Below, one piece after another: positions 1 to 64,000 of a stretch of DNA of 64,000 bases. Under the pieces are notes generated by a model. The model had not been told where the DNA came from. It did no database searches and saw nothing but the letters and a program-made list of their open reading frames with translations. The first letter of the stretch is position 1. Every line of letters starts with the position of its first letter. Location: contig OX485803.1 in NCBI GenBank assembly GCA_950295325.1, forward strand, positions 51,723,554-51,787,553, written 5' to 3'. Source of the DNA: Polytrichum commune. Lineage: Eukaryota > Streptophyta > Polytrichopsida > Polytrichales > Polytrichaceae. A program made the position numbers and the translations under genes.

Positions 1-599
1 GGTATCTTTAGGAAGAAAATCTCCTCATCATTAAGCATGTCGTCTAGAGTATGGCTTTTGTTATGAGGCATCATGATGTGGACCATTTCAGCGGAAAGAA
101 ATGACCTTATGTTAAGCAACAATAAATGGGATAGCAAGAGAACACGACAATTGATCCGGCCAAATCTACTTGAGTATGCTAGAAATGCATGGGACATAGT
201 AACCACGCACTGGAACATCCATGCGCCTAATGTTGGCTTAGTCAACCATGACTAGACTTTTAACTTCTAGTGGGTTGTTTTGGTTCCACAGGGTGCACCC
301 TAGAGAACCCATCAAATTCTCCTTTCTAGGGCCATGGTGGCTTTTTCAATTTTAAATGATATTGAAATAAAGCATGTTTCAATTGTCTCTAATAAATATA
401 AAAATAAAAACTCACATATCCATTTTGAACTACACACTTTGCCATTTGCAATTCAAAATATAAGTGTCTAATTTGTGTCGAATCAAGACAAGTGACCACA
501 TAAGGTCCACACACCTCCTTGTTGATGAATCAAGGTTCAATAGGGTGGGACCCAACAAACAACATCCTCCTTGTGGCTAGGGGAGGAATTGGCTCCAAT
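1..599. other. No gene seen
   Basis: AT-rich sequence with only short chance open frames. I see no protein motif, RNA gene or clear repeat boundary here. Confidence 0.6.
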
Positions 600-1372
600 A
601 TTTTCTTTTACCCAAATAAGGTTTGTGAGCCTTATGTGGTCTCTCAATCAAACGCCTATGTCTGAGTGATATACTACACGACTTGTTGTTAAGAACATAG
701 TCTTGAAATATGCATATCACAATGAGATTGGACTATGTCCCCCAAAATATAGACATCATTCTAGACTCAATATTCGACACAATTGAGGGATCAATGTGAT
801 CACCTAGTGTATGAAGATTTTCACTTTGCACTCTCATAACATGTACATCTAAACTTGAATGTTGAAACTCACAAATGACAATCATTGTGACCCACAATTG
901 CCTTCCGAATGAGACAATTCATGAGCCAATCCAACGCCTTGAAAGTAGGTTCACATACCTTTACCTTAATTGATGAGATTGCGAACTATTCATTATCACT
1001 TCGAATCTCCTCGTCGCTTAAAATGTCTAAAGATCTTCACTTTGAACTCTTGTAACTTTTGCATATAAACTTCGATTCTAAAACTAAAAAAAATGCATTC
1101 ATTGTGGTTCACAATTGCCAACCAACCAGATAGGACAACCCGTGAGCCGATCCAACGGCCTGAAATTCGGTCCACATACTTGTACCTCAACTAATGAGAT
1201 AGTGGACTGTTCATTATCACTTCACGTTTCCTCATTGCTCAAAGGAACTGAACTGATCTTCACTTTGAACAATTGTAACTTTCGCACAGAGACTCCGATT
1301 CTAAAACTTGAAAATGGCAATTGTTTCGATTCGCAATTGCCAACCAGATGAGAGAATTCATGAGCGGATCCA
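600..1372 (+). repeat. Dispersed repeat family D, about 3 degenerate tandem units of about 220 bp
   Basis: Three diverged units follow one another. Each carries a recognisable order of words: a 'cttcactttgaactcttgtaac'-like stretch, then 'gattctaaaactt', then 'gattcacaattgccaac', then a 'gagacaattcatgagc' word. From the word near 972 to its next occurrence near 1191 is about 219 bp. Related single units lie near 9600-9990 and 16640-16830, so this is a dispersed family with local tandem growth here. No coding potential is visible and the family is unnamed. Confidence 0.55.
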
Positions 1373-1890
1373 CTGCCCCAAAAAAAATTCTCGTTCTAGT
1401 TCTCCCAACAACTGATGACTCGACTGGAGCCTGTTTAGTATCATTGTTGTTATTATTATTATCACCACCTAGAGGTTGCTGTCCTGATGAGTGCCTGGCC
1501 GATGGCTCCCCTCACCTACCTGCCCCTGCCCCTGCCCCTGCCCGGCCATTCTGGAAGGCTGCCCCCTCCCCCCCCCCCCCCCTCTGACGGACGGTGATCT
1601 CCATGTTGCCGTTCACATTCGTAGACGTACTCGATCGAACCCCACTTACACTTACACCACCCCCTCCCCATGTTCGCCTCTGCCACAGGTCATTATAATT
1701 ATAATTCGCCCTCGCCCTGCCCCTGCCCCTGCCCTCCAAACAAGGAATTCCTTCTGGCAGTCGGTGTTTCATTCGGACCGTAACAACAATAATAAGTAAG
1801 TCGGGTAAGCCATGAGTGGAGGAGGGGGGGAGGGGGGGGGGGGGGGGGGGACTATTATTGCGTACGAGCCTCATCGTACTTCTCATTCAT
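1373..1890. other. GC-rich patch with CCCCTG repeats and long C and G runs
   Basis: This patch is much richer in G, C and CpG than its surroundings. It holds CCCCTG repeats (about 1522-1545 and 1713-1733), a 15-base C run at 1568-1582 and a 19-base G run at 1832-1850. The open frames across it translate to low-complexity proline or glycine runs and do not look like real protein. It could be an unmethylated CpG island or promoter remnant, but I see no gene start attached to it. Confidence 0.4.
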
Positions 1891-1928
1891 CCAACACAAC
1901 ACAATTGTCTTGAAATATAGGTGGTGGA

Positions 1929-1959
1929 TTTTTTTATTTTTTTATTTTTTTATTTTTTT
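1929..1959. repeat. Microsatellite (T7A)n
   Basis: Four tandem copies of the 8-mer TTTTTTTA. Confidence 0.85.
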
Positions 1960-2124
1960 GTGTTCGATAGTTTGATAACCTTCACCTAATTTTCCGAGAC
2001 CCGTACCAGTCTTAAGATGGGGACACGTTGGAGATGATGTAATCACACACTGGTTCTATAAAGGGTATTATGATTGATGTTGCAGGAGGTAAATGTTTAG
2101 CTTGTATATACATTCATATACGAT

Positions 2125-2127
<3 letters not shown>

Positions 2128-2196
<69 letters not shown>
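2128..2196. repeat. Microsatellite (CT)n
   Basis: About 34 uninterrupted CT dinucleotides, 69 bp. A shorter CT run lies near 3128-3152. Confidence 0.97.
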
Positions 2197-2197
<1 letters not shown>

Positions 2198-3122
2198 AGT
2201 GGCTACAACAGAATCATCGACTATTGATACCATAACCATACGAAATTGGTATTTGAATTCCAAGCTTTCACAGATTCTTGCGAGATCCCTCTGGACACGA
2301 TTTTTTTCATGGTCTACTTACGTAGGAAAAACCATGTTGAAAGAGCTCGTTTAGAGCTAGTGTTTATAAGGATTAATGTCATGTTGGATTGATGTTTCTA
2401 ATAACAATCTATGTCTTTTACTCCTCCAAAATTTTAATGTTTTTATTAAGCTTAATTTACCCTCTTATGGTTCATTGCTATTCTCAGTTGTGATTCCATC
2501 CTATGTGCGCGGACTACTATCCCTCAAATTTCCACCCTCTACGTTAGTCACAAAGCTCTTTCAACTTTAGCAATAATCTTTGTGTCGGCAATTAGCATTT
2601 TATATTGGCCATAATCTTCCAAAAGATTCACATTCATTTAGAGTTAGCAATATTTCCTTAATTAGTATGACATTTAATCAAATCCACATATACACACCAT
2701 ATGGTCTCTTCATTTCATTTGTCCTCCATCAGAGTTCCTATTGGTAGTTCACTTATCTCATATTTTTCATTGCCACACAACATACAAGGGCTCACTCAAT
2801 TTATGCAATATCTTCCAAAACAAACATTTAGGAATATAGGCTATAGCCACTTAGTCATAAGCTTATTAGCTTTAATGCTTAGCCTTATCTAATACAAATT
2901 ATAACACAATCATCGATAATCATATCGAGGTGTGTTCATTGTCACCTAGACTATTTGCCAACCAAATACCATCATTAATGTCGTTTTTCTATCATGTCAA
3001 TGTCCAACAAGTCTTAGTCATCATAATCATAACAATTTATGACCACTCAATAAAAAATTCTACAATAGCCTCTTCAATTGAGTTCCTCAATCCTCTCAAC
3101 TCACTCCATGATCATTTGCAGT

Positions 3123-3153
<31 letters not shown>

Positions 3154-5039
3154 GGCTATATGTTCGTTCTTAATTCTCTTTAGATATGCCTCTCACATGC
3201 ATTCCCTCTTCTTTTTGCATTCCTTGATGCTTTTGGCTATATTCCATCTCTAGTTTCACTCTCGGTTCACTCTCTTGCTAACAAACCACTCTTCTTTCGG
3301 CGTTCTTTGACGTTACTCTGTCACTCCTACTCATTTCTCTTCAATGCCATTAACTCTTGTTTAATAATAATTTGAGCAATATGCTAATGCTCCAAACTAT
3401 GTCCTTCACATTCATTTTGGCTTAGGTTGTAGTCAACTTCTTTATTAGGAAGCCCTCTTCAAACCTTGGTTCCTCATGTGACTATTCGATTCTTCACTTC
3501 ACTATGTTCCTTTCAGAGGTTAAAATTATGGCCTCTTTCAACACTTGACCACATCAAGACCTTGAGCATATCAACTCCGATTCATTCCATCAATTCCTCT
3601 TGCATACAACTCCACTCAATAGATTCTTACATATGCTTCACCTACTTCATTACTTTTGCCTTCTCCATTCACTAGACTCGTGCACAATCATGGCATGCAT
3701 CCACTAAACCCTAAGAAGTCCCGTTGTCCTCAAGCAGTAGTTTTCTTATTCCTTCGGAGGCTACAAGTAGTTATAATCTCCTGAAACCACCTCTTCCAAA
3801 CTATAGCTTACTAACTCGTTCCATGATGTTTATTTTCTATTATTTCATCTACTTTATCATCTATTAAATGTCTTCCTACTTGCTAAAAGGCTATGGACAA
3901 ACAACTTGTATTACATAGCCTTGCTTAATTCTTCATCCTAAGTGGGGTCCTCCCATGTACTTAAATGATCGTTGGAGCAAAGGTCCATAATCAGCAACAA
4001 AATTTAGCGTCATCGTCTCTTCCTCAAATTCGACAATATTTTCCACTTTTCTTTGAACTTGCAATGCCCTTGAGATCACATGAGGGAAGCTAGCATGTGA
4101 GCAGTGAGCAATGACATAAGCTATATGTTTCCCTTGTTTAGATTATATTTCATGGAATTTGAATAGTTTGGCTATAAATGAAATGCAAGGGGATATTTGG
4201 CATTTGAGCAATGCACCTTATCACCATGGAATTCATGCTCTACATATTGTCAAAGGCTACATTAACATGTAAACAACCTAGCATTTGTAGATTTATAAAT
4301 ATTCCTTAATATATAATTATAGGTTGAATGTTAGTAAGTGGGCCTCAAAAATAGCTACGATTACCTATATATAGTACTAATGTATATCAACAATGTACTA
4401 ACATCACATTCTAATTGTATATTGTTGATTATTACTGCTCAACAATAGTTGCAACCCTATATGATGTTGGTATGATGCACATGACCTCATTGTAGCTTAA
4501 AATTACGGCTGCATACATGAAGGTGTTCGCCAGATGTAGTCAACCTTGCATAAATACATTAATACATAATACATATGTGTTTGTAGTAAAACCCTTTGGC
4601 ATTTCTTCTGCACATGGCATACCTTGTAAGTTATGTACTCTCCCATTTGTTCCTATGCTCTACAATATGTGTATTTGGATTGTGCCAAGTTGTATTGGAG
4701 TATTGGGTGGTGGGGTGGGTGTCTAAATTGAATAAAACTTAGATATAAGAACATAACTAAGGGATGTTTAAGATAAATTCCAACATTTGGCGTGATAGTA
4801 ATACCCTCATGTTTCTAGAGGTGGAAACAACATCTTTTAGATTAAATATCTCATCTCAAGGTTCAATTATAAATTAATTACCTTGTCTCCAATCCATTTT
4901 TTATTTCAAATTTGAGAAATGTCTAAAGACTTTTTCATTCATACAATGTATCTCGTGATAGTTTTGACCATGCAACATGCATCATTGAAGTTAGGAAATG
5001 ATAAGATCTAGATTTACCAACAAATGATCATTTAAGTTT
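2197..5039. other. No recognised gene; pyrimidine-rich top strand
   Basis: The + strand is T/C-rich, so the minus strand is purine-rich and has patches that look faintly coding, for example around 3460-3780. They are too broken to follow and I cannot assign them to a family. They may continue the degraded tract that lies immediately to the right. Confidence 0.4.
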
Positions 5040-7451
5040 TCATGTATTATACCCAATTGGAGCTATCATCCATCTTGCACGAGCACGGTGATAGTGCTTG
5101 TCATGAAATTACTATGGATCAATGCTCACTTGTCTTGATTGCCAAACATCCTCTACAATCCATTCCAAAGCTTTCCAATTTGGAATTGGTTGCTCTCGTC
5201 AATATCAAAAAGAACCTCGTTGTCACCCAAAAGTTTTTGCGTCAAAGGGTGACACACTCGGCTAAAAACATTCAATGCCTTATGCATTTGAGTAGGAAGA
5301 GGTAAGAAGAATGTAACTTGTGTTCTTCAAATTAACATGTGTTCTCCCCCATGTTTGCTCAATTTGTTACACATTCTATACGTCTTCTCCTTCATCTAGT
5401 CATACTTAAATGGATATTGTCCTAGACCAAAATCAAGACTCTTCACAATAGTCAACCTCTCCAAGCGGGCAGCTATAGTAGCATGTAAGTGGTTGTCATC
5501 CCTCAAACTTGCCCTTATCATACAAAACTCCGCTTCCCAATTCTTCAACAAGGGTAGATTACAAATTGTTAGCATAGTAGTGACTGTTGCATTCCAAAAT
5601 TGATTATTCACCTCTCACCTTAGTTGGTTTGACTCCGGAGCTACCACTTGATGTTTCCTCTTATGCAAAGATAGCTCCAATTGGGAATAATACATGAAAA
5701 CTTTGACTCTGAATTCGGCTATGGTCTGAAGCACCTTAAAGGGGTCATTGGATTTTGTTGGTTTTTAGCATCGATGGCTATTTATTTAAGTATTTGGGTA
5801 GCACCATCTGATTTTCAACGTCTCACCGCAAAGCAACTACAACATCTCACTTTCAACTCTCCTCTCATTAGGATTTTAATGACAAGGTTTTCATATCCAT
5901 CCAATGAAGATTATGCCCATAGCCTCTCAAAATCAATGACACTCAATGTTTGGTAGATTGTAGGCCATAAACTAGAAAGAAGATGTCTCTCTATAACTCA
6001 AAGTTTTTGAACATGGATGTAAAAGGTGGACAAACATTCTCAATTTCCCACACGCCCGTCTTCACCCTCTCAATTCTTCTCCTTCCTACTTAAAGCTTGA
6101 CATTTTGTCGTTCCGACCGCTCTTCCAACTCTTGAATCTTATGCGCACTTTCCATACCTCTCGCTCATTCACTAGAATAGCTTGTATTTGAGTCTTAAGA
6201 GATTGAATTTCCTTAGACTTGCTTGGTATACCCTTGTCCTGTCTCATTTTGAGACCTTTCCACTCATTTTTTTCTCTCTCTAAGGTTTTTCTTTTCTTTT
6301 ACTAGGTGAGTATTTCCCTATGACATCAATGTAAGTTCAACGTACACCATCCTACACTTTTCCTACCACTCCTTTTGATTTTTTGTACTTTCAATAAGCA
6401 ACTTCAATAAGCTTGTCCTTCAATTGGCCCCCTGGTTTGCAAATAAACATTGAGGGCTTGCATCTATCTCTCTATATAGGGCTACTATTGATTATAACTT
6501 GTGTATTAACTCTTCCTTATCCTTTAACGATTGTTTGATTGTTTGCAATACTGGTTAATTTGGACCCTAACTCAAAGAATTGCAAAGGCACTGTCAACCT
6601 ATGTAAGGCATGAAAATTCTCATTGGATCCCACTACACCTGCAAAATGCCCACAAAACTCTATGCTCCCTTCCAAAATTTTGGGTGGAACATGACTGGCT
6701 ATTGGCGACATAACGACATGACGCTCAAGTGATGGAACAAGATTCCTAGTACAACTCAAAAAGGATGGGACCAACCTCGAATAACTGGAAGCAACATACA
6801 ATTACCACAACAATCCCATATAGCATGCAAACATTAAAGAAACATGTGTCACTTCCCTTTGCTTCTCAATTTCTTCTTGCATGCATAGTCAAAGTTCTTT
6901 GGCCCAATTATACTTAGTGCCACTCATAAGTGTTGTGGATGATGACATACCATGCAATTCTCCATTATGCTTCCTTCTTCACACAATTGGATTCTTTTGC
7001 GGAATAATTCCAACCATTCCTTCCGAGGTGAGTTTGTTGATTCCACTTTTCAGCCCATAGCCTCAAGATCAAAAACCAAATAGCCTCCTTTGACCACAAC
7101 CTCCCACTCTCCCGCATTGATAGGTTACTTGGTGTTGAGTAGCGGCTAACCTTCCTCTCATGGCAATGTAGTTACCTTTGCTATAACCTCGGAAGTGAAA
7201 TTAACACCTTGCATCTACACACAAATCTCTTGAAACTCACTTACTAGCACTGTTTCAAACAACTTATATAAATAAGCTTGCCATGGCCAATAAATCTCAA
7301 GCATACACAAGAACTCCCAAAGCCCAACGGATCTCAACTGCGTCTCCTTATGGATTTGCTTTCGAATGACTTCTGGTAATTCTTGAAACACCAAAGGTTC
7401 AATTGACACTTGTCCTTTTACATTGTTTCTTTGATGACTATGCCATTGCAC
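5040..7451 (-). pseudogene. Broken coding-like tract, unrecognised
   Basis: Reading the minus strand from about 7451 downward gives long stretches of protein-like sequence with ordinary residue composition and helical, charged segments, interrupted by several stops and frame changes. The best-preserved part (7451-6880) has a hydrophobic/aromatic block containing WPWQAYLYKLFE, then a segment with MQGVNFTSEVIAKVTTLP and GGYLVFDLEAMG. Further on (6801-6517) is PPKILEGSIEFCGHFAGVV, and around 6150 a coiled-coil-like IQELEERSERQ. I do not recognise the family. The layout (a globular domain with a 'V..LP' motif followed by coiled coil) could be an old element-encoded or multi-copy host protein. It is old and non-functional. 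Confidence 0.4.
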
Positions 7452-9589
7452 TGACTATAGCTTTCGCAACAGTTCAAACAACAACTCTACTGGCCCTTAG
7501 TTTCAATGACAAACAACGACACAACTCCCACTTCACTCAACACTATCTAATAATGACCAAAATCACAACATTTCCACACACAACTGCACCTTTGAATCTC
7601 AATCAATAAGCACACTCAATCTCACACAAATTTTTCACTAAATAGCTCTCGATCTTCAAACACTTACACTATGCTATAGCCACAAATGATCTCATGGCTA
7701 TAGCCTAAATTTGCAAGAGCAATACACTATAGCTTGCTTGAAATTGGGTTGTCACAATTGTGCATTGTGGTGGCAACTCATGATTATGAAGAGAGTGGTT
7801 AGGCTCACCCACCATGATTATAAGTGCCCTAAATGGCCGTAATCAAGAGGTGGTTTCAGAATGGCCATTCTAAGAAAATAAGAATGCAAGCTATATGCCA
7901 TAAATGGCCAAGGTCATGTCATATAATGATGTAAGACAAAAGATTGTGTCATAAAATACATCCTTCCATCTTAATAATTTATGTTGAAGTCACATTTCAT
8001 GAGTTAGTTGTTCATTAAGCCATGGAATACAATACATAACTTTCCTTCCCCATATCATTTTTGGCTTGAGAAAAGATCACAAGACTCGCTCACCATCACT
8101 CCAAAGCAATGGCTCGTCCATGCAAGGAAGGAGAATCGAGACAAATGCATGTGGCATGCATCCTTATGTGGTTACCTAGTTTGGGGTTTTAATCAAATTT
8201 GGTGATATTTGATTTTGTTGTACATTTTCAGCAATAAGAGTAATGTAGGTTGATAAAATATTGGGCACAAAATGCCCAATACTTACTTAATTAAAAAATG
8301 GCTTAGAAGATCTATAAAAAAACAATGAAAAAATAGGCATATATATATAGATAGATAGATAGATATTCATTCTCGCACATAACATATCCTACATACAATT
8401 ACAAGTATTGTAACTTATTTTCCACATAAGTTTATCTATGTAATAACCTATGTGAATGCCACAACGTATGCGAGTGAGAAGTTGTGTTGTAAGTGCATGT
8501 GAGCTATTGACTTTGAATTGAGTTGTTCTAGTGCACCAAATTTCCTAATATTTAGACATTTTGATGATTACTTTTCCTTTCATTTAGGCAATCTAGCTCA
8601 ATAATTTCCAAAAAAAATTAGGCTTGATTATTTTAATTTATTGTCCACCCAACCCAAATGTTCTATATTAGGTAGTCATTGAACCATATTATGGATACAA
8701 TGGTTAGCACCAAACTCATAATTCGGTGATCCTCTTTATGTTTAGAGCATATTGTATTCACATATATACACAAACTATGATAAATGTCTCAATTTGTGCA
8801 TCGTAGCATTACTTAGCTCTCAACTTTCATTCTATGGGTCCATATCATAATCGGATGCTCCAAAAGTTGCACATGGAGATTTAGATTCAGACTTAGCTCC
8901 CAACATCCATTTGTTATATTCAGAGGGGTCCATGTCGCCAAGTAGTGTTATTATAGTGATGAAACTCCGAGTTGTTTGAAATTTTCTCTTTTATTGAGTG
9001 TGTGAAATCTTGATTCAACAAAGACCCACCTTGAATCTACTTCAACTTTCATATCAAACATTTCAAAACTCTTAAAACAACCCCCCCCCCCCCCTTATGT
9101 CTTATAATTCAAGGAACCCTTGGTATAAAATGTAAGTTATCACCCCGGGATATTTAACCACTTTGGGAGCACTTTCATATCTCCAACCAGGTGCCTTGTA
9201 CGTAGAGATTTAAAACACAAGACATGTTTGTTTGAATACATGTGGCAAAAGTGCTTTCTTATATCCCAGTAGTCACACATGTTTGTCATTCAAACAGATG
9301 CAAACCTTGAAGCCGTTTTTAGCTAGAAGTCAACACCGCTAACAATTTTGAAAGGAATTGAAGTCAGTCTGAAATTCTCAATTTGTTAGGAAATCAGTTC
9401 ACAGGGTAGGGCCAACGCGCTCAAATTTACATCAGATTGCCTGACGTTGGTTATTTATATTTATATTTAGGAAATCGGTTTTGAACAAAGTACAAGATCA
9501 TGCAATTTTGTTTTTTTAAGTGTAAAGTGATGATCTGGATTTTAATATTTACTTGACCGTATTGGCAAAGCTTGGCCGAAACTATGCAA
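7452..9589. other. No gene seen
   Basis: AT-rich intergenic sequence. It contains an (AT)n(GATA)n microsatellite near 8338-8366 and a 14-base C run at 9081-9094. A segment near 8830-8960 is a diverged copy of one near 20525-20640 (shared words around 'ttcagacttagctcc' and 'tatattc'). Confidence 0.6.
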
Positions 9590-9995
9590 TTAGTACAATC
9601 AAGAATGTGGGCCTTATGTGGTCACTCTTGTTCATTGGACACCAATCTATATTTGAGTATTATATGGCAAAGTTTGTTGTTCAAAATAGACACCCAAAAT
9701 ATATGTGCTACAATGAGATTTGGGATTGGAGTATGTGCTCAACACACAAAAATCGAACATCAATATTGAATACAATTGCGAGGGTCTATGTGAACACTTC
9801 AAGAGGAAAATAAAATAATTGACTTTGATCTCGTATAACCTTTGCATCTCTACTTTGACTACAAACCTTGAGATGGCAATCTTTGTGATTCAAAATTTGT
9901 TGAGTGGACGAATCAAATCCTAAGCCTTTCCAATGGCCATAAATATTTGAGGAGTTGAAAGTACCCACAATAAGGCCACACATCTTGTATACCTT
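9590..9995 (+). repeat. Dispersed repeat family D copy
   Basis: Shares the word order of the 600-1372 repeat in the same orientation: the 'tatgtggtcactc' and 'caatgagattgg'-like words near its left side, then 'aacctttgcatctc', 'accttgagatggcaa', 'gtgattcaaaattt' and a 'gagtggacgaatc' word. A short open frame across it is best explained as chance. Confidence 0.45.
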
Positions 9996-10702
9996 CAAAA
10001 AACAGGACCTTGGACTTATACGTAAGTTGGCCGTAGTCAGTAGTTTTTCAATCTGATTGACATTTGATTTAATTTCTATCTAATTTTATGACAAAATAAC
10101 TAAAAAGATTGGCGTCAATAATGAATTAAGAAGCAAGAAGACAAGCCCACTTGGAGGGGAGGCAAAGCCCCTCAAAGTTTGTCACAAGCCACGTAAACAA
10201 GAGAACCAAAACCGCACCAAATACCAAGGAACCAGAGTGAGGGCATTACTGCATACGAGCGTGCCTGTCATCCCATCCAACATAAACTTGACCAGTTTGT
10301 TGTTGATTCGTATCAAATGACCTTGAGTACACTAATTCGAGGTCTTTAAGACTAATTCCGGTGTGGTATCCAACTTTTAAGAAATAGCCTCCAGACTACA
10401 CAATATTTCAAGGATTTATGTCGATGAACGCTCGTGTACGATAATTCCCTTGTTCCCAAGGAACCACGCCAGAGTCAAGTTTTTAGTACTATAATGCAGC
10501 TCAATTATTTGGCGGCCTCAATGTCCCCAGAAAACACTCCCTGTAAGTACCACAAGAGGGACACTTATTTGGTCTCTCGAATTGTGTACTTAAAATTGAC
10601 TGTTCAAACCAAAACTTGTGCTCGTGATACACACTCTAAAATCCCAAAGCGTTAGGGAAACAAATCGAAAACCACCTTGCTTTGCAAACAAAATCGACAC
10701 TA
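9996..10702. other. No gene seen
   Basis: Intergenic sequence without a supported gene or RNA. Confidence 0.6.
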
Positions 10703-11017
10703 CACTAGATAGTTGTATTAGTGTGGGCCACACTAATTCCGTACAGCACTCATTGATTTTTAACCCACGCCAAATCTCTACTTTAAAGTCACACTATTCA
10801 ATTCCCCTGGAAAAGTTAATGCGGGCGACTACTTTATGTTATGCTATTTTTGATGTAAGGTGACTATTTTATATTTTTCGGTAAGGTGGTGGTCGGAAGT
10901 CTCAAGGGAAACTGAGTAGAACACCTTGGGACCTGGACCCACATTTTTTTCAACATGACCAAACAAATATAGTGGCACTAATAAAAATTTCACCTACAGT
11001 AATAGGACTATGTAGTG
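10703..11017. mobile_element. TA-flanked MITE, subgroup B (315 bp)
   Basis: Both ends read CACTA(G/C)ATAGT inward, and the element is flanked by TA on both sides (10701-10702 and 11018-11019). The inner arm continues with the word TATTAGTGTGGGCCACACTA. A second copy with the same terminal words is at 58406-58739. The TA duplication points to the Tc1/mariner superfamily. There is no coding capacity, so it is non-autonomous. Confidence 0.6.
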
Positions 11018-12214
11018 TACTTAGGGTGAATTTTCATGTGGGCCGCTTGCCCACTATATTCTTAATAATAGTGGGTCAGATGTGTTCGCATGTAAGTGAG
11101 CACGAGCCGCTAACCAACCACACTTTGGTGGCATGTTAGAATGTGGAGGGTTGTGGACATGGGCTGCCAGACTTTTATGTGCCCATGACATCACTTTTAA
11201 CCTACAAGTGCAAGTCACCTAAGGATCAAAGACCGGCTTAAGGAGGAGGAAGAGGTTAATAAGTGGGCGTGTATTTGAGAAGATGAGAGTAGCTAGTTGG
11301 CAAACCTAAATTTATTCTGTCAATGTTTCAGTTCCTTTAGAATTAAGGATTCCATGGAATCCATGAACCCATTAGATTGTTAATTGGTCCTAATTTCAAG
11401 TACAAGTCCTTCGTAAGGAATACATGCCTGATTTGGTCACTTATCTTAAGCATACACCTATAGTGGAATGGTATGCATGTTGATGTGCCTCCAATATTGG
11501 ATAACAAAAGGGCATGAGTCCAAAACATATCGGACCCTGAGGGGGTAAACTCTTCATACCACATACGGACTAACGTGAGTGTAAGAAGGTGTATTATTTG
11601 AGGTATTAGCATACATGGTATGGATATGTGAATGATATTATTTTTCTCTAGTGTGTACATCTAGAAAGGCTTTTTAAAAAGAAGAAGTAAAGGTAGATGT
11701 ACAAAAAGGGGCCCTATTGTCTAGGGAATTTCTGACAATAGATGTGTTAGTTTCATCCAATTCACATTTTCATCCATTGGCATCATATGGTCATAGTCTT
11801 TAATGACTACCATGTATGTTCTTGTTGGGGTTTACATTTGGGTTCTAGCAAGCTAGAGGATCTTGGAGAACTCATGGGCTTTCTTGAGTTTTGCTCTCCA
11901 CATTGTGGCTAACTTGTTTTGCTCTTGTCTTTGTTTGTTTGATACAATCATGAGTTACATGCTATGAATGAAAAAAATTCAATGACTTTCTCATTGGAAA
12001 GTGAAATTGAAATTTATGTGTAATAAAGGATCATTTAAATCATGATTTATATTTGGCATTTGTAGTAGATTCATTTATCTTGTCAGAATTGAAAAGCTTA
12101 GTATAAGTCTTCAACTCCATTCTCTCTAAAATTCTTATTTATAGGGGGTTTGATTTTATAGTGACCCACGCACGTCATTGGGTTTCCACCAAAGAGTCCA
12201 CCTCCGGGAATTAA
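11018..12214. other. No gene seen
   Basis: Intergenic. At 11030-11075 there is one arm resembling the hairpin MITE at 27697-27817 (shared words 'catgtgggccgc' and 'ttgcccac'), without a matching second arm that I can place. Confidence 0.5.
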
Positions 12215-12475
12215 ACCACGTGCTCAGAACATGATTATCATTTTAAATTCAATAGTCAACATAATTAGGGGGGCATATATGACTATTTAATGAGCACAAG
12301 AATCTTTACTTTGATGATGAACAAAAATAAGCTCCAAAAACTATGAGGAAAGTGGCTATGGTCTTGAATTAAATTTGCTAACCATCCCATACTAATCATG
12401 TGTTTCATGTCCTAGGAGAGGTGGGATAGTGAGAAAAGTAACCATTCTAGGACCCGCCTACCTTTATGTTCTTTG
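12215..12475 (+). repeat. Dispersed repeat family E copy
   Basis: Shares an ordered series of words with 36195-36640 and 38950-39240, and in reverse with 28155-28310: 'gtcaacataattagggg', 'atgagctccaaa'-like, 'gctaaccatc', 'atcatgtgtttcat', and a 'gagaagtgggc..gt..gaaaaaagtaacc' tail. It is non-coding as far as I can see and is immediately followed by a family F copy. Confidence 0.6.
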
Positions 12476-12514
12476 TCAATTTTTGTACAAACCAAAATAA
12501 TTAAATATAAATAT

Positions 12515-12735
12515 TCTATGTTTTGAGGGGGCCGGTCACTCGACTTGGGCTTGGGATTTGTGGCGTCTATGTAAACTCATCAATCGTGGATGAAGGGGCT
12601 CTAGTAAAAAAAACATTAAAAAGAAACCTCTATAAGGTTGAGGGCCGATTCATTCCGGTTAAATTTTGCTACATTAATTTGGAGTATGACATGCTATTTT
12701 TGGAGTCAATATGTCTTTTAAATATCCATCTATAG
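12515..12735 (+). repeat. Dispersed repeat family F copy
   Basis: Matches the reverse complement of 37085-37275 over about 190 bp. Shared words are 'atttgtggcgtctatgtaaac', 'catca..tggatgaa', 'ataaggttgagggcc' and 'cattcc'. The two copies give different short open frames, so it is not a conserved protein. Confidence 0.6.
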
Positions 12736-13805
12736 GATATAACATAATTCATTGCGTTGCCACCTACATAATTTATGAGTTTACGCAAACATCATGAATC
12801 CCTAGCCCTCAACTAGTGGTCAAGCCCTGATAATACAAGATACCATTTTATTCAGCCCTCGACGTCACCAACAACCTTTTGTGGTGCAAAACGGGGGCAA
12901 ATTCATGTGAAAAGCATGGAGGTTTTGGAAGAATGCGGGGTTGGTTATGGGCACAAGTGGGATCGGATTTGGGCAGCAAGCATTGGAATGTAGTTAGGAG
13001 GTTGGCTTATTGTACATTTGGAATCATATCATGCATACAAATGTTTTGCGAGCTCAATTTATTGGGTGGAGTGATGGGAGAAAGTGGGGTGGGTTTTGAG
13101 CGAGTGTCGGGATGGTTTTGGGATCCGTTTGAAGTGGAAGAAGTGTGGGTGTAGGGATGGATTTAGGAAGCTAGGGGTAAGTGACTTCAAAAATATGTAG
13201 GATATTCTATGTTTGTTGGTACCTTAGAGGAGAGCACACCAAATATGGTATTTGATGTCACTATGATAACTTTTCGGATGACACTCCTTATGAATAAGTT
13301 TACAAATCTTGTCATGGATGATGGATGAGGTCATCCATTGGCCAAAACCCTACCTTCTCTTGTCAACAACTTGTGATGAAACATTGGCATGGACGATTGA
13401 AATTTGGATTGAAAAATCACTTGGTAAATGACACTAATTGCAACACAAATTGTAAATCTATGATCCCCTCCCCCCAATTTTTTTTTTTAAAATTACAAGG
13501 AATGACAAATAATGTTGGGTTAACATTTAGTGATGCTGACACTATACCACGGTTTACAATTAGTATCGAGCAAGACCATTAGAATTGGTGACACTGAATT
13601 TCATATTTAGTGTAGGTCCTCTATATGTCCACGTGGTCACTCTACATGAGCTCTAAGAGCGTTCCCAAGCTAGGGTGCGCAACAGAAACCCCTCCATGAT
13701 TCCAAGAAATTCGCTAACCTCCGGCATGGAGAATGGGCTCCATGGGCACGCTTACATCGGCCTACATGCTTCCAGCTTATACACAAGGCAATCCAAATTC
13801 CACTA
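12736..13805. other. No gene seen
   Basis: Contains a 91-codon open frame at 12879-13154 (Gly/Trp-rich) that matches nothing I recognise. It is probably chance in G-rich sequence. Confidence 0.5.
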
Positions 13806-14123
13806 CACTAAATATGATATTTAGTGTTTGATTATATTTAGTGTTGTTACCACCCTACCATGTTCAACACTAATTTTCTAATTCTTTGACAATTAGTGTT
13901 AGACATAAATGTGCCGCTACCTTCCCTACTGCCACCTCCCTTATTATATTCTTTTTTAATATCCTTACTAACACTAAATTTAAACATGTAACTTCCACAT
14001 ATTACCATAATTGATATTTAGTGTTTAAATTTACATTTAGTGTTACTTACTTTCATAGGGTTATTGATATTTAGTGTATGCGTTCGTAATTAGTGTATCA
14101 AACACTAAATATCATATTTAGTG
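13806..14123. mobile_element. TA-flanked MITE, subgroup A, copy 1 (318 bp)
   Basis: Flanked by TA at 13804-13805 and 14124-14125. Each terminal inverted repeat is itself a near-perfect palindrome (CACTAAATATGATATTTAGTG) followed by TTTGAT. Inside are further TTTAGTG/CACTAAA and ATTAGTGTT/AACACTAAT words, so the whole element can fold into many small hairpins. The copy at 24847-25163 is the same element, nearly the same length, in opposite orientation. It is non-coding. I considered CACTA because of the outer CACTACACTA, but the outer CAC is not mirrored at the right end. Confidence 0.75.
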
Positions 14124-14295
14124 TACTTGAGAGACCTTTTTCGGTCACAAATCTATGATTAACCTTGGGAATAGGCGAGGTTGAGAGTGTCTGGGGGAGC
14201 CAACACCCAAAATGAGTGGACCATATTTTAGGGCACTGATTTTAGGGCCAGGACTGGTTCCATTGTGGGATGGGTTTACTCTAACACCATGCTCC

Positions 14296-14336
14296 TCACT
14301 GCCACTTCACATACGAGACTAAGAGCCCGTGACCAT
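14296..14336. repeat. Relic end of the GGGCCAC Harbinger-like MITE
   Basis: The stretch GCCACTTCACATACGAGACT, followed by an AGAGCCCGTGACCAT word, matches the left end of the element at 19621-20127. No second end is found nearby, so this is a solo terminal fragment. Confidence 0.55.
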
Positions 14337-16060
14337 TGTAGTTAGCTTTTTGGTTACAAACAAACCCATGGAAACAATCAGGGAAGACTTAAAAGGTGAC
14401 TTTTATCTCATCTAGGTGTCTCAAATAAGTTTTGTTATGGAAAACACAAGGGTATTTCACTTTATTTTAAGGTAGGGCTGACCATTGGTTCATGGTTAAG
14501 GGATAAAGACTTCTAAAACACTCTCCATCTCAGTACATACAAATGTGACAATCTCTCACCTCACTCTAAATTTCCCGTGTAATAGTCTAGCAGTGAGTTT
14601 ATTTTAATTGAACCAAGTGCGGTGCTCAATCATAGGCACAACCATAGGCAATAGTCTTGCATAAGTAGCGCATTACAGTCTTGTTGTACCAAAGCCAAGG
14701 GCACTTTGGTATAGGCAATAGGCTTTCATTACTTAATATTTCTGAATATAGCAAGAGCAACATAAATATTAATCTTTACATGGCACGGCTTCTTTATTAA
14801 TTGGTAATACAACATTATCTAGAGTCTATCACCTTTAAGTATCCTTTAAGCTTATATCTGCAATTCACTCCAAAGTAGATACTTAGTTCGTGATATAAAT
14901 TTCTGATTAAATCATTACCCCACATAAATTATTAAGTGTTCTTACTTCTTGACCTAGGCTTGCCTCTTCTTTTCTCCATTGGCCTACCCCTCTTCTCTTG
15001 GCAGCCAACAGTCCTTTGAGGAATAACCTTTCACCTTGCCAGGGCCATTGTCTTTTCAGTTCTCTCCCTACAGTTGGGTTAGGAATAAAACCTACTCTCA
15101 AGCTATATCCAACTACAACGACAACACTGGTCTCTCCAATAATTCCAGACCATGGCCATACATTAACTCAACAATCTGGTTCTCTCTCCCTAAGTCACAA
15201 GATAATGCCTTAAGCTTACTCCAATAGATCAACTACTTGGTATTCAACACGATCTTAATCCTTCCATGCACCAAGGCAATTGACCATACTTCATCTCATC
15301 ATGGTTAGGAATTTTATGATGTGAAGACTATAGCCTCTTCTTGGTTACTCCAATTCGTTGTACCTTAGATCATTCTCCATAGCAACATAATTAATTACGA
15401 CCAGAGCATATCCATCCTCAATAGTGCATAACAAATCCGTGATCTGGTAATTGAACAGTTTGCGATCTCCTTATGACAATGACTGAACCAATTTCAAGTA
15501 CTGCATCCGAAACCATTCACTCATTCACAATTACTTTCACAATTACCATCAGGCAATAGTCTATGTCTATATCATGACACGGAATCACAGCGCACCACAA
15601 GACTATATTCAAAATAGGATAACATTTGGAAAACACACCACAGAGAATGATAATATCAAAGTAAAAATCTCCGCTCTCCAGTACAAACCCCCTGGAGGCT
15701 TCTTAGATATTGATATACAAGCTATAGCCTGAAATTATCTGTATCACTCCAAAGACAATCACTATCTCTAGACAATAGCCTTTACACACATTGTTCGCTC
15801 TTCAGGCTCAAAAAGAAGAAAAACCACTCATCCCCTCTGGTACAACTTCTTCCACCTACTTATACTCCTTCCCCAAAACAGGTTCTTTTTCTCCGACACC
15901 TTTTACAATCAGGCTATAGCCTTCCAGATTTTTGGTATCTCTAGGTCATTGGCCGTTCATACTTACAATCTTTTAGTGTTTAAGTTCACTATAAGCTAGT
16001 TTCACATTTAAAAACTTCTTGGCAAAGAAAAAATGTTATCCTGCCTAATTTTCTATATTA
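14337..16060. other. No gene seen
   Basis: Intergenic. The motif CTATAGCCT recurs (for example near 15327, 15723, 15912) without regular spacing. Short open frames on both strands around 14907-15227 overlap one another and show no motif. Confidence 0.5.
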
Positions 16061-16538
16061 CAACCATTCCACTTCAAGCACTCTCATTGGTGGAAAAGGC
16101 GGAGCCGCTCCGACTTCGCTCCTTCACACTGCGCTTGAGGGACCAACGGAGTATATATGTGAATGCAAGATGGATGTAAAGTCTACATGGATCCCCTCTA
16201 CATGGCATCGAATGGATTATGTTTCATGGTCACTTGGACTCTTTTCAAAAACCACCTCATGGCGGTAGGTCTACCAAAAAACTAGGAGACCATGGCACTC
16301 TAAACGTTCACAGCCGTTGATTTATTCTATTTTATCGTGTGCGAGGATCCGTATGGATAAGAATTCGTTTAAATAGCATTTTGGTTGAGGGCCCAGTCAC
16401 GTACGACTTCACACTACGCTTGGGGGTCCGTGACCACGCTACATGATTTCGGAGGTGTGTTGGGATGGCCTTTGGACACTTTCTTTTGGGCTCTCACAAT
16501 CTCATGGTCATGGCTCTTGGCTTGTGTGTGAAGTGGCC
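16061..16538 (+). mobile_element. Harbinger-like MITE, copy A (left terminus missing)
   Basis: Homologous along its length to 19621-20127 (+) and to the reverse complement of 17294-17795. It keeps the right terminus (AGTGGCCC) followed by TTA, but lacks about 37 bp of the left terminal repeat. The trinucleotide TTA also sits just left of the remaining sequence (16058-16060). Open frames inside are not conserved between copies, so it is non-autonomous. Confidence 0.65.
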
Positions 16539-17290
16539 CTTAGTGTGGTTGGCCCCGGTTGATTGGTGAGGAAAATGCTCCAAGTTAGTTTGTTGGTCTC
16601 GTGTTTAGAATAGACAAGTTTCTACACTTGAATATACAAAGTGAAATTTACATTCGAAGAAAACGAGAATCTCCACTTTTATCGTTTATAACCTTGTATG
16701 TCCATTTCAATTCTAGAACTTGAGTTGACAACCTTTGTGATTCACAATTGTTAAGTGAATGAGGCGACTCCCGAGATGATCCCTCACCAAAATTGTGTGT
16801 GAAGCTGGAAATATGGCCACAACATGGCGACATCCTGTACGGACCAGTAAGAGAGGAACCCACCAATCAGAGTGCTGGCAAAGAAGGGGAAACTTGGTGG
16901 CCCAAAATTGAGAACTGGAAAAGTGTTTGGCTTAGAACCGACACTTACGGGACACAAATCATTCGAAATTCGAACACTGCATGGAACTAACTAACTCCCT
17001 CCCATAAATAAATACACAAATACATAAACAATAAGGGATCACTGTCACCAAGAAAACATGACCCCGGATTTCAGGAGCCAAGTGTCACACCAAGCTCATG
17101 CAAAGGGTGAAGATTTAAGAATTAAAAGCCACGCTTGGGCTTTGGGCCCACACCACACCACGACATTGGCCTCCACAATTTGTCACTGTTGGTTAATTTC
17201 ACATTGACCATTTCACAACACACAACTGGCCAGAAGCCACCTTCTTCCTATAAGCTACACTGAGATATATATATATATATATATGTGCAA
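16539..17290. repeat. Family D unit (about 16640-16830) in intergenic DNA; (TA)n at 17265-17284
   Basis: About 16640-16830 carries family D words ('cttgagttgacaacc', 'gtgattcacaattg', 'gagatgatcc'), same orientation as the 600-1372 copy. The rest shows no gene. A (TA)n run abuts the left end of the next MITE. Confidence 0.45.
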
Positions 17291-17293
17291 TTA

Positions 17294-17795
17294 GGGCCAC
17301 TTTACACACGAGCCAAGAGCCGTGACCATGAGATTGTGAGAGCCCAAAAGAAAGTGTCCAAAGGCCATCCCAATACACCTCCGAAATCATGTAGCGTGGT
17401 CACGGACCCTCAAGTGTAGTGTGAAGTCATATGTGACCGGGCCCTCAACCAAATGTTGTTTCAATGAATGTCTATTCATGCGGGTCCTCATGCATGTTAA
17501 AATAGAATAAATCGACGGTTGTGAGCGTTCGGGTTGCCATGGTCTTCCGGTTTTGTGGTAGGCCTACCTCCAAGAGGTAGTTTTTGCGAATAATCCAAGT
17601 GATCATGAAACTCGATCCATTGGATGCCATGTAGGAATCCATGTAGACTTTACATCCATCTTGCATTCATCACTTACTCCGTTGGTCCCTCAAGTGTAGT
17701 GTGAAGCGAACTTGGACCGGCTCTGCCTTTTCCACCAACGAGAGTGCTTGAAGTGTGATGGTCATGGACTCTCAATCTCGTGTGTGAAGTGGCCA
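17294..17795 (-). mobile_element. Harbinger-like MITE, copy B (502 bp)
   Basis: Ends are GGGCCACTTTACACACGAG on the left and the inverse on the right (with one terminal base changed), flanked by an exact TTA duplication (17291-17293 and 17796-17798). It is the reverse complement of copies A and C, with a shared interior including a 'ggtccctcaagtgtagtgtgaag' type word. A 3-bp TTA duplication plus GGG-starting inverted ends fits PIF/Harbinger (Tourist-like). No transposase is present. Confidence 0.75.
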
Positions 17796-17798
17796 TTA

Positions 17799-18257
17799 GG
17801 TTGCCTCTTAATTCATGCAAATTATCTTAGGTCGAAATAAACTAAAATTTATTATTAACTATGATTATTCAATTGCATAGCAACCATACTTTTAAAAATA
17901 ATTTTGCTATGGTAATAAATGCTCAAAATAGACTTGAATGTTGATAAATTAACGTGAGTTAACTTGATTGCACATGTAAGTGTACACCAAACACTTGTCT
18001 AGCGTGGTCCACACTATTTCACCATCAATTGGCATGAAATTTACGTCCAACATCAAATTCAGTCATTTTCTTTTGAGCATTGTTTTTAATAATAAATTTT
18101 GAAGATCTCATCTTTATATTTTGTATTGGAATATTCGGCACAACAATAAAGGGCACTATGTAAAAAAACCAATTTAAACAAAATTTTGTTAACACTTTTA
18201 GGCTTTTGACCAAAAACAATATGGCTTTATTGTACCATAGCATTCTTTGGATCCACT
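17799..18257. other. No gene seen
   Basis: AT-rich intergenic sequence between a MITE and a LINE relic. Confidence 0.5.
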
Positions 18258-19615
18258 TTACCATGCTTGCATCGAACTTGCATTAGTTTCCTTGCAATTA
18301 AAATCCTTTTTTGGTACAACTCCTTGGCCACCCACAACAACAAGGTTACCAGTTAAGCCAACCCATTTGTAAGTCCTAAGGAACTTTCCACAATGACCAA
18401 GCATCATATTCTTCCAAGGGAAGTAGGGCTCAACCAACTTCCCCCGTTGAACTTGGTTAATGTCCAACAAAACAAACATGATCTTTGCAGCAAACCAAAG
18501 AAGGAAAATCATTCTTAGCAACATCCCAAATGTTCACAAACTACCGCAGTCCTTTGTAAGATGAAAGCTTTGTCCACAGTAGTGCCGCAACGAAGGTCAT
18601 GGTAGTCCAATTGCCATCATAAACTCAATTGGGGGATCTCCTCCTCTGGCAAAGGAGGTAGGTATTGACAACTTTGACTGGCTTCCACCCAAATTGTGCG
18701 AAAATGATGCTAAACTATGTGCCACCTTTGAATGAGAAACGAGGTGCACAAACCCACAATAGCGATGGATGACATCTCCCATACGGTTAAAGGTGGATCC
18801 ACCAAGACAAAATGCCCATGGGAGAAGAACGTACACCATCCAAGATTATCATGGGAGGAAAACCATAAATCATGTACTTGCACATCAATGCATGCATGGC
18901 ATCTATAGGAGGTCATGCCAAACTCGCCAAGCTTCTTTTGAAAGGAGCAATCATCCCAATCATCATGAACCTTTGTTGTGCCCTCCAGTCCCAACTAAAG
19001 GTAATTCCTAAGAAGGGCCTAGAAGCAAACGAAGACTTTTCACGACCCCAATGCCCCACCCATATAGCAACGAAGTACCATAACAAGAACATAACATAAT
19101 TCACAATAAGAGGATGGCCGACAATAGAGAGGGTAGTCAAACTCCAATAGTTAACCTTGTCTACGACTCTATTGACAAGAAAATTGTCAAAGTCATGAAT
19201 GCCAAGATGAAGACTATACCAAGTACCTAAGACTTTAGACAAATCTTGTCGATTAGCCCACTTTCACTAGCAAGCCGCAAGCCATGCATGTCACCCTCCT
19301 CTACCACACCTATGCGCCATGGTCTTCAACTTATTGATAATTAACCCCAAAGTGATATGAAAGGTGTGAAGGATGTATACGAGATTGTCACCGCTTTGCT
19401 AGCACTCTACCTTCAAGGTGAAAGGGATATCCTTCACGTATTGATTTTGATGATATGTTGGCTTGTGAATGCATGAAAGGAGATGCCCCTAACGGAGTTA
19501 CTTTCAACCGCAAACTTCATCACTTGATCACCATAGTGATGGAAACATAGGGAACAAGGGGATACCCTTGCCGTTGAACATGTCTAAAAATGCCCAAACT
19601 CCTAGCCCCCTCGTT
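18258..19615 (-). mobile_element. L1-like LINE relic (reverse transcriptase C-terminal part)
   Basis: Reading the minus strand from 19600 down, a RQGYPLVPY word matches the LINE RT motif (V)RQGCPLAPYLF. It is followed by a degraded YADD-region (YVKDIPFTLK), LGLIINKLKT, and then LGTWYSLHLG with the thumb-region pattern VNRVVDKVNYWSLTTLSIVG and LIVNYVMFLLWYFVAIWVG, as in plant L1 elements. Several stops and frame changes break it. The left part (18524-18258) reads as further decayed C-terminal sequence. The upstream portion (N-terminal endonuclease and RT palm) is absent; the relic stops where MITE copy C begins at 19621. It is a different clade from the big LINE at 45-58 kb. Confidence 0.6.
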
Positions 19616-19620
19616 GTTCA

Positions 19621-20127
19621 GGGCCACTTCACACCACGAGACTGAGAGCCCGTGACCATCACACTTCAAGCACTCTCACGGGTGGAAAGGGTGGAGCCGG
19701 TCCAAGTTCGCTACTTCACACCATGCTTGAGGGACCAACGGAGTAGGTGAGCGCAAGATGGATGAAAAATCTGCATGGATTCTTACATGGCATCGAATGG
19801 ATCATGTTTCATGGTCACTTGGACTATTTTCAAGAACCACTTTTTGGAGGTAGGTCTAACACAAAACTAGGAGACCATGGCACTCCGAACGCTCAAATCC
19901 GTTGATTTCTCTTATTCTTATCATGTGTGAGGAGGACCCACATGAATAGAGGTTCCTTGAAAAAGCATTTGGTTGAGGCCCGGTCACATATGGCTTCACA
20001 CTACACTTGAGGGCCCGTGACCACAATGCATGATGTTGGAGGTGTGTTGGGACGGCCTTTGGTCACTTTTCTTTGGGGCTCTCACAATTTCATGGTCACG
20101 GCTCTTGGCTCGTGTGTGGAGTGGCCC
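19621..20127 (+). mobile_element. Harbinger-like MITE, copy C (507 bp, both ends present)
   Basis: Left end is GGGCCACTTCACACCACGAG, continuing ACTGAGAGCCCGTGACCAT. The right end is the inverse (ATGGTCACGGCTCTTGGCTC, then GTGTGTGGAGTGGCCC). Flanks are TCA and TCG, an imperfect 3-bp duplication. It is the best reference copy of the family. The interior is non-coding. Confidence 0.7.
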
Positions 20128-22899
20128 TCGGACTATCAAAAACCTAGGCATCGGTGGAAAAAGTTTCCCCATATCAAGAAAAACTTCAGGCATGCCAAGT
20201 TTCCTCACCACACCAAACTTGAATTCCCGGTCCACACCCTCATACTTTTTGTTGAGGTGAGGTTTATTTCAAGGAGACTGAATCTTATGACTTCCAGTGG
20301 CTCGAGAAATGCAATAGTGAAGGTCGAACCCAAGTTGCTTCCTCACTTTAGTGGAGAGAGGGGAATGTGCCAATTGTGGAGCCCAAATTGCCTCCATTTA
20401 TATAAGATAAGGTGGTTAGCTTTATGTGACGCACACCTTGGTTTGCTTTTACATGTAGTTGCTAGGGTTTTCTTTTTTCATTTCATAACATTACAGCACA
20501 CAACACTCCTTTTGTGGACCTTCAGATTATAACAATAGGATGTTCAAAAATTTGTGCAAGAAGACTTTGATTCAGAATGAGCTCCTAGCATCTCATTTTT
20601 ATATTCTGAAGGCCTATGTTGTTGAGTAATGTTATGTTCACTTATTTATTCTAGCCAATATGTGAGCACCGTGCTCTCTAAGGTAATCCCATGAGAAAAT
20701 GGGCCCCATGTCTCTAATAAACAAGTCCACTAACCCAACGTTATGTTTAAGTCAAGACCATGCAAGTTCTTCCCTTAGGACTCATTAGCCAGCTACACAC
20801 TATAGAGAATCTATCCAAAACCTTGGATGTGTGATTTCAACCGTTTTAAAAACCGCGTGGACAAATGGTAGGGTCTTTCTTACTCTTTACGGATGAGTTA
20901 AGATGAGCTTGAGTACAAAGTGCACTCCTTCTCTACTTAATATTCCACAATCATTTGCCGACCGACACCTACATAACCTTGTGTAAAATGGAAGTTTTAC
21001 CATATTCGGGCAATTGTGTAGAGTAAAAGAAAATGAATTCCACAAAACCTACCTAGATTTTCCAAAAAAAACATCTATTTTAGGAAATTATTTGTGTCAT
21101 ACCAACTATTAACCTACAATAGTCCATGAGAGGAGAAATTGAATTTGACTATAATATATAGTGGAGTTAATAGTGTGTGGTGCCATGAAACTTTTATAAA
21201 AGTTAGGCTTACATATCTCCCTAGCACTTCTTAACATTATTGTTATTTTTTCGTTGGCTTACAATCAAAGATGTAACAAGTTACTTGGTCTCTCACATTG
21301 TCTTGATTTCTTGGAATGTGGGTTTTGAGTTGCAAATTCTCGCCAGATAGGAGGAAATTCTAATTTTTGGAATCCTCAAAACCACTGCGTAGCAAACACT
21401 GGTATTGTAGGGAGCTTTTGTAGTTCACTCATCATGAAGATTAGATAAACTAAATTAACATATGTGAATTTAGAGCAGAGTACGCAAATTTCCACCCAAG
21501 CTCTTCATCAATCAGTGTTGAGTAGCGGACAAGTGGCATAATAATCCATTCCAAATTGCGTAGTCAACAAACTGATTGCTAACTCACACACAAATCCATG
21601 TTTCCTCTTTCTAACTTGGATCTCGAAGTCACAAAATTATCTTTAGGTGTGCCATGAAACGCAAACATTGATGTTCACAACACCTATCATTGGGGAGGGT
21701 GAAAAATGTTGATTTCTATGTATAGTGAAGTATTGTTACTATTCTAAGCCAATTTAACACCTGCAAAATAATAAGGGTATTAACCCGCATTAGACTAGTG
21801 AGTTTGATTTAGGATGAATTGGCAATGACCATGTAGTAATAGATTTTAACTACACCAATGATGATAGGTGTTGGGAAACAAACTCCTTGGTTAGTCCATT
21901 GGACTTGCTCTTTGGATTCATGTGGTTTAGGGATCAACACCTAAGTATAGTTCAAGTATCATGTGTGGTTGTTATGCGCCTTATCCCCATGCCAGAGTGT
22001 AAGGACTTGCAACGAAAAGAAAGGAAATAATAACATTGGGGCTTGTCACTGAAGTGAATAGGAGTCCATTAGTCCTAAATTGCTTAGGAGTTTCCTTTTG
22101 ATACAATAGATGTATTGCTTATCAATTGGTAGGTGGGCCCATTGGGTTGGGACTTGCAAGCACAGCGAGGTTTTATGCTTGACCTAGTTGAGTTTGAGAT
22201 TTTTCAAACTTGTACCATGGTTCTTAGAACATTAGATATACATTGATTATGATCAAATGTCTCCCCATTCATAAGTGGTAGAGTCTCCATTCATTCATGA
22301 AATGCATGCTTGCATAACATTGTTCAACCTTGGGTCAAGGGATGTCTTTGGGGGACAATGGCTAAGGCCCCAATATGGGAGAAGAGGTTGCAAAGCTAGA
22401 AGCATATGTTTTGGGCACGCTTAATTTGTAATGTTAGAAGATTAATCCTCTTCCAATATCCTCGTATCATTCATGTGGCATTGGTAAAGCAAAAAGTAAT
22501 TATTACTTACAAGTGTCATCCAACAAATGGCCATGAAATACGTAGGTCGGCATTTTTATTCAATTGGAAAATTGGGCACCGAAATTAGCTTCAGGGTGCC
22601 CAAATTAATGTAGAAGAAAATAAATAAATGTATCAACCACAAACCTTTAAGGTACAAGCGCCCAATTATGTCAATGACCTGATTTCCGACCCCTACTTTC
22701 TCACCAAAGTGGGCAACTAACTCACTTTAACATGAACACTAATCGTATTATTCTAAGGACTAGAACTACAAGTCATTGGGGGACACGAGGGAGGGGGGGG
22801 GGGGGGAGGACAGAGACTAGGAAAGGTCAAATGAGGTCTATGACTTTGAATATTTTAAAAAATGTAAATACTTTAGTTCATATGTCATTGTGTTTATAC
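20128..22899. other. No gene seen
   Basis: Intergenic. 20525-20640 is a diverged copy of 8830-8960. A run of 14 G lies at 22793-22806. Open frames are short and motif-free; the longest one near the left end overlaps MITE copy C. Confidence 0.6.
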
Positions 22900-24138
22900 T
22901 GTAATTGCTAGTTCAAATTCAAATTTGAACCATTCATTTAGGATTAGGTAAGAGATCATAGTGCTCAAAGTGTACGCGGAGGATATGCACATATGCAACA
23001 ATTCCCTCACGCCCACTAGGGGTACAAGATTTGTAGTCTCGTGTTGAGGTTGGGTGTGAATGGGGGTTCAGGATTTGGTGGGGCGCCTATTAGGCATAGG
23101 ATGTCCGGGCATAGGCAGGTTGGGCAGTTGCATTCTGATAGGTAACATATGCATGGTAGCAACCACAATGAGATAGTGTTGTATTGGTGTGCGGTCGTTG
23201 TGGATATTGGGATTTATTAATGTGAAGCAACATGTTTTAGGGTGAGCCTTTAGGGTGTTAGCTAGTGTATGGGTTGTTGTGTTGTGGCAGTTGGTGTGAA
23301 GGCTATTTGTATGATGCTTTGTGTAGTAGGATGGTAAGTGAAGGCATGTGTCATTTTCTTTGGGGTCACAAAGGTTGTATAATGGGGGTATGTTTTGTTT
23401 GACTACATGTTTTTTACTAAAGTTGCTCCATGTATTGGCCATATCAAAATTTTAGTATTTGTGATATTTGTGGGTTGGAAATCCACTTGGCATCACAAAA
23501 GATATTGGATCCTGTTGGGTGGAGAGCTTTGTTTGAGAGCCATTTGTTGACATATGGGATGGTGTTGGTTGCTAGGGAGGTGAGTGCATTTTTATATCTT
23601 TCATGTATATATGTCTTAAGGTTGCATTTGGAGCCGTCATGTTAAGTGGATGTAGGGGATATTGAGGGCCAAAAAGGTGTTTGGTGGCCTATTAGGTTGA
23701 AGGGTGTGACAAGTGTTTTTGGTTTTTGGGCTTTTTTTGGCTAGTTTATATGCTTCATTATTGCCTGCTATGTTCTGTGTGTGCTTCAACTTTTTGGGTT
23801 GTGTTGTTATGTTTGGATGAGTGAATGTCTACAATGATGTGAGTGATAAGCAATTTATCGAGGTGGTTGTAGTGACACACCTGGACATTTGGCACAAAGG
23901 ATATTCGGGTATCTTAGGGGTGTAGTTGCTATGTGATTTGAAGAGGGCCGTTATATACTCATGACCCGTTATATGTTATTGTTCCCTTCATTATTTGTAG
24001 TATGATTGGGTGGGGGATCTTAGTGGATGGATGTCGGTGATTTGTGGAGGGAATGGGGCAAAGGGGATGGGAGGGGGGAGGAGGTTTGGTCTATGGGGAT
24101 TTGGGGTGGAGGTTTGGCATTTTGTACTTTGATGCTTT
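22900..24138 (-). mobile_element. Decayed cousin of the dual-endonuclease LINE, 3' half (RNase H end to nuclease)
   Basis: On the minus strand, about 23880-23740 reads a degraded RNase H tail (IAGNNEAYKLAKKS against NIDGNEKADKLAKMG in the intact ORF2). Then 23440-23070 reads NDTCLHL, a 'HTNCHN' equivalent of RVRRHNKA, and CCFTLIN matching RCFILMN, in the same order as the CCHC/restriction-like endonuclease region of the intact element. An equivalent of the RPDIL motif is recognisable just after. Many frame changes and stops are present. The sense strand has the same A/C-rich, G-poor bias as the intact LINE. It is old, and the 3' end is not clearly defined. Confidence 0.6.
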
Positions 24139-25568
24139 GGGCTGATTTACTTTATAGACTAGGAAGTCGGACCAGGGCGTTGTAAGAGCGCTAATTGGTT
24201 GCTAAGCTCATCCTAGGACCACTTCAGTTTACACTATGGAAAAATGGTAGAGGGACCATGAAGGTCGAAGTCCCCAAAAATCCAATTTTCAAGGCCTCAT
24301 AAATGCACAAACATGGTCCAACAGGTTTTGCAGTGAGAGAGGCAAGAGAGGTGGTATGGAAGGAAAAGGCAAGGTTTCATGGTAGGGAAAATACAGTTAT
24401 AATACTTTTTTAATGAATTTTTTTGGGAGGCTTTATATACAACTCTTCCCACTAGGTAAGGCTCATAAGGCACATTTTTCAACATCTATATGATGTAATG
24501 AATCTTAAGAAGCAAGTCCACCCTTTATGTGCCCTAGATCATATCATAGCCCATGAGACATACCATATCTTCCATGCCCTACCCCTTAAACTTGCTCCCA
24601 CATGTTTCATCAAACAATGTGGGACATCTAAATCTCAAGAATTTGAGTGTAGATTGTTTTTTGGGTCTACCAACTGAAATGTTTGGAATTCGGGGGCTTG
24701 TAATATACCCTTGAAAATACCTTTCCAACAATATATTACACGCCCCCAAAAACTTTTAAAATTTGCGGTTCTTTTGACCACCTTGATCTATAGTCGCTAA
24801 ATGACTATAAATTTTTCTTTTTCATTTTTTGCATAGTTTTCTACTACACTAAATAGGCTATTTAGTGTTTGATATATTAAATACGAATGCATACACTAAA
24901 TATCAATAACCCTCTAAAAGTAAGTAACATTAAATGTAAAATCAAACACTAAATATCAACTATGTTAATATGTGGAAGTCACATGTTTTAATTTAGTGTT
25001 AGTTAGGATTTGAAAAATATATATCAATGATAAAAGGAGAATTCCAACATATCTTCTAGCAACTCTTCCAACACTAATTATCAAGGAATTGAAAATTAGT
25101 GTTGAGCAAGGTAGGGTAATAACAACATTGAATATAATCAAACACTAAATATCCTATTTAGTGTAGTGACAACACAAGGTACATGTAAATTACATTGAGC
25201 ATGTACAAATTAAATCGCTCATTTTTTGGTAAAAATTGTTGTGAGAAGATTTGCAAGCCACATTTTCAACACATTTAACAAGAAGTGAAGACAAGTGAAG
25301 CCCACGAGAAGACAAGAGAATGATCAAACTTGAATTTATTTCAAAACTGCCCTTTTTGGGCATGTATTCAAAAAAACCAACACGTTCACTTTTTGGTGCA
25401 TGGTCATTCTTCTTGGTTCACATTCGGTTTGCACCTAATGAGGGGCCTGAGGTTTTCAAAACTAAACTTTTAAGAAGTTTGACCATGGAAATTGGACCAT
25501 GAACTCATACCGTTGAAAAAGGCCCTCTTCCATGGTCCGACTTCGTGGTCTAGAGTGTAAACCAACCC
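24139..25568. mobile_element. 1.4-kb Harbinger-like element inserted in the LINE relic
   Basis: The left end GGGCTGATTTACTTTATAGA and the inverted right end GGGTTGGTTTACACTCTAGA are similar and both continue into a shared 'GAAGTCGGACCA' word, giving arms of roughly 45 bp. The right flank is TTA and the left flank TTT, an imperfect 3-bp duplication. LINE-homologous sequence is present on both sides and absent within. I see no transposase reading frame. A TA-flanked MITE (24847-25163) sits inside. Confidence 0.55.
24847..25163. mobile_element. TA-flanked MITE, subgroup A, copy 2 (317 bp)
   Basis: Flanked by TA at 24845-24846 and 25164-25165. Terminal repeats are CACTAAATAGGCTATTTAGTG and the matching CACTAAATATCCTATTTAGTG. 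The interior, read in reverse, follows copy 1 (13806-14123) closely, including ATTAGTGTT and AACACTAAT words and a 'gttgttat.accctacc' stretch. It is non-coding and is nested inside the 24139-25568 element. Confidence 0.75.
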
Positions 25569-26897
25569 TTAATGAGTATGTGGTGTGGCAGGGGGGATTG
25601 GGGTATGTGGTATTGACCTCTAGAAGGAGGTTAGGGAAGTTTTGGAGGAAGGTATGTATGCGATGGTGGGTGTTTTCATGGGCGATATGCATTATGGAGG
25701 TAAGGAGGGGTTTTGTGGTGATACAATATAGGGGGAGGTTGGGGTGGTGTGTATTGGAGGGTATGTGAAGGGATTTTCATTATGGGAAATATGGTTGGTG
25801 GTTGGAGAAGATCAATGTTGTTGTTTGTATAGTCATCATGTGTGATGATGATAATGTTGGTGTTGTTTGGATTACTTTGTTGTGCAATTCTAGCCCACTT
25901 GATGACTTTTGGGATGAAGTTGATGTCGGTGATGTGGGTGTATCTGTGGCCATACCACTGTGTGTTGAATGCATGGCCTACTGAGCCACTTTTATTATGT
26001 CTCTCTCGTGTGGGAACGATATGGTGTAAATGCGGTGGGACACATTGGAGGGCTTGAGAAGTGGGAGTGTGTTAGTTTGGAGGTGTTGATTAAGTTTTCG
26101 AGTATTGGTTTGGGGTAGGGCGTGTTGATTGTGCAAGGGGGAGATGGAAGTCAGTGTTTTTCATGGTAGTGATTTAATGTATATGTTGGTTAGTAGTAGG
26201 ATCTTTGTTGCAAGGTCTTGTGAAGGTGGGTTGACGTTGAGGGAGGGGTTATTTCTACTTATGCAGTATTTTTCCCATAGCTAGTGGAGTTTTATCTAGT
26301 CTTATGTATGTTTGGTAGTTTCCTTCATGGTTGTGTTTTCGGGCGAGTGGTGGATGAATTTGGATGGTGAGTGCACTTGCGATGATATCCTTGTCAGTAA
26401 GGTGTGGTATGGTGAGGCTTGGGTGGACATATCTTCTATCTCTAGATGATGGGGTAATTTATGTGACGAGGAAATTTGTAGATATGAATTTGTGTCTCAT
26501 ATTTTGCGATAGTTTTGTGATGAGGAGAAGGTTATGTGTCTCATATAAGAGGGTACCAAGATTCAGTAGTACTCTTTGTGGTATCCAATTGTTATAGTGG
26601 ATGTCATGTGTGGTCCATTGACAATTGAAGTGATGGGAGTGCTTTTGGACTCCCCATTTATCTTTTATATATGATTTTTTTGAAACGAGTTATGTTTGAG
26701 AGAGGTATGCCTGAAGGGGATGTGTGTGTGCAGAGGAAGTTTTGTGTAGAGAGGGTGGGGGTAGTGGTAATGATATTGAGAGAACATCGTGTAGTGTAGT
26801 GGGTGGGAAAATGGTTTTGCTTTGGAGGACCGCACTTTTTATGCTTTTAGATGTAGCATGATACTTAATTTGCCTGAAGTTGTTGGAAGTTTAGAAT
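25569..26897 (-). mobile_element. Decayed cousin of the dual-endonuclease LINE, middle part, 5'-truncated
   Basis: Minus-strand reading from about 26625 gives FNCQWTTHDIHYNNW and then PQR, matching YLCQWTTTNNYTYNKWRTQR of the intact ORF2 (about residue 1680). From about 26015 it gives KSGSVGHAFNTQWYG, then a KVIKWARIAQQ word, matching FGSLGKAFDHKWQG and QAIHWARMAAQ (about 1895-1932). Homology fades at the left, just before the Harbinger-like insertion, at the stretch preceding RNase H. No APE or RT sequence is seen upstream, as expected for a 5'-truncated LINE copy. About a third of residues match over the best 53-residue stretch, so it is a related subfamily or an old copy. Confidence 0.6.
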
Positions 26898-26905
26898 GTG
26901 GGAGC

Positions 26906-27297
26906 CAGTGTTCAAGATTGAAGCACTCATATGAGTTTCATTTTGAAGGGCTCTCAAATTTCAGCCCTTCAATTGAAGGGCTGGTTCAAATCTGAGACGT
27001 CAATCTAAGAATATAGAAATGAAGTATAAAATTCATATTAAACTTGTGCATGAATTATATGGTACATGTTTCTAGTACAATGTGGAGAATTAAGAATCAA
27101 CCATCTAACTCCACTTCTTGTAGTGACAATGCCCTACACTTGTTGGTTCTTGTGGTGGGCAGATTATATTGAGGACTTCAAGTGATGTCTTCATTTTCAA
27201 GTTGGGGTTGCATGTTGAAGGGCTATTTTGAGAGAGGTATATTTTGAAGGGCCAAATCGCGTTTGAAGGGCATTGAAGACTTCAATCTTGAACACTG
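26906..27297. mobile_element. hAT-like MITE (392 bp) with exact 8-bp duplication
   Basis: Starts CAGTGTTCAAGATTGAAG and ends with its inverse. It is flanked on both sides by GTGGGAGC (26898-26905 and 27298-27305). An 8-bp duplication and CA(G)..TG termini fit the hAT superfamily. The interior is made of repeated GAAGGGC / GCCCTTC words and is non-coding. Confidence 0.8.
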
Positions 27298-27305
27298 GTG
27301 GGAGC

Positions 27306-27696
27306 ACATGGTATCCTGTAGCTATATAGGGGGGGGGGGTATGTTAAATTTGCACATACCTTACACATAAGTTAAGTTATTCAAGTGTAGGTGGACTCCC
27401 TTTGTAGGGATTGAAAGTGGGAGCCTTGAGGGGTGTGCCAGCAGCCATAATAAGTTACACTGGGCTCAATTGTGGTCTGAAGTTGCGGTGACAAGAAAAT
27501 TGATTAAAGGCACTCACACCTGTGGGACGTCGTCCCAACAGCTCGGATCCAATCACAGCTCATTGCTACCTTGGAACTTGAACTCCCGCTTCAAACCATA
27601 ACTTATTCGCAATATTTTATATGCCCGCTTGGAATGCCCGCCTCGCTAGCTAGTCCTGTCACTTAACTTACGGTATCTTAGCTTAGGGCTGGTATA
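27306..27696. other. No gene seen
   Basis: Intergenic. Contains an 11-base G run at 27329-27339. Confidence 0.5.
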
Positions 27697-27817
27697 GGGT
27701 TTGTTTCCATGTAGGCCGCCTGCCCACCAGATTCTAGTGGAAATGTAGATGTCATGAAGTGAAATCTACATTTTCACTAGAATCTGGTGGGCAAGCAACC
27801 TACATGGAAACTAACCC
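27697..27817. mobile_element. 121-bp hairpin MITE (Tourist-like?)
   Basis: Two arms of about 55 bp, GGGTTTGTTTCCATGTAGGC... and its inverse, share most bases (TGCCCACCAGATTCTAGTGG in the arm) with almost no loop. Flanks ATA and TTA would be an imperfect 3-bp duplication. One arm of a relative lies at 11030-11075. The assignment to Harbinger/Tourist is inference from the GGG terminus. Confidence 0.6.
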
Positions 27818-30800
27818 TTAGGTTGCGCTGAAGATGTGTACAAGTCAGTGAAGAATTTCAGCCCAAGATAAGGTTATTTTAGGCGACAATTAGTATAGTG
27901 GACAAAATGGAAGGAAAAAAAGAGAGTCTCAAGTTGGACTTCTCCATAGGCCAAGTTTCTTGACCGAGGGCTTGATTTTATCCAAGAAACTTGGCCTCCA
28001 AAGAACTCCCCCAGTAAAGAGTGTTGTCATGTTGGCAATCATGTCATTTGTACAACCATGCATGAAGTTTTCCACAAGGGAAGTCTTGATCATAATGTAA
28101 ACCCTGAAGAACCCATTTTGTAGCCAATTATATTGCTCCATTCCCCCAATTTTTTTGACCGGTGGACTTCTTCATCAAAGTCTAAACCGGTCGTTAGACT
28201 AGCCTAGATGGTTACTTTTTTTGGCTAGCCCACTTCTCTGACGATATGAAACACATGATTACTTAGTACAATATGGTTAGCAACTCCAACTTAATTGACG
28301 AGGGAGTTGGCACTTTCCTTGGCATGTTTTTTTTGAGCTCATATGAAAATCTCATTCATTATCAAAGAGAAAATTCTTGTGCTCATAAAATGGTCACAAA
28401 TATTCCCCCATTTACGTTGACTATTAAATCTAGATTATTATCATATTTTGAGCATGTAGTCAAAACATTTCTTAGCATATGTTTTTTTGGGGAATTTGTT
28501 AATGGAGTCATACTTAATTGCATACCAGTCAAATGTAGGTGTTTGATTAAGAAAGAAATTGGATGAGGGTTGTCAAATTTACATCATGTGACAATTTCAC
28601 CACTTTGTTCTTCATGAGGTGGGGCAACCCCTAACACTTTATTTCTCCTTCATGGGTTGCATTTCATTGAGCAAGGGCATTTTGGACCACCATTGATGTT
28701 GAAGGTCTTCCATCCCACTTGCTACCATATTTGTCCATAGACGTTTTGATTGGTTGCTCACGTATGGTATCTATCTCCAATCCACATATTTGAAATCAGA
28801 ATAGATCAATAAATCTTACCAAATTTGAGAAAATATAATGTTCACAAAGTAGGTTTTATTCAAGTAGTGGTAGCCAATGAAAATAGAGTTTTTGTTAATT
28901 TTGGACAACTTAATGGAATGTGTTCATGTCTGGAAAATGTCATTATTTTCTTCAAATTTGAGATGCTATGGTCACGGGTGAAGCGTCCCTCGTTCATGTT
29001 GACACAAGTTGACATTGTCTCTTTATGTGAAAGTTTTAAACTTTAAATTTGGAGGTTACATGCATATTCTGTAGGAGGTCAAATTTCCTTGATTGGGTGG
29101 TGGTGTCCCTCATATTAGGGTGGAGGTGCCATGTGGTTTGGGTTGTTGCCCAAAAAACTAAATACACCACTTAATTTTAACAGGCAACAATTGCAAGCAA
29201 GCACACCTCCCCTTTTAAGTCTACATAATATCCTGCAAGCTCCCACCACACATCACATGATCATTCTCTCATATTAAAATTCAAACCACATGAAATTTCC
29301 CTTAATATATTGCAGAAACTTAAAGAAATGCATGTTTCGAGAGAGGCGCCACTTCGGTTGCATGACAAGGCCACAAGGTGGATTTGCCTGGGAAAAGAAG
29401 ACCAATGGGTCCAACTTAGAGAGGAGAGAGAGGTCTTTATTTTCTATTTTGGTAATAATTTGGTGGTCTTTAAAGGCTTAATCAATCCAATAATCTCTAT
29501 TTATACTCAACCCCTCAAAATTATTGACACGCAAGGGAAGTTTATATTAAAGGTTCATTCACAATGTATCATAATCCACATGGGAGATAAGAGAGTCCAA
29601 CCTAGAAAATTACCACCACATTCAATTCTATTTTTAAAAGTGCATATAATTTGTTGTTTTAAAATAAAGGATGAAACAAGACAAACCGTAATTTTTAAGG
29701 ATTTGAAGGTGTGATGGGCATCACACACACCTTCTAGGTTCTAGCACTAGTGCACACACAATTTGTTGTATATGTTATCCTCATTAAAAGTATGCTAAAA
29801 ACCAATAAGGCCCCTATAAAATTTAACAAAATTTAAAGGGCGCAATTGAAAACTAACCATGCGATTTGTTTGATGGCATTCTGTTATTGGGGGGGGGGAC
29901 GATGCTCGCAACGCTTAATGAAAATTATAGAACATAGGGATTGCTATTTACAGCTAAACTAACCCTTAAATAACAATCAAAAACCCCGAATCAACCTAGT
30001 CAACTTTAAGTTGGCATGAACCTACGTGGGTCAGGTTTTACTACAACCCCTTGATAGATGTTAGGAACCCCAACCATCAGGGTGGCGCATTCCCCTTCGT
30101 AGTGACTTGGAACATTGATGATAAGAACCTACAAAATAAAAAAAACGTGAATAAAAGTTGTTATACACCAATGAGTTCTGCCAAGGGATGTGGTCCCTTC
30201 TCGTCCTTCCTCCACCCATAAATGATGCATGCACTCCATGTTGTAACGGTGTTGTGTGAGCCTATTAAGACTAGGAGGAAGAATTATAATAATTATTATT
30301 ATCACCACCTCACCGCAACTATGTACCTAGCTATCAACATACATTACAAATGGTCATGTGCGAGGTGAACATGGTGTCATGGGAGTGTTCGCCACCCCAA
30401 TCATGAATTCCGACCACAAGAAGAACTCCCTCATTAGTACCGACTCTTTTCATGGGAAGAGGGGCCCACGGGGGTTGGAAGTTGTGGCACATCGAGACTC
30501 TTGTGCGAGGTGGGCTTTTTATTTTATCCGTCACGTCGTCACATTTTTGGAGGAGCAATAGAAGTGCTCACTTGTGAATGTGGTCCGCATGTGGCATGAA
30601 CCCACGAATGAGTGCCATAAAGCGAGTAGCCAATTGGGAGGGGGGGGGGGTGAGTGGGTGAGTGAGTGAGTGAGTGAGGCATGCATGCGCATGTTATCCA
30701 AACACTTTTCTCGATCGACCACCTATGTTTGAGTGAGGTGTGGTTGGGTGAGGATCAAAGACCAAACATCTTAAAGACACTTGGTTGAAGCAAATTAAGT

Positions 30801-31877
30801 AGTATCTTTAGTTTTTGATTAACTACTCCAAACTTGATAGTGAACATGGTTGGGAATACTTCTGCTTTTAGTTTAGAAATCATTAAACATGTGTTTCCAA
30901 TAAGCATAACTAAATAAGGGGAAGTCTGATTTTTATCTAGATTTATTTGGTGCTTGGTCGTTGATTTGCTAATGCAACACAAAGTATGTTGTGGAAAGTC
31001 AATTTGTAGAAGTTGGAGAAGATGAGACGACCCGAGTGACACCCCCACATACTTTAGGTGATCATTCTTCTTAATTGGACACCTACATTTGAGGGATATG
31101 ATAGGGCTTGAAGTTTTAAACAAACACCAAAAACATTACATGTCACAATGTCATGAACCAAGTGCTTAGAAGACATATTTCTTTCTTGGTTTGACAAATA
31201 ACACAATTGGGAGGGCCATGCTTAGATGCTCACCAATCTGAGTTGGCCCCCACCCATTGTTACCAAGGTAAAGGGGGTCTAGTGTGAACTTGACCCCATA
31301 AGTTTTTTATGTCATTTAAGGTGGATTTCTCTAGACTAATTTGGGACTTCTAATGCTAATTCCGGGGTCAATTCATGTAGAAAAAAGAAATGTACATGTT
31401 ATAATAAATGGATTGCGTTATCACCTTGGGTAATAGTGGTAGGGTGTGAGGCCAAACCACCCACCCTAGTCCGGGTGAGGGAATGGATATCACATCCGTG
31501 TTCCCATAGCTCCATCTTACCAACTTCGTGAGAATCCATTACAATTCCCATCAAATCTTGCACACCAATTTATTCCATAATACGAGTACAAGCATTGAAA
31601 AATGCTCTTCTCTATTTATTCCCTTCTACCTACACTAATTACCATTCAACCCTCAAATTCCTACTAAAAGCTCCTCCCCTCATATTACCCTCTAATGTAT
31701 ATGAGGCCACCCGTTCTAATTCACTAGTGAGTGGAATCCCTAGTCTAATCCCTCTCCCCCTTCCTAATTTACTAGCCCATGCTCATAAACAATCCCCTAA
31801 CCGGCCCATAACCGGCCTCATGCCCGGTCAATAACCGGCCCGCTACTCCGAGCTTAGCTCCTCACCCTCTAATCAAC
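27818..31877. other. No gene seen; one family E copy and microsatellites
   Basis: A reverse family E copy is at about 28155-28310 (words 'ggttagcaactcca', 'atgaaacacatgatt'). Runs of G lie at 29889-29898 and 30640-30650, followed by a (GAGT)n microsatellite at 30651-30679. At 31799-31842 the word ACCGGCC recurs four times, just before the satellite. A 134-codon frame at 29310-29714 shows no motif I can name. Confidence 0.5.
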
Positions 31878-32290
31878 TCATTTTTGGCCTCGGCCATAGA
31901 TTCCAGCTGCTAAGGCTTACTCCTCAACCCTGTAACCGAACAGTTCTGGCCTCGGCCATAGATTCCAGCCACTAAGGCTTACTCTTTAACCCTGTAACCA
32001 AACAATTATGGACTCAGCCATAGATTCCAGCCGCTAAGGCTTACTCCTCAACCCTGTAACCGAACAATTCTGGCCTTGCCATAGATTCAGCCGCTAAGGC
32101 TTACTCCTCAACCCTGTAACCGAGCAGTTCTGGCCTCGGCCATAGATTCCAGCCGCTAAGGCTTACTCCTCAACCCTGTAACCGAACAGTTATGGCCTCG
32201 CCATAGATTCCAGCTGCTAAGGCTTACTCCTTAACCCTGTAACCGAGACAGTTCTGGCCTCGCCATAGATTCAGCCGCTAAGAGATTCGC
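31878..32290. repeat. Tandem satellite, unit 61-62 bp, about 7 copies
   Basis: The word CCATAGATTC recurs at 31894, 31956, 32018, 32079, 32140, 32201 and 32262, i.e. every 61-62 bp. Units also share GCTAAGGCTTACTCC and AACCCTGTAACCGA. Copies are about 90 % alike by eye. It is a minisatellite and not a CRISPR array: there are no unique spacers, because the whole unit repeats. Confidence 0.95.
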
Positions 32291-35200
32291 CCCTCACCAT
32301 TACCTCATCATTCTTGAGCCTCGGCTAGCTCCTTCCGAGCTTCTTGAGCTCCCCCTTGCTCCACACCCAAAAAAAAAAAAGATACACACAAAACTAAGAG
32401 GGCTTAACCCCTCACATCCTCCCTACTTAGTAGAACCTTATCTTATCCACTAAACCCTCACTCCCTAAATCAACAAGAACATGTTCTAAATCAAACATTT
32501 AAATCCAAGGCCCCTCCCCTTGCTTCATCAAACACTACTCACTTAACCAAAGCACTCCCTAATGCCTCTAAGCTTCTAACTAACCACACAAAATAAGCTT
32601 AAGGCCTAAAACATAAACCACACCAAGCCTCACTCTTTTTATACTTTTGATTGTTTCAATAACACTCCCAATGCAATTCTAAATAAATTCTAAACATAAA
32701 ACAAATATGAGCAACCATTTTGGGCTCATATAGGGGCCCAACTCAAAGAGGTGGGCATCTAGCCCTGACCAATTGGGAGGGCTTATGTAGTCTTTTAAAC
32801 AACAAATGGATCTTCATTTTGACCTCTTTCAAATTATGCATGTCATCCCAAAACAATAAATGCAGATATTCATGATTGCAATTGCTAATTGGTTGAGACA
32901 ATTCCAAGTATGATTCCAAGTATGGAGTTGAAGTGCCCACCATAGGGCCAAATACGTTATGATGTTCCTACAAGGAGATGACTCTTTTCCAATAAGTCCC
33001 ATAGCAAAACTTGGGTGGGGTTTTTGTTGCACATAACTAGTAATTAGGTAATTCCAGACGTTCTAGCCAATTCCAGACCCAAAAAAAAGGTGCTTGGCAT
33101 CACCCTCCAAATCCCCTTAATATTGTGACTCCTTCCCACAACTTTGTTGTTGCATGTCATATGTGGCTTTTATTGGTTTTATATTATGCATTTATGAGCA
33201 TATAGTTGTGTGTTTGCACTATGTTTTTGTTTGTTATCACATAGTGTGTGCATAAGTATGGACTCTCTGAAAGTCTGGAATTACCTAAATACTAGTTACA
33301 TCCTTGGCCTTTCCATTTCATCATGTCAATACACATGGTCACATAATTTTCAAAAACTACATGATTGATGATGTATATCATATGCATGTCGTGTGACAAG
33401 ACAAGTTTATGGTGTATTTGGGGCCTAGGTTGGGATTTTGGGAGCATCTTATAGAATGTATGTAAGCATGGAATGATGACTGGATTGTTACATACAAGTG
33501 TTCAACCAAGAAAAATGCCTATGTACTTTGAATTTTTTATTTTTATTTTACTTTACATTAAAATATGCTTTAAAGGGTCTATTTTATATTATTTTATTCT
33601 ATGAATGAGGAGGCCAAAGGCCAACGCCATAGATTGCAAAGAAATGAGAAAACACACCCACTTTGACAAAGTGTAGGGAGGCCATAGGTGGGAGGTGTTT
33701 AAGATGCATGGATGGATGGATGGATGAGAGGTACTTTTATGACCTTATTAGGTATCTTGGTTAGAGCTAAATAATAGGTGGGTCGGTTCTAAGTACACAT
33801 ACATAGGTCAGTGATAAGCACGTCTACATTAGTATTCTCAAAAGATTGTCCCCCATGCCCTCAAATATTGGATTAAGCAAGAAGCAAACTAACATGCATA
33901 TGTCTGAAGCAAAACCAAATGAATGGGTGGGCAATGTGTAAAATATAGAAGAAGAAAAACTAACCACAACAGTGTATAACTGGAAGGGTAATGTCAACAT
34001 TTTCACAAGTGGTCTCTTTGCATAACAAGAGGGGTTTTTTCACTCTTTCAAGTAAAGAAATCATGGCAAACTTTGGCATGAAGGAAATTAGACTTTGCTG
34101 GTGTCAACGGAGATTTGGGTGGTATTTACTATCACTTGTGGGTTTAGGCCATCCATATGGAGCAAGGTTGTCAGTAGTTGGAAGGGTACATTTGACTTTT
34201 TTTTAAATATGCAAGTTGGTCGTCATCTCATTTATTCATTTTGAATGGTGCATGAATGTATTTATTGAGCTATGTATCTTGAAACTTCAATAAGAAAATG
34301 AAAATACAATAATGTTACATGAAGATCATGAAGCTTCAAGGAATGATTGAATAATAAGACCACCCCGCCATCAAAGAGTTTCATGTAAAAATATGACAAG
34401 CTTGGCCCACACCATTTGCATGGTTGTTCAAATCAATTCACTTCCGCTTGAATTGAAATCATTTCTTGATTTTCGGAGCAATCAACTCCCACTTCCCCCC
34501 CCCCCCCCGGGCAAAGTTTCAACATCATTCTAAAATTGTATTGGGAGTGTGCTCTTATTGGGTAAAAAAAACTTGTTCTACTTTTTTCCTTTTCATAAAA
34601 CATTGAGTCTATTGGAAGGAGTTCCAACGTAAGCTTCCAATTAAGAACCACTTATGTACTTGTTTCTCGTATTGGACTAGTATAAGCTCAAATTAAAAGT
34701 AGATTCATCGTAGTATTTGAAATTTCCCGAGCAATCCTTAACGTAAGATCTTGGTGTTTGCCTAGCCGACCAAAAGCACCCTAACGAGCGTTGTTGTTGG
34801 TAATTGCCAATCACATAAAACTTAGAATTTGTTGCAACCATGTTAGAGTGTTTGGTGAAATGTGTACATGGACAACCTTGAAAGCATGTAGTGAATGCAA
34901 GTAATTGTATGGTAGTTGAGACCAACCCGACAAGAATTCTTTCACATCCTAGGAGTGTATCCAATTAGGACTCCACAATTGCTCTCAAAAGTGTCCCAAG
35001 CTTGAGTGGCGGCAAGAAACACATGCTTGTTGACAACCACCATACCTTTCAAAATTTACTTTGAACATTCTTCCCAGCAGTCCAATTTGGAGCCCTATAT
35101 ATGCCATTTCCACAAGCCCTCATCAATTATGCGTTTTTGTTTTTGTTTGTTTCTTTTATAATCTTGGAATTATTTTTGGCACAACCGGTTACAAAATGGA

Positions 35201-36194
35201 AGTGAGAGAGTGCAATCATATGTTGTAATATTGGTGACAAAAAATACATGTATTACGTATTTGAATCTTCATCACGCGTTTGAGCTCGCATTGTCAATTA
35301 TGCGTGCCACATACTTGTATTCAATTCAATCCAAAATAACTCATTTCAATAAGTGGGGGTTTACTTTGAACAAGGTCAATTTTGACACAGTCAACTTGGA
35401 AAAATTGTGCATTTTTGGTATCTTAGATCCCATGGGCCCTTCATGCTCAAAGTATATTTGATGGAAGTATGAGGACACTCCTCTCTTTGAAACAACTACC
35501 CAAGGATTTTCAAAACCTTTTCCATACTTTAGTTCAACCACTACAAGCATGTGAGTAGTGGGCAATTGACTTGTGTCACTAGAAACTTATCCCACGTCAT
35601 TGGAAAATCTGTAATTTTTTCCCAACAATCAATTTACATTGTTCTTTCACCAATGTATGATGATTTCCTAGGACTCACATGTTGGTAGTGAACTTGCCCT
35701 TTACTACAAGACTCACACAAGAAGGTTGTCGACTTGAATCTGTAGTGAACAATAAAAACTATTATACAAACACGACCTTATAGATTTGTGGTTGATGGCA
35801 ATAAGACTTCATTGCTCATGAAAAGCACATCTCATCTCTCAATGTTAAAAACATGTCCCTTATTGGTTTTTTTTTTAATCATTTCAAATGTGCTAATTAT
35901 CATTTGACTAATTGGAGATCTTTGAAGCTTCTGTCAACTTATGATAAAGAGGTTCATCTTCAACCTACATACTAATTCAAAGAAATTTGGCTGGATGATT
36001 GAGAGGCATGCTCATATACAATAATGTCCTATTGCCTTTAAAAATTCAATCCAATCGGGTTCCATTTAGGATGATTCCCTAATGTGTTACTTATCTTAAA
36101 CAAACACATGTATTTGAGCAGTGTGTAATTCGATGTAAGTTTAGGAATGGGTCCAAAAAAACTTGTGTGTAAAGAGATTTGGACTACCTGCTTA
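32291..36194. other. No gene seen
   Basis: Intergenic. Holds an (ATGG)n microsatellite at 33708-33727 and a 14-base C run at 34495-34508. About 32860-32960 may be a further diverged family D unit. All open frames are short and motif-free. Confidence 0.55.
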
Positions 36195-36640
36195 GGATTT
36201 GTTATATTTAAGATTCAATGGTCAACATAATCGGGGTAGGGGAGGGATCCAATTATATGACCATTCCAAGAAAAAGACATCCTCATTTTGATCACTATAT
36301 TCGTCAATTTGAGACTTTCTCTTATCTCAAATTAATATATGGACCACAACAACATGGTGTAATGTTTGGGTCATCCTACCTAAACCATCTTGATATGAGT
36401 TCTTAATTGGGTTCTTGATATGAACACCCGCTTCAAAGTATTTGCATCTTACAACATTCTCTAATATCTGTGTGATTTTATCCATGTTCTTATATTTGTA
36501 ACTGTCTCAAAATGCCGAAAAAGTCCCAAATTAACGAATATAGTGATTTTGGCAATGAATACAATATCCATATGAGCTCCAAAAGACTATGAAGAAATAG
36601 CTACAACATCAAAGTTGGATTTGCTAATTGTCTTATACTA
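36195..36640 (+). repeat. Dispersed repeat family E copy, interrupted
   Basis: Begins with 'ggtcaacataatcgggg', and after an interruption continues with 'atgagctccaaaagactatg' and 'gatttgctaattgtc', matching 12215-12475. A MITE begins exactly at its right edge. Confidence 0.5.
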
Positions 36641-36862
36641 CAGTAAATGCGAAATTTAGTGTTACTTACAATTTGGAAGTATGCAATGAATGCTATATCT
36701 ATTTATTGTATATCCCATATTTTACCAACAAATGTGAAATAGGTTTTCTGGACATTATAGAAAAACCAACAACTTTACTTAGTAAACAATTACATCAATA
36801 GTAAAAAGAAATAGCGTTGTGTATATCCAAATAATAAGTGACACTAAATATCGTATTTAGTG
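36641..36862. mobile_element. TA-flanked MITE, subgroup C (222 bp)
   Basis: TA at 36639-36640 and 36863-36864. Ends are CAGTAAATGCGAAATTTAGTG and the inverse of CACTAAATACGATATTTAGTG, followed inward by GTTACTTA / GTCACTTA. The interior word 'accaacaaatgtgaaatagg' is shared, diverged, with the copy at 62257-62481. It is non-coding. Confidence 0.65.
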
Positions 36863-38949
36863 TAGTCAATTGTTGAATATCCCATAACAAGCAGGTGCCA
36901 AGTTTGAAAGTGTTTGTTTTAGGCCCACTTTGCTTAGATTGGTACAAGATTAATGAACTCTTAACTATAAAATAGCTTTCACCTTCTAGATAGAACAATT
37001 TTACCTGCATGTTGTGGTCTCATAATGGCCAAGAATATGTGGTGTCTATATGAACTCATTCACGAAGAAGGTGAAAACAAGACAAACTATACTACAACCC
37101 CCAAAAAATATTCATTGATCATTTGGTTATGGAAATAAAATTGGACACTTTGGCTTAATCTGTTGGGGTCTTGTTGGAATGATTTGGCTCTTAACCTATA
37201 CAAGGCTTGTCCTACTAGGTTCCTTTCATCCATAATGGATGAGTTTACAAAGACATCACGAACCCTACTTATCATACCTTGGGCATCCTTGATATTGACA
37301 TCTAAAACTTAACATGGCACCCAAGAGATTGTCAAGTACTAGTATGGGCCCGTGTTGTCCTGGCCCTGTGCACCCGTGCATATGCCACATCACTTTAAAC
37401 GTGGTCCTCCACCTTTCCAAAACGATGGGAAATAGTGGAGTGACAGCCATAACCACCACCACCACCACCACCATCACTATCACCACATATAGTAAATTCT
37501 TACATGTTGGCACCAAACTCACATATGAATAAACAAAGTTGGTTCTTGTTTTACTTGTAACCATAACATGCCCACAGTCGCCAACAATCATTTTCGTTGG
37601 TGCCCAACTTTTCGAGGTAGTTAAATTCAATCTTTTGTCCAAGTGCATTTGCATGAGAAGAAGCTAAGTCAATGATTTCTTTGGTGGTGTATTGTTCCAA
37701 AATACATTTCGACATGGCTTTCAATGGAGGTTGAATGAAAAAAAAACTATATATATATATATATGGGAGCCAAATGTGTACATGACATTCATTATAGTAA
37801 TCAAATTCTGTTGATAAAATCATCAAACCATGAACACAACCATAATCTCTGGTTTTGTTGTATATTATTACACATGTGATATTGCTACATTGGCAGTAAG
37901 AAAAGGGGGGGGGGGGAAGTGGAAGTGGGAAAACATTGATTTGGGTCAATGATGGTGGAATTTATTTCCAGCCAAGGATAAAAATTGAGCTTGCAAGTCT
38001 AATTTAGGGAATAATAAGCAAGCCCTTCTCAGTGGGTCCTATAGGGCCAAAGTGGCCACATACATTTTGATACATGCCTTGGAAAATGCGAAACAAAAAG
38101 TTCTATGTGATGTTTTCTTGTAAATAGATGTACCAAATTAAGATCAAGACCACGAAGTGTGGCCAAATTGTCTACTATCACGTTACACGTATGTCATAGT
38201 GCCATACCAACTACAAGAAGAAATTGTCAAAGTTTGGTCAAAATCAATGGACACTATTGCAGCAGCTAGAGATGGATGATCATGCCAGCACGTCACAACC
38301 TTCGAGTACAATTTGGGGAGTATGGTAGTCATACCCACAACAACCAACACATTGCAAATTGCAAACCACACAAACTATAATTTCAAGTTTGAGAATGAGA
38401 GTTGGGATGCAAAATAAAATAGGAACAAATCAAAGTGAAAATACTTTTTTCCACTTAAAGTGGTCATCACTTAGGGCCCCATAACGTTACTAAGCCAAAA
38501 AGACAGGCTCCATCTCAATATTCAGAATAATGATTCTCCCCTTGTGCACACGCCTCCCTTGATATTCAAGCTAACTCCAAAGACATATGGGGATTCTTAC
38601 AACAAGATGCTTAGACTTCCATGTGGATATTCTTCAACATAGGAAACGACTTGGCGAAGTTGAGTAATGTTCTACTCCGGGCTCCCAACTGTGAACTTAG
38701 AATGGTTAATACATGTTGAGCACATTGTCCAATCTCAGCGTAACACAAATCTTCTAAGCTACAAGCCTTACCATATACCACTCCAATCTAGGTGTCCAAT
38801 TCAAAAGAGTGATCACATGAAGCCCGATAAGATACACATGCCTAGTTCATTTACTTGTCTCAATCAGACACATGCAATTTAGTGGCATGTCATTGGTGTG
38901 GCTTTGAGAGCGGATACCCAAAGAACAAGTCTTAAAAGAGATCAAACTG
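36863..38949. other. No gene seen; reverse family F copy
   Basis: About 37085-37275 is a reverse copy of family F (compare 12515-12735). A (TA)n run lies at 37748-37764 and a 12-base G run at 37905-37916. No supported gene. Confidence 0.5.
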
Positions 38950-39240
38950 CATGCTCAAACTATGATAACCATTCGAAGTTCATGAGTCAACATAATTGGG
39001 GGGACATGTACGATCATTTCATGACCATGAGACTCTTCACTCTGATAAATGAATAAGATATTCCTATGAGCTCCAGATCTTATGAGAAAAAGTAGCCATG
39101 GCGTCGTCAATGTGGAGTTGCTAACCATCTTGTGTGTTATTTATTAATCACGTGTTTCATATCCAGGGAGAAGCGGGCTCGTCAGAAAAAAGGTAACCGA
39201 TTAAGACTCATCTACCTTACGTACGTCCCTTAATAAGATC
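38950..39240 (+). repeat. Dispersed repeat family E copy
   Basis: Carries 'agtcaacataattggggg', 'atgagctccagatc', 'gagttgctaaccatc' and 'atcacgtgtttcat', then a 'gggagaagcgggctcgtcag' word, matching 12215-12475 over almost its full length. Confidence 0.65.
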
Positions 39241-40700
39241 AGCCATGTTCACTCCGGGCGAGAGTCAGTTAGTGAAACAGACACCCATCGGCCCTCGAGA
39301 TGGTGAAAGCCACTTCCCTTTCTCCCTGCTAAACCTAAAACCCTCCTCCTCCAGTATCTTAGTGTCCAGGGAGATTTTTTTGGGCGTAATCGGTCAAAAC
39401 CCACCCTGGTGTTGCGATCCTCCTCTCGTGTTTCTTCAATTATTTCGAGGTATATTCCCAAAGATTCCCCCACTACGATCGCTTATGTTCCCTCGTGAAG
39501 TCAGTCTTGAACTCCAACCAGTTCAGTTGTTCCTCCAACTGATGGTCGGTTGTCCCCGATTATTATTCTCCTCCTCCTCCTCCTCGTCGCTCACTGCCTT
39601 CGCTTTTGCGGGAAATAAAGAAGCCGCGCGAGGGTACGAGAATCACAAGCAACAGAGATGCAACCTCCGACAGTAAGGTCGTACAATGTGGCAACCAAAC
39701 AACAACACGAAAAGGAAACAGAAACAGAAACTGCAGCAGGCGCAGGCAGTCGAGCAGGAAAGGAACGGATCGGAGCGCAACAGAAAAACATACAGAACAC
39801 GCGAACGGTGTCCCTTACACCACCACCTTACTCCGCTCCTGACATTCATGCAGTATGTAACTTAGGAATTGTACAGGGCAGGGCAGGGCAGGGGCTTGGA
39901 GCCAGCCTGTGTGCTGCTGCTGCCGCTGCTGGTAAGCTAGTGGCTGCTCAGTAGGGTAGTACTTGCTTATAATCACAGAGCCATTTTGTCCCCAAAGCAG
40001 ACTAGATGCCAGGCCTATCGACCTCCCCTTCTTGTCAGCTTTCATTCAAGATGTTCTTGCACCTCGTACGGCAAGCCCACGAGACACCACTGGAGAGTAA
40101 GTTAGAGAGACACAGAGAGACACAGAGAGAGAGAGAGGGTCATCACCGTCGGCCAAAAACAAAGAAGAGGCAAAAATTAATTACGTGCTGATCAGCATTT
40201 CATCAAGTTGGCAAGCATGCTTCATGTATGGGTTGCGAGATTGACAGAGAGAGTGAGTGAGTGAGAGAGAGGTGGGTTTCTACATGGCCCTTCCGTTGGA
40301 GGAGGAGAAATGTGGCCAAGAACTTTGTGGGTCAGAAGATCTTGTCACTCCAAGACGAGGATTCGGATTCCTGTGCGAGTTGGTTGGCCTCGCTTGCTTG
40401 TCTTTTACGACGCGGGCGAGAGGGAATTGTTGTTGTGGTCATCCGGATTGATGGTCCAAAACTTGTTTGTCCTCTACATGTTTGTGGTTTCTTCATCTCA
40501 ATCGTAATGTCTGCTACACTATGCGTAACATGTGGGGTCATTGAATCTAAATTCGGTGTCGAAACAACTTTGGAATGTCGCCTCCAGACTATATACTCTT
40601 TCATGAAGTTTTTCTTTCTTCATTTGGACAAGAGGTATGTTCGGTTGCCACCCCATCCCGGATCCTATGGGACCTCCAAGCTTGAGCCGCCGGACTAGTA
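39241..40700. other. GC- and CpG-richer island; possible promoter or exon remnant
   Basis: Base composition changes sharply from the AT-rich surroundings. The segment has CTCCTCCTC runs, CpG-rich words, GAGACACAGAGAGA microsatellite (about 40108-40138) and several overlapping open frames on both strands (longest 143 and 145 codons). No frame shows a domain or consistent codon pattern and they overlap each other, so I do not call a gene. It could be the 5' region of a host gene lying outside the window or a decayed retrocopy. Confidence 0.3.
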
Positions 40701-42712
40701 TTTAGATAAGTGACCTTCCTAGTATTTGATTTTTGGTGCACTCTACAACCTGTGGTGCAACCAATCCTAGGCATGTCTTTGCATGTTCAAGGTGTTCACC
40801 TTGACAATGAGACAACAAGCTTCTGAGGACCTTCAATTTTTGGAAGGGATGTTTTCGGATCATGTATAGACTTAGACCAACTCAAAATAAAGCAACACCA
40901 TAATTCACGTAACATTGGAGTTGTCGTTCGTTCCATCAAGGATGAGAAAATGTCAACTAAAAAGTGACTTAATAGAATGTAGAAAGATGGTATGCGTTAA
41001 TCTATGAGGGTTCATCATAGTGGGTTCGGTCTTTGACATTGCTCACTCAAGAACTCCATCTATGTGCAAGCGTAGAGCATGGCCACTATCGCCAACCTTT
41101 GTCTATATAGCCATGGGGGTGTACCCAATGTAGACAACCAAAATAACATGAGTGGGTACTTTCGACCCCTTGCCCCCCCCCCCCCCCCCATTTTATAATT
41201 ATAGATTAAACGGAAAGAAATGCATATTATGTTAATACCTTGTGCAAATTCTAAGTGGTAGAAAAATGTATCCATTATGTGTTGCCAATTTTCCTCTAAT
41301 TCTTCAAAGGAAAAAATATGATATTTAAGTTCAAACTGTCACACAAGTTTTGAAGGCCACTTTTATTCTATTTGACTATATTTTATTTCCAAAAATGAAA
41401 GAAATTCAATTCTCAAGTAATGAGATGATATCCAAACACGTTTACCCAAAAAATGGTCATGATAAACGTAAGTAGGCGGTAATGATTAGGTAAATGAAAC
41501 TTTCTAAGCAAAAACCTAGACAATATCATATTTGTCCAGTATTTGATGAACATGCGGATAGATGTGATGGTGATGGTGTTGAGGCCATCACCCCCACCGT
41601 TTTTGCAAAGGCGAGGGACCACAAGGTGGGGAGAGGGGCTTGTTAAAGTGCTAGAACCACAGTTAGGGGTGACCCGAGATTTTAAATCATATGCACAAGT
41701 CCAAGCTAGTTCATAATGTTATTCAATGGTTGAGGCCCGCTCCCAACAAATCCAGGTTGACCCTGTTGTTTCAACATGACATTATAACAAACTTGAAATC
41801 AAACATGGATTATGCAAGCATAATTTGGACAAATGCTTGAGACCACCCACCACATCCAAGAGATTGATAATGTTGTGTTTGTCGACAAATATCCAATGTT
41901 GGGGATAGATTTCGACTCCAACCCTTATGGACTCAGGATGTCAATGGAGAAATTTTTTGAGAAGCATCAAATGATGAGTCCAAGAGGGAAGTGGCAAGAG
42001 GAGTACATCAAATGCTGAAGGATCAACGTTGCAATATGCATACATGTCATTGCCTTTGAGACATAATGATTGGCATTTCTGTTCCTAAAAAAGAGTGGAT
42101 TTTTTAATAGCCAAATATCTATAAAGTCTCATATCAAATATCCTTACTTTTCATGCCCTTTCACTTTACATCTGGAGGATGTTAACAAGGATGAAGAATT
42201 GAAACAAAAAGGGCAATAAAATTTGAGATTCCATTAGTAGGTACCCAAAAAGGATGTAGGGAAGGATGTCAAATTTGATATCCTTGAGCATCATTAACCA
42301 GATATCCATATTCTTGACGAGATACCAGATACACCCTAAACTCCGTAAAATCAACCCCGTAATTTCACTCACTCTTTAACATCCCAAAGCCCTAGGGAAT
42401 GGATGTTCTTAGTTCAATCCCACTCCTTATTGTCACAATTTCTCCCTTATATCATAGGCTTTTCATTAATGCAAACCATCAAAGAAGTCAACCCACACTC
42501 TCGCATTGCGCCACGTTTCAATAGGTGGAGCGTCTTCTTCTTATTATTATTATTCTTGTTCTTGTTCTTATGCCACTTGTTGAATTGTTGGTGCATGGAT
42601 CTGGCACATTACTTGGGAAGGTTAAGTGGGAGGTTGACATGTGAAGATGGATCGTGTGTTATGATACTGTAGATTTTTCATGTGAGGATTTATTTAAAAC
42701 CCTAAGCCTTAA
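40701..42712. other. No gene seen
   Basis: Intergenic. A 17-base C run is at 41173-41189. Open frames are short and motif-free. Confidence 0.55.
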
Positions 42713-42721
42713 TCATGATAC

Positions 42722-43758
42722 GGGGGACTTTAAATACCCCCCCACGAACTTTTCGGAGTGTCAGAGTCGGGCTGGGGCAGCCGCCCGGCCAGAAAATCTG
42801 AATTTTTTGGACCCGACCGAAAACTGCTGCCCACCCGCCCGATTTCGAAAAAACCATTGCCCTTGCATTCTTGAAGGCCACTTACTCACAAATCCCATAT
42901 TGAGTGCACTTCACCTTCAAGGGCCAAAATCCAATATATATGTTCACTTCCATTGAGTAAATAAGCAATTGACTGGAGTTTCATTATCAAAGTGAAACCG
43001 TCAATAAAACATGTAATTAACTTGGAAGTCAAAAATATTACAAAACCCTCACTAACACTGAGGTTATAATTTTTGTGACTCACAATTTGAAATTGTCTTT
43101 GTCATTCTAAAATGACACTTAAATTTAGTGTGCTGATTTAGTATGTGTATTTTATAATATTTTAGGTAATGCCGTCTACTTTCACAAGTATTCATACGCA
43201 TTCATTAATATCAAGTGGGATTAAATATAATTAAGTCTAATTAATCTTCATTAATCTTCATTAATCCCAAATAAATCAGAAACTATGCTTACCAAATTAA
43301 GTAAACATAATTGATTATAAAATGTATCTACTGTAATTAATTAATTATTGGAATTAATTCCAGTGAGCTAATTCTAATAATTAATTTCTGGAATCAATTC
43401 CAGTGAGTTAATTATAATAATTAATATATGGAATTTTGTAATATTTTTTACTTCCAAGTTAATTACATGTTTTATTGACGGTTTCACTTTGATAATGAAA
43501 CCCCAATCAATTGCTTATTTACTCAATGGAAGTGAACATATATATTGGATTTTGGCTTTTGAAGGTGAAGTGCACTCAATATGGGATTTGTGAGTAAGTG
43601 GCCTTCAAGAATGCAAGGGCAATGGTTTTTTCGAAATCGGGCGGGCGGGCAGCAGTTTTCGGTCAGGTCCAAAAAATTCAGATTTTCTGGCCGGGCGGCT
43701 GCCCCAGCCCGACTCTGACACTCCGAAAAGTTCGTGGGGGGGGTATTTAACGTCCCCC
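42722..43758. mobile_element. Long-arm foldback DNA transposon (Mutator-like?) with 9-bp duplication
   Basis: Left arm 42722-43045 and right arm 43434-43758 are inverted repeats of about 325 bp that differ at only a handful of positions. The outermost bases are GGGGGAC on both ends. The element is flanked by an exact 9-bp duplication TCATGATAC (42713-42721 and 43759-43767). The 388-bp centre is AT-rich and non-coding. Long arms plus a 9-bp duplication fit Mutator-like elements; Merlin (8-9 bp) is an alternative. The arms are GC-rich and give mirror-image open frames that are an artefact of the repeat. High arm identity suggests a recent insertion. Confidence 0.85.
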
Positions 43759-43767
43759 TCATGATAC

Positions 43768-45014
43768 CTAGTCTTGTCCCTCTCACTTATGCTATGCATC
43801 TCTTGGCCATTCAGTCCGCCAACTATGTGGGAAGCTATTTAAGGAGTTGAATACGTACACAAGCATGCATTACTCATTGTGAGGTCACCGCTTACTAATC
43901 TCAAATGGAAGCCCTATTCAATTGCTTTCGTACCTTCACTTCACCCAAAATGAAGATCATTTGGTTTCCCACCCACAAGAGATGCTAACCAATTTTCATC
44001 GTCTCTAGAGTGTTATAGATCCATATTTGTATCATTCTCCCCACCGCCCTCTTCATAACCTTCCCGATATGGTCCATGTTGGGGTCTTGCACCAAGGTTG
44101 TACAAAGTGTTTCTCAACCTCTTGGATTGCCCGATCGTACCATAATTTGCTTGATCATACCATAAGCTTTGTGTATGTGTGCAACTTTGGGAGATTATCC
44201 ATGTCTCATGAATGAAATCATCAATTTCAACATTACAATGTTGCACTTTGTGTTATTCCATGATGTCACATGCTACACTAATTTCTATTATCATGCACCC
44301 ATGTTAACACTACGAAACTCCGTAATATCATGTGCACTTTGGTTGCCACAAGTGCGATACTACAAAGTTTAGAGTTTACAAAATACAAAAATGTTGGTAT
44401 TCCTATATATATATATATATACATATACATATGTAGATCACAATCTCAAAGGCTTGAAGTGTCATGACCTAGATAACCGACGGGACTTTAGAGATTGGCG
44501 CTAGAACGGCAAGTCATCCACCTACTCAAGCTAGTTATAAGTCATGACCGATTACCTCATGGATATAATTCGGAAATTATGAATCCATAGATGAAGACTA
44601 TGACATGACCTCCCAACGCAATTGTAGAATGCCATAATTAAGGTAAGCATGCCTTAAACAAGCACTCTTAACTTTATACCAACTTCATGTAGGATATGAA
44701 ACACGCAATTCGTATGAGAAAATAAGCCAAATCTAAATCATACATGCATCCATTTTCCTCATAATGTTCAGAGCTCATATGAGTATCTAATTTCATTGTC
44801 AGTATGTTTCCCTTTCTTATTGAATGAGCACATATGTCCCATAAAATACATTGACTATTGACCTTACAATGGTAAACAAATCTTATGCACAAAGTTCATC
44901 CTCTTTAAAACACATGTCTTTTCGGTGTCCGTTCTTAGATCCTCATTGAATCATTCATCACTCAAATATAGGTGTCCATTTAAGATAAATAACAAAATAA
45001 GGCCTACTTACCTT
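43768..45014. other. No gene seen
   Basis: Intergenic, with a (TA)n run at 44404-44421. The strand bias changes at 45026, where the LINE begins. Confidence 0.55.
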
Positions 45015-45025
45015 AGTGGGAGTCA
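45015..45025. repeat. Target-site duplication, LINE 3' side
   Basis: AGTGGGAGTCA, identical to 58346-58356 at the other end of the LINE. Confidence 0.75.
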
Positions 45026-45040
45026 TAGATAGATAGATAG
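45026..45040 (-). repeat. (TAGA)n tail at the LINE 3' end
   Basis: About 3.75 TAGA units (CTAT on the sense strand) directly abut the target-site duplication. Several LINE clades end in short tandem repeats rather than poly(A), made during target-primed reverse transcription. Confidence 0.7.
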
Positions 45041-45045
45041 TAACT

Positions 45046-45066
45046 CCGGTCCCGTTTAGGGACCGG
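45046..45066 (-). other. Perfect 3'-terminal hairpin of the LINE RNA
   Basis: An 8-bp perfect stem (CCGGTCCC with GGGACCGG) closes a 5-nt loop (UAAAC in the transcript), 5 nt before the tail. In other LINEs (for example eel UnaL2) a 3' stem-loop followed by short repeats is what the reverse transcriptase recognises. By analogy this is the likely RT recognition element. Confidence 0.7.
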
Positions 45067-45440
45067 CGTGAATAGAGTGTCCGTTCGTAATGCCAACAAT
45101 CCGATGCCCACAAGACATGGGGAAGCTGGGACAAAACTACTCTCCCCTTTCGAGGATGGACACTATAGTAGCCAGTAAATAATAACCGTGTCCATTTTGG
45201 CCCACGGGGTTTGTATAATTAGGGAATTAGTTGCACGGGTGTTCATCAAGTCATGACGGTTGGTTGTGGGAGGATGTTGAGATAAGACGGCCCCCGTTCG
45301 ATCCCCGTTTGACTGTCATATATGTAGATCATGATTTGATGTTGCAAGTGATAAAAAGGCAGGAAATTAGTACCAGCCAACCGACACCAATCCCTTATCT
45401 TGAGCTGCTAGGTAGAGATTAAATGTTTTGGTAGTTTGAG
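45067..45440 (-). other. LINE 3' untranslated region
   Basis: 374 nt between the ORF2 stop and the terminal hairpin. No conserved reading frame. A GTTCGATCC word resembling a tRNA B box (about 45296) lacks a matching A box or cloverleaf. Confidence 0.6.
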
Positions 45441-48400
45441 TTATGGAGGGTCTAGATTTTGGGGAAGCGGTTGGTGATTTTCTATTCTCCTTTTATGTAG
45501 GAGGATAGACATGGCATAGTGTATTGCAATGGAGTTGATATCTTTAAACGTATTTTTAATGAGATTCGTGGGTATTTTGAGTTTGTCTTCGAGTATTTTC
45601 ATAGAGGGGGTGTGGGTGGTAGCTCTGGCCCCAGCGGTAATGACAATAAGTGGTTCAGTTTTCCAACCTCTAGAAACAAGACTATCAAGTAGCGGTTTGT
45701 ATTTGTTAGTTTTTGCCTCTATTGCCTCTCGGGAGAATCTATCGTTGCAATATGTGAATTCAATAAATTGTATAGTGAGGTTAGGGTCGGTATCAGTGGG
45801 TGGGACATTTTGATATGGTAGACCTTTAACGCAGAGTATATCAGGTCGAAATCTTGCGTTGCAGTGGCATCTTTGTGTGTTACATGTGCATGGGAGGAGC
45901 CAATTAGGGACAGTATTTTCTTGGGGATTATTATTGAAGGTACCGGCATTCATGAGAATAAAACATCTAGATTTTTCGGACGAAATTAGAAGTTTACGAA
46001 TTTCTGCTACTGCTTTATTATGTCTTCTAACTCTGAGTGCATGTATATGTTGTTGCTTACATTTAAGTAGTACATGTAGCCACGTGTCTGGGTCGTTTGA
46101 GTTGCATATGGGACATGTAATAGAGGGGTATCTTTGATTGCCGAAGAACATTTGCTTCCTTGCATTACCCATGTAGGTGCCTGTGCGGAATTTGATAAGG
46201 CATGATTTTTGTTTGTCTGTGATTAAGGGATTTGTCCAGAAGTCGTTTGACATTTCTTTGTTTATGTCTACATTTTCTGTCCATTTGCACGTGTTGGGGG
46301 TTTGTGTGGCCATGATTGCGATATTGGTCTCCCGATCGTATTTTTTAATTTGTTTTTCTAAGAATCTGACTGGGCCTTTGTCTGGGACTTCATCCATCGA
46401 GGCCCAGATATCTTTTTGGTAGTAATACGGGGTTGCGTGGGCATGTTCGTATGGGTGACGGGCGTTTCTGTGTTCTAATTCTAATCCCATTTTTGCTAGT
46501 TTATCGGCTTTTTCATTACCGTCAATGTTGACGTGTGCTCTAACTTTGTATAGTGTGATTGGTTGTGTGCGGTTTTGAAGGATTTTTACCATGGAGTTAA
46601 GTGTGGTTTGGTCTGGGTGGCTATTATGGAGAGTGGGGTGTTTAATTTGTGTGTTGAGTAAGTATAAGACATTTAGACTATCTGTGAATATAAAGGCGGG
46701 TTCATTAGGGAATTGTGTGTTGACGATTCTTAATGTTTTGTGTATGGCCATCATTTCAGCACGTAGTATATTTTGATGCCCGTGGAGTCTTTTGGCAATG
46801 TTTAGGCCTTTGGGGCTGTAGATGCCGTAACCAGCTCTTTCTCTTCTCCATACCCCAGGGGCAATTTCTAAGGGTTTTATGAATGAACCATCCGTGTAAT
46901 AACTAAATTGTGGGTGGAATTTTAGGGGTAAATTTGTTTGGTAGTCTGGAAGTTGTGGGATAGGGATATTATTGTGTATGTATGGATTTGGGTAGTTTGA
47001 TTTAGCCCATTTTTTACTAGGGTTAACGGTGGTGTTTGGGGGGGTGGGTGGTGCAATTTGTGTGTGGCTCTGAGGTATGTGGAGGTTGTTTGATATTTCT
47101 TGTATTAGTTTCATTTGTTCAAGGGTGCCAATGGTATTGCTTTGGTGATGGATGCAGAATATTTGTATGGTAGATGGCTCTTTCCTGGGGATATTGAGCT
47201 CGGGGGGTATTGTGGGTTCCTCATAGGTGAGCGTATCAGCGGCAAAATGGGCAATGACATGTGTGTCTGGAAATGGGCCTATGTGCGGGTTGGAGTTTTG
47301 GTACCAATCAGTGTCGGGGGAAATAAGTATAGTGATTGTATGTGGATCGTTTTGGGCCGCCATTCGGGCCCAATGAATAGCTTGTTGTAAGTCTGTTGTG
47401 TTATGGGGGTGTGCGTATCCGAGTCCTTGCCATTTGTGGTCAAACGCTTTACCTAGGGATCCAAATATTACGTCTCGCGAGAATGGTGAATAGAATTGGC
47501 TGAATTGTATGGGACATGTAACTGGGGACGAGAAATATGAATGATTAATATTGAATGTTGTAATTAGGAGGTCTAGTATTGGGGTTGGTATTGTGTACTG
47601 GGCTCGTTTGAGCGTGTCATTTTTTGGGATACGGTATTTATACCTTTGGTATAACCAAACAATTTCAGTTTCGAATGCCTGAGTAGAGGGTTCTAGACCG
47701 TGTGTGGTATTTTTGGCCAGTTGGTATTGTTTCCATAGCCACAATAGCCGGGTTTTCGGGATGGTAAGGAGATGCCGGCCGTTGTCCTCGTATATGTGGG
47801 CAACATCGAATTGTATTTGTATGGTATCCGAGTTTGTTTCGATGTCGTTTTCTGGGTTACATTCATTAATAGAGATTTGAGCTAGTGGGATTGTTGTGGT
47901 TGGTGTGACAAACCTTGTGTCCCTATGTTGTTCTGTGGAGAAGTAGGCATTGATTATGTTTGAGAATTGTTGGTGTTGCCTTTCTTTGTAATACTGGATA
48001 AGTAAATCGGTGTTGTGGTTACATATGTTGGTTTCGCAGTAAGGATAAAGGTCTCGTTGTGTTCGCCATTTGTTATATGTGTAATTATTTGTTGTGGTCC
48101 ATTGGCACAAATATGACGTAACTGTCCGTTTTATTCCATTATGGTCGTTGGATTGTTTTTGTTTGTGATCGAGGATTTTTTGTATGGGGAATTGTCGGGG
48201 GTCTTTAAGCATGTTGCTGGGGGGAGGGGGTAGGTGGGGGATGGGGCGGTGGGTGTGGTGTACGGGGTTGCTCGGTGGTTGAGGTAGGATGTTATGGTGT
48301 CGAATAATGTACTTGTTTTTTAGAGATCTTGGCGGATGATGTTGTTGACATGGCATGGGGCAGTGATTACAAGGGGGGTGGCAAAATAATTGGTTAGCGA

Positions 48401-51400
48401 TGTGGAGTGCGCTTTGGAGGAGTTTAGAAGGGGTGGAGTGGTAAATTTTGAATTCGTCTGGGTTCATGAGGGTGGTACCGTTAGGCATTGTAATTTGGTC
48501 GAGTGTGGTTATATTATGCACTAGTAGTTTATTTAGTAATTTAAGTGAGAGGTGGGGGCTTAGTTCGTGAAGTATTTGTGTTTCTTGCATCCATGCGGTT
48601 TCTAGTGGGGAGGGGTTTAAGAGGAAGTTATTTATTGTACTTTTTAGGTGGACTCCGGCTTTGTGCTTGAGTAGGAACAATGTTCTAGTGATGGGTGATC
48701 TGACACAATGATGGTATCTGATGCGGGTGATTTCTTTAGATCCACCATATTTGGCGAGTATGAATTGAAGTAGGCCAACATAGATTTTCCCAAGTCGACC
48801 TTTATCATTGAGGGCATTTTGTAGTTGTTCGCCAATGTATCTTAAATAGGCATTTTGTAATGAGAATGCTTCAATTCCGAATAGGTTGTGTGGGAGTTGT
48901 GTAGTGATGTTAGATGTACATTTGGGTATTCCACAAATTATTTTATGAAGTGTGATTATTTTCTTATCAAGTTTTTTGATGGATGGTATGGAGTATGGCA
49001 CTGCATAGAAGCTATATGCTATTCCCGCCCGGATGACTGTATCTGCCATATTTATTTTTTGTTTCATAGTAGCTGGGCATGTTATGAGGGCTTGACATTG
49101 TTTAGTTACTTTAGCTGTAGTGGTATTTATTTGTGTTTTCCATTTGAGTGACGGTGCAAGATTGATTCCTAAATATGTGTATGGTTCATGTTGGTTTAAG
49201 ACTGGTAGGGGTTGGTTTCTGTAGTTGATGTTGGAGGCTTGGATTAGGGCTTTGAAAGTTATGGGGTGGAGTTTGGATTTATTTGGGCACCCAGTCACGG
49301 CACATTTGGGTATTCCAAGGTCCATTCCAGCCCAGGCACAGAATTTGTCTAGTTTGGTGAGTTGTGTTTGTAGTGACTCTAATTTATTGGCGATTGCTGC
49401 TAGATCATCGGCATAGGCTGCTGATGAGATTTTAACTTTAGATGTACCAAAAGTATATCCATTGTTTCCTTGTTGGAGCCATCGAAGGAGGGGTTCAAGG
49501 AATATGATAAAGAGGTACGGGCTTAGTGTGTCGCCCTGTATTGTGCCTCTTTGTATGGGGATTGGTAGGGTTTTGCCGAAGTGTTCTCCAATGAATATGG
49601 TTGATGATTGTGAATATATGTTTCCTATGAGGTTTATGGAGTCAGTAGGATAGCCTAGATCCTTCATGATTGCTAAGAGTCTGGCGTGATCAATAGAGCC
49701 AAAGGCATTTTTGAAGTCAATATAGAGAATGTATATATCTTGGTTCGTGAATCGTGCGTCTTCAAGCGCTGCGATTAATAATTGAATTTGTCTAGAAGTG
49801 CTTCTCTCAGCTCTAAACCCTTCTTGACTATCGTTTAGGATTTGATGTTTTTCTCCATATGCTGATAGGATAGATGTTAGTGTACTCGTGTAGAATTTAT
49901 ATATGGTGTTAGCTAGTGCAATAGGCCTGTGATTTGTTAGTTGTGACGGGTCACCTTTTTTGTATAGTAAAACTGTGAGACTAGTTTTCCACGATGCGGG
50001 GATTTGTTTTTGTTTATAACATTGTTTAAAGAATAGAAAGAGTAATTTGTGAAAGCGTGGCGGCATGTTTTTTAGAATGGAATTGGGTATTTTGTCTGGG
50101 CCGGGGGCTTTGTTATTACTTAGATTTTTAAGGTAGAGGTCGTATGTTTGTTGGTCAAAGTACGTGTGTAAGGGGGTTTGGGGTTCGCCTCGTCTGTCGA
50201 TTGTGTATCCGTCTAAATCGTGCCATGGGTATTGCCGGACTCCACATGTGCAGTGTAGTGGGTGGTTATTGTTATAGTGACATGTGGGGACTGTAGGGCG
50301 GTTACTAATGGATTGTTGCGTGTAAATTTCTGATGCGATATTTTCTGGGTTAGTTAGGATGTTATTTTGCCTATCCATGATGAAGTCAAGTGGTGAGGTT
50401 TCAGTATTCTTGAAGATTTTACGATTTATCTTTTTGGGGGTTTTTTCATACATTTGACGATATTTTGATACGGCTTTTAGAATACAATTTTTGGTATATT
50501 TTGTGGTAATTTTTCTGGCTGCTTTATTTGCATTTTTGGCGATGGTTGCAATGGTTTCAATCCATTCGGTAGGAGGTATCATTGTAACGGGTGGAAGTGG
50601 GATGTTTGTATTTTGGTGGTTACGTATGTCGTTGAGGATGGGGTGCGCTTGCCAAAGTGGGTCGTGTTGTGCAATGTATATGGTTTTCCGGATGAGGTGA
50701 TATGTGTTTAGGTGTTGTTTCCATTTTCTGGCTAGTTTTCGTGGCAAAAATCCACCTTGTTGGGTTGTTCTATTCGTAAGATTGGGTAGTGGGTCTGCTT
50801 TACAAGTTTTTTCAATTGTTTCTGAGATTTTATGTACAATGTGGTCAAATATTGTGCAAGCTTCCGCCCATAGATCTGGACTTAAGTGTTGGTGGGATTC
50901 TAGTAATGTGGTAAGTGTCTTGATTTGTGTGAAATTTTCTTCGAAGAATATTATGTTGAATTTTTCGATGTTTTCTGGTGGGATTGGATTTAGGATTCTA
51001 GTAGGTGGCGTGTTTGTGGGAGGCGGGGGTCTGGCTATAAGGGTGTTATGGGGGATATGTAGGACAATTGGGTAGTGGTCTGAGTTTAGATTCATGTTGG
51101 TGTTAGTAGTAGAGATGAATTTGCTGTTGTCTGGCGAGTGGATGTAGAATCCATCTATTAGACTTGTTGATGTATAATTATAGCCTCCTTGTCTAGAGAA
51201 AGTAGTGTTAGTTGGGATATATTCCAGGTTGAGTGATGCGGTGAAATTTTTCCATTGATAGTCTTCTTCTTGTGGAAGGGTGTTAATGTTGTTATTTTGT
51301 CTGCCCGTAAGTGCGATGTCTCGGTTAAAGTCACCACATAATGTATATATGTGATTGGGATGGATAGTGATTTCGTTAGTGATTTCGTTCTTAAGGTGTG

Positions 51401-53147
51401 GGATAAGACACGTGTCTTCTAAGTGTGTAGGCATATACATGTGTATGATTATCCAGGGTGTTAGTGGGTAGTTATTTATTTTGATTATTTGTAGATATGG
51501 AGAGATATTTGCTGGCGTGGGAATTTTGGTGATATTTCCAGGGAATGCATATTTATTGTGGATGAGTGTAAGTAAGCCTCCTATACCGGGGGTATAAGGC
51601 ATTCTTTGTTGTATGCATCTTGTAAGAGCATGTGTGTTGTTAAAAGTGAGTTTAAATTCTGGAAATAAGTTTTGTATGTATTTTGTGGATTTGTTTGCAG
51701 TTAGTTTGGTTTCTTGAATATGTATGATTGCTGTGTTATTTAGTGAATTGTTGATTAGATTTTGTAGGTTTGGCAATGATGTGTTGAGTGACGACGCATT
51801 CCATGTGATGATGTTGGTTTCGTGTTCGATGTCGGTGTTGGTTCTTGGAATTGGTGCGGGAATATCTAATGGTGGTGGTGGGTGTGAGTATTCATTGATG
51901 TTTTCTAGGCATCGGAGTGCTTCCTTGAGCAATTGACTTGGGAGGAAGGGAAATTTATTTTGAAGGGTGGCTAATGTAGGTGTAACATCTCGGTTATGTA
52001 TGAATTCATATAATTTTGTGTTTATTGAATTTTTTGGGTGTATTATATCTTGATTATTTTCCACGAATGTGGTGTAGGGGTGAGGTGTCAATATGTGCCT
52101 TTCAGGTGGATTGTTGAGGTTAGCTAGTCTGATAATCAAAGTGTTAGTCCAAATGTTGTTAAAATGGTAATGTTGAGGTTGGGCTAGTATGTTATTGCAT
52201 GTGTCTATTGAGGGGTGGATGGTGATGATGAGAGCATAGAGCATATGTGTGGGTGGTGATTGGCTTTGTGTTTGTGTATATTGGTGTAAATGCGGGTAAG
52301 TTGTTATTGCTTGGGGGTGTAGTGGGTGTGTGTTTTGTAGAATGGGGGCAAATGTATTTGCGATGTGTTGGTATTCAGGTTGTAGTTTTATGGTGTTTGG
52401 AATGAAGTAAGTGTTTGCTCTTCTTTTGTGTGTTGTAGGATGTGTGTGGAGGATGTTAGGCATTGGTCCTGGGTTGGGCTTGATGTCTCCGCCTTTTAGC
52501 AATTCAAGTTTGTCAATGAAGTAGTAACCGTAGGAATGAAGTGTTCTGGGATTTTTCATATGTATTTTTAGATATATTATCATTGTAAATTTGGTTGTGG
52601 TAAAAAGGTTAGGTATAGCGGGTATGGTGATTCCTGTTTGTTTGGGTGGGAAGTGTGATTTTATATCATTTGGACATATGGGGTTTGTTATGGAATTAGA
52701 TTTCCAAGTATTGAGGAGTTGATATGCGTCATTCTTTGTGTGGCGAGGCCGGTAGGCCGAGCCCATTATATCTTTTAAGTGAGGTTGGTACTTTGAGTGG
52801 ATTTTTGGTAGGTGTTTGAATTTGTTATAATATTCGAAGTTAAGGTGAGGTTTATTTGTGGGGCATTTGTGGTGTGTATATCTATGGGCATTTGTTTTAT
52901 GGCGTAGTCGGTAGGTTGAGGTTACATTGGTGGGTGGGTAAATGTTTTGTTTATTGTAAAAGTTTAGTTTTGAGTGAGCGTGGTGACTGAAGTACGGCTT
53001 GTGGTTGTGTTGGATGTTATGGTTAGTTAATATGTATGTATATGATTTGTCTTGGAGTATATGTTTTAGATTTATGCGTGGTGTCCACTCGTAGGTGATG
53101 TGGTTTATGGGGTTTTGTTTGTAGTGGAGAGGGTTAGCCAAGGCCAT
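45441..53147 (-). CDS. LINE ORF2: APE endonuclease / reverse transcriptase / RNase H / restriction-like endonuclease (2,568 aa)
   Basis: This polyprotein copies the element RNA into DNA at a nicked target. Residues 1-228 are a His/Asn/Tyr-rich leader ending in a 2A-like motif (GGDIKPNPGP, 219-228). APE endonuclease spans about 445-697: N450, E479, D606 and N608 (GDFNRD), D665, and D690-H691 (SDHYPI). RT spans about 1008-1265: APGPDKIPNSIL, D1144 (YIDFKNAFG), QRGTIQGDTLSPYLF and YADD (1245-1248). A Cys/His cluster is at 1589-1604. A methyltransferase-like segment is at about 1870-1952. RNase H spans about 2083-2220: D2086, E2131, D2156, D2215. A CCHC finger (C2345, C2348, H2358, C2363) is followed by RVRRHNKA, then the restriction-like nuclease: R2434-P-D2436, E2463, K2479, K2482-Y2483. 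No OTU-type protease motif is visible, although one is reported in Dualen. The frame is open for 95 codons upstream of this ATG, to a UGA at 53433-53435; the true start is therefore uncertain. All motifs are intact. Confidence 0.92.
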   Translation of the reverse strand: MALANPLHYKQNPINHITYEWTPRINLKHILQDKSYTYILTNHNIQHNHKPYFSHHAHSKLNFYNKQNIYPPTNVTSTYRLRHKTNAHRYTHHKCPTNKPHLNFEYYNKFKHLPKIHSKYQPHLKDIMGSAYRPRHTKNDAYQLLNTWKSNSITNPICPNDIKSHFPPKQTGITIPAIPNLFTTTKFTMIIYLKIHMKNPRTLHSYGYYFIDKLELLKGGDIKPNPGPMPNILHTHPTTHKRRANTYFIPNTIKLQPEYQHIANTFAPILQNTHPLHPQAITTYPHLHQYTQTQSQSPPTHMLYALIITIHPSIDTCNNILAQPQHYHFNNIWTNTLIIRLANLNNPPERHILTPHPYTTFVENNQDIIHPKNSINTKLYEFIHNRDVTPTLATLQNKFPFLPSQLLKEALRCLENINEYSHPPPPLDIPAPIPRTNTDIEHETNIITWNASSLNTSLPNLQNLINNSLNNTAIIHIQETKLTANKSTKYIQNLFPEFKLTFNNTHALTRCIQQRMPYTPGIGGLLTLIHNKYAFPGNITKIPTPANISPYLQIIKINNYPLTPWIIIHMYMPTHLEDTCLIPHLKNEITNEITIHPNHIYTLCGDFNRDIALTGRQNNNINTLPQEEDYQWKNFTASLNLEYIPTNTTFSRQGGYNYTSTSLIDGFYIHSPDNSKFISTTNTNMNLNSDHYPIVLHIPHNTLIARPPPPTNTPPTRILNPIPPENIEKFNIIFFEENFTQIKTLTTLLESHQHLSPDLWAEACTIFDHIVHKISETIEKTCKADPLPNLTNRTTQQGGFLPRKLARKWKQHLNTYHLIRKTIYIAQHDPLWQAHPILNDIRNHQNTNIPLPPVTMIPPTEWIETIATIAKNANKAARKITTKYTKNCILKAVSKYRQMYEKTPKKINRKIFKNTETSPLDFIMDRQNNILTNPENIASEIYTQQSISNRPTVPTCHYNNNHPLHCTCGVRQYPWHDLDGYTIDRRGEPQTPLHTYFDQQTYDLYLKNLSNNKAPGPDKIPNSILKNMPPRFHKLLFLFFKQCYKQKQIPASWKTSLTVLLYKKGDPSQLTNHRPIALANTIYKFYTSTLTSILSAYGEKHQILNDSQEGFRAERSTSRQIQLLIAALEDARFTNQDIYILYIDFKNAFGSIDHARLLAIMKDLGYPTDSINLIGNIYSQSSTIFIGEHFGKTLPIPIQRGTIQGDTLSPYLFIIFLEPLLRWLQQGNNGYTFGTSKVKISSAAYADDLAAIANKLESLQTQLTKLDKFCAWAGMDLGIPKCAVTGCPNKSKLHPITFKALIQASNINYRNQPLPVLNQHEPYTYLGINLAPSLKWKTQINTTTAKVTKQCQALITCPATMKQKINMADTVIRAGIAYSFYAVPYSIPSIKKLDKKIITLHKIICGIPKCTSNITTQLPHNLFGIEAFSLQNAYLRYIGEQLQNALNDKGRLGKIYVGLLQFILAKYGGSKEITRIRYHHCVRSPITRTLFLLKHKAGVHLKSTINNFLLNPSPLETAWMQETQILHELSPHLSLKLLNKLLVHNITTLDQITMPNGTTLMNPDEFKIYHSTPSKLLQSALHIANQLFCHPPCNHCPMPCQQHHPPRSLKNKYIIRHHNILPQPPSNPVHHTHRPIPHLPPPPSNMLKDPRQFPIQKILDHKQKQSNDHNGIKRTVTSYLCQWTTTNNYTYNKWRTQRDLYPYCETNICNHNTDLLIQYYKERQHQQFSNIINAYFSTEQHRDTRFVTPTTTIPLAQISINECNPENDIETNSDTIQIQFDVAHIYEDNGRHLLTIPKTRLLWLWKQYQLAKNTTHGLEPSTQAFETEIVWLYQRYKYRIPKNDTLKRAQYTIPTPILDLLITTFNINHSYFSSPVTCPIQFSQFYSPFSRDVIFGSLGKAFDHKWQGLGYAHPHNTTDLQQAIHWARMAAQNDPHTITILISPDTDWYQNSNPHIGPFPDTHVIAHFAADTLTYEEPTIPPELNIPRKEPSTIQIFCIHHQSNTIGTLEQMKLIQEISNNLHIPQSHTQIAPPTPPNTTVNPSKKWAKSNYPNPYIHNNIPIPQLPDYQTNLPLKFHPQFSYYTDGSFIKPLEIAPGVWRRERAGYGIYSPKGLNIAKRLHGHQNILRAEMMAIHKTLRIVNTQFPNEPAFIFTDSLNVLYLLNTQIKHPTLHNSHPDQTTLNSMVKILQNRTQPITLYKVRAHVNIDGNEKADKLAKMGLELEHRNARHPYEHAHATPYYYQKDIWASMDEVPDKGPVRFLEKQIKKYDRETNIAIMATQTPNTCKWTENVDINKEMSNDFWTNPLITDKQKSCLIKFRTGTYMGNARKQMFFGNQRYPSITCPICNSNDPDTWLHVLLKCKQQHIHALRVRRHNKAVAEIRKLLISSEKSRCFILMNAGTFNNNPQENTVPNWLLPCTCNTQRCHCNARFRPDILCVKGLPYQNVPPTDTDPNLTIQFIEFTYCNDRFSREAIEAKTNKYKPLLDSLVSRGWKTEPLIVITAGARATTHTPSMKILEDKLKIPTNLIKNTFKDINSIAIHYAMSILLHKRRIENHQPLPQNLDPP
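47292..47540 (-). other. Methyltransferase-like segment within ORF2 (residues about 1870-1952)
   Basis: Between RT and RNase H lies SPFSRDVIFGSLGKAF, then WQGLGYAHP, AIHWARMAA and ILISPDTDWYQN. The order (D..F, AF..W.G, a Y.HP in place of a DPPY-type motif, helix, hydrophobic strand, P-D/W) resembles the phage-type Dam/N6-adenine methyltransferase fold known from DIRS elements. The same block is recognisable in the decayed cousin at about 25850-26020, so it is a family trait. The catalytic DPPY is not present in canonical form. Function is inference. Confidence 0.35.
52464..52493 (-). other. 2A-like ribosome-skipping motif in ORF2
   Basis: Codes for GGDIKPNPGP, preceded by the hydrophobic/leucine stretch KLELLK. 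The 2A consensus is D-(V/I)-E-x-N-P-G-P; here E is replaced by K. 2A-like sequences are known near the N-terminus of several APE-type LINEs, where the ribosome skips the Gly-Pro bond. If active it would separate the leader (and anything fused upstream) from the endonuclease-RT part. Activity with K at this position is unproven. Confidence 0.7.
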
Positions 53148-53432
53148 AGTTCTTTTGCAATAGGATTTATATCTTATGCTAAATAATAGTACGGTGGTAT
53201 TATCTTTTATGTAATAGTGGGTGGGTTGATGTTTTGGGAGATTGAAGTGTATGTGGGTAAAATTATATAAGTGACCGCTATAGGTTATGGACGGTAGTTG
53301 TGGGATTATGGGTGTGTGGATTGTGGGTTGGGTGAAATGTAATATAGTGGGGAAGTGATTATAGTGGCAAGATGAGGTCGTGGGTTGATGATGGTGGTGT
53401 TGTGATTGTAGGTGATATTGGTATATGGTGTG
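53148..53432 (-). other. Open 95-codon stretch joining the middle ORF to ORF2 in one frame
   Basis: Codon by codon I find no stop between the UGA at 53433-53435 and the ORF2 ATG at 53147, and the frame is the same as that of the middle ORF (the ATGs are 996 nt apart, 332 codons). The segment has no other ATG in this frame. It is either an N-terminal extension of ORF2 reached by read-through, or an open inter-ORF spacer. Confidence 0.7.
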
Positions 53433-53435
53433 TCA
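53433..53435 (-). other. Single UGA separating the middle ORF from the ORF2 frame
   Basis: Context is AAT-TGA-CAC. UGA followed by C is the leakiest stop tetranucleotide known in eukaryotes. It is the only stop in 2,901 codons from 54143 to the ORF2 stop. It may be a programmed read-through site, a recent nonsense change, or a true end of the middle ORF. Confidence 0.7.
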
Positions 53436-54143
53436 ATTTTGGTGCGAGGTTGATAGGTGTGGGGTTAGGGTGTTATAGTGAGTTTGGGTCAAAATAAGGG
53501 CGGTGATGAAGGTTAGGATTTTTAGTAAGTATTGGGTTAGTTTAGTTATGTGTCTTTTGGACGGGTTAGTGTTTGTGTTGTGGGATGGGGAGTGTTGTTT
53601 TTTGTGTAGATGATTATTTTTTGTTGGGAAAGGGTGGGGCGGGCTATATCGTTTGTAAGTAGTGTAATTTATTTTTACACAGAGGGTAGTTCGTGTGAGA
53701 AATAGTGCAAACTTGACAAGTAGGTAGGGGGTGCATATTGGAACTAAAAGTATTGTCCGTATTGGGTATGTATGAAGGGGGAGAGAATATGCGTTAAGTA
53801 TAGTATAGTAAGTAGTATTTCTCAAGGAGATGAGGGTTACTATTAGACATGTTTTGAGTTGGGTGTATATACTAATGCGGTAGTTGTATTTGTGGGGTGA
53901 AGTTGTGATAATGTTTTTTGTGTGGGGGTGGTTGGTATTGTATTGATGTAATGTTAGTGTTGGGGTGGTGTTTGAGTGTATGATATGTAGGTGGGACTCC
54001 ATAATTGAGACAATAAGAATGTATACAAGTGTAGTAGTAAGTATCGTAGTGTTTGTGCACTCTTTATTTATATAAATATGAAATAGAAAACATAACTTGT
54101 ATGCAACTAACGACCATGCTATTTCTATGAGGTTGCTAGTCAT
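53433..54143 (-). CDS. LINE middle ORF: hydrophobic, probable multi-span membrane protein (236 aa)
   Basis: The protein matches no family I know. It has hydrophobic stretches at about 5-25 (IEIAWSLVAYKLCFLFHIYI), 33-48 (TTLVYILIVSIM), 96-107 (weak), 128-151 (TILLVPICTPYLLVKFALF) and 205-220 (YLLKILTFITALIL), separated by basic, His/Thr/Asn-rich loops, so three to five membrane spans are plausible. Its ATG overlaps the ORF1 stop in the sequence ATGACTAG, a layout that suits termination-reinitiation, as known for the UAAUG of the LINE SART1. It shares frame with ORF2. The sense strand here is rich in A, C and T, which by itself raises hydrophobic content, so membrane function is a hypothesis. 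I know of no LINE with a membrane protein between ORF1 and ORF2. Confidence 0.55.
   Translation of the reverse strand: MTSNLIEIAWSLVAYKLCFLFHIYINKECTNTTILTTTLVYILIVSIMESHLHIIHSNTTPTLTLHQYNTNHPHTKNIITTSPHKYNYRISIYTQLKTCLIVTLISLRNTTYYTILNAYSLPLHTYPIRTILLVPICTPYLLVKFALFLTRTTLCVKINYTTYKRYSPPHPFPTKNNHLHKKQHSPSHNTNTNPSKRHITKLTQYLLKILTFITALILTQTHYNTLTPHLSTSHQN
54136..54143 (-). promoter_or_regulatory. ORF1 stop / middle-ORF start overlap (ATGACTAG)
   Basis: ORF1 ends AAT-GAC-TAG and the next ORF begins ATG-ACT-AGC in another frame, overlapping by 8 nt. Such overlaps support translation of the downstream ORF by reinitiating ribosomes. Confidence 0.7.
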
Positions 54144-57100
54144 TTTGAGAATTGGGGCCTTTGTGGTAACTTGATGGAGAGTTCCGGAAGTGACTGGTGT
54201 TGAATCCCGGTGGTGCTAGCTGTGCCGTGTTGGTGTCGTCCAGTGGGTTATGCGGCATGTGAGGAAGTCTTGCGGGAATAGGGGGGTCCGGTAAGGTAGT
54301 AGCAATTGTTTGCATAATATTATGAATACGATGGTTGGATTGTTGAAACTCCGATGCCATCGCACTCATAATGTTATGTATATTGGCCGCATGAGTTTTT
54401 AAGGTTTCCGTGGACGCTTCAACTCGTGCATCCGTGTTTTGATTAATGTGAGTGGTGAGGGTGTTGAGTTTGATGTCCATAGTCTCAACAAGGTTTTTCA
54501 TAGCTTTTTTGAAAAAAGTTTCCGAGACTAGTGGGGTCGTGGCGGCATGGTTGTTCATGGCTAAGGCTTTTTGAGCAATTACCTCTCGCACCGGGGCTTG
54601 AGCAAGGCGTATGGCGGTGGAGTTTGGCGCGGAACCGTCGATACTCCCTTTGTGTGGAACAAAGTCCACTCGCCGTCCAAAAATGTACACGGATTTGTGG
54701 AGCCAATCCGTGTACACGGCCGCGTTAAGGCACTGGATGTGGCACCATCCAGATTGCCTATCGTCCTCTTGTTTGTGTTGGTAGCCAAACGTGATATCGG
54801 TGACGTTATCCTCGCCGAAAAGTTTCTTGAGCGATTTGGTGATTGTGGATTGTGACTCTCGTTGCGGAAGATTATTTGCAACGAGAGTTGTACTAATCCG
54901 CAACTCCGAAGGGTTACCCATCCCTTTATCCTTTGTGGCACTAACCTTGAGTCGTTCGGAGTGGTAAGTGAGTCCGTTGTTGAGGATGTCCGCACGTGCC
55001 TCCTCGGTGGTCAAGGTGATAAATGCAAAATCTTTGTCGGTGTCGGACTTTGTGAGAGAAAGGATCTCAATTTCTCGGCCGTCGTAGTAAGCATCTCGCA
55101 TGATGCTTCTAAGTATGTCGGTGGCCGAGTGGTCACGAAGTACCTCACCCTTAAGGTGAAGTCGCATGTTGCGAGCCTTAGTAATAAGTTCAAATCCTTT
55201 TTCTACCTTCCCTATAATTCTTTCCTCATCTCCCATAGCCATGACAAAGGCCCTCTCACCTCTAAGTAAAGCTAAACCGTCTCTCTTTGGGTTTTGGAGA
55301 TGAATTTTGACAAATCCAGCCCAGTTCCGTGTAACGGTATTTATGCCTATATCTACGGGGTTGGAGTAGGAAGTACCAAGGGGTATGTTCATAAGTTTGA
55401 GTCTATCCATACAAGCTGTTTTAACTTCTTTCCGGCTAAGTTGCTTGTATGCACCGTCAAACCGAATGGTAATATGGAATCCCTCGGTAAGTCCGGAGTC
55501 ATGTGAGATAGTTTCATACCTCGGAATTTGGGTAAGGTGGAGATGTTGACCTGGTACCGCGTCCGGACGCTCGGATGGGTATAGAGTTTGTCGTGTCCTT
55601 GGGAAGGCGTGCCGTAGAGACCGGAACTCCTTGATTTCGGATGGCGGTGTCCCAATGGCGAGGAATTCTTCATCCGTTCGGAGTTCCTTCAAAATGCTCT
55701 TACCCCTTTGGATGAGAAGTGCCTCATGCATTTGAAATCCGAGCCACATTTGGCTAAGCATGTCAATGCCCAACGTGGATGTACGTTTGGAAAGTGTAGT
55801 GTGCTTACTTGAGTCACGTGGTGTGGATGTGGCCGAGTAATCCTCCGCTTTCCTTCTCTTAGTGCTTTGGCTTTCCGAAATGTCTCCGATCCGTGGGTTG
55901 CGGTATTGTGACGTTGGTGGAGTGTTGTCGGCGATGTGGACGGATTTTTGAGATGATTGGGCGGCATGAATCGAGTGCCTCTCCAGTGAGGCTTGAAGAG
56001 AACTTCCTCCTCTTTCGGGGGAGACGTTCTCGAGTTGTGCGTCCATGTCCAAGTCTTCATCCGCATTGGTGTCATTTCGATGTGAACCTTGACATGTCAT
56101 GGGCGACGGAACTTGGATTTGATTTCTAAATGCCATGTACTGATTGTCTATCTCATGAGTCGGTTGCATTGTATAGGCTGGTGACAGGTGAGTAGGGTTG
56201 GCTCTCTGTAGCTGGTCTTGGGGGGCTCCTGTTGCTTGAAATGGGAGTTCGAAGTGGGACCGTTGGGAGTCGTTAGAGTCTGTCTCTGGAGCGTTGGGAA
56301 TGTGGGCTGTGAATTGTCGGGCTACTGGGAGTCGGAGATCCTTGTAGGCGTTGGTCAGAGTGGAGCTGGGTCGGGTGGGTGGAGCGGAGGGTCTGCCTGA
56401 GGCTGAATTCGGAGGCGAGAGTCGGGGGGTGTGGGTTGCTGGTGCTGTGAAAACGGGAAGCCTTTGTTGTTGAATGCCTGGGGGGTGGAATGCTGGTGAT
56501 CTTCGTGAGACAGAAGGACTTCGGGGGCCTCTGATGTTGCTTGCTGGGAGTTGAGGTTGACGTGTTGTGTGCTGTGGGTCGGGAAGATGTCGAGATGGCT
56601 GCGGGGGATTGGTGGATGGCGGTCGAATGTTGATGTCTAGTGTTTTTGGGTTTTTCTGGATGAATCTGGGGGAAGACAGAATGGTTGTGAGAATAGTGTT
56701 GCATGGAGTAGGGGTGAAAAAAGAACGAGTTGCATGTAGGGATGGGAATCTTACCTGGTGGGTTGGTTTTGAATGACTATGTGTGTAGTTGTTGTGTCCG
56801 GATGCGTAGTGATTGGAACTGCTGTGGTCGGGATGGTTGCTGGTACTTCCGAGGCTGTTGAGGGGCGGCGAGCTGATCGAGTGTGTGGCCTGTGCAGGTG
56901 GCCCTCTGAGAGTTGGTGCTGGTTGAAGTTGAGGGTGGCGGATGCAGGGGCGAGAGTTCTGGCTCAGGAGGCGATGGATCGGTGTGGTTGGGGGAAGATG
57001 GGAGTTGGTGAGAGGGTGTGAGGGGTGGGAGAGAGTGAGCAGGAGAGGAGAGTGGGGGGCAGTAGGGAAGAGGTGGGGACTGTGTGAGAGAATGAGCCTC

Positions 57101-57639
57101 AGGGATGAGGCTTGTGAGGTCTTGAGCCTGTGGGTCTGGAGATTAAGTAGTGATGTGCGCTCTCGACTGCAGGAGAGTGTGCAATTGCGTAAGTCGTTTG
57201 GGGGTGGTGCATTAACTGGCTGACGGCGTGCTCTGGATGGTGGAGAAGAAATGTAGGAGATCGTGTGTATGTGTAGGTCGAATGTTGATTGCATGGTGGT
57301 TCGTTGTTGTCGTTCTCTGAGCATAGACCTAGGCCGATTGTGGGAGAGCATACAGGTGTGAGGGGCGATAATTGGTGGTAATTTGAGTATTTGCTGGGGT
57401 TCTCTGAGAGGGGTCTTAGATTGGGTGTATGAAGTCATGAATGTGTGTGGGTCTTTGGCTGGTTGTGAGTTAATTAGCTGTGGGTGTTCTTTCGGTGGTG
57501 GCTGAGGGCGATTGCAGGAGATCGTGCTGGTGAGGGCGTCGTTTGGTGGTGGCGTAATAATCTGTTGTCGTTCTCTGAATGATAGCTTGGGCCGAGGGTG
57601 ATAGATCATGCATGTGTGGGGAGCGGTAATTGGTGGCAT
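54136..57639 (-). CDS. LINE ORF1: RNA-binding protein with RRM-like folds (1,167 aa)
   Basis: ORF1 proteins bind and package the element RNA. Residues 1-165 hold a repeat of about 29 residues (P..APHTCM.., ..RERQQ). Residues 165-580 are low-complexity Ser/Pro/His-rich. KRRK (594-597) looks like a nuclear-localisation signal. From about 620 the sequence is globular. Two segments look like RRMs: about 826-900 (EIEILSL, DFAFITLTTEEARADILNNG, RLKVS) and about 914-998 (STTLVANNLP, LKKLFGEDNVTDITFG, GWCHIQCLNAAVYTDWL, RRVDFVPH). A third may lie at 720-800 (FHITIRFDGAYKQLSRKEV). Residues 1035-1115 are helical and probably coiled coil (trimerisation in other ORF1 proteins). No CCHC knuckle is seen. 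The ATG chosen is the first in frame, but the same frame stays open without stop or ATG for 233 more codons upstream, to 58338. Base composition is more balanced in the RRM part than in the flanking low-complexity parts. Confidence 0.8.
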   Translation of the reverse strand: MPPITAPHTCMIYHPRPKLSFRERQQIITPPPNDALTSTISCNRPQPPPKEHPQLINSQPAKDPHTFMTSYTQSKTPLREPQQILKLPPIIAPHTCMLSHNRPRSMLRERQQRTTMQSTFDLHIHTISYISSPPSRARRQPVNAPPPNDLRNCTLSCSRERTSLLNLQTHRLKTSQASSLRLILSHSPHLFPTAPHSPLLLTLSHPSHPLTNSHLPPTTPIHRLLSQNSRPCIRHPQLQPAPTLRGPPAQATHSISSPPLNSLGSTSNHPDHSSSNHYASGHNNYTHSHSKPTHQVRFPSLHATRSFFTPTPCNTILTTILSSPRFIQKNPKTLDINIRPPSTNPPQPSRHLPDPQHTTRQPQLPASNIRGPRSPSVSRRSPAFHPPGIQQQRLPVFTAPATHTPRLSPPNSASGRPSAPPTRPSSTLTNAYKDLRLPVARQFTAHIPNAPETDSNDSQRSHFELPFQATGAPQDQLQRANPTHLSPAYTMQPTHEIDNQYMAFRNQIQVPSPMTCQGSHRNDTNADEDLDMDAQLENVSPERGGSSLQASLERHSIHAAQSSQKSVHIADNTPPTSQYRNPRIGDISESQSTKRRKAEDYSATSTPRDSSKHTTLSKRTSTLGIDMLSQMWLGFQMHEALLIQRGKSILKELRTDEEFLAIGTPPSEIKEFRSLRHAFPRTRQTLYPSERPDAVPGQHLHLTQIPRYETISHDSGLTEGFHITIRFDGAYKQLSRKEVKTACMDRLKLMNIPLGTSYSNPVDIGINTVTRNWAGFVKIHLQNPKRDGLALLRGERAFVMAMGDEERIIGKVEKGFELITKARNMRLHLKGEVLRDHSATDILRSIMRDAYYDGREIEILSLTKSDTDKDFAFITLTTEEARADILNNGLTYHSERLKVSATKDKGMGNPSELRISTTLVANNLPQRESQSTITKSLKKLFGEDNVTDITFGYQHKQEDDRQSGWCHIQCLNAAVYTDWLHKSVYIFGRRVDFVPHKGSIDGSAPNSTAIRLAQAPVREVIAQKALAMNNHAATTPLVSETFFKKAMKNLVETMDIKLNTLTTHINQNTDARVEASTETLKTHAANIHNIMSAMASEFQQSNHRIHNIMQTIATTLPDPPIPARLPHMPHNPLDDTNTAQLAPPGFNTSHFRNSPSSYHKGPNSQND

Positions 57640-57965
57640 ATGAGCTAGTTGTTGGGTTTCTGCGAGAGATGAGCGAGGTCTAGAATATAAGGTCTTGCAT
57701 GCGGGTAAGTCTGTTGCTAGGTGTGTATTGATTGGTTGTTGTCGTTCGGTGGGTAATAGTTGGGGTTGAGTGTAGACGATCGTGCAGGTTAGTGTGTCGT
57801 TTGGAGGAGTAGTGGCGGCTAGCTGATGGCATCTTTTGGGGAGAGGCTGGAGTCGTGTATGAGAGGGCGGGCAGGTGTGTGTGCCGTTTGGAATTTGTGG
57901 AGTAATGGTCGGTTGGCGTTTTCCTGAGAGTGACTGGGGCGTCGTGCTTGTGGTGTAGCGTGTAA
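57225..57965 (-). repeat. 87-bp tandem array spanning the 5' region and the start of ORF1
   Basis: The word GTTCTCTGA or a close variant recurs at 57312, 57399, 57486, 57570, 57656, 57744, about 57830 and 57918, i.e. every 84-88 bp, most often 86-87. 87 bp equals 29 codons, so the array adds 29-residue repeats to ORF1 without shifting frame. Tandem repeats at the 5' end of LINEs often act as promoter units. Confidence 0.75.
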
Positions 57966-58345
57966 GTGTGTGCGTATAGGCTGGTATGATTTTGGTTGAG
58001 ACTATTATGTGTGGGAGTGGTGTTATTAGAGTTGTGTGTAGGTTGTTTTGGTGAGTTTGTTGTGTGTAGGGAGGAAAGGGTGTAGTTGAGGATCTATGGG
58101 TATGGGTTGGCTGTATAGCGTTAGGGCTGTCTGCACTTGAGTAGAAGAGGCCGGGGCTTTGTTTTGCTGGGAAGACCGGAGGAGTGGTTTTCGAGGGCAG
58201 AGCTGATGTAATGCCGTAACTGACCCTGTTGTGTATGCGACCTCTGGAGGTAAGGGTTTTTTGTGGCTGACATTTGGGTTTTTTGATGCTCTCTGTGTGT
58301 GTAGGTTTTGTGTAAGGTGGGTGTTGTGAGCGGGTTTGTCACATA
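57966..58345 (-). promoter_or_regulatory. 5' end of the LINE, presumed internal promoter
   Basis: The last 380 nt up to the target-site duplication. LINEs carry their promoter in this position. No TATA-type element is evident. The ORF1 frame is stop-free up to 58338, and the first in-frame stop (58341-58339) lies 5 nt inside the element end. Two other minus-strand open frames overlap here and are probably composition artefacts. Confidence 0.5.
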
Positions 58346-58356
58346 AGTGGGAGTCA
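58346..58356. repeat. Target-site duplication, LINE 5' side
   Basis: AGTGGGAGTCA, identical to 45015-45025. A caution is that a short local repeat (TATGTGAC) occurs on both sides of this copy. Confidence 0.75.
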
Positions 58357-58405
58357 CATAAGTTACTATGCATTAAGTTGCATGCAATTCGATTGTAGGT
58401 GTGTA

Positions 58406-58739
58406 CATTAAATAATCCTATTATTATGGGCCACAATAGAGCTCATGGTATTTTTTAAATGAGAATTAGTGTGGTCCACATTAATTTCAACCGATGCTAG
58501 ATTTCTAGTAGAAACTTAGTGTGGGCCACAATAATCATTTTCTTGGAAATTTAATGTAGGTGATTATTGAATTTTGTGTTGCTTTTGGCCCACAAGTAAT
58601 ATTCAACATGTTGGTTGGAGTTCTTCAAGAAGACTTAGGGGAAGACTTGGGGTCTTGGACCCACATTAATTCCACTTTGACTAGAAAATGATTGTGGTCC
58701 ATGCTAATTTTGCACCCATACTAATAGGACTATTTAGTG
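58406..58739. mobile_element. TA-flanked MITE, subgroup B, copy 2 (334 bp)
   Basis: TA at 58404-58405 and 58740-58741. Ends CATTAAATAATCCTATTA and the inverse of CACTAAATAGTCCTATTAG. The interior repeats TTAGTGTGGGCCACA and TTAGTGTGGTCCACA words, as in the 10703-11017 copy. It is non-coding and lies 50 bp beyond the LINE 5' duplication. Confidence 0.65.
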
Positions 58740-58741
58740 TA

Positions 58742-61700
58742 GTTTGAGGTTATGAAGGAAAAACAACAAAAATGAGCATCACATGTGGCCAATGATGCAC
58801 TTAGTCACATTAGGCACATTTGTGACGACATAACTGCATTGGAAGCAGTGGATGGGGAGAATTGACCACTAGTTATAGATGACGACTTGAGTTAACAACC
58901 ATTGTAGAGGAATCTACATACAATATCTCAAATTAATAAAGAAAATCTAAGAGATCACAACATGAAACCGGTTGGACTTGGAAACACTAAGGTAGAAATA
59001 TAAAGAACAGTGAATGACCACTACCAGTACACTAGACTAGGGGTAGAATAATTTTTGTGTGGACCCAAAATGGCTAATTATAAAAGTGGTGGCTTGGAAA
59101 AGATGTAGTGATATGTGGGATGCAGTGATTGGCTGGACAGGTGTTGTTTCACACCACTTGTGATCATTTTTGAGTGCCATTGAATTAACCATTTTGTGTG
59201 CATTCGTATGTAGAGTAGGATATTTTGATGCTCAAATTAGAGAGACCTTACTATACAAGTGGGGGGATCGACTTACTTGCCTCTTTGGGAAAATGTAACT
59301 AAATATTTACATGAAGAAAAAAAATGAATCAACTGGCATTCCTCTACTCCATCTCTGAAAAATATTGCACAAATTTCAAGCCACTCTTTCTAGCTGGATC
59401 AGCTTATTTTCAAGGTTTTCCCGTATATCTACCTTAGGAATTTGACCGATTATGCCCAAAATTTCCCCCAACACTCATTGGAAGGCAGTCTCCACTGCCA
59501 TTTTATAGCTGAATAATCAACTTATGAGGCCACTGCACCAACAAAGAAATAGTGATCCATTGGCAGAAGCAACAACGAATGAAAATCATGATTTTCTTTT
59601 TGGTGAGTTTGCATTTGGCCCACAATAATTAAAAAATTAAAAAAATTAAAAAATTAAAACTAAACACCTCATTGGTGGGGAGGGAATAAACTTCTCTATC
59701 ACATAGATAACATTAGAACCATGTATTGGAACAACAAGTGTCTAATGGCGGTTTAGTTGATCATATATAGGTTTGTGTACTCATTGTGGTATGTTTTGGT
59801 TTTATCAAGGCCACCCATGAGAACCTGCCACGCTCTCTTTTATGGTGACCTAGTGGTTTTGTGTTGTTTTTTTTGGCATTCAAATAAGATTGTTTCAATT
59901 GTTTTACACACACATACACCAAAAAAAAATCTCATTAGTTTTTCAAGTATCTTCATTTCACCCATAAAAAATAAATAACATTTGCTAATGCATTTTATAG
60001 GCACATAAAGCACCTATCACTCATTGGACTAAAGCACGCGCTTTGGAGTTTTAACCCCTTACGGTTGAGGCCGTTATTTTTGTCGGGGCAGTTATTGTTG
60101 CCCAACAATACCCACATACACTTTCATGTTATAATCTTGTGATTTTAGACATGTGCACGACTAATATTTATGTGGACAATCCTGAGTTTACAAAGCTTTC
60201 ATTTGTACTGCCATATTTATCATAATAAGTATTGGTATCTTTGATGAGTTTCTTAATTGGATTGAATCACTTGAGATGATTTTAGGGCGATCTTGCTTCG
60301 ACCTTTAGGGATTAAAATCTCAGCCTTTGGAAACCAGTAGGCTAAAATCTTTCATCATCAATTACATTCTATTTTATGGTTTTCTATTGGATACTTACAT
60401 AGAGCCCACACTCATGGACTTATTTTCACCAAAACAACACAATATGTATGGTCAAGGCTTCCAAAGAGAGGCCATGCCTCTATAACACAATCAATGGAGT
60501 TATGAACAATTTGGGTTATAATTGAAGGGAGAAGCACGCCATCATACCTTAAAGGTCTCATAGGTCAAGGTAGTGAGAAAATTTGCTTGGTCCCATGGGC
60601 TTGCTCTTGCCTCTTATCCTAATCAATACACAAAATAGTGCTATTAGTGTGGGTGGAATGGGTGAAAGTAATTAATGTGGGCCACTATATTATATATTTG
60701 GGGTAGGAATAATATGGGCCCAAAACCTAGGGTGTTTTCCTAAGTATTTCTTGAGAACTCCGACCAACACATTAGAAGAAGAAAAAAAATTTAAAAAAAT
60801 AGTTGTGACCTTACACCAAGAATACCTAAGATAGAATATTTAGGCACATTGATTTCCTAGAACAATAATTAGGGTCCAATCAATCCCTAGGAGGAAAATC
60901 GTACATAACATTTAGAGTTAACTTACCCTTATTGATGGACGATGCTTGTATAAGAAAACATAGGAAGGTACTTGATACCTACCGTTATGTGGGCATGAGG
61001 AGAAACATAGCATACCAAGAAGGGTCAAGTGTATATCTTGGATCCCGAAGGTGTTGTGCAACTACATGACTGTGTGTCCTCAATAATAAAATGCATCTCA
61101 AAGTATTTTACTGGTATGTGAGTCAACAACCATGAATGCATCAATATGATGAAAGCTCACTTAATTGCCACACATTTTGATGAGTTATTAGAGAGGCATG
61201 TACCTTGTGAATATTGATAGTGGGTTTTTTGGTGGTCGCTTAAACATCAGACATAACCTTCAACTAGAAATACCAAGATTCAAGGGTATGAATGAATAAT
61301 AATTTGTTTCATGTGGGCTTTGTTTGAGTTTATGAAATGATAAGGCTCTTGTGTTTATAAACACTAGGCAAGTGCATTGGACACTTTATTGGAATTGTCT
61401 TACCAGGTTTCATCCCCCACCATTTGCAATGGATCATTTGAAATTATTAATCATGTGTGCTCTAGTGGGATAGGGTTGCAAGGATGTTTAATTAGGTGTT
61501 CCTTTAGGGTGGGATATGCTTGTTCTTTGTTTAGGTTGATGTTGGAAGGTTCTCACATGCTTCTACTTTTTGCATGAGAATTTGGGTCGCCTCGACTACT
61601 ACATTACAATGTATCATGCTATCCATGTTTGCTATATATATAATATATCTTATGTGTATGGTTGTTGGATTTGGGCATGTATGTTTTGGTACATCAAAAA

Positions 61701-62256
61701 CCTATCTCAAAATTTAAATTTTGTAACAAACATCCTAGACATTCATGTCTCCTACACCGTACAAGTAACGTATAGGGTTAATAAAACTAACAAGACGTGG
61801 TGTTTTTACTAACATGGTGCATACAAATAAGAATCATGCACAATTCTACCTCCCAAATAAATACCCTATTAACACACGTGTATACCAAAAAATACACCAA
61901 ATCTCTACCCCGAATTGAAACCGTGTTGGTTGGGACCATGTCTTATACTAATGAATCAACCTACTTTTTTCTTGGGCACAAATTGAAAACTAATGAATCA
62001 ACCTACACTAACACAAACAACAAGGACATGGTTACGAAAAACAAAATTGGCAACAATAAATCTATGAGAAACCTAGATTGATTTGATCACGTCAACTAAC
62101 GACCACAGTTGTTTGAAACCATTTTGGCCATTTAGGAGCATGTTTCCCACTAGTATTGCTACCTAGTGCCCATAAACAACCAACCTAGGCATAAACTACA
62201 CATTCGGTTTGTACCAAGCAAAAGGTGCAAAAATCCATGGGAGAAGTAAAGTACTA
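58742..62256. other. No gene seen
   Basis: AT-rich intergenic DNA with an A-rich (AATTAAAA)n stretch at about 59629-59660. Around 60640-60710 are two words (TTAGTGTGGG, TTAATGTGGGCCAC) like subgroup B MITE arms, without clear ends. No supported open frame. Confidence 0.55.
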
Positions 62257-62481
62257 CACAAAATATGATATTTTAGTGTCATATACTATTTGGAATTACG
62301 CAACTCTTTAACTGTTTAATGTTCACATCTCATTTTTTGACCAACAAAAGTCTAACCGGTTGTTTGGCCATTATAAAAAAATGAACATCCTTACGTGGCC
62401 AAAAAATCACACTACTAGTGAAGAGATATAGGAACGTGTAACTCCAAATAGTGAGTGACTCTAAGATTTCATATATTAGTG
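62257..62481. mobile_element. TA-type MITE, subgroup C, copy 2 (225 bp)
   Basis: The left end CACAAAATATGATATTTTAGTG follows a TA. The right end is the inverse of CACTAATATATGAAATCTTA, but the following TA has changed to TC. The arms continue with matching (C)TATTTGGA(A/G)TTAC words. The interior matches 36641-36862 ('gaccaacaaaagtc', 'ggccattataaaaaa'). It is non-coding. Confidence 0.55.
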
Positions 62482-62707
62482 TCGTACTTACACTTGTTTG
62501 TGTGCGAGATGACTTGGGCGCAAAGCCAAAAATACTGACAATATCTGATGATAAGTTAAATCGGTCCTTCACTCTTGTCGTGCTATGCTATTGTTTGTTC
62601 ATTCGTCGGTAAGTAACAATTTCTATCAAGATAGGGAAGACCAAATGTCGGTTGCTTACTTTTACCCGCCTTGGTGAATCTTCCCATCATGCTTGTGTTT
62701 TAAGCTA
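62482..62707. other. No gene seen
   Basis: Short spacer between two MITEs. Confidence 0.5.
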
Positions 62708-62943
62708 CACTTGTTTTTTTTTTTGGTCTAGTTAGTGTGGGTTACCATTTGGAATTACACATTGCTACAATATTTTACTGAGAGTATCATTTTTTTAAAC
62801 CCAACTAGCATGAGTAGTTGTAACTATGCACACACCGAAGATCATGATATACCTTGGTTGGTAAAAAGAACAATAATGTCGGCAAAGAGTTATAGCAACA
62901 CGTAACTTTGAATGGGAACCCACACTAATTAGACAAAACAGTG
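62708..62943. mobile_element. TA-flanked MITE, subgroup C-like, copy 3 (236 bp)
   Basis: Flanked by TA (62706-62707 and 62944-62945) and, beyond it, by a symmetric AAGC/GCTT. Ends CACTTGTTTT and the inverse of CACTGTTTTGTCTAATTAGTG, followed inward in both arms by AGTGTGGGTT(A/C)CCATT, then a TTAC....TTGCTA word. It is non-coding. Confidence 0.65.
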
Positions 62944-62945
62944 TA

Positions 62946-64000
62946 GCTTGAGTAAGCACGGAAGTTTGTAGTTCTCACATGAAGGTGACACTGCAAGGAA
63001 AAAATGGGTTACGATGACACATCCTAAATGCCAAGAGTCATATGAGGATTTTTAAGGGAAAACTCTCTTGTTGGGATATGAATCACATGCGATGAAATGG
63101 GCTATGAAGAAATGCACATATTCATAGAATGGTTTTTTTTTAAAAGTTGATTAACATTCTTGAAATACGTCTAATATGTATACTAAATGATTTTATGAAA
63201 TTCACTCCTCTGAATTTATTCCGTTATTTTATTTTTATTTTTTTGCACATGGTTCTTAATACCTTACAAAGAGTGACCTCCCCAGGTAAGAGACATGTCA
63301 CGACTATCATTTTTTTTTTACGTCTTTGATGTTAAAAAGATCCTAACAACACTAAAAGTGGTTGTTTAGCGACACGCCTCCTCTAACTCTTGTCACTTTG
63401 GGAGGTGTTGTCTCACCCCCTTTTTCCTCGTAGTGTGAAGGCGGTAACCCAACAACAACTACTAAGTGCAAAACTTGGGCTCACAATCACCCAAAAAGAA
63501 AGCATTATCAACTCTTGAGCCGCAAATTTTTGTACATGGCCAATGCATGATGTAATAGGTCAAAGTCCGACTAACTTAACTTAGTACAACCTACGCAAAG
63601 GAAGGGCCCAAGGGCAAGGCCCAAATTTACATGAGGTTCACCGGACAAAAGACATGTGTCGAGAATTCATTCGTTGTGATCCATCAGAGATCTACAAATA
63701 CCGCATTGATTTGATCAACATGGGAGACTCAATATGCACATAAAACAATAGCATCTACAAACTCAGACGCCCATTACACTAGAAATTTTGGCAATTTTGC
63801 AACATTGCATCATGTTCAATGGAAAGTGAATTTAAGACAATAAAAACAAACGGGTCCAAACAACACAATTCAACCAATTCGACTGTCAAATCAACACGGC
63901 CACGGTCCACAACAAGTGAATGAACATTTGCAACCACAAATAACTTTGGAATAGAAGCCTTTTATGTTGATGAATGAGCGATTTTGGTTATAAATGAAGG
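62946..64000. other. No gene seen
   Basis: AT-rich intergenic DNA to the end of the window; no motif-bearing open frame. Confidence 0.55.

Follow-up and report, generated by a model that had tools for sequence, protein, structure and literature searches.

The dual-endonuclease LINEs known as Dualen or RandI are the described elements closest to the one analysed here, and their original description is reportedly that of Kojima and Fujiwara in 2005. As set out in the relevant part of one source, they combine an APE endonuclease and a restriction-like endonuclease (RLE) in one element, an RNase H has also been reported for them, and Dualen elements have been invoked in support of an origin of APE LINEs by replacement of the RLE (PMC4640811). 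In green algae, the repeats at the 3' end are (ATT)n or (CTATTT)n, not poly(A), in eight of eight RandI families treated in an excerpt of a second source (PMC3747384), and extracts of two further reports place Dualen in core-Reinhardtinia (PMC8226300) and in cryptophytes (PMC12747079).

The LINE copy considered here lies in a 64,000-nucleotide stretch of the Polytrichum commune genome (contig OX485803.1, positions 51,723,554 to 51,787,553), which we call the window. Taken as a whole, the reading that we consider fairly probable is that of a LINE of Dualen/RandI type that inserted recently and is 5'-truncated and partly broken, with a PCIF1-like module that is probably non-catalytic yet constrained.

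Limits and reading frames of the window copy

The copy occupies 45026..58339 on the reverse strand (13,314 bp), limits that come from comparing its ends with those of sister copies. Its 3' end is a (CTAT)n tail (45026..45040, reverse strand), bordered by one copy of an 11-bp target-site duplication, TGACTCCCACT (45015..45025); the other copy, TGACTCCCACT in element sense, is at 58346..58356. Both tail and duplication are as the preliminary description gave them. The 5' limit that it placed at 58345 does not hold, since other genomic copies end elsewhere on that side. Positions 58340..58345 (reverse strand) are a 6-nt filler, TATGTG, that repeats nearby target sequence and is absent from the sister copies L040 and L041. 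A genome search with the element's 5' end found three places, the window included, and the copies on C4 and C3 extend beyond the 5' start of the window copy by a shared 1232 bp and, by eye, a further ~15-20 bp before they diverge. The full element is thus ~14.56 kb long, and the window copy is 5'-truncated, lacking ~1.25 kb of the sister copies' 5' end. The 3' limit is borne out by the genome search: of 20 loci compared at the 3' end, 19 share the (CTAT)n tail and diverge into unrelated flanks right past it, L024 being the one whose 3' anchor was not found. By inspection the duplication on C4 measures ~11-14 bp and that on C3 10 bp, and in each insertion extra bases precede the shared start; no common target sequence is seen at the three target sites read.

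The last 3 kb of the element was used to search the genome, and 40 of 2538 candidates were scored. Among these 40 are the window copy and four others at 100% (rounded), one at 96% and 34 at 85-87%. Compared with the window copy across the final 4.48 kb, the four closest copies show 10-17 mismatches (99.1-99.6% identity), implying that the family moved recently. Beside the C3 copy, a 160-bp piece on the opposite strand (L012, 105-264) matches the element's 3' end at 95% and is either a truncated copy of small size or a SINE with the same tail. The window itself also holds a decayed relative (23085-26114, reverse strand), a LINE of this type in which fragments of the PCIF1-like module and the CCHC/RLE region survive.

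Two long frames are found on the reverse strand where they had been reported, ORF1 (1167 aa, 54136..57639) and ORF2 (2568 aa as found in the window copy, 45441..53147). Between them, at 53433..54143 on the same strand, is a 236-aa frame in phase with ORF2, the ATG of which overlaps the ORF1 stop. This frame ends at a TGA (53433-53435) that closes the ORF2 frame upstream and is replaced by a sense codon in both sister copies. In the C4 copy ORF2 could begin at the ATG overlapping the ORF1 stop, giving a protein of ~2900 aa, and the 236-aa frame is probably the N-terminal part of ORF2. From stop to stop the ORF2 frame spans 2924 aa in the C4 copy, 2663 in the window copy and only 1158 in the C3 copy, which is thus broken too. 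Two copies of the 85%-identical subfamily have 2625-aa frames that extend upstream to the point where a preceding frame, resembling ORF1 by eye, comes to an end, and comparison of the copies indicates that ORF2 probably starts at the ORF1 stop. Given this start and the TGA, the window copy can no longer be called apparently intact. What remains of the earlier claim of an intact, complete 13.3-kb copy is one long frame with an ORF1, a tail and a target-site duplication; by its sequence, the copy is a recently inserted, 5'-truncated, partly broken LINE.

With A 35, C 31, G 13 and T 21%, the sense strand of the element contains little G, a composition conducive to open frames. Chance as the source of the long frames was ruled out, the longest in 200 mononucleotide shuffles being 306 codons. 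The 5' region of the C4 copy (L040, 269-3040) is a single 924-codon open frame in phase with ORF1, with no in-frame ATG before the ORF1 start (by eye) and a maximum of 393 codons in 500 shuffles. Tandem repeats were rejected as a general cause of this long frame, a 51-bp unit near the 5' end explaining only a small part of it.

For ORF1, residues 640-1010 found 36 relatives, with up to 90% identity over the whole region. Most alignments begin at residue 479-532 and three earlier, and conservation across most relatives extends from about residue 490-530 to 1167. In the structure model (pTM 0.26) a beta-alpha-beta pattern recurs and a long helix lies at the C-terminus; in Foldseek the model matches tandem RRM proteins with a TM-score of about 0.15 by query length. 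This low-confidence model suggests tandem RRM-like folds followed by a C-terminal coiled coil; at such a pTM the RRM-type matches only hint at an RNA-binding fold, and an RNA-binding ORF1 is likely.

Domains of ORF2 and placement by reverse transcriptase

All the APE, RT, RNase H, CCHC and PD-(D/E)XK motifs that had been noticed in the one frame of ORF2 prove to have the expected catalytic residues. On the reverse strand, the frame encodes the APE endonuclease at residues 444-712 (51012..51818; N450, E479, D606, N608, D690, H691), the reverse transcriptase with its following region at 979-1431 (48855..50213; D1144, D1247, D1248), RNase H at 2082-2222 (46482..46904; D2086, E2131, D2156, H2205, D2215) and the CCHC and RLE region at 2340-2545 (45513..46130; C2345, C2348, H2358, C2363, PD2436, E2463). 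A direct Pfam scan of ORF2 identified RVT_1 at 1064-1330 (E 7e-29) and RNase H (PF00075) at 2082-2222 (E 2.7e-12), with no match for APE or RLE at E up to 1. Compared alone with the PDB, ORF2 gave only a weak exonuclease III match for the APE (E 0.55), and the match to the R2 CCHC region was not significant. A profile of ORF2 with 19 relatives, searched against the PDB, matched the R2 RT domain (E 5e-65), the LINE-1 endonuclease (2e-24), RNase H (6e-17), PCIF1 (8e-14) and the R2 CCHC/RLE domain (8e-13). HMM searches thus confirm RNase H through Pfam itself, and the APE and RLE through the 20-row profile.

A search with ORF2 residues 1000-1420 returned 188 proteins, 120 of them listed. APE and RLE profiles were cut from the 20-row alignment, 19 rows of which are among these 120; they match the APE in 94/120, the RLE in 90/120 and both in 69/120, and among relatives outside the profile alignment the RLE is found in 71/101. 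Only one of the 26 relatives without an APE match (P0104) has more than 550 aa ahead of the RT, and most of the 30 without an RLE match end early. Four relatives (P0070, P0092, P0096, P0102) extend 970-1472 aa past the RT with no RLE match; in the window element the RLE starts ~909 aa past it.

For the RT tree, 132 rows were reduced to 93 by dropping those more than 78% identical. The tree is a quick maximum-likelihood tree with SH-aLRT support only, rooted on L042 and built from sequences other than type Dualen or Repbase entries, and the element's own base composition deviates from the average. Together with its relatives the element forms a single 88-row clade (support 99), outside which lie three R2 sequences as well as L042 and L044, two RT frames of the same genome that are unclassified. 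Within the clade, the RT groups with relatives carrying both endonucleases, rows from Haematococcus lacustris and Pleodorina starrii included. The element pairs with L049, a second family found in this genome (RT identity 61%, support 100), and the pair lies inside a 13-row branch (support 97). The suggestion of a new lineage is partly right, to the extent of this pair and branch as part of a larger clade. Assignment to the Dualen/RandI type, as first proposed, is well supported by the architecture of the protein and by this tree of relatives other than type Dualen sequences. Two of the outcomes named in advance as speaking against it, an RT falling outside the clade and a missing RLE, did not occur.

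Near the N-terminus, residues 214-228 (52464..52508, reverse strand) form a 2A-like motif, LELLKGGDIKPNPGP. Its GDIKPNPGP (220-228) is identical in all three copies of the element's family that were read, K replacing the E of the canonical motif; in the 85%-identical subfamily, two copies have GDIEPNPGP. The pattern D[VI]ExNPGP occurs in 13/120 listed relatives. For 12 of them an APE is recognised, and the motif precedes that domain by 451-828 aa; in the window element the distance is 216 aa. According to a citation in the part of PMC12846837 that concerns them, 2A sequences in APE-type LINEs are already in print (Odon et al. 2013).

The PCIF1-like module

The "extra modules" of the preliminary description are real; their identity was not given, and the 2A-like motif and the module described here were missed. 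Residues 1781-1979 of ORF2 (47211..47807, reverse strand) form a methyltransferase-fold module resembling PCIF1/CAPAM. Pfam places PCIF1_WW (PF12237) at 1813-1908, above the curated cut-off (E 1.3e-10), and ORF2 alone gives a weak PCIF1 match in the PDB (E 0.02). The methyltransferase core of PCIF1 aligns with the module in its FASPLN, FGS and NPPF regions, PCIF1 is the top match in structural comparison, and the fold of the SAH-bound enzyme fits. Scanned against Pfam with E up to 1, ORF2 shows no match to the WW domain of PCIF1, the part that binds the polymerase II CTD, and the alignments to zebrafish PCIF1 span its residues 430-660, so that the helical cap-binding domain is not seen, which is no proof of its absence. 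The helical domain binds the cap, as stated in the pertinent part of PMC10544176. With neither domain detected, nothing points to cap binding in particular.

How widespread is the module? When residues 1730-2060 were used to search for homologs, not one of 692 candidates reached E <= 0.001, unlike with the RT region query, which did retrieve relatives. An earlier module profile had been trained on the same relatives and was circular for counting; a profile built without the 102 other relatives finds the module in 84 of them, including 13 of the 17 Haematococcus rows. Single-sequence phmmer detects it in 70/120 listed relatives, with no Haematococcus rows among them, and Pfam's own annotation has PF12237 in ~55/120 (hand count). 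Judged by these sequence matches, ORF2 proteins across the clade widely carry the PCIF1-like module. No description of a PCIF1 module in LINEs was found in the limited collection of literature searched. Elsewhere in the genome, two PCIF1 family matches (C24:11558-11947 and C3:874345-874734) have equal scores and equal frame lengths, and are perhaps a duplicated assembly piece. The genome also gives 58 matches to light-harvesting genes, which mark a photosynthetic lineage; on C5, fourteen light-harvesting gene matches of identical score lie within 95 kb (1751760-1846160).

At residues 1912-1916 (47400..47414, reverse strand) the module has AHPHN in place of the catalytic ANPPF or ANPEY, the NPPF of PCIF1 aligning with NPEY in many relatives. 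Among 98 rows covering the motif, the element included, 32 have NPx[YFW], four another NP form, 21 HP, and 20 no P (13 of these being one repeated form). On the RT tree, NPx[YFW] occurs in 24 of 72 scored rows and requires at least 12 changes by an undirected fewest-changes count; in the element's own RT branch, all nine other rows covering the motif have NPEY. The genome loci that cover the motif (L009-L038 and the window) mostly read AHPH, and none has NPx[YFW]. Those that deviate are L029 and L030 (AHPP), L023 (AYPH), L016 (THPH) and the decayed window relative (THIT).

Selection was gauged by Nei-Gojobori dN/dS between the window copy and other copies, in pairs that are not independent since the window copy is in all of them and its partners are mostly of the 85% subfamily. 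Values for the module are 0.085 (L019), 0.136 (L014), 0.068 (L038), 0.102 (L023) and 0.072 (L024), with L012 too close and L030 saturated. RNase H gives 0.057-0.138 (six pairs), the RLE 0.105-0.137 (three pairs), and the C-terminal part of the RT with the linker 0.09-0.32 (seven pairs). At ~0.1, near the RNase H and RLE values, the module is under constraint comparable to that on the catalytic domains.

With HPHN for NPPF or NPEY, the module in the element's family has probably lost N6-adenosine methyl transfer, and this loss together with strong purifying selection leads us to infer a non-catalytic role between RT and RNase H, structural or nucleic-acid-binding. Where relatives have NPEY, the module may remain able to methylate adenine in the RNA or DNA of the element. 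A wider scheme, which is possible and which we put forward tentatively, would have a PCIF1-type methyltransferase ancestral to the whole clade in the replication protein; members with NPEY would methylate adenine in element RNA, perhaps cap-adjacent, or in new DNA, and several lineages, including that of the window element, would independently have lost catalysis and kept the domain as a non-catalytic RNA-handling module.

HPHN might also be an unusual active variant. The module would then still be an adenine N6-methyltransferase that marks element RNA (for example a cap-adjacent A) or new DNA and so evades silencing, as might be expected from the constraint on it, the fit to the SAH-bound fold and the many relatives that retain NPEY, with Asn and the aromatic residue in place. 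In the window element, however, Asn has become His and the aromatic residue Asn, the motif-covering genome loci offer no NPx[YFW], and mutation of the PCIF1 NPPF to APPA or SPPG gives inactive enzyme, as reported in the relevant section of PMC10544176. We regard continued activity as improbable.

Comparison with known systems

Could the element be something other than a Dualen type, either an R2-like LINE that gained an APE or an L1-like LINE that gained an RLE? Among PDB chains the RT does score best against R2 (111 bits, compared with 64 for LINE-1), but the presence of both endonuclease profiles in those 69 listed relatives, and the separation of the relatives, as one clade, from the R2 sequences and from L042 and L044, make such an origin very unlikely.

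Some relatives carry further domains. P0036 has PF00145 besides PF12237, RT and RNase H; P0010, P0117, P0030, P0043, P0048 and several Haematococcus rows have PF02902, PF02338 or PF02099; and other relatives have PF00628. We take PF00145 to be a cytosine methyltransferase, the next three to be the Ulp1, OTU and Josephin proteases, and PF00628 to be PHD. That the module is likewise a host gene fragment captured by chance and neutral, as extra domains of this kind might suggest, is scarcely credible, its distribution among the 102 other relatives and the Haematococcus rows and its dN/dS of about 0.1 already contradicting neutrality.

For the Dualen/RandI-type LINE that we favour, the RT, endonucleases, tail and duplications point to target-primed reverse transcription. 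ORF1 would bind the element RNA and ORF2 would follow the ORF1 stop, with the 2A-like motif perhaps splitting off an N-terminal piece in relatives that have the canonical form. One endonuclease would nick the target, the RT would copy the RNA from there, and RNase H would remove the template; cutting of the second strand may fall to the other endonuclease, with duplications of ~10-14 bp at unrelated sites as the outcome, the two cuts being assigned to neither APE nor RLE individually. Between RT and RNase H, the PCIF1-like module would play its structural or nucleic-acid-binding part without catalysis. As a standing part of a LINE, such a module would tie selfish RNA to the cap-methylation enzyme family, and would raise the question of the direction in which the domain moved between host and element. 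Methylation of RNA or DNA, as opposed to a pseudo-enzyme still needed by the element, is a directly testable contrast, and the variation of the motif among relatives provides natural variants for comparing activity.

Like Dualen/RandI elements, the window element has an APE N-terminal to the RT, a CCHC/RLE region C-terminal to it and an RNase H in the same protein, and like RandI its 3' tail is a short repeat rather than poly(A). It differs from the descriptions of these elements in its full length and in its PCIF1-like module and 2A-like motif, which do not appear in the parts of those descriptions consulted. R2 elements have an RLE as their only endonuclease and a single ORF and, to our knowledge, no APE, RNase H or PCIF1-like module; the RT and CCHC/RLE regions of the window element are homologous to theirs, whereas its APE, its ORF1 and the lack of a shared target sequence at the three sites read set it apart. 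Its APE and RT are homologous to those of LINE-1 ORF2p, although we know of no RLE or PCIF1-like module in LINE-1. With PCIF1/CAPAM, the cap-specific m6Am methyltransferase, the module shares the methyltransferase core and the closest structural match, but it differs in having no detected WW domain and in having HPHN here, and NPEY in many relatives, for NPPF. The nearest parallel to the proposed fate of the module is Drosophila Pcif1, described in PMC10544176 as catalytically dead with its function kept (Franco et al. 2023): both would be PCIF1 relatives that lost catalysis and retained a function, there as a host gene, here as a module of a transposon.
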